IMG/VR virus record: IMGVR_UViG_3300007960_000201
Location: 1-23,160 of that record
DNA: 23,160 bases
Origin: a virus
Strand: one strand, 5' to 3'
The position numbers were made by a program, and so were the translations under genes. Under the pieces are notes generated by a model that did not search any database, was not told the DNA's origin, and was given only the letters and a program-made list of their open reading frames with translations. Position 1 is the first letter of the stretch, and each line of letters opens with the position of its first letter. Below, one piece after another: positions 1 through 23,160 of this stretch.

Positions 1-116
1 ACCACGGTCCCGCTGTGTGCCCCGGCGTGGTCGGTCGCCTCCGTCTCGCTGTCGAAGCGGGCGTACTTAATGATGCGGCCGTCGGCGTCAATTCCGGTGA
101 TCGAGAGGTGAGCCAT
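1..116 (-). CDS. 5' part of an unknown small phage protein, cut by the window edge
   Basis: Starts with ATG at 116-114 and stays open for 38 codons until the window ends. The visible protein begins MAHLSITGIDADGRIIKYAR and is mildly acidic; no domain is recognised. It lies 10 bases after the tail-fibre stop codon, and an AGGA element about 8 bases before the ATG gives a plausible ribosome binding site, so it looks like the next gene of the same transcript. Its place after the fibre gene would suit a fibre-associated or lysis-region protein, but nothing in the visible residues decides this. Confidence 0.6.
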   Translation of the reverse strand, partial: MAHLSITGIDADGRIIKYARFDSETEATDHAGAHSGTV

Positions 117-126
117 TATCTATATC

Positions 127-1284
127 CTACAGCCACATGATGTTTACAGCGCCGCCATCGAAGCTGTCTGAGCCGCTCGGTACGACGGAAAGCCGGTCCA
201 GTGTAGCGGAGACCGTTTTCCGCCCGCCGCCGTAGGCTGCGGCGGCCACGCCCTCGGCCATGCCTCCGTATTGGGCGTGCCAATTGTTTCCGTTTATGCG
301 CGACAAAATCATCGAGCCGCTAAACGCATTGCCCGCCGAACCGACGCGCACGATGAACCCGGCCGAGCTGGTCACGTCTGCGCCGCCGTATCGGGCGGCG
401 CTAATGTAGCCGCTCGTTTCTATGCCGCCGGCGTCGCCGATCTGCACCAGCAAGTTGTCGCTTCCGGTCATCGAAACGCTTTGGAACATCACGACAATAA
501 AATCCACGCCTGAGGGAATGGATGTGAAATTCGCAGAACTGCCTGAGGTCGTTGTTTGGGTGGTGGCGTATGTAAAGCGGCCGGACGCTTGGGCCGCGAT
601 GGCCTGGGCGATCTGTTCGGCAGCCACATAGCGCGGCACGGTGTCGGTGCCCGCCTCGGCCTGGGCCTGGGTCATCGCGGCGGCGGTCAGCCGGTGCCAG
701 ACGGCGGCGGCTTCGGTCGCGTCCAGGCAAAGATAGGCGACGTCGCCCGTGACATCGACCCACAGCGAGCCGACCGCATAGCCGCCCGTCGTGTCGTCAT
801 TGGCGTCAGGCGCGTCGGTGGCGGACAGATTGTCTTTGAGAACGCCAACGGTCGAGGCGCCAAGGTTGCGCAGCACGCCAACCGTCGAGCCGGCAGCGGC
901 CAACGCAGCCAGCTTCGCGCTGTACGCCTGAACGTCCGCGCCGATTTCCAAGCCTAATTCTCCGCGTGCAGATGCGGCGGCGATTGACTCGAACACCGCA
1001 GCACCAAGCGTCCCGGCGTTCAGTTCCGTTTGTGCCGATGCCGCCGTGCTGGACTCAAACAGAGCCGCCCCTACCGCGCCGGCGTTCAGTTCCGTTTGTG
1101 CCGATGCCGCCGTATCTGACGCGAAAACAGCCAACCCGACCGACCCCTGCGCGGCTGAGGACAGAACCCCAAGGTTCGCCGCCGCGTCTTGATAGGAATC
1201 GATCAGGTCTGCGAAGTTGCTTTCGGTCGGCGTGGCCCCGGTAATAAAGTGAGCCTTCGCTGAAGCCTTGCTGACGGCGGTCAT
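127..1284 (-). CDS. Tail fibre / receptor-binding-type protein with repeated N-terminal region
   Basis: A 385-residue protein, probably a tail fibre contacting the host surface. Residues 1-30 (MTAVSKASAKAHFITGATPT then a FADLIDS motif) form an anchor-like segment also seen in the 183-residue protein at 8004-8555. Residues 49-110 hold about three 22-residue Ala-rich units of the type GxAxFxSxTAASAQTELNAG. A middle segment (about 160-200) has a GGYAVGSLWVD motif typical of phage fibre linkers. The last 145 residues are Ser/Gly/Thr-rich and beta-like, with features (FTSIPSGVDFIVVMF, TLDRL near the end) that I recognise from C-terminal domains of phage tail proteins. Start ATG 1284 has a strong GGAGG at 1297-1293. 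An intrinsic terminator lies just upstream, so the gene may be a separate expression unit. Receptor specificity cannot be read from sequence. Confidence 0.82.
   Translation of the reverse strand: MTAVSKASAKAHFITGATPTESNFADLIDSYQDAAANLGVLSSAAQGSVGLAVFASDTAASAQTELNAGAVGAALFESSTAASAQTELNAGTLGAAVFESIAAASARGELGLEIGADVQAYSAKLAALAAAGSTVGVLRNLGASTVGVLKDNLSATDAPDANDDTTGGYAVGSLWVDVTGDVAYLCLDATEAAAVWHRLTAAAMTQAQAEAGTDTVPRYVAAEQIAQAIAAQASGRFTYATTQTTTSGSSANFTSIPSGVDFIVVMFQSVSMTGSDNLLVQIGDAGGIETSGYISAARYGGADVTSSAGFIVRVGSAGNAFSGSMILSRINGNNWHAQYGGMAEGVAAAAYGGGRKTVSATLDRLSVVPSGSDSFDGGAVNIMWL
1013..1113 (-). repeat. Two copies of a 35-bp coding repeat, 66-bp period, in the tail fibre gene
   Basis: An identical 35-base segment occurs at 1013-1047 and 1079-1113. 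The spacing is 66 bases (22 codons), so the reading frame is kept. It encodes the TAASAQTELNAG part of the fibre's repeated region; a third, diverged unit follows in the protein (AAASARGEL). Such repeats can change the length of a fibre shaft by recombination or slippage. Confidence 0.85.
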
Positions 1285-1311
1285 TTAGGCGGCCTCCTAA
1301 TATCCGATAAC

Positions 1312-1335
1312 AAAAAAGCCGACCCCAAGGCCGGC
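1312..1335 (-). terminator. Intrinsic terminator between the ejection-protein gene and the tail fibre gene
   Basis: Read on the minus strand, GCCGGCC-TTGG-GGTCGGC is a 7-bp stem (one G-U pair) with a 4-base loop, followed directly by six T residues. This is the classic rho-independent form. It lies about 28 bases after the stop codon of the 726-residue gene (TAG 1366-1364) and before the fibre's ribosome binding site. It should end or attenuate the long structural transcript. No clear -35/-10 pair was found in the short space before the fibre gene, so the fibre is probably expressed by read-through or from an unrecognised promoter. Confidence 0.85.
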
Positions 1336-1363
1336 TATGATGACGTTCAATGCGATTGTTGCG

Positions 1364-3544
1364 CTACCGACCACGCAGCGCCTCCAAATACTGCTCAATG
1401 GCGTCTCTGGTGTCGGGATTTACGCGCTCCGCGAGCAAGCCGAGTTTGCCGACGTGCCTGGAAATCGCAGCCGCGCCCTTTAGCTTCGTGCTTTCTGAGA
1501 GCCAATTTACAAAGCGGGCCGACTTCAATAGCGTGGACGTGGTAGAGGCTGCGAGTTGTGATGCCTTTAAGCCCCCCCGTCCGACGGTATACAAGCCCAC
1601 CGGGGCGAACAGATATGCCGGGTTCCCTGTCGCAGCCGTTAGAGCCACGCCGCCGATAAAGCTACCGGGGCCAGTAATCGCCCTCCCTGTGTTCGACGTA
1701 TTCGCACCGAGAGCCGAAGATCGCTCAAGCCGGTCGGCGACACGGAAGATACGTTGTAGGTTTTCGTAGGTCTTTTTATCCCCCCGGAAAATGGCTTTGA
1801 TCGCGGCGGGGTCCATAGCCTTCCACTGGCTCAGGAGTTTGCTCGGACTCAGCGGTGCGCCTTCCGGCATCTTGGCAGTCACGGAATCCTCTAAAAAGTC
1901 CCGCATGAATCGGGCGCGCACCACGTCCCGTTCTGCCGGGGTGAGTTTGTTCATGACCTTTGTTGCCAGAGTTTCACCGAGTTTTGCTCCGGAGCGGACG
2001 GCGGCGTAAACCTTCTCAATTTCATCGACCTTTCCGCCCTTCGCCAGAACAAACTCGGCCTCTTCCAATCGTTGGATGCGAGTTCTCATAAATTTGTTAA
2101 TGGTGTCCCACTTGGCCGCCTTCTCCGGAGAGAGGGCGCCGCGAAGGTCATCCGATAATGCCCCGTAAATCTTCGAGAGTTGCCGCTTTGACGTGTCGGG
2201 CAAGAGTCCGACTTCCCCGCGCATCTCGCCGATCTTCCGCCGTAGTGCATTCACCTCTTTCCATGTCGCATTCTTGCCCAAACGCTCAAGGTCATCCGAC
2301 AGGGACGCGAGGAAGTTTGATTTTGCCGCTTTGGCGGCGGCCTCGAATGCCCCAAGGTCGTCTTCCTTCAGGACGTTGAACGTGCCTTGTAAATTGACCC
2401 GCGTCTCCGGATCGACGTTCAACTTCTTTACCATGAGGTCGTGCTGAGTGAGTGCCCGGTCCTTGTATCCCCCGACGCCCTTCTCAATGGTCCGACCGGC
2501 GGCGACTTTCGAAGTGTCTTTGACGTTCAGATCGGCAATCGATTTTTTAATCGCGCTCTCGAACTTCAGGGCGTTCTTGGTGTATCGGTTTGCCGCAGCC
2601 GATGCGCCACCGGGGAGGTTTACTGTTTGATTCTCAAACTCCTTCAGCCCGAGATATTTTGAGGCTTTCGGGTAGCGCTCCGAGAACAGCGGCTTAATCC
2701 CTAATTTGGCAAAGTCGTCCGCAGCACCCGCCGGGCGCTTGGCAAACATGTTGCCGATGACGTTCGTTAGACCACCGACAGCGAGAGTGCCGCCACCGGC
2801 CATAAGACCGCTGGCCCCCGCCCGGCTGGCCACATCGAACCAATCGTCGCCCGATCCCGCCAGCTTGGCCCCTGCCCCCAGGACGGCTTCTGTGCCACCG
2901 ACCGCTACGCCGGCCCGGCCTGCCTGTGTGACGAGCCGCCCACCGGCACCGATCAACTTGGCCAAACCGCCCATAAAGGCCAACTCGCGGAACGTGTCGA
3001 TCACGTCCTGCCAGGAAAGCCCCTTCTTGTTGATCGTGCGTTCGGTGCCGTCCGGGAACTTGATGATAGTCTGCCCGCCCTGCTCGCGCACCTTCGCGCC
3101 AGGGTACATCTTCACGATCATCGCGGCCCGCTTCACCGGGTCCGTCGAGAAAACCATTCTGGCCGCGACCTGGATGTCCTGAAGGGTGGTGTTGCCCGGA
3201 ATCCCTTGCTCGATTTCCGGGATGACGTTTCCGGAGGCGTCCTTGACGGGCTCGTAGCTGTATTTACCGGCGAGCCAGCTTCCGATCTTGTTCTCGCGGG
3301 TTGGATCGAATGCGGGCGTCATGCCTCCACCCGGAGGCAGGGGCGCGCGGTTGGTTCGCGCCAAGGCCATCACGTCGGCGTTGTCCGGCATTGCACTCCC
3401 AATCGCCATATCCGCCGCTTTCGATTTCGGGGCGTCCGGGAATTGCTCGGGGAAGGCGCGCAGAATGTTCCTGCGGATTTCGTCGGGCGGCATGTTGTCG
3501 GGAACTTCAACAATTTCCCCGTTCGGAAGTTTAACCTGCGCCAT
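1364..3544 (-). CDS. Large internal virion / DNA-ejection protein
   Basis: A 726-residue protein, the last gene before the terminator and the third of three genes following the nozzle, the usual place for podovirus internal (ejection) proteins that leave the head with the DNA and form a channel through the cell envelope. The N-terminus (MAQVKLPNGEIVEVPDNMPP) resembles a short LPxGxxxxxP segment often seen at the start of phage internal proteins. Residues 188-268 are rich in Gly, Ala and small hydrophobics (glycine-zipper-like) and could insert in a membrane. A long charged, helical middle follows, with a second hydrophobic Gly/Ala patch at 623-658. No lytic transglycosylase motif was seen. 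The start overlaps the previous stop as TAATG. The role rests on position and composition; there is no diagnostic catalytic motif. Confidence 0.68.
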   Translation of the reverse strand: MAQVKLPNGEIVEVPDNMPPDEIRRNILRAFPEQFPDAPKSKAADMAIGSAMPDNADVMALARTNRAPLPPGGGMTPAFDPTRENKIGSWLAGKYSYEPVKDASGNVIPEIEQGIPGNTTLQDIQVAARMVFSTDPVKRAAMIVKMYPGAKVREQGGQTIIKFPDGTERTINKKGLSWQDVIDTFRELAFMGGLAKLIGAGGRLVTQAGRAGVAVGGTEAVLGAGAKLAGSGDDWFDVASRAGASGLMAGGGTLAVGGLTNVIGNMFAKRPAGAADDFAKLGIKPLFSERYPKASKYLGLKEFENQTVNLPGGASAAANRYTKNALKFESAIKKSIADLNVKDTSKVAAGRTIEKGVGGYKDRALTQHDLMVKKLNVDPETRVNLQGTFNVLKEDDLGAFEAAAKAAKSNFLASLSDDLERLGKNATWKEVNALRRKIGEMRGEVGLLPDTSKRQLSKIYGALSDDLRGALSPEKAAKWDTINKFMRTRIQRLEEAEFVLAKGGKVDEIEKVYAAVRSGAKLGETLATKVMNKLTPAERDVVRARFMRDFLEDSVTAKMPEGAPLSPSKLLSQWKAMDPAAIKAIFRGDKKTYENLQRIFRVADRLERSSALGANTSNTGRAITGPGSFIGGVALTAATGNPAYLFAPVGLYTVGRGGLKASQLAASTTSTLLKSARFVNWLSESTKLKGAAAISRHVGKLGLLAERVNPDTRDAIEQYLEALRGR

Positions 3545-4629
3545 TATCGGAGCTTCCCCTCACTGTCCATGTAATAATCGGGCTTCCGGCGTTTCGCTCC
3601 GCCGCCCTGAGTGGTGGGGGGAGGGTTCGCGCTCTTCTTCCCCTTGCTGTCCATGTAATAATCGGGCTTCCGGCGTTTCGCTCCGCCGCCCTGAGTGGTG
3701 GGGGGAGGGTTCGCGCTCTGATAAATCCGGCGTTTGTAGTTGTCCCGCGCCCGCTGCAACACGCCGATAAGTTCATTGACTTTCGCGCGGTGGTATTTGA
3801 TGCCCTTTCCGTAATCGAGCATTGATGTCGGGTCCGCCACGATCCCCCTGACCAACTCCATATCGGGTCCGGCGATGACGCCCAGCCCCATGAACTCCTT
3901 TAGGTTCGTGAACAGTAATCCGTAAGCTGTTCGCAATCGCCCTTGCGCTTCAGTGGGAATGACTCCCCGCTGCGTGCCCAGGCTATCAAGCAAATTCTTA
4001 AATTCTTTAGCCGACGCAATCGTGTCGTCCGTTTTATTCAGCTTCTCCCGCTCTTTATAGTATACAGGGCCGCCCGGAATAGGGTTTACCACCCAGCGGC
4101 CATCTTTTTTGGTCGGGTAATAACCCGACGGCACCTTGAAGGGTGGCGCCGCGCCCGCGCCGAGGCCGTATGCCTTGCCCTTCATCATGGCTTTCGCTTC
4201 GTCGGCCTCGTCCTTCGTAAGTCGGCCAGCAGCAAGGTCAGCGTTAATCGCGGCGTAACCTTTCGCCAGTACGCCGCCACCCCCGCCACCTCTCGGGCGC
4301 TTGGCGTAGGCGAATTTCTCCTGATCCAGGGCAAACTTCCGTTCGACCATATCGCGATTGAACGCCATCTGGTCTTCCTGGAGTTTCAGCGCCTCTGCCG
4401 ATCTGGCCTGCGAAAGAAGCGCGGTCAGCCCTTGTACGGCCGCGCGCTTTTCATTCGCCGCCTTTGCATCAAGGGCCGCAAGCGTCGGGGCAAACGGAGC
4501 CTTCGGACCCATCGCCGCCGTGGTAAAGGCCGCGTCCCCCGCACGGCTGATGCCAGCGAACGGATCGGGCTGAAGCTGCTGCATGGCCTGCTGGATAAGC
4601 GTCTGGAGGCCCTCGGTGCGCGGGTCCAT
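3544..4629 (-). CDS. Probable internal virion protein with duplicated basic C-terminal tail
   Basis: A 361-residue protein. The N-terminal third is Ala/Gln-rich and probably helical; a Gly run (PRGGGGGG) near residue 112 separates it from a more folded middle. The C-terminus carries two 28-residue copies of an element containing NPPPTTQGGG, AKRRKP and DYYMDSxGK (305-332 and 333-end), which differ at one residue (K/E). The basic KRRK and the prolines suggest a flexible, perhaps nucleic-acid-contacting tail. It sits between two other putative internal proteins, with TAATG junctions at both ends and a GGAGGG ribosome binding site just before its start. A role inside the capsid or in ejection is inferred from position. 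No enzyme domain is recognised. Confidence 0.6.
   Translation of the reverse strand: MDPRTEGLQTLIQQAMQQLQPDPFAGISRAGDAAFTTAAMGPKAPFAPTLAALDAKAANEKRAAVQGLTALLSQARSAEALKLQEDQMAFNRDMVERKFALDQEKFAYAKRPRGGGGGGVLAKGYAAINADLAAGRLTKDEADEAKAMMKGKAYGLGAGAAPPFKVPSGYYPTKKDGRWVVNPIPGGPVYYKEREKLNKTDDTIASAKEFKNLLDSLGTQRGVIPTEAQGRLRTAYGLLFTNLKEFMGLGVIAGPDMELVRGIVADPTSMLDYGKGIKYHRAKVNELIGVLQRARDNYKRRIYQSANPPPTTQGGGAKRRKPDYYMDSKGKKSANPPPTTQGGGAKRRKPDYYMDSEGKLR
3553..3719 (-). repeat. 84-bp in-frame tandem duplication
   Basis: Positions 3563-3635 and 3647-3719 are identical over 73 bases. With the flanking bases the unit is 84 bp, differing only at 3561-3562 (CA) versus 3645-3646 (TG) and at the outermost base. 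Being 28 codons long, it keeps the frame and doubles the basic C-terminal element of the 361-residue protein. The lack of synonymous differences within the 73 bases means a recent duplication or ongoing homogenisation. Confidence 0.95.
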
Positions 4630-5270
4630 TAAATCCCTCCGAAAATGCGCCCGGCCGCGTCTGTGCGAATGTCGCGGAACGCAGGCGAGCGGTCTTTTGT
4701 CAGGTTGTTGTCAGACTCGCCGAACATGTCCGGGAGAACCTTGGCGAACCTCTCGATTCCGGTCAGCAGCGCGTTAGTCCCTCCCATGCTCGACGCGCGG
4801 TTGAACGCATTTACCCGATCCCCCATGACCATCATCGGAGAGTAGCCGGCGGCGTTCTGTCGGGACGCCCGTGCGGCGTTCAACAGGAACTCGCGCGCCC
4901 GATTCCGGGCTGCAACCTGATTGTCCATGTACCCGCGCGTCAGGGCTCTCCAAACGGTCTCATCCCTCCGTTCCGGGTTGATCGAAACCGGCCCGATACC
5001 CTTCGCCGCCGCGACGTTGTTCTGTCTGACGATGGTGCGAATCGCGTCGATCAAACTGAGCCGACCGGCAAGCCGCTCCCCCTCCGCGACATTCTTGAAA
5101 TTCGCGGAGTTGGGATTCATCGCATCGGACGTGTAAGCGTTCGCATTCGCAAGCGCCTGCATGGCCTGGTCCATGCCCGCCGGATACGGATATTCTTTCT
5201 GAGAGGCAGCGAAGCCCGCCCCTAGCTTGGCAAGGGCAGGAATGGTCTGGATCAGTGCGGTGAAGTCCAT
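4629..5270 (-). CDS. Unknown, probable internal virion protein
   Basis: A 213-residue protein placed directly after the nozzle gene (TGATG junction, sharing one base) and before two larger putative ejection proteins (TAATG junction). It is Ala/Asn/Arg-rich and looks mostly helical; no catalytic motif or clear membrane span is visible. The N-terminal stretch MDFTALIQTIPALAKLGAGF is moderately hydrophobic and could be an amphipathic helix. In podoviruses the first gene after the tail tube/nozzle often encodes a small internal-core protein, which makes that the best guess, but the sequence itself is not recognised. Confidence 0.55.
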   Translation of the reverse strand: MDFTALIQTIPALAKLGAGFAASQKEYPYPAGMDQAMQALANANAYTSDAMNPNSANFKNVAEGERLAGRLSLIDAIRTIVRQNNVAAAKGIGPVSINPERRDETVWRALTRGYMDNQVAARNRAREFLLNAARASRQNAAGYSPMMVMGDRVNAFNRASSMGGTNALLTGIERFAKVLPDMFGESDNNLTKDRSPAFRDIRTDAAGRIFGGI

Positions 5271-7327
5271 CAGCGCATTCCGTGAATCGTGTGATAGATG
5301 GTGTATCGAGACAAAATATCTGGCCCCCTGCCGCCTGGCGTCGTGAAGGTCAAACGAACGACTTCACCCCTCCACCGGAGGGGCAACTTCTCATTGATGA
5401 TCCCAGACCCGCCGATCTCGGACGGGATTTCCTGGGTGCCAATCGACCCGCCCCCAGCCGCAGTAGCGACAATTTCGTCCTCGGAGTCGAACCCCCAGCC
5501 GGATTCCGCCTTGATCGTGTAAGCAATTTCCGTGCCGACATCGATCAGCGGCTTGATATATTTCCCCGCCTTCCGGCGCACCGATTTCCGCGGTTCGCTC
5601 AACGTCAGCCAGCCGGTCTGATACTCGGTCGAGTAATCTTCTCCGTCGTCCTGGAAAACCTCCGCGTCAAACTGAAAAACCTTCCCGCCCGGCCCAGCGC
5701 AAAGAAGATCGCCGTTGTTACGCACGAAATAAGCCGACTGACGGGCAAAGGGTCCATCAAATACCGACCACGACCCCTGCGTGGCAGAGAGAGTCCCGCC
5801 CGCGCGAGAGGATAGCCCGTCCTGCCCGAAATATGCCGTGTAGTTGAACACATACAGTTCCGAGCCGACTTGACAAACGAACCACGACCGCCGGGGATAA
5901 TGAAACACCCGCACGGTCCCCGTAATGTCGATCAAGTCGCGCAAAGTGGTCTTGATCGCCTCGGAAATGTTCGCGCGACCAAGTGTCGAGGCGTCACCAA
6001 CAAGCGAGGCCGTCTGCACGCCGTCCGGCGTCACGAACGCGATGTCATTACCAATCGAGACCATGCCGTTCTGCGAAACGACACCTTGAGGAAACAAGCC
6101 AATCGGGGCGAAATCCCCGCCCTCTCCTGGATCGGTGCCAGCGAAGAAAAACAGGTTCTTTTTGCCCCCAATCGCGAAGAACCGCTGATAAGACGCCATC
6201 TCAACGGCGATGTCGCCGGTCGGCTGCAACTCCCCAAACTTGAGCGTCGAGGCGTCAATGGTGCCGCCATTGAACATGTCTTGTGGATCGTTCGGGCCGG
6301 AGAACCGGACCTTTCTTTGGTCTCGTGCATCGATGTGATACAGGCGCCCGAAATGGGTATGAAGGTTCTTGGAAATCGGCATGGCGGACTTAAAGAACAG
6401 CAGCGAATCGCCCGCCGTCTGACCCGCGATTCCGTGAACCCCCAGCATCGCAGACCCCACGGCTGTGACCTGAGTCACCGCAGCGCGGGTGGTATTGCGA
6501 ATCCAATCGCCGGGCTTGATTTGCGTGCCGGTCCAGGTAACCCCGGAAACAGCAACCCCGGCCGCCGACGTATCTCCTGTCGCCACGGCCAGATTGTCAT
6601 CGTCAAGGTCGGTAGGAATGATGTTCAGTTCCACCATGTCGATGATTTCGTATTCATCGCCTGCTTCTGGATTCGTTGATGTAAACCCCAGGCCAGCAGC
6701 GCCAGAACTCATCGTGGTGTACTGAATGGCCGTGTCAGCCGTCGCCGCAGCACTCACCACCGCCGTGATCGCTGCGTAGGCATCGCGCGACGCGTTGTAG
6801 AGAATGTCGTTGACCGCTACGTCTGTCTCGGCGACCCAATTCCCTACATTTCCGTCCGTCGCCGTGGTGGTCAGGTCGGACGCCCCGGAAACCCCCGTGA
6901 GAGACCCCGCGATAATGCGAGCCTTCAACTCGGTGAAGGTCATTCCGTCTTCGGTGTAGAAGTTTCGGTCCACGCCATTTGCAAAGATCAGCTTCTCGCC
7001 GAACTGCACGGATTTCAGGGGCGCGCCGTTGTCCAGATCGGACTTGACCGATGTCCAGGTATTGCCGTCTTGCCGGTATATCTTCCCCTGCCCGGAAACG
7101 AACAGAACCGTTGACCCGTCCGATTTAATCAATTCATGAACGCCGGTCAGATTCGGAACGCCCGACACGGTGTTGCCAAGCTGCGCAATGCCTTGGCGCA
7201 TTTCCGCGCCGCCGGCCGCGTTGATATAACGGTTGCGGAAAGACAGGGCATATTCCGGAGGCGTCTCGACTTCGTTGAAAGAGGTCGCCAACCCCTTCGA
7301 GGCAATCGAGTAGGTCGCCTCTCTCAT
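5270..7327 (-). CDS. Tail nozzle-like protein (tail tubular protein B / stabilisation protein type)
   Basis: A 685-residue protein that probably builds the lower tail tube through which DNA leaves. It follows the adaptor gene with an ATGA overlap, the standard adaptor-nozzle order in podoviruses. The early segment has repeated short beta-strand-like patterns typical of nozzle proteins, such as GVHELIKSDGSTVLFVSGQG and FGEKLIFANGVDRNFYTEDG, and there are several DGV/NGD turns later. The C-terminal part contains an ESGWGFDSED element and beta-rich sequence with a terminal YHTIHGMR. It has the size expected for the family. Start ATG at 7327 is set by the overlap. Assignment combines local motifs with position; no domain was confirmed by search. 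Confidence 0.72.
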   Translation of the reverse strand: MREATYSIASKGLATSFNEVETPPEYALSFRNRYINAAGGAEMRQGIAQLGNTVSGVPNLTGVHELIKSDGSTVLFVSGQGKIYRQDGNTWTSVKSDLDNGAPLKSVQFGEKLIFANGVDRNFYTEDGMTFTELKARIIAGSLTGVSGASDLTTTATDGNVGNWVAETDVAVNDILYNASRDAYAAITAVVSAAATADTAIQYTTMSSGAAGLGFTSTNPEAGDEYEIIDMVELNIIPTDLDDDNLAVATGDTSAAGVAVSGVTWTGTQIKPGDWIRNTTRAAVTQVTAVGSAMLGVHGIAGQTAGDSLLFFKSAMPISKNLHTHFGRLYHIDARDQRKVRFSGPNDPQDMFNGGTIDASTLKFGELQPTGDIAVEMASYQRFFAIGGKKNLFFFAGTDPGEGGDFAPIGLFPQGVVSQNGMVSIGNDIAFVTPDGVQTASLVGDASTLGRANISEAIKTTLRDLIDITGTVRVFHYPRRSWFVCQVGSELYVFNYTAYFGQDGLSSRAGGTLSATQGSWSVFDGPFARQSAYFVRNNGDLLCAGPGGKVFQFDAEVFQDDGEDYSTEYQTGWLTLSEPRKSVRRKAGKYIKPLIDVGTEIAYTIKAESGWGFDSEDEIVATAAGGGSIGTQEIPSEIGGSGIINEKLPLRWRGEVVRLTFTTPGGRGPDILSRYTIYHTIHGMR

Positions 7328-8007
7328 CGGAATCTCGGGATGATGTAGATGTCGGACCCGGTGTCAGCGGTGAATCTGCGAAGGGTTTCGCGGCGGTCCC
7401 GGATATATTCGGTATAGGCGGTCTGATATTCGGTTGACCGTTCACCGCCGTTTTCTTCCAAGAGGGCTTTTGCGTAGAGGCCCTTGAACAGAAGTTCCGA
7501 CGGAAACGGAACCGTGACGCCCCCCTGCGCCGTGGTCAGGGCTTCCGGCTTCTGATAGTATGCAACATCGAACGTCTCGCCAGCCTGTGAAGACCCAGGA
7601 ATCGGGTGGACCCGGAACAGCGGGTTGCCAGACGACGCATTGACCCCGACAATGGCGAACTGACGCGGCTCGCCAGTATTTCCAAGCCGCTGCCACAAGC
7701 GAAGATCCTTGATGTCCCTCGGCTCCAGCGCCGCGATCTGGTTTTGAAACCCGATCTCATAGACGCTCTGGACTAACCCGGAAACCCGGACTTCGTACTC
7801 TCCGACAGACGAAGACGCGGTCACGAAAACCTCGCGATACATCTCCGGCCAATCGCCCTCGTCGGACACTTCTGACACGACTTCGTTCAGCATCTCCAAC
7901 AGCATTCGCGCGTTTTTGCTGGAGAAATCCGTGACCGCGTTATAGCCCAGCTTGCGCCGGACGCGGTTTACGATATTGAGCGCGGTGTCTCTGAGCCCTG
8001 TGGTCAT
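7324..8007 (-). CDS. Head-to-tail adaptor (tail tubular protein A / gp11-like)
   Basis: A 227-residue protein expected to form the ring joining the portal to the tail nozzle. The N-terminal helical region starts LRDTALNIVNRVRRKLGYNA and continues with an NEVVSEVSDEGDWPEMYREV pattern that I recognise in adaptor proteins of T7/P22-like phages. The middle is beta-rich with a PRDIKDLRLW segment, and the C-terminal helices include YIRDRRETLRRF. Length and gene order (just before the nozzle) fit the family. ATGA overlaps link it to both neighbours. Confidence 0.75.
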   Translation of the reverse strand: MTTGLRDTALNIVNRVRRKLGYNAVTDFSSKNARMLLEMLNEVVSEVSDEGDWPEMYREVFVTASSSVGEYEVRVSGLVQSVYEIGFQNQIAALEPRDIKDLRLWQRLGNTGEPRQFAIVGVNASSGNPLFRVHPIPGSSQAGETFDVAYYQKPEALTTAQGGVTVPFPSELLFKGLYAKALLEENGGERSTEYQTAYTEYIRDRRETLRRFTADTGSDIYIIPRFR

Positions 8008-8555
8008 TTGATCTTGTAGTATGGAACGGCGTATTCGGTGCCGCTCAGGTTGATTTCAATGTAACCTGCCACGGAGGCAGGCAGGGACTCCCCGCCCCCA
8101 ACCGAAGCAGCGGCGGTGGTCGCACTGTTCAGGCGCACGCTGTTAACAACAATCAAAGCGCCGGCGGAAACTGTCGCCACCCCCAAGGTCGAAGCCTGCA
8201 CCGCTTGGGCCGCGATGGTATCCACCGTCAAAGCGGAGGCGTTGATGGATTCCGCATAAACCGCGTTGGCAGAGACCGCGCCAGAAACAGTAACCGACCC
8301 AACCACAGTGAGCGCGGAAACGGTCGCAGCGTCGATGACGGCAGAGGCCGCTGAAACGGTGCCGGCGAAATAGCCGTCAGAAGCCGACACACGGGAGATG
8401 ATGGCTTCCGGGATGACAAGGTTGGACGCCACGGTCTGCGCCGATGCATCCACCAAGCTGACGGAGGAATCGATCAAATCGGCATAGTCCGTCCCGGTGG
8501 GAGTATCCCCCGTCTCGAACTTCGCCTTTAGGGTGGCCCTGGATTGTGCCGTCAT
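8004..8555 (-). CDS. Short fibre-like virion protein sharing its N-terminus with the tail fibre
   Basis: A 183-residue protein. Its first 30 residues (MTAQSRATLKAKFETGDTPT, then YADLIDS) match the start of the tail fibre at 127-1284 in pattern, suggesting a shared attachment module. The rest is strongly Ala/Ser/Val/Thr-rich with repeated short units (VSAxxV, AxTVSAL, SVTVSGAV) that look like a trimeric beta-helix or shaft, and a short C-terminal cap ending GTEYAVPYYKIK. It lies immediately before the adaptor gene, with ATGA overlaps on both sides. It could be a short tail or head fibre, or a separate chain carrying the anchor. There is no receptor-binding head like that of the long fibre. Confidence 0.6.
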   Translation of the reverse strand: MTAQSRATLKAKFETGDTPTGTDYADLIDSSVSLVDASAQTVASNLVIPEAIISRVSASDGYFAGTVSAASAVIDAATVSALTVVGSVTVSGAVSANAVYAESINASALTVDTIAAQAVQASTLGVATVSAGALIVVNSVRLNSATTAAASVGGGESLPASVAGYIEINLSGTEYAVPYYKIK

Positions 8556-8908
8556 ATCTGGCTCACGTCATAAACGAAGAAGGGACCACAAGACCCGCCG
8601 ACCGCCATCTCGCCGAGGGTGGCGAAATTCGTGCCGACGGTCTTGGGCGTGAGGACATTCGTTTGTCCAACCGTGGGGGGCGTGAACAAGCACACCTCGC
8701 CTACGGCTGGTTCTTGGCGTACGCCGCGAATCGCTCTTGGATCGGAGCGGGCGCGCACGAACTCTTGCGGATTTCTAACTTCGTTTTGATCGCGGCGAAC
8801 CCACAACCCGTCCCACCGCTCGACCATTTCCGAGCGGTAGTGAACAAGCCCGGACTCGTCGTCCATCATCAGGTGGTCGCCCACCCGATGGCGGTTGCGG
8901 ATCGGCAT
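8552..8908 (-). CDS. Unknown small protein of the head-tail region
   Basis: A 118-residue, Arg/Asp-rich protein. The segment LVHYRSEMVERWDGLWVRRD followed by RNPQEFVRAR resembles small proteins found beside capsid and adaptor genes in other podoviruses, whose function is unknown. The C-terminal half is Gly/Val/Thr-rich and may be a beta domain. TAATG junction with the previous gene; its stop overlaps the next start as ATGA. A structural or assembly role is inferred from position alone. Confidence 0.6.
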   Translation of the reverse strand: MPIRNRHRVGDHLMMDDESGLVHYRSEMVERWDGLWVRRDQNEVRNPQEFVRARSDPRAIRGVRQEPAVGEVCLFTPPTVGQTNVLTPKTVGTNFATLGEMAVGGSCGPFFVYDVSQI

Positions 8909-9222
8909 TACCTGCCCGACTGCAACACGCGGAACACCGGAGTCCCGCCCGACGCTGCCGTGACATTGAGGCGCACCGCGTAGACGGGCGATCCAACGGC
9001 AGTCGAAAACGTCCCGGCCGATCCGTTGATGGTCATCAGCGTGATTGCGGCGGCGCTTGCAACCGAAAGCGGATTATCGAGAGTGTATTCCACCTTGGCT
9101 TCGAGATCCTTCGGCGCGGTCACGGAGATCCGAGTCAGCGCGTCCGGCTCGTAGACATTGAGCGGAATCCAGCTATGGGTGGAGGCCGAAGCCTCCACCG
9201 TCTTCGTGACCGATACCGGCAT
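8908..9222 (-). CDS. Unknown small beta-rich virion protein
   Basis: A 104-residue protein rich in Val, Thr, Ser and Ala with alternating strands (VEASASTHSWIPLNVYEP, RISVTAPKDLEAKVEYTLD), which looks like a compact beta sandwich. It is joined to its neighbours by TAATG junctions and lies in the set of small genes following the capsid. Such proteins are often head-completion or decoration components; no specific family is recognised. Confidence 0.58.
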   Translation of the reverse strand: MPVSVTKTVEASASTHSWIPLNVYEPDALTRISVTAPKDLEAKVEYTLDNPLSVASAAAITLMTINGSAGTFSTAVGSPVYAVRLNVTAASGGTPVFRVLQSGR

Positions 9223-9668
9223 TACGACCTCTGGATGTAGTAGACGCGCGCCAGGCCGTCGAACTTGGACAGTTCAATGCCAGCGGTCGCGGCTGTGGTT
9301 GCATCGATCCAAACCCGCATGGCCGAAGACACGGCATCCACGAACGACCGCGCGGAGACCGCGTAATCGTTGATGTGGTAGAGGCCGGCAGCCGATGCGC
9401 CGATGGAGCCAAAATAGTCCACGTCGTCGGCATTGCCGAACCGGAAGGTGATTTCCGGGCCTTCGCCACCAGACGCTGACGCGGCGGTTTCCACGACCAA
9501 CTCGATGTGGGTCGGGGCCGCGTTCTTCGGAATAACGATGGAAGACGCGCCGGACGTGTTCGACGCCACGGTGGCTTCCTGACATGCGATCAAGGTTCCA
9601 ATGGTGTTGGCAGCCTGACCGTTGTCCTGCCCGGTGCGAACCGGACCGGAGAAAGTCGTTTTACCCAT
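9222..9668 (-). CDS. Unknown virion-type protein following the capsid gene
   Basis: A 148-residue protein beginning MGKTTFSGPVRTGQDNG; a TTFSGPV-type opening is common in small structural proteins encoded just after phage capsid genes. The rest is Ala/Thr/Ser-rich with beta-like segments (SSIVIPKNAAPTHIELVVET, EITFRFGNADDVDYFG). The frame extends to a TTG at 9683, but ATG 9668 is preferred because an AAAGGA ribosome binding site lies about 6 bases before it. It is the first gene after the strong hairpin, so its level may differ from that of the capsid. Function unknown; probably a decoration or head-tail component. Confidence 0.62.
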   Translation of the reverse strand: MGKTTFSGPVRTGQDNGQAANTIGTLIACQEATVASNTSGASSIVIPKNAAPTHIELVVETAASASGGEGPEITFRFGNADDVDYFGSIGASAAGLYHINDYAVSARSFVDAVSSAMRVWIDATTAATAGIELSKFDGLARVYYIQRS

Positions 9669-9690
9669 TTCCTGTCCTTTCAAGAAAGGT

Positions 9691-9712
9691 CGGGGGGGCC
9701 GAAGCCCCCCCG
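9691..9712 (-). terminator. Strong UUCG-loop hairpin just after the major capsid gene
   Basis: On the minus strand CGGGGGGGC-TTCG-GCCCCCCCG is a perfect 9-bp GC stem closed by a cUUCGg tetraloop, the most stable RNA loop type. It begins 7 bases after the capsid stop codon. The bases after it (ACCTTTCTTGAAAGG) are only weakly U-rich, so it may act as a partial terminator or as a 3' stabiliser of capsid mRNA. A second small inverted repeat, CCTTTC/GAAAGG (9676-9689), follows and overlaps the ribosome binding site of the next gene. Confidence 0.75.
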
Positions 9713-9719
9713 TCAGTGG

Positions 9720-10616
9720 CTACGCACCAGGCGAGCCGAAGATGCCACGCGGGTCCGTCACGCCCTGCGACCAACGCGCCGTCACCTTGAACTGCAGGTT
9801 CTCGGTGGCGAACTCGTTGTCGCGGGCCAGATCGGCCGCGCGGCGCTCGTAGCAGACGAGGCCGTTCGGGCAGTCCGTGCCGATGAACCACGCGTCCGAA
9901 TCCGTGAGATACGGAGAGACGATGGCATCGCCCTGGATCATGCCGCGAACCACGTTCACGTCATTGTCCGCGCTGCCCACCTTCTGGGTGGTTTCGAGGA
10001 TTTTCGCCGCAACAAACTGAAGCGCGGTCGGCACGATCAGCTTGCGCGGGAAGACGCGAATCTTGAGATTCTGGTCATCCACGAAGTCCGAGATGTCGAT
10101 GCACGCCTGCTCCAGCGAAGTCTCGGTCAGGTCAGCCGAGGTCTGAAGCTGGTTGCGGAAAGTCCCGCCGCCCACCAGGGAGTGGGTCGCGTTGAAGACC
10201 GAAGAGCCGTCCGCAGCGGTTTCCGAAGAAAAACCGTTGTTCAGGACGTTAAAGTGCGTGGTCTCCATCGTCTCCCGCATTGAGCGGGCCAGCATACGCG
10301 GGATCTGGTTGATGAAGTTGTACTGATCGTCTTCGTACATCTCGCGGGTGACAACGCCCCCCGCGCCATACGTGACGTTCACATACTCCTTCTGGAACCC
10401 CTGGAGCAGATCGAAGAAGCTGACAGCAGCCCCCTGATCCTTGAGGCCGGCAAGGGGATACCCCGTGACGCCCTGCTCTTTTTCATAAGCCTTGTCCGAG
10501 GTCTTCTTTTCGAAGATCTTTTCGTAGAGCGGCTCATAGGAGCTATACTCGTGGCCGAAGATCTCCTTGATCCCAGGCCACAAAAGTTCGGCGAAATTGC
10601 CGGTAGAAGTCGTCAT
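9720..10616 (-). CDS. Major capsid protein
   Basis: A 298-residue protein forming the icosahedral shell. It resembles Mu gpT / HK97-fold-type capsid proteins: an N-terminal helix region (AELLWPGIKEIFGHEYSSYE), central AYEKEQGVTGYPLAGL and VTREMYEDDQYN segments, then ATHSLVGGGTFRNQL, LKIRVFPRKLIVPTALQFVA and a C-terminal TARWSQGVTDPRGIFGSPGA. Position after scaffold and decoration genes agrees. The strongest ribosome binding site in this block (GGGAGG, 6 bases before ATG 10616) and the stable hairpin after the stop fit the need for very high expression. Confidence 0.88.
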   Translation of the reverse strand: MTTSTGNFAELLWPGIKEIFGHEYSSYEPLYEKIFEKKTSDKAYEKEQGVTGYPLAGLKDQGAAVSFFDLLQGFQKEYVNVTYGAGGVVTREMYEDDQYNFINQIPRMLARSMRETMETTHFNVLNNGFSSETAADGSSVFNATHSLVGGGTFRNQLQTSADLTETSLEQACIDISDFVDDQNLKIRVFPRKLIVPTALQFVAAKILETTQKVGSADNDVNVVRGMIQGDAIVSPYLTDSDAWFIGTDCPNGLVCYERRAADLARDNEFATENLQFKVTARWSQGVTDPRGIFGSPGA

Positions 10617-10627
10617 ATTCCGCCTCC

Positions 10628-11215
10628 CTAGCGAGTGTTGGCTTCAGTGTTGAAGTGATGATGCGCGATCACGACCTCAATGTCGTTGTTCGTGCCGCCG
10701 GTGCGATCAAGCTCGCTGGGAGCAAGACCGACGATCTTCAGAATCGCGCCGCCGCCAGCCGAAGCCTCGGTGGACGAGTTCTTGATGACCGCGCCGGAAC
10801 GCCCGGCCGCAGTGACCGGAGTACCAGCCGATACCGAGGCATATTTGCCGATGTCGGTCTGACCGGACGAAGCGTCCGCCATGCCGACGAAGACAATGGC
10901 CGGATCGTCGTGAACCGCGATGAAGGAGTCAGCCGACACTTCGGCCCCGGCAATGCCCGAGGGCAAAGCATGGGTTTTCGGTTTCGGGTGACCGCCTGAA
11001 CGATCATACACCGCGTCCACGACGCCCAGGATGGGCGTATTCGCGGAAGCTGCTGCGGTGTAGGACTGAACGGCGCCGTCGGCATCCAAGTACACAAGAT
11101 CGCCGGACCAGATGCGCGCAGTGTTCTTGCTGTGCGTCCGGTAAAGACGCGCAGCATTCGGCGCGCGGCCGTCGAGAGTGCGAGATGCGACAAGGCCGCG
11201 TGGCTGATTCGCCAT
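10628..11215 (-). CDS. Probable capsid decoration protein
   Basis: A 195-residue protein directly before the major capsid gene. It starts MANQPRGLVASRTLDGRAPN, a PRGL(V)xxRxL opening I associate with head decoration proteins, and continues with Gly/Ala/Val-rich beta segments (DLVYLDADGAVQSYTAA, ILGVVDAVYDR, SFIAVHDDPAIVFVGMADAS) like the beta-tulip type of capsid-stabilising protein. No protease active-site pattern is seen. ATG 11215 has a GAGG six bases upstream. The stop codon touches the capsid ribosome binding site, so expression of the two is likely coupled. Decoration is the best guess; a minor head protein is possible. Confidence 0.62.
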   Translation of the reverse strand: MANQPRGLVASRTLDGRAPNAARLYRTHSKNTARIWSGDLVYLDADGAVQSYTAAASANTPILGVVDAVYDRSGGHPKPKTHALPSGIAGAEVSADSFIAVHDDPAIVFVGMADASSGQTDIGKYASVSAGTPVTAAGRSGAVIKNSSTEASAGGGAILKIVGLAPSELDRTGGTNNDIEVVIAHHHFNTEANTR

Positions 11216-11223
11216 GTGCTACC

Positions 11224-11649
11224 TCATTCGATGGTTATTTTGGGTTTGAGATGATCGGGCGTATTCGCCCCCCGCGATTCCGCTTCACGCTGCATCTTCT
11301 TCGCATCGTCGAGCAGGCCCACGGTCTGGTTCTTGGTTCGGTCTCGGTAGTACTCGTCGCGCTCTTGGGCCAGGTCTTCCGGCATCACGGCCAAGACAAG
11401 CTCGCGATATTCGGTGACGCTGGTTAACGGCTTTCCGTCTTGAATGGTCTCGGGGTTGTCGTGCTTGGCTTTCTCATTCAATGAACTAACCAATTGCCAG
11501 CCCTCGCGGAATTTCTTGTCCAGGTTCGCTGCGTCCTTGGACAGCCACCGGGCGCGGTGTCCGGGCAACTTGTCGGCGGTCAGGAGGCTGGCGGGCTTCC
11601 AACTGGAGCGGCCCTTCTTCTTTTGTTCTGTATTTGCTTTGCGTGGCAT
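11224..11649 (-). CDS. Unknown small charged protein of the head-assembly block
   Basis: A 141-residue protein, Lys/Arg/Glu-rich and probably helical, with a basic N-terminus (MPRKANTEQKKKGRSSWKPA). A KDAANLDKKFREGWQLVSSL segment and a later helical stretch (EDLAQERDEYYRDRTKNQTV) give it the look of a small assembly or internal protein. It starts in a TAATG junction with the scaffold gene and ends a few bases before the decoration gene, whose ribosome binding site overlaps its stop. Not recognised; in related phages short genes here are head proteins of unknown function. Confidence 0.58.
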   Translation of the reverse strand: MPRKANTEQKKKGRSSWKPASLLTADKLPGHRARWLSKDAANLDKKFREGWQLVSSLNEKAKHDNPETIQDGKPLTSVTEYRELVLAVMPEDLAQERDEYYRDRTKNQTVGLLDDAKKMQREAESRGANTPDHLKPKITIE

Positions 11650-12437
11650 TATCTCATGGCCTTTAGCTGTGCGGCGTAACGCTCCTCGCCAATGCCGAGT
11701 TTGCGCGCAATCCGCTTTTGGTCTTCGGTCAACTCGATTTTCTTGTTCGCTTTCGGGCGGAAATTCGGGCTTGTGGACGCAACGGCCGGAGCCTTGGCGC
11801 CCTGCATTTTCTTGTCCAGAATTCTTAAGAAGTCGTCGATGGTGTCGATATTGGCGCGGGCAACCGGGTCGTTCCAGATTTCATGCGCGTTCTGAATCGC
11901 CTTCTGATGGTCCGGGTGGGTCGCGTCCACATAAGGGCGGACCGGCTTGCCGGATTCGTCCGTCTCCAAGGCCCAGCGGGTCAATGCCTCCTGGGTCTGC
12001 GGCGGCAGAACGTCTTCCTTCGGTTCTTCCTTGGGCTTTTCCTCTTTCGGGGAAATCTTCAGTTCAAGGATGCGCTCGTTGATTTCCTGCGCGCGGTCGT
12101 ATTCGCCCTCTTCCATCGCATCCACCGCCATGCGGCGGAGCGTGGCGAGGTCGTTTTCCGACTTCTCTTCTTCGATGTGCCCCAATCGGCCGGACACCTT
12201 GTGCAGCGATTCGTCCAGACGGCGGATGTGGTCCTGGGCAACTTCCCAGTCCTTTTCCCCGCGCTTGACCTGCCCGTAGAGGTAATCGATGCGATGCTTG
12301 ATCGCCTCGGCCTTCTCTTCCGGAAGGTCGGACAAATCCACCGGGTCGTAGCCCTGTGGCTTTTCCCGCTGCTCTTGTGGCTGTTCTTTGGATTCTTCTG
12401 GGGTCTCGGGAGTCTCTTGGACTTCTTCCTCATTCAT
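11649..12437 (-). CDS. Probable scaffolding protein
   Basis: A 262-residue, strongly acidic, almost wholly helical protein. Residues 1-35 are rich in Glu, Pro and Gln and look disordered; about 40-130 form a coiled-coil-like region (IKHRIDYLYGQVKRGEKDWE, HIRRLDESLHKV, AQEINERILELKI). A KPKEEPKED linker follows, and a basic C-terminal part with AKAMR-like ending (QRIARKLG, AAQLKAMR) fits a helix-loop-helix capsid-binding end of scaffolds. Acidic coiled coil, gene order before the capsid genes, and size support scaffolding. It overlaps the co-chaperonin gene by 8 bases, so the two are translationally coupled. No protease domain is visible. Confidence 0.7.
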   Translation of the reverse strand: MNEEEVQETPETPEESKEQPQEQREKPQGYDPVDLSDLPEEKAEAIKHRIDYLYGQVKRGEKDWEVAQDHIRRLDESLHKVSGRLGHIEEEKSENDLATLRRMAVDAMEEGEYDRAQEINERILELKISPKEEKPKEEPKEDVLPPQTQEALTRWALETDESGKPVRPYVDATHPDHQKAIQNAHEIWNDPVARANIDTIDDFLRILDKKMQGAKAPAVASTSPNFRPKANKKIELTEDQKRIARKLGIGEERYAAQLKAMR

Positions 12438-12693
12438 CTTCGATCACCGCTATGATGTCTTCGTCTTGGCAGACATAGACCTCCCGGTCCCCGTCCTCGA
12501 ACCAGTCGCCGGCATAGCGACCGAACAGGACGGACTGTCCGACTTGGATCGACTCGTCACACTCCGGACCCGTGGCCACGACAATGCCCTTGGCAGGGGC
12601 GTTGCGTTTGCCAGCGTCTTCCGGAATGATGATCGAGCCATGCTTGAGGGTCTCGCGTTCGATTACGACGCGAGCAAACAAGGGCTTGAGCAT
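12430..12693 (-). CDS. GroES-like co-chaperonin (Cpn10)
   Basis: An 87-residue protein with the Cpn10 layout: MLKPLFARVVIER at the start (as in RPLxDRVVVKR), a mobile-loop-like segment with the hydrophobic GSIIIPE (residues 19-25) that in GroES contacts GroEL, then KGIVVATGPE, VGQSVLFGRYAG (51-62) and a terminal DEDIIAVIE. It should cap the host GroEL ring and help fold phage proteins, most likely the capsid, as T4 gp31 does. The mobile loop looks short compared with host GroES. It lies immediately before the scaffold gene, overlapping it by 8 bases; ATG 12693 directly follows the previous stop, with AGAGGA upstream. No GroEL gene is present in the window. Confidence 0.88.
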   Translation of the reverse strand: MLKPLFARVVIERETLKHGSIIIPEDAGKRNAPAKGIVVATGPECDESIQVGQSVLFGRYAGDWFEDGDREVYVCQDEDIIAVIEDE

Positions 12694-12939
12694 CTATCCT
12701 CTCATCAGGGCTTGCAGAAATGTCTCGACGGTGTCGCCAGTGCCCCGGCCCAGCACGTTCTTGACGTACTGGCGTTCGATGGGAACGATGGCGTCGTTTG
12801 CGGCTGGACTGCCTTGGGGATCGAGAAGGGAATAAAAGGCAACATCCCGATAATAGTCCTGCATATCGGGTGCCAAATACTCCCCCTGACCTTGCAGGGC
12901 GCCAGACGCAATCTTGGTGCGGCTTTGCAGGGGCGTCAT
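12694..12939 (-). CDS. Second tandem paralogue, C-terminal part (after an in-frame TAA)
   Basis: An 81-residue frame, MTPLQSRTKIASGALQGQGE to the end, that matches the last ~80 residues of the 154-residue protein at 13140-13604: shared MTPLQxRT, a S-L(I/L)DPxG element, PIERQYVxNVLG, and TxxxFLxALxR. It is in the same reading frame as the 58-residue gene at 12967-13143, separated by a TAA and ten codons (LPIKDGFAG). There is no good ribosome binding site before ATG 12939, so it may be made by re-initiation after the TAA, by read-through, or not at all. Function unknown. Confidence 0.6.
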   Translation of the reverse strand: MTPLQSRTKIASGALQGQGEYLAPDMQDYYRDVAFYSLLDPQGSPAANDAIVPIERQYVKNVLGRGTGDTVETFLQALMRG

Positions 12940-12966
12940 GCCCGCAAAGCCGTCTTTAATGGGCAG

Positions 12967-13143
12967 TTAGCCGGGGCGCTTGGACAACAGGTCCACTCCC
13001 CCCACCCCTCCATTTGGGGCATTTTCAAGCGAGCCGGTCGCAAGGGCCAAATCGCCCTCTTGCGGCATGATCCGCGTCGGGGCCTCGCGCATCGCCAGAT
13101 TCTTGCCGGTGACAAGATTTCCAATGATATGGGCCAGGTTCAT
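12967..13143 (-). CDS. Small 58-residue gene, N-terminal part of the second paralogue
   Basis: ATG 13143 overlaps the previous stop as ATGA; the frame encodes 58 residues, starting MNLAHIIGNLVTGKNLAMRE, with a Gly/Asn-rich stretch (NAPNGGVGGVD) and ending LLSKRPG before TAA 12969-12967. Reading through the TAA would give a 149-residue product (plus one residue at the TAA) whose C-terminal part is homologous to the adjacent 154-residue protein. The N-terminal parts of the two are not clearly similar. It may be a genuine small protein or the first half of a broken gene. Confidence 0.6.
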   Translation of the reverse strand: MNLAHIIGNLVTGKNLAMREAPTRIMPQEGDLALATGSLENAPNGGVGGVDLLSKRPG

Positions 13144-13604
13144 GCTCGTAGCACCGCGCTCAGGAATGATTCGGTGGTCGGTTCACGGATTTCCTGCCCC
13201 AGCACGTTTTGGACATACTGGCGCTCGATGGGGGTCGGATCGCCCGTGATATTTCCTTCCGGGTCAATCAGGGACGATGTGACCAGTTTCTTGTAGAAGT
13301 CCTTTGCAGCCGGGTCTTTATAGGCAGAGTTGTTCCCCTGTGTGGCGAAGGTCGCGAATTGAGTCCGCTTCTGCAGCGGCGTCATGCTCCCTGACATTTT
13401 CAGAAAGTTCGGCGCTGAAAAGTTATCCGCCGGACGCGCGCTGGCCAGTTCCTTTCCGGACATATCCGGCGCGACCGTGGGGCCGATTGGAGTCGGTTTG
13501 GGCAGAGCCGGTGCTTTAGACTTTTTCAAAAGTTGCGAAGAGATGGCGGTGGACGCAATCGTAGCGGCGGCCGCTATGACGGCCGGGATTACAGCGGGCG
13601 GCAC
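13140..13604 (-). CDS. Unknown protein, first of two tandem paralogues
   Basis: A 154-residue protein. Residues 1-25 (PPAVIPAVIAAAATIASTA) form a hydrophobic Ala-rich segment that could be a membrane helix, followed by a Pro/Lys-rich linker (KKSKAPALPKPTPIGPT) and a C-terminal domain of about 80 residues containing MTPLQKRT, a LIDPEGN element and PIERQYVQNVLG. That domain is repeated in the next gene. The start is GTG 13604, directly after the acetyltransferase stop, chosen because GGAGG lies 5 bases before it. It lies between portal and scaffold in a head-assembly block. No known function. Confidence 0.68.
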   Translation of the reverse strand: MPPAVIPAVIAAAATIASTAISSQLLKKSKAPALPKPTPIGPTVAPDMSGKELASARPADNFSAPNFLKMSGSMTPLQKRTQFATFATQGNNSAYKDPAAKDFYKKLVTSSLIDPEGNITGDPTPIERQYVQNVLGQEIREPTTESFLSAVLRA

Positions 13605-14072
13605 CTAGACCTCCATCATGTATTGCTTGCCGGTGGACTTGAACCCGGCGCGGCGGAACAGCACTTCGGCCCGGTCGATGCCGGTGCCGGTGCCAACGAC
13701 GATGCGCGAGGCGTTTGCACGCCCCCAGCGCAGAAATTCATTGAACAGTTTCCGCCCCCATCCGGTCCTGTGTTCCGGGAGAACGTAGAGCAGATCAAGG
13801 TTCGCGGAACGCTCGTCCGTGTAGAGCATCACCACGGAAATATATCCCTGGACCCAGCCGACGATCTTTCCCTCAACGACCGCGACAAAAGCGCAAAACT
13901 GATCGGGATTCTCGATGATCGTCCGAAAGACTTCCCACGCCCGGTCCCGGTCTATCGGCGGGTAATAGATAAAACTCTCCTGGCGATACCTCTCCCCAAG
14001 AGCCAGAACAGCATCGCAATCATGAATCCTCGCGGGGCGAACAGTAGTCTTCGACCCAAGACAGAACATCAT
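13605..14072 (-). CDS. GNAT-family acetyltransferase
   Basis: A 155-residue protein with the GNAT fold: acetyl-CoA binding motif A at about 93-110 (DLLYVLPEHRTGWGRKLFNE, with R-T-G-W-G as the Q/R-x-x-G-x-G/A loop) and the RRAGFKSTG element near the C-terminus (140-148). It would transfer an acetyl group from acetyl-CoA to an unknown amine. The ATGA overlap with the portal stop sets the start at ATG 14072; a second ATG follows directly at 14069. Similar genes are known beside structural genes in podoviruses; the target (a virion protein, host protein or sugar) cannot be read from sequence. The glycan cassette is one gene upstream. Confidence 0.82.
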   Translation of the reverse strand: MMFCLGSKTTVRPARIHDCDAVLALGERYRQESFIYYPPIDRDRAWEVFRTIIENPDQFCAFVAVVEGKIVGWVQGYISVVMLYTDERSANLDLLYVLPEHRTGWGRKLFNEFLRWGRANASRIVVGTGTGIDRAEVLFRRAGFKSTGKQYMMEV

Positions 14073-16126
14073 TGCGCCCCTGCAATCTCACTAACTTCTC
14101 CCAAGAGGTCGCCAATATCGCCTGCTCCCGCGCCGGAAATGTTTCTAACAAGCGCCTCAAGAACTGCTGGGTCTCCCGGTCCCTGAGCCATTTGTCCTTC
14201 ATTCAGGATCTCCGCTTCGTTCACGCCGTATAGATAGGCGATGTGCTGCTGGATGTGATTTTCCAGAGCCTTCACCTGCTCCGGCTTCATGGTCTCACGG
14301 TATCCGGCCAGGGGATCGGCCGCGCCGTTCGGATTGTCTTCAGCCAAGAGCAATTCCTGGTGGGCCTGAATGTGCGCCTCGTGATCCTGCTCCGGATAAA
14401 CCGGAGTGATCTGAGGTTCGGGCATCAGCGCCATCATGTTTTCCTTCTCGGGATCGTCTTCCCTCGGAGGTTCGGGCGCCTTCGGATTGATCTGCTCGAT
14501 GTTCTGGGCGTCGATGGCTTCCAGCAAACGCTGATAGGCGTTGTGGATATATTCTGGCGATTGCTGAACCATCGGGTTCTGCATCACGTAATTGAATTCG
14601 GTCTCTGCCTGCGCAAAACGCTGGCGTTTAGTTGTCATCTTCGGATCGGCCGCAGGCATCACCATCAGGTCCGCCGCGTAGTCCTCTGGGGAAATGCTCT
14701 GCATATCCACCGTTCCGTCGGCGTGGTTGACCGCGAAATATTCCTCCTGGTTGAGGTGCCGCCCGTTCAGGTCGTAGAGCATCTGCAATTCAATGCTCCA
14801 GGAGTGAAGCACCCGCTCGTAAACCGTCGAGAACACCTCAAGGGATTGATCGATTAGCGCCATCAAGGCTTGCGGTTGTATGACCTTGTCGGTCTGTCCG
14901 GTCAGGGCTTCCGTGACCGTCGCGAGCCGGTCGGACCGGCTCATAAGCATCTGCACGACCTGCCCCAACGCGGGGTTTGGACCCGGAAACGTAAACTGGA
15001 AAATCTGCTTGCGAATATCGTCCGCAGTCGCGTCGATTTGCTTGAACTTGCCCAACTCAAACTCATGCTCGCCGCCGCGAACGCCGGTCGCATTGCCGAT
15101 GAAGCCGGACATGTTGCCGACATTCGCCAGGGTGCCGGCGTCCACGATCTGCCGCAGCAGCTTGTTAACTGCGGTATTGATCGGGCCGATCAAATGCCCC
15201 TGCCCCAGACAGTAGACCCCGTCCGGGTTTTCGATGTAGCCGTAATGGGTGAAGAACTCCAAAGGCCGCTTGTTATCGACCGGCTCGCCGTCTTCATCGT
15301 GCAGGAACCGCGGCGCGATCTTCAGCAGCTTTTCGGACGTGCAATCCACCGTCACGATATAGGGCTCGGCAATGCCGTCTTCGTCCAGATCGAGAATCGT
15401 GTGTTGCTCGATGATCTTCGCGAAGCCCATCTCTCCCGACGGGGGTGTTTGACCGCTTGCCTTTTCGTCGGCGTCTCTCACCGGGTCGCTGTCGTCCGCC
15501 CGATACGGAAGTGCGTGGGTGATGTAGCTTCCCGCGTCGGCGAGGATCTTCGTCTCGTTCACCGACTGATAGATGATGTGCGTCTTGCGCTCGATAGACT
15601 CCATCTCTCTGGGGCCGATGCCGTAGGGCAAGACCAGGTCTTCGGCGCGGACATTCTCGACCACGTTTCTCTGCAGGAGGTCGTGGAAGTAGATCTTCCG
15701 GAAGAACGACCCGTGCAATGGAAGGGCCAACAGCATCCGGTCCACGTTGCGCTTGTAGGCGCGGTCCTGAACCATCAACTGCCAGGACATATGATTCCCG
15801 ACGCGGCGGGCGCGGTCCATCAACTCCTCCCGCGATCCGCTGACTGTGGGAATCGCCCGGATGATGTTCCGGTTCGGGAACATCGCCTTGTAGGCGCGGG
15901 CGTGGAATTGAACGCAAGCCTCCGTGAGGAGCGGGAGAGATTCTTGAGAAGAGCCCTGCCACGGCCCTTTTTCCGCCTCGTCCTGCTGGTAAAATTGCTT
16001 CTTCCACTTGGCGTGCATGTCGAGCCATTCCTGGCGCGACTCGTTGTCTTCCTTGAACGCTTCGAGGGCTTCGCCCGCGATCTTCTTTTGTTGTTCTTCG
16101 GAGAGGTTCAGATCGGGACTAAGCAT
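14069..16126 (-). CDS. Portal protein (head-tail connector)
   Basis: A 685-residue protein forming the 12-subunit ring at one capsid vertex through which DNA is packaged. Supporting segments include QFYQQDEAEKGPWQGSSQES followed by LPLLTEACVQFHARAYKAMF, RNIIRAIP, a GYIENPDGVYCLGQGHLIGP element and ALTGQTDKVIQPQALMALID, all seen in podovirus portal proteins. The C-terminal third is Glu/Gln/Pro-rich and helical (barrel-like), ending in an Ala/Gly-rich stretch. The size suits a long P22-like portal. ATG 16126 lies 8 bases inside the previous gene, showing coupling to the glycan cassette. Confidence 0.85.
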   Translation of the reverse strand: MLSPDLNLSEEQQKKIAGEALEAFKEDNESRQEWLDMHAKWKKQFYQQDEAEKGPWQGSSQESLPLLTEACVQFHARAYKAMFPNRNIIRAIPTVSGSREELMDRARRVGNHMSWQLMVQDRAYKRNVDRMLLALPLHGSFFRKIYFHDLLQRNVVENVRAEDLVLPYGIGPREMESIERKTHIIYQSVNETKILADAGSYITHALPYRADDSDPVRDADEKASGQTPPSGEMGFAKIIEQHTILDLDEDGIAEPYIVTVDCTSEKLLKIAPRFLHDEDGEPVDNKRPLEFFTHYGYIENPDGVYCLGQGHLIGPINTAVNKLLRQIVDAGTLANVGNMSGFIGNATGVRGGEHEFELGKFKQIDATADDIRKQIFQFTFPGPNPALGQVVQMLMSRSDRLATVTEALTGQTDKVIQPQALMALIDQSLEVFSTVYERVLHSWSIELQMLYDLNGRHLNQEEYFAVNHADGTVDMQSISPEDYAADLMVMPAADPKMTTKRQRFAQAETEFNYVMQNPMVQQSPEYIHNAYQRLLEAIDAQNIEQINPKAPEPPREDDPEKENMMALMPEPQITPVYPEQDHEAHIQAHQELLLAEDNPNGAADPLAGYRETMKPEQVKALENHIQQHIAYLYGVNEAEILNEGQMAQGPGDPAVLEALVRNISGAGAGDIGDLLGEVSEIAGAQ

Positions 16127-17411
16127 AGCGGTCCAGCGTCAGAGTGTTTTTCGGCGGCTGGAGAGCCGACAGAATGCCCTCGCCATGAATGCAGAAGTCG
16201 TTTTCCGTCTTGAACAGGTGCTTGAACTCTTGCGCCTGAGCCATTTTCTCCAGATCGGTCAAATACTCCCCCTGCGGATCTTGATGGATTTCCCGGTCCC
16301 GAATGGAAACCCGGATTTTTTCTGCGTTCAGGGCGTTGCCCTCCGAGCCGTCCCGGTAGCACAGGTCAAACCCGTGTAGATGGAACTCCCGGAAGCCCAG
16401 CGCGTGAGCGAGCGAAATCGCCCGCGTTGCTGCCGAACAGCCGCCGGCGATCAATAGCTTGCCGGGCGAGAGAATTTTCTCCTCCCCGGCCCCGACAATG
16501 GCGTGATATCGCCAAACCTTATGGCCGTCCAAAGCATCGAAGGTGGTCGGATCGCACATCGACGCGACGAAGTACCGAACGTCCTTGTGAGGGCTTGCAA
16601 CAAAGTCCGCGACATGGGCCCTAGGATCGAGCAGAACACAGCCCCACGGGATCACGCCCGCCTCAATGAGTTTGTCGTGGGACGACTTGACGCAGAAAAT
16701 ATGGGAGTGTCCCCGGATCGCTTCCGGGTCGAGGGACGGACCGCCGGCCGCGATCACCGCTGGCTCGTAGTGCCGTCCCACCACCTCTACATCCGGCAAA
16801 TCCCGTTCAAGGTTTCGCCTTATGTTCGCCTGAATCGTTTCATTCGAAGACACGTTGCGCGTTTTGACTTGCAACCGGATCGGCGGGGCGTAGGGTTTGC
16901 GAACCGCCATTCTGACAAAACCCCCGTCTTTTACCGGGTCTTTCTTCGGCAGAACCATGAAGTCATCGTCTACCAGGAACCCGGCCCCGCCCGGCCGGCC
17001 CTCGTACACGTCATCCAAAACAAGAATTTTCGACCCTTTCACGGCGTTGTAATCGCCCAGAATGGTCTTTTCCGAATGCCCGCCGTCCACAAAGGCCAAA
17101 TCGGCTTCGATCTTCTGGCCGTGCAGGGTCTCGCGGGTGTTGCCCTTGATTAACCGAACGTCAACGTCAGGACAGGCTTCGGCGATCTTCTGGCCCACCT
17201 CGTCCTGGCTAAAGTGGGCCTTGACGTTGGATTCCTCCGCGTCGGTCTCGTCCGTCGCGTCTTCAAACAAATCATAACCGACATACGACTTCGCGCCGGT
17301 CGCCTGGATCATCTGAATTGCGCGGTCGCCGTTCCACGTCCCCACCTCGACAATGGAGTCGATCTCGTCGCGGTAAATGTGGCAGATTGCGATTAGTTGG
17401 TCGTATCTCAT
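16119..17411 (-). CDS. Fusion of a SAM methyltransferase with a DUF115/MAF-like domain
   Basis: A 430-residue two-domain protein. Residues 1-175 look like a class I SAM-dependent methyltransferase: IVEVGTWNGD (20-29) is the SAM glycine motif, VGYDLFED (44-51) the acidic strand-2 end, DLAFVDGGH (104-112) and KILVLDDVYEG later motifs. From about residue 215, PAVIAAGGPSLDPEAI, then VLLDPRAH, GGCSAATRAISLAHALGFRE and FHLHGFDLCYRDG match the DUF115 (motility accessory factor / sugar-metabolism Rossmann) pattern, a group linked to flagellin and surface glycosylation. ATG 17411 gives an ATGA overlap with the previous stop. It probably modifies or transfers a sugar; the exact substrate is unknown. 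Confidence 0.72.
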   Translation of the reverse strand: MRYDQLIAICHIYRDEIDSIVEVGTWNGDRAIQMIQATGAKSYVGYDLFEDATDETDAEESNVKAHFSQDEVGQKIAEACPDVDVRLIKGNTRETLHGQKIEADLAFVDGGHSEKTILGDYNAVKGSKILVLDDVYEGRPGGAGFLVDDDFMVLPKKDPVKDGGFVRMAVRKPYAPPIRLQVKTRNVSSNETIQANIRRNLERDLPDVEVVGRHYEPAVIAAGGPSLDPEAIRGHSHIFCVKSSHDKLIEAGVIPWGCVLLDPRAHVADFVASPHKDVRYFVASMCDPTTFDALDGHKVWRYHAIVGAGEEKILSPGKLLIAGGCSAATRAISLAHALGFREFHLHGFDLCYRDGSEGNALNAEKIRVSIRDREIHQDPQGEYLTDLEKMAQAQEFKHLFKTENDFCIHGEGILSALQPPKNTLTLDRYA

Positions 17412-18109
17412 CGCGCGTACTCCCACCATTCCGGCTCATACGGAAGCCCTGGGAGCATGTCAGGCGTGCCTCTGGTGTAGTGAACGACCTTCGGCATCAA
17501 GGTTTCCGGCGAATGCCCTTCTAGCCAGTTGTAATCCTCGGGAATGTCCCCGATTTCGTCCTCGTGAACCCACAACATTGCATGAAGATGGGCGCCGGGA
17601 TCGTTGTTCACCCTGTATAGGGTCAGGCCGTGGCACTTCGCCGGATTGAAGACCATCAACGAGGACCAATTCTTCCGCCGGTAGCGGGTTTGCACGACAT
17701 TCGTGTTGAATTTGTGCGAATCGGTCGGTTCATGGTGGTGTTTGACGCACCAAACCGCTTTATCGCCCTCACAGGCGCGGATCACGTCGGCGATGTCGCA
17801 TCGCCACAGCACATCCGGGTCCACGAACACCGCTCGTCCGGGCTGATAGTCCTCCAGCGCCGGAACGAGGAAGCGCGTGAACGAAAATGTGGTCGAAAAG
17901 GGCTTGCCGTCCCGCATATCGATCATTTGACCGTCTGGCGTGACCAAATGTTCGCGCCAAAACAGCTTTTTTGACCGCAATTCCCAATGCCTGAGCGGAA
18001 TTACGTTGATCGGAATGCTTGCTTGGGCCTCCAGGGACTTGATGCAGACATCCATCGCTTGAATGTCTTTTTCATCGAACCCAACGTACACATTCAGTGG
18101 TTCTGTCAC
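17408..18109 (-). CDS. DxD-type glycosyltransferase (GT8-like)
   Basis: A 233-residue GT-A fold enzyme that moves a sugar from a nucleotide sugar to an acceptor. It begins LNVYVGFDEKD (nucleotide-binding strand 1), has TTFSFTRFLVPAL before FVDPDVLWR, where DPD (97-99) is the metal-binding DxD, then TRYRRKNWSSLMVFNPA (141-157) and a C-terminal VVHYTRGTP whose His fits the second metal ligand of GT8-like enzymes. The frame is open further upstream to 18226, but this would overlap the methyltransferase gene heavily; GTG 18109, just after that stop, is preferred. Its ribosome binding site is weak, so coupling is likely. Acceptor unknown. Confidence 0.75.
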   Translation of the reverse strand: MTEPLNVYVGFDEKDIQAMDVCIKSLEAQASIPINVIPLRHWELRSKKLFWREHLVTPDGQMIDMRDGKPFSTTFSFTRFLVPALEDYQPGRAVFVDPDVLWRCDIADVIRACEGDKAVWCVKHHHEPTDSHKFNTNVVQTRYRRKNWSSLMVFNPAKCHGLTLYRVNNDPGAHLHAMLWVHEDEIGDIPEDYNWLEGHSPETLMPKVVHYTRGTPDMLPGLPYEPEWWEYAR

Positions 18110-18111
18110 TT

Positions 18112-18720
18112 CTAGTCTTCCCACATCCAGAGTTGATCCGGACCCCATTTCTTGATCCGGGTTGCCCCCAGATCCTCTAGGAAGGCCGGCAATTCGCTGC
18201 CGTCCAACCCGTAGCGGGTCGAGCATTTGTGCTCATGCTCGAAAAACAGGGTCGGTTTGGACCGTTTCAGGGTTTCCACTGCCCCTTTGAGGGCGAAGGT
18301 CTCGTATCCCTGCAGGTCCAGCTTGATGAAGTTCGGATTCAGCCCCAGACTGTCGATTGTGATCGACTGCTGGGATTTTTCGCCCTTGCCAACGCAGTAG
18401 ATCGGGCTTTCCGGGTATTCGTCGCCGTGATATTTCACCTCGGCAAAGCCGTCCGAGAGGGCCTTGCAGATCACGCTCGCATCCGGGCAGTTTTTCTTGA
18501 TGCACTCGGCATTGAGCGGGTCCATCTCGACCGCGAACACATGCTCGAAATTCTTCAGAAGATCCTTCGTCCAGCCGCCGATGTAAGCCCCGCAATCAAG
18601 GGCGCATCCAAATTTGGACAGATATGGCTTGACCAGTCCATATCTGGACCCTGGGCCGTTTCTACGAGTGACGTGGTTGTCTACCGGATACCACCAGCCG
18701 TCGATTTCAACAGGTTCCAC
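18112..18720 (-). CDS. FkbM-family SAM methyltransferase
   Basis: A 202-residue O-methyltransferase of FkbM type, often found in LPS, capsule and exopolysaccharide clusters where it methylates sugars. Motifs: ALDCGAYIGGWTKDLL (40-55, SAM loop), FAVEMDPLN (62-70, acidic ribose contact), FIKLDLQGYETFALKG (131-146; FkbM enzymes usually have KIDVEGxE here) and TLFFEHEH. Start GTG 18720 has GAGGAG about 9 bases upstream and lies 40 bases inside the previous gene. The product probably caps or decorates the glycan built by neighbouring transferases. Confidence 0.8.
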   Translation of the reverse strand: MEPVEIDGWWYPVDNHVTRRNGPGSRYGLVKPYLSKFGCALDCGAYIGGWTKDLLKNFEHVFAVEMDPLNAECIKKNCPDASVICKALSDGFAEVKYHGDEYPESPIYCVGKGEKSQQSITIDSLGLNPNFIKLDLQGYETFALKGAVETLKRSKPTLFFEHEHKCSTRYGLDGSELPAFLEDLGATRIKKWGPDQLWMWED

Positions 18721-19421
18721 GCTTCACCGCTCCTCATCTCGTCAAGGGTGAATTGATTGTAGGCAACCCAATGCGCCCAAGGGTCTCGCTCAGGCCACTT
18801 TGGGCTTTCGATGTCGGGGAAATCCCAGCTTACGCTTTCGGCGATATGCTCCCCGGTAACGATACAAGGCACCCCCTCTCTCAAGGCGTGAGTCGCGGAT
18901 TGGGAATCGAACGTCACCACGCACCAGGCATTCTCAAGAGCCTGTTGCATGTTGCCCTTCGGCCCCGTCTTGACCGCGATCTTGCGATCCGTCGAACGGC
19001 GAATGTCGTTGATGGTGCAGGACACCCAATCTTCCCCGCGGAAGCCGTACCAAACCGCCCTGCCCGGTGAAGGGGGGACGATCAGAACGTGTGACCCCAA
19101 CTTGCGCCAGGGCTCCATGACTGTTCCGAGTTTCTCGAATCTGTCGGGTGGGCATTCAAAGGGTTCGGTCGCCTGGAACCCGTTCAGCGTGACCCGGTAA
19201 TATCCGTCAAAGTGGCCCGGCCGGAAGTAGCCGTTGTCGATATGCCACCAGTCCCGGTTCAGGGCTTCGCAGAGGCGGATAATCTCTCCACACCCCCTCA
19301 AAACCCCGTAGACGATGGGGTCTCTTGCATCCAGCCCTTCTCTTACGTGCTTTCTGTCGCCCCATGCCTCGCATACCCTCTGCGAGATGTCGTGGTCAGT
19401 GTACAGCGCGACAGGCTTCAA
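18681..19421 (-). CDS. Surface-glycan glycosyltransferase-like protein (capsule type), tentative
   Basis: A 246-residue protein. The late segment CVVTFDSQSATHALREGVPC (about 178-197) followed by IVTGEHIA resembles the nucleotide-sugar binding end of GT-B capsule transferases (N/D-S-x-x-x-x-x-A-L-x-x-G-x-P). Earlier it has GEIIRLCEAL, YYRVTLNGFQ and VLIVPPSPG. The start is probably TTG 19421, inside the end of the GT9 gene (26-base overlap), because GAGGA precedes it by about 7 bases; no better start was found nearby. The neighbours are all glycan enzymes, which supports a sugar role. I do not recognise the family with certainty; the N-terminal half is unfamiliar. Confidence 0.58.
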   Translation of the reverse strand: MKPVALYTDHDISQRVCEAWGDRKHVREGLDARDPIVYGVLRGCGEIIRLCEALNRDWWHIDNGYFRPGHFDGYYRVTLNGFQATEPFECPPDRFEKLGTVMEPWRKLGSHVLIVPPSPGRAVWYGFRGEDWVSCTINDIRRSTDRKIAVKTGPKGNMQQALENAWCVVTFDSQSATHALREGVPCIVTGEHIAESVSWDFPDIESPKWPERDPWAHWVAYNQFTLDEMRSGEAWNLLKSTAGGIR

Positions 19422-20100
19422 TGACTTCCTCTACGCTGATTGCATCCATCGCCCGCCTGCAATGCTCGCAGTCGAACATATGGCCGCACCCCGCGTCATA
19501 TGAATGCAGGTTGATATGTATGTCGTATCCGGTTGTTCTCGGATGAGTCAGGCCGCCAAAGATCACCACCCCCGGAATTCCGAGAGCCGCGGCCGCATGG
19601 TGTAAGCCTCCTTCCGGTCCAAGATACATCTTGGCCCCGGCAAGGTAGGGCAAGGCGTCCATGAAGGATTTGGTGCGAACGAACTCCACACGCTCCAGAA
19701 CTTTCCCCTCGGCGCCGACCTGCAGGAACTCCGCGTCCATCCGGTCCACCACCGCCTGATACTTCTCAAAACCCCAGTCCTTGTTATCCTTGAAGAAGTC
19801 TTTTTTGCAGTTCGGCTCAATCAATATTTTCCCGTGCGAGACCGGCCCGACCTGGATATGACCGGGAACAGCCTTGTAGTGGGGATTGAAGATTACCTTC
19901 GTGTGCCCACCGACCTTCACCGCCCCCAAATGGTAGGGCCGCTTCCCAGGCTTGTTTTCCAGCGGGAATCCCCGCCCCATCGTGATGTCTTTGTTGCCGT
20001 CAAATATGGGCGACCAGTAACAAACCTTCGCCGGCACCCCCAGGGCCTTTTTGACCGCGCGGGCTTCGGCGGTCAGCATGATGTCGTCACCCCAGCCCAT
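19396..20100 (-). CDS. GT9-family glycosyltransferase (heptosyltransferase-like)
   Basis: A 234-residue protein related to ADP-heptose:LPS heptosyltransferases. GWGDDIMLTAEARAVKKALG at the start matches the GD acceptor loop carrying the catalytic Asp; YLGPEGGLHHAAAALGIPGV then VIFGGLTHP (about 167-196) is the signature donor-binding region of GT9. A C-terminal cluster CGHMFDCEHC is like the Cys-containing tail of this family. It is shorter than full-length heptosyltransferases (about 320-350). A GTG at 20112 would overlap the terminase stop as GTGA, but ATG 20100 with GAGGGG 4 bases upstream is better supported. It is the first gene of the cassette and could add a sugar to host LPS core or to another acceptor. 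Confidence 0.8.
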   Translation of the reverse strand: MGWGDDIMLTAEARAVKKALGVPAKVCYWSPIFDGNKDITMGRGFPLENKPGKRPYHLGAVKVGGHTKVIFNPHYKAVPGHIQVGPVSHGKILIEPNCKKDFFKDNKDWGFEKYQAVVDRMDAEFLQVGAEGKVLERVEFVRTKSFMDALPYLAGAKMYLGPEGGLHHAAAALGIPGVVIFGGLTHPRTTGYDIHINLHSYDAGCGHMFDCEHCRRAMDAISVEEVIEACRAVH

Positions 20101-20108
20101 GCCGCCCC

Positions 20109-21584
20109 TCACACAGTAGCGTAGGGATCGACTGACTTCCGGGCATATCGCTTATACTCCGTTTCCCATTTCTCGTGTTCTCTGTCCCGCTGCGTTGTCA
20201 CGAACGGGCGGGACCGGAGCGCATATCCCACTTCATCATACACATGGTCTTCCTGTTTTGAGTTCGGGCCCTTGTCCGGGTCGAACTCATCGAGGACCAA
20301 CATCGGAACGGTGCGCCAGAAGTGTTCACAATTCGCCGTGACGTAGAACATCGGGAGGCTTTCTTCGCCGGACTCCCCATAGTCTTCCGATCCCGACAAC
20401 CTCGCCAGAATCTCGGCATACATCGCCTTCCGGTCCTTCTTCGATTGCCGCATCCGGAATCGCCCGTCCGTGGCAGTGGACATATTCTCCTGAGGAGAGG
20501 GCCCGTCGTGTTGAGCCCACATTCCCGTGTCCCCAACCCGGTAATCGATGACCTCGCCGTCCTCTCTTTCGAGGATCTTCTGAGCCACGACCGCCGCCGG
20601 CATTCTCTTGCCTTTATCAGCTTTGCCGTCCCAGCCGTACCACTCCCGGTATCGGATGACCGCCCCGGCAGGAATATCGACGCCGTCCCAGCCGTTTTTG
20701 GCCGCTAGGTGCGTGTCCTGATCGGCGACACAATACCAGCCCACCGAAAAAGGTTTGGCAGTGCCCCAATCGATACACATGAACCGCGTCCACCACTTCG
20801 GCGGGTCGAACGGCCTCAACTGGTGTTTCTCTCTCGATAGATTATGCAGAGCCGCACCGACAACCGCGTCCCAGTCGCCCTCCGTCAAAGCCCGCGCAAG
20901 CTCAGGAGGCAGCGCAGAAAACTGCCCGGCGTAATTCGAACTCAGATATTTGTTGTCCCGCATCTTCGCCGGGATGAAGACCGACAACCATCCCTGATCA
21001 TCCGGGTTCTTCGGATCGGCCATCGTCTTGTCCCGGAACAACACCTCCGGCACCGACCCATCGATAAAGGTCTTCTTTAAAAACGTATGCCCCGGACCGC
21101 CAGGGTTGGACGCAAAGACAATCCTCGGCAGCAACTTCGTCTTCGGCGCCCAACTCCCCAACCTCACGCGACCGCGAAGATAGGTCAACTGGTACTCGGT
21201 CAAATGCGAGGCTTCATCCACCCCCAGCCAGTGCATCTCCGCACCCTGGTACCGGTGAACGTCCTGCTCTTTCTCACAGTAACAGAAATTGATCCCAGCC
21301 CCGTTGTAGAACACGAACCGTTGTTCGTTCGTCTTGTACTCCCCCAACACAGAGGGAATCTCGTTCCGGATCTTCCGAATGTGGTTGTCCTGCAATTCCC
21401 CAAGAGTGCGCCGGAACAGGTAAGCATCGCACCCCGGATTCTCCAGGCAGAACGCTATCGCATCCCACCTCAAAGCGTGGGACTTCCCCCCGCCAGCCGC
21501 ACCCCCATAGAATATCTGGTTCGCCACCGTCCCATGAAGCAACGCCTGACGGGACTGGGGAGCGTAGTCTAGGTCGATTTGCAC
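20109..21584 (-). CDS. terL: Large terminase subunit (TerL)
   Basis: A 491-residue packaging motor and nuclease. The ATPase part has Walker A GGAAGGGKSH (27-36), Walker B LGVDEAS (120-126, D123 E124) and coupling motif FASNPGGPGH (157-166). The RNase H-like nuclease part starts at FMCIDWG (D272), with GDTGMW (D352) and DEVGYALRSR (D450) as the likely other metal ligands. The start is GTG 21584: upstream in this frame there is a TAG and no other start codon. There is no good ribosome binding site, and it is the first gene after a roughly 450-base non-coding stretch, so a promoter or a special initiation there is likely. Length and motifs are complete, so it should be functional. Confidence 0.95.
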   Translation of the reverse strand: MQIDLDYAPQSRQALLHGTVANQIFYGGAAGGGKSHALRWDAIAFCLENPGCDAYLFRRTLGELQDNHIRKIRNEIPSVLGEYKTNEQRFVFYNGAGINFCYCEKEQDVHRYQGAEMHWLGVDEASHLTEYQLTYLRGRVRLGSWAPKTKLLPRIVFASNPGGPGHTFLKKTFIDGSVPEVLFRDKTMADPKNPDDQGWLSVFIPAKMRDNKYLSSNYAGQFSALPPELARALTEGDWDAVVGAALHNLSREKHQLRPFDPPKWWTRFMCIDWGTAKPFSVGWYCVADQDTHLAAKNGWDGVDIPAGAVIRYREWYGWDGKADKGKRMPAAVVAQKILEREDGEVIDYRVGDTGMWAQHDGPSPQENMSTATDGRFRMRQSKKDRKAMYAEILARLSGSEDYGESGEESLPMFYVTANCEHFWRTVPMLVLDEFDPDKGPNSKQEDHVYDEVGYALRSRPFVTTQRDREHEKWETEYKRYARKSVDPYATV

Positions 21585-21877
21585 CCGATTTCGCCTATAG
21601 GTTGGTACAGGGGCCGGTTTTGAGGCAACCTTCGAGGGGAATTTCTATTTTCGGTGCACATGGGGTAGCCTTGGACAAGCCTGTAAAATGAGCGAAAACC
21701 TATCTCTATTCGACCACCCCATGACCCCAAAGGGGGGGGGTCTGAAATGAGTCTGCCGCTAGGAAAATGCCGGGATTTGGGATATCGGTCCTAGATAGCG
21801 GCCTGCTTTGGGCGCTCTCTCAGCAGACCCAAACACCAAAAGCTATATTTATCAATGGGTTATGCGGATCAATGCCG

Positions 21878-21891
21878 ATAATGTGCATTAT
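21878..21891. promoter_or_regulatory. 14-bp palindrome, candidate operator
   Basis: ATAATG-TG-CATTAT has perfect 6-bp arms and a 2-bp centre, the form of a site for a dimeric helix-turn-helix regulator. It sits in the AT-rich part of the gap, a few bases upstream (for minus-strand transcription) of the weak -35-like TTGATC. A protein-binding role is inference only; a single copy was seen. Confidence 0.35.
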
Positions 21892-21911
21892 GGCGAATAT
21901 TAACGCCTGAT

Positions 21912-21935
21912 ATATCACGGCACATATCACGGTCA
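21912..21935. repeat. Tandem 12-bp repeat
   Basis: ATATCACGGCAC (21912-21923) is followed at once by ATATCACGGTCA (21924-21935); the first nine bases are identical. Direct repeats spaced by about one helical turn suit a protein-binding site or iteron-like element, here next to the palindrome at 21878. Confidence 0.5.
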
Positions 21936-22038
21936 CACGGGCTGGCGTGTTCTCGCCCTCCCCCTTCTTATCGCCCGCTCATAACCTTGTCTGCTATTCG
22001 CCTGAGGATGTGTCCCCGCACTCTGTGGCTAATGGCTA

Positions 22039-22146
22039 TCACGTCGGTTCGGCAGGGTTTGGTGTCTCTGTGACCCGGTCCATTCCCTGGCCGCATTTGG
22101 TGAAGTAGCAGGTCAGTCGGTCCCACGTGTGATCGGTGCTTTCCAT
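22039..22146 (-). CDS. Possible 35-residue ORF
   Basis: ATG 22146 opens a 35-codon frame ending at TGA 22041-22039, encoding MESTDHTWDRLTCYFTKCGQ and a short hydrophilic tail. It begins 23 bases after the previous stop, on the operon strand. The ribosome binding site is weak (GGCAGG close to the ATG) and there is no recognisable family. It could be a real micro-protein or chance; codon pattern cannot settle such a short frame. Confidence 0.35.
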   Translation of the reverse strand: MESTDHTWDRLTCYFTKCGQGMDRVTETPNPAEPT

Positions 22147-22169
22147 AGCCTGCCGCTCAGTAACGCTGA

Positions 22170-22415
22170 TTAGTGCGGGCATTCCTTCGCGAGGCTACGC
22201 TCCCCCTCTGTGCGCCAGTCGATGTCTGTGCTGCCGTCGGGATACAGATCGATTTCGATGGTGATGCTGTCGATTGCGCCCTGTGCGCCGTCCTGGGCGA
22301 GTTCGGCTGCCAGGTTCTTAGCGTAGCGTTCGATCTTTGCTTTCGGGGTTTCGAAGACCTCGGATTTCGATGTGTCGTTTACGCGGCGCTGTGTCTCGTC
22401 TATTCGGGCTATCAT
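22170..22415 (-). CDS. Unknown 81-residue protein after the small terminase
   Basis: Starts MIARIDETQRRVNDTSKSEV. The first half is charged and helical (PKAKIERYAKNLAAELAQDG); the second half is a likely beta hairpin (SITIEIDLYPDGSTDIDWRT). ATG 22415 overlaps the small-terminase stop as ATGA, which fixes the start; the frame is open further upstream, but those residues are low-complexity Arg/Gly sequence within the terminase gene. No family recognised; position suggests a packaging or regulatory accessory. Confidence 0.62.
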   Translation of the reverse strand: MIARIDETQRRVNDTSKSEVFETPKAKIERYAKNLAAELAQDGAQGAIDSITIEIDLYPDGSTDIDWRTEGERSLAKECPH

Positions 22416-23020
22416 TGGTCTATCACCTCTCCGGATATATCCTCGGGATCGCCCCGTGGAATGTTGATGTTCACCGTGATGCCGCTGCCGCCTCCACCCT
22501 TGTCTCCGTATTCCTCGCGGGTTAGGCGGTGCTTGCTGATGTTCCATTGTGCGGCGCGGGGATCCCCACGGTTCGCTGCCTTCTTCGTGGCGCTGAAATT
22601 GGCCTGCAGGTATTCCGCTTCGGCCCTCTGATACAGAGCCAGAAAGTCCGCGTCGTCTTTGAGCCAAGCGTTCAGGGTTTCGTCGCTGATCCCGATTGCG
22701 TGACACGCCACATATTTCGGCGTGCCGTCCTCAATCATTCCAAGCACTTCCGCCATGTTTTCCGGCGTTCGCTTCCCAAAGCTGGCGAGCAATTGATCGG
22801 ACCGATTCTGCGGATTGGCGATGCGCTGCGCTGTGTCGGTTGCCTTGGTTGCCGGTAACCATTTTCCGGGACCGGGCAACCAGCCCTCTTTCTTGGCCCG
22901 CTTCAGGATCGCTTGCTTGCTGACCGGGAAGTCCTTGGCGATGCCATAGGCGCTGTCCCCCGCCTCCAGTCTGGCCTTGATCGCGTGCCAGTCCACGCCC
23001 GGCTTCGATTGCGCCGGCAT
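22412..23020 (-). CDS. terS: Small terminase subunit-like protein
   Basis: A 202-residue DNA-binding protein that probably recognises the phage genome for packaging. Residues 10-47 (WHAIKARLEAGDSAYGIAKD then FPVSKQAILKRAKKEGW) form a helix-turn-helix; a second HTH-like stretch, TPKYVACHAIGISDETLNAW, lies at about 107-126. The later ANRGDPRAAQWNISKHRLTR followed by EEYGDK is a familiar pattern in small terminases (G-D-x-x-A-A-x-W ... EEYG). The C-terminus is Gly-rich, then ITVNINIPRGDP, a probable large-subunit-contacting strand. It starts in a TAATG junction. Large terminase follows after a non-coding gap. Confidence 0.82.
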   Translation of the reverse strand: MPAQSKPGVDWHAIKARLEAGDSAYGIAKDFPVSKQAILKRAKKEGWLPGPGKWLPATKATDTAQRIANPQNRSDQLLASFGKRTPENMAEVLGMIEDGTPKYVACHAIGISDETLNAWLKDDADFLALYQRAEAEYLQANFSATKKAANRGDPRAAQWNISKHRLTREEYGDKGGGGSGITVNINIPRGDPEDISGEVIDQ

Positions 23021-23160
23021 TAGTGCAGAGCCACATCCGCATCCAACTCAACAACGGCGATGTCGCGGTCAATGATCCCCTCGAACCATTCCGCAGCGTC
23101 GGCCTCGTTGTCGAATTCTTCCATAACCATGATTCCCCACCACGTTCCTTCCTTGTCTTC
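23020..23160 (-). CDS. 3' end of an unknown small protein, cut by the window edge
   Basis: The last 46 codons of a gene whose start lies beyond the window. The visible part includes GTWWGIMVMEEFDNEADAAE and ends DIAVVELDADVALH; it is acidic and probably an alpha/beta fold. Its TAA shares a base with the ATG of the small terminase gene (TAATG), so they belong to one operon. An in-frame Met inside the visible part could be a start, but the frame stays open to the edge. No function can be given. Confidence 0.6.
   Translation of the reverse strand, partial: EDKEGTWWGIMVMEEFDNEADAAEWFEGIIDRDIAVVELDADVALH

Follow-up and report, generated by a model that had tools for sequence, protein, structure and literature searches.

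Maf enzymes O-glycosylate Ser/Thr residues of flagellin, and that of C. botulinum accepts CMP-Kdo (PMC11339370). They consist of a degenerate Rossmann domain weakly similar to methyltransferases, a PF01973 domain, and a C-terminal helical domain that bears a weak resemblance to flagellin chaperones (PMC11339370), and they work in the cytoplasm, ahead of export and assembly (PMC4065374). The retaining β-Kdo transferases of families GT99, GT107, and GT140 possess a QXXXD nucleophile motif and an HP CMP-binding motif (PMC12887879, PMC10148158). Among phages, it is established that mycobacteriophages glycosylate their virions with glycosyltransferases that they themselves encode (Freeman 2023, as cited by PMC11256854 and PMC12363180), and the virion is the proposed glycosylation target for Che8 gp110 and Corndog gp38 (PMC12363180, PMC11256854). 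The GT8 genes of pelagimyophages have been read by their authors as agents of host-surface modification (PMC7029224). Our literature search found no paper joining DUF115, phage, and glycosyltransferase.

Here, we describe a five-gene cassette located between the terminase large subunit gene (terL) and the portal gene of a 23,160-base viral fragment (hereafter, the window; IMG/VR record IMGVR_UViG_3300007960_000201, with no larger genome behind it). The best reading of this cassette, to which we assign a probability of roughly 0.55, is that a virion protein is O-glycosylated in the cytoplasm, late in infection, from sugar nucleotides of the host. To our knowledge, virion glycosylation has been shown in few phages only. 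If the reading is true, it would suggest that dedicated protein glycosylation recurs as a core function throughout one lineage of environmental phages, and it would offer another way to read marine-phage GT8 genes, which are usually taken as host O-chain modifiers.

Organization of the cassette

As described in an earlier note on this DNA, the five genes lie head to tail between terL and portal. They occupy the minus strand (16119–20112) and overlap or abut terL, portal, and one another (Table 1). The coupling to the packaging genes claimed there is supported by overlaps of 4 nt between terL and the GT9 gene and 8 nt between the fusion gene and portal. The start of the GT8 gene, listed as an open reading frame from ATG 18226, was re-assigned to GTG 18109, which immediately follows the FkbM stop codon; this is most likely the true start, because homology in relatives begins there. 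None of the five proteins contains a membrane segment by hydropathy, and all are predicted to be soluble. No GtrA flippase was detected by Pfam among the five genes, and no tRNA is present within the 23,160-nt window.

Table 1. Features of the window in and around the cassette
Feature	Position	Strand	Length (aa)	Evidence or remark
terL, terminase large subunit (upstream flank)	20109–21584	−		PF03237, E 2e-7; phrog_979, E 9e-34
GT9, heptosyltransferase-type GT-B glycosyltransferase	19396–20112	−	238	PF01075, E 5e-6, 26.4 bits (cut-off 22)
Caps, small GT-B glycosyltransferase, KpsC/WbbB-like fold	18681–19421	−	246	TTG start; AlphaFold pLDDT 91
FkbM-family methyltransferase	18112–18720	−	202	PF05050, E 1.7e-9, 38.5 bits (cut-off 22.7)
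GT8-like GT-A glycosyltransferase	17408–18109	−		Invariant DxD (alignment); phrog_28018, E 5e-49
MT24 + PF01973 (DUF115/MptE-like) fusion, Maf-like	16119–17429	−	436	PF13578 (Methyltransf_24), E 1e-8, and PF01973, E 1.1e-20, both above cut-off; AlphaFold pLDDT 86
Portal/head-to-tail connecting protein (downstream flank)	14069–16126	−		25–35% identity to known portals/connectors
GNAT acetyltransferase	13605–14072			Directly after portal
Ser/Thr-rich protein	9222–9683		153	Right after major capsid gene (9720–10616); no family match

Family assignments and predicted structures

The GT9, FkbM, and methyltransferase/DUF115 identities proposed in the earlier note are borne out by Pfam scores above the cut-offs. 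For the GT8-like protein, the proposed DxD motif (Asp96 and Asp98) is invariant in 19 homologues, and the PHROG that it matches is of unknown function; PF01501 scored below the cut-off both in the window (E 0.05) and in a relative (E 9e-4). PDB profile matches to GT8 5gvv and WbbM 6u4b were obtained at E values of about 0.015. A comparison of the cassette with defence systems gave only a weak FkbM/methyltransferase match.

Caps has no Pfam match above the cut-off (DUF6716 is weak), and a PDB sequence profile search gave no useful match. The closest structural matches of its AlphaFold model are KpsC (Z 11.9) and WbbB (Z 11.0), over about 215 residues, whereas unrelated GT-B proteins reach Z values of 9 and below. 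Caps shares the reduced GT-B fold with KpsC (GT107) and WbbB (GT99), but it is shorter (these span about 320–390 aa), and neither the QXXXD nor the HP motif is conserved in its 21 homologues. The residues invariant among these homologues are Gly39, Asp62, Arg76, Ser173, Glu228, and Gly232. Since both motifs are missing, Kdo as the donor is a guess, and Caps should best be named a KpsC-fold glycosyltransferase, without donor assignment. The earlier label, capsule-type transferase-like, is nevertheless apt, because the fold is that of the capsule β-Kdo transferases, though no sequence family is confidently matched.

The AlphaFold model of the fusion protein has a pTM of 0.64, and the orientation of its domains is uncertain. 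Its best match is the flagellin O-glycosyltransferase Maf (5mu5; Z 21.8 over 328 residues, covering residues 1–425 of the model); the rmsd of 16.1 is high and fits two domains held in another orientation. The first half of the model matches many SAM methyltransferases; the MT24 domain spans residues 27–130, and the methyltransferase motifs (E-x-GTWNG and IDGGHS) are intact. Taken by itself, the DUF115 half resembles M. jannaschii HPPK (8sd5; Z 15.3, 188 residues, rmsd 3.2). PF01973 is the Maf_flag10 domain, but it also covers this archaeal pterin kinase. It stands alone in the archaeal HPPK/MptE proteins, which act on hydroxymethylpterin, whereas the phage protein is a two-domain fusion encoded among glycosyltransferase genes. 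The two structures predicted here thus display folds whose absence would have spoken against the earlier note: a glycosyltransferase fold in Caps and a methyltransferase plus Maf fold in the fusion.

The fusion and the Maf enzymes (Magnetospirillum 5mu5, Aeromonas Maf1, and C. botulinum CbMaf), which transfer a nonulosonic acid to flagellin, share a Rossmann/methyltransferase-like N-terminal domain followed by PF01973, and cytoplasmic action on self-assembling protein subunits is their proposed common logic. In contrast to Maf, the phage protein is phage-borne, adjoins portal, and retains the methyltransferase motifs in its N-terminal domain. It ends approximately 20 residues past the last modelled strand of the PF01973 domain, and its model contains no C-terminal helical domain. 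Furthermore, relatives swap the N-terminal partner for a DxD-bearing domain or encode MT24 separately. As modelled, the Maf-type domain order is better suited to a protein acceptor than to LPS. This acceptor could be a host protein, such as flagellin, pilin, or another surface protein, whose glycosylation would alter motility or receptor exposure. Maf naturally acts on flagellin, and the enzyme layout is the same; however, the flagellin-chaperone-like helical domain is absent, flagellin newly made so late in infection would scarcely arrive at the cell surface, and the cassette is located beside portal. We therefore consider a host protein acceptor very unlikely.

With two different members as tblastn queries, the MT24–DUF115 fusion found no match in 50,697 GenBank phage records. 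In the relatives L034 (4122–6089) and L079 (4646–6943), DUF115 is preceded, in the same protein, by a domain bearing a W-x-D-[AG]-D (DxD-type) motif; in such fusions, MT24 lies in between in one phage group and is absent in another. This DxD-bearing partner has no PDB profile or PHROGs match. Relative L021 carries a nucleotide-sugar epimerase gene and a separate MT24 gene in the terL/portal slot.

Conservation of the cassette in the phage lineage

Within IMG/VR, it is the closer relatives that carry the cassette. Over all loci, 29 contain both terL and portal, and 28 of these, in 17 distinct contig groups that we defined by identical spacing and order, contain a 3.6–6.8 kb cassette between the two genes; many loci were retrieved with a GT8 or Caps query, so that the locus count is not a frequency. 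The gene order is shuffled among relatives. It is GT9-Caps-FkbM-GT8-DUF115 in the window, Caps-MT23-GT8-GT9-DUF115 in L005, Caps-FkbM-MT23-radical SAM-GT8-DUF115 in L112, MT23-GT8-Caps-DUF115 in L111, and Caps-MT23-GT8-FkbM-DUF115 in many others. The DUF115 gene is always the last before portal where both are seen in terL-to-portal order; the arrangement differs in L109 (portal...Caps-GT8-DUF115-terL).

Seven terL-retrieved loci, two of them from nearly the same phage as the window, extend far enough, or nearly so, to be judged, and all but L018 carry cassette genes after terL. In L018, an outgroup with 46% terL identity, a portal gene of another family directly follows terL without a cassette. 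Among the portal-retrieved loci, every one with more than 35% identity has the DUF115 gene ahead of portal. In two distant portal relatives (28%), four large unrelated genes lie between terL and portal (L022, 2742–9751), and the junction therefore takes other cargo too. The more distant isolates and other phages to whose portals or connectors the window protein is related (HTVC023P, QDWS535, GB2A, CRP-902, ct2os315, and DSL-LC04) all lack the cassette at this junction. The two genes are adjacent in QDWS535, CRP-902, and ct2os315, and are separated by a tRNA in GB2A, by one gene of about 200 aa in HTVC023P, and by one PcfJ-like gene in DSL-LC04. In these phages, as in L018, terL and portal are thus adjacent or nearly so. 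No DNA-level match to the window was found among GenBank phages.

Compared with L003, the closest relative of the window, the cassette genes show dN/dS values of 0.06–0.12 (0.04 for terL) and are under strong purifying selection. For GT8, Caps, and DUF115, the distances between pairs of relatives are correlated with the corresponding terL and portal distances (Spearman 0.61–0.78, Mantel p 0.001); the correlation is lower for FkbM (0.37–0.60). For the most part, the cassette has therefore been inherited together with the packaging genes. That 17 distinct contigs carry such cassettes at one and the same junction, combined with the strong purifying selection, is more than chance. Judged from these sequence comparisons, the cassette is a core trait of the phage lineage and not a recent or decaying insertion. 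The proposed synteny search thus recovered the cassette families at the same site, and the block, which had been regarded as inserted, is conserved and selected in its relatives.

In L003, a 189-aa HNH homing-endonuclease-like gene (PF13392; 3971–4537) is inserted between FkbM and GT8 and separates the GT8 frame from its upstream portion. Some relatives contain a radical SAM/SPASM protein gene inside the cassette (L112/L119, 14043–14987; L103, 5024–5980), and a Gallionella MAG (L134) holds a copy with 61% identity next to genes for MT24 and GT8. The protein adjoining terL in L016 (8627–9988) weakly matches the ADP-ribosyltransferase of polyvalent proteins (E 7e-5, below the cut-off).

In the cellular genome set, the sole full match is a 50,118-base contig in a Myxococcales MAG (L125). 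Its FkbM and radical SAM proteins are 100% identical to those of phage record G003 (L112), which also comprises 50,118 bases. L125 is probably a phage contig binned with the MAG and says little about the host. The remaining cellular matches cover mainly the methyltransferase half of the fusion.

Related enzyme sets in other phages

The only GenBank phage relatives of GT9 occur in giant Caulobacter phages, which also hold relatives of Caps and GT8. In CcrColossus, DUF115 (gp126), Caps (gp128), GT8 (gp129), and GT9 (gp131) are encoded between tail-fibre and lysis genes (endolysin, holin, and spanin), and the corresponding cassette of CcrBL9 (gp174–179) includes FkbM (gp178). The DUF115, Caps, GT8, and GT9 families are thus common to these phages and the window, with FkbM shared by CcrBL9, whereas the sites differ: tail-fibre and lysis genes flank the Caulobacter sets, and terL and portal flank that of the window. 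As cultivable carriers, the Caulobacter phages are testable candidates. In ctDrO704, the FkbM and GT8 genes are flanked by the major capsid gene and a "phage stabilization" gene. In the pelagimyophage Mosig EXVC030M, homologues of GT8 and Caps lie beside nucleotide-metabolism genes, not virion genes.

A second phage group, which we take to resemble HMO-2011-type phages, has GT8 and a longer DUF115 protein encoded immediately ahead of terS, and also encodes a DNA polymerase, a ribonucleotide reductase, a 2OG oxygenase, and Hsp20. Phage glycosyltransferases can act on DNA, as in T4, and the 2OG-Fe(II) oxygenase near GT8 in this group would fit glycosylation of phage DNA bases as a protection against restriction. 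However, 20 related records (many of 43–50 kb, all possibly fragments) contain no gene of the thymidylate synthase/dCMP hydroxymethylase family, and several glycosyltransferases combined with methyltransferases and a Maf-like enzyme exceed the needs of base glucosylation. Base glycosylation is the least probable of the explanations considered.

Pelagimyophages are rich in GT8 genes, partly beside tail-fibre genes, but their glycosyltransferases lie largely in a hypervariable region (PMC7029224), in contrast to the compact core cassette in the terL/portal operon of the window. Phage-encoded glycosyltransferases are likewise common to the mycobacteriophages and the window, which differs in combining predicted glycosyltransferases of several families, predicted methyltransferases, and a Maf-like enzyme, fixed at the terL/portal junction. 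In cyanophage S-SCSM2R (L114, 9995–13520), a GT8 homologue is accompanied by two unannotated proteins, KdsB, and KdsA; this gene cluster suggests phage-made CMP-Kdo.

Predicted function of the cassette

Judging by the overlaps of the cassette with terL and portal, its enzymes are probably synthesized during virion assembly. In the preferred reading, virion protein glycosylation, the Maf-like protein would attach the first sugar to Ser/Thr residues of a virion protein. The donor would probably be a CMP-activated ulosonic acid, such as CMP-Kdo, which Gram-negative hosts already make. Drawing on other sugar nucleotides of the host, Caps, GT9, and GT8 would extend the glycan; O-methylation would fall to the FkbM and MT24 domains, resulting in a virion that bears a short methylated glycan. 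The host LPS precursors CMP-Kdo, ADP-heptose, and UDP-hexoses would suit the cassette families, and sugar-nucleotide genes would therefore not be needed. We hold at slightly below even odds the fuller picture, in which Maf-like protein O-glycosylation with a methylated oligosaccharide is encoded within the packaging operon, decorates an assembling virion protein as it is made, and forms a core trait of a metagenome-only lineage.

The gene arrangement favours a virion acceptor: the Maf-like gene comes last, beside portal; the cassette is coupled to terL and portal; and the same set recurs in late regions of unrelated phages, near genes for tail, capsid, or packaging. Whenever the terL-to-portal order is seen with both genes, DUF115 is the immediate neighbour of portal. 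Relatives fuse a DxD-bearing domain to DUF115, the cassette proteins contain no membrane segments, and no GtrA occurs in 15 relatives, whose records may be fragments. The virion glycosylation of mycobacteriophages is a precedent. On the other side stand the match of the DUF115 half to HPPK, the missing Maf C-terminal helical domain, the lack of the QXXXD and HP motifs in Caps, and the same glycosyltransferase set beside nucleotide-metabolism genes in Mosig. In addition, GT9 and GT8 are families that typically build the LPS core, a task likewise performed by soluble or peripheral enzymes.

These latter families raise late host-surface remodelling as the main alternative, in which sugars would be added and methylated on the host LPS core, O-chain, or capsule, so that adsorption of competing phages is blocked or released progeny are kept off debris. 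The action of GT9 and GT8 families in LPS core synthesis, the fold that Caps shares with the capsule/O-antigen Kdo transferases KpsC and WbbB, the KdsA and KdsB genes adjoining a GT8 homologue in S-SCSM2R, and the published interpretation of the pelagimyophage GT8 genes (PMC7029224) all fit such remodelling. We nonetheless regard it as less likely than virion glycosylation, given that the cassette proteins have no membrane segment and the 15 relatives no GtrA, that operon coupling with terL and portal leaves little time to change the surface, and that the DUF115 gene keeps its place next to portal however the cassette is rearranged. Moreover, we know of no role for a Maf-type enzyme in LPS synthesis. 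A gtrABC-type seroconversion cluster was rejected, as GtrA is lacking in both the cassette and these relatives and the cassette proteins have no membrane segments. The earlier note had proposed either virion decoration or a change of the host surface; both roles gained support here, and sequence does not settle the choice between them. Overall, its interpretation is partly supported.

Two further genes of the window may be mentioned with regard to virion protein glycosylation. The GNAT acetyltransferase, a relative of which also follows portal in L005, could likewise modify a virion protein or a sugar. The Ser/Thr-rich protein (18% Ser/Thr), which occupies the position of the annotated cement protein in DSL-LC04, is a possible glycan acceptor.
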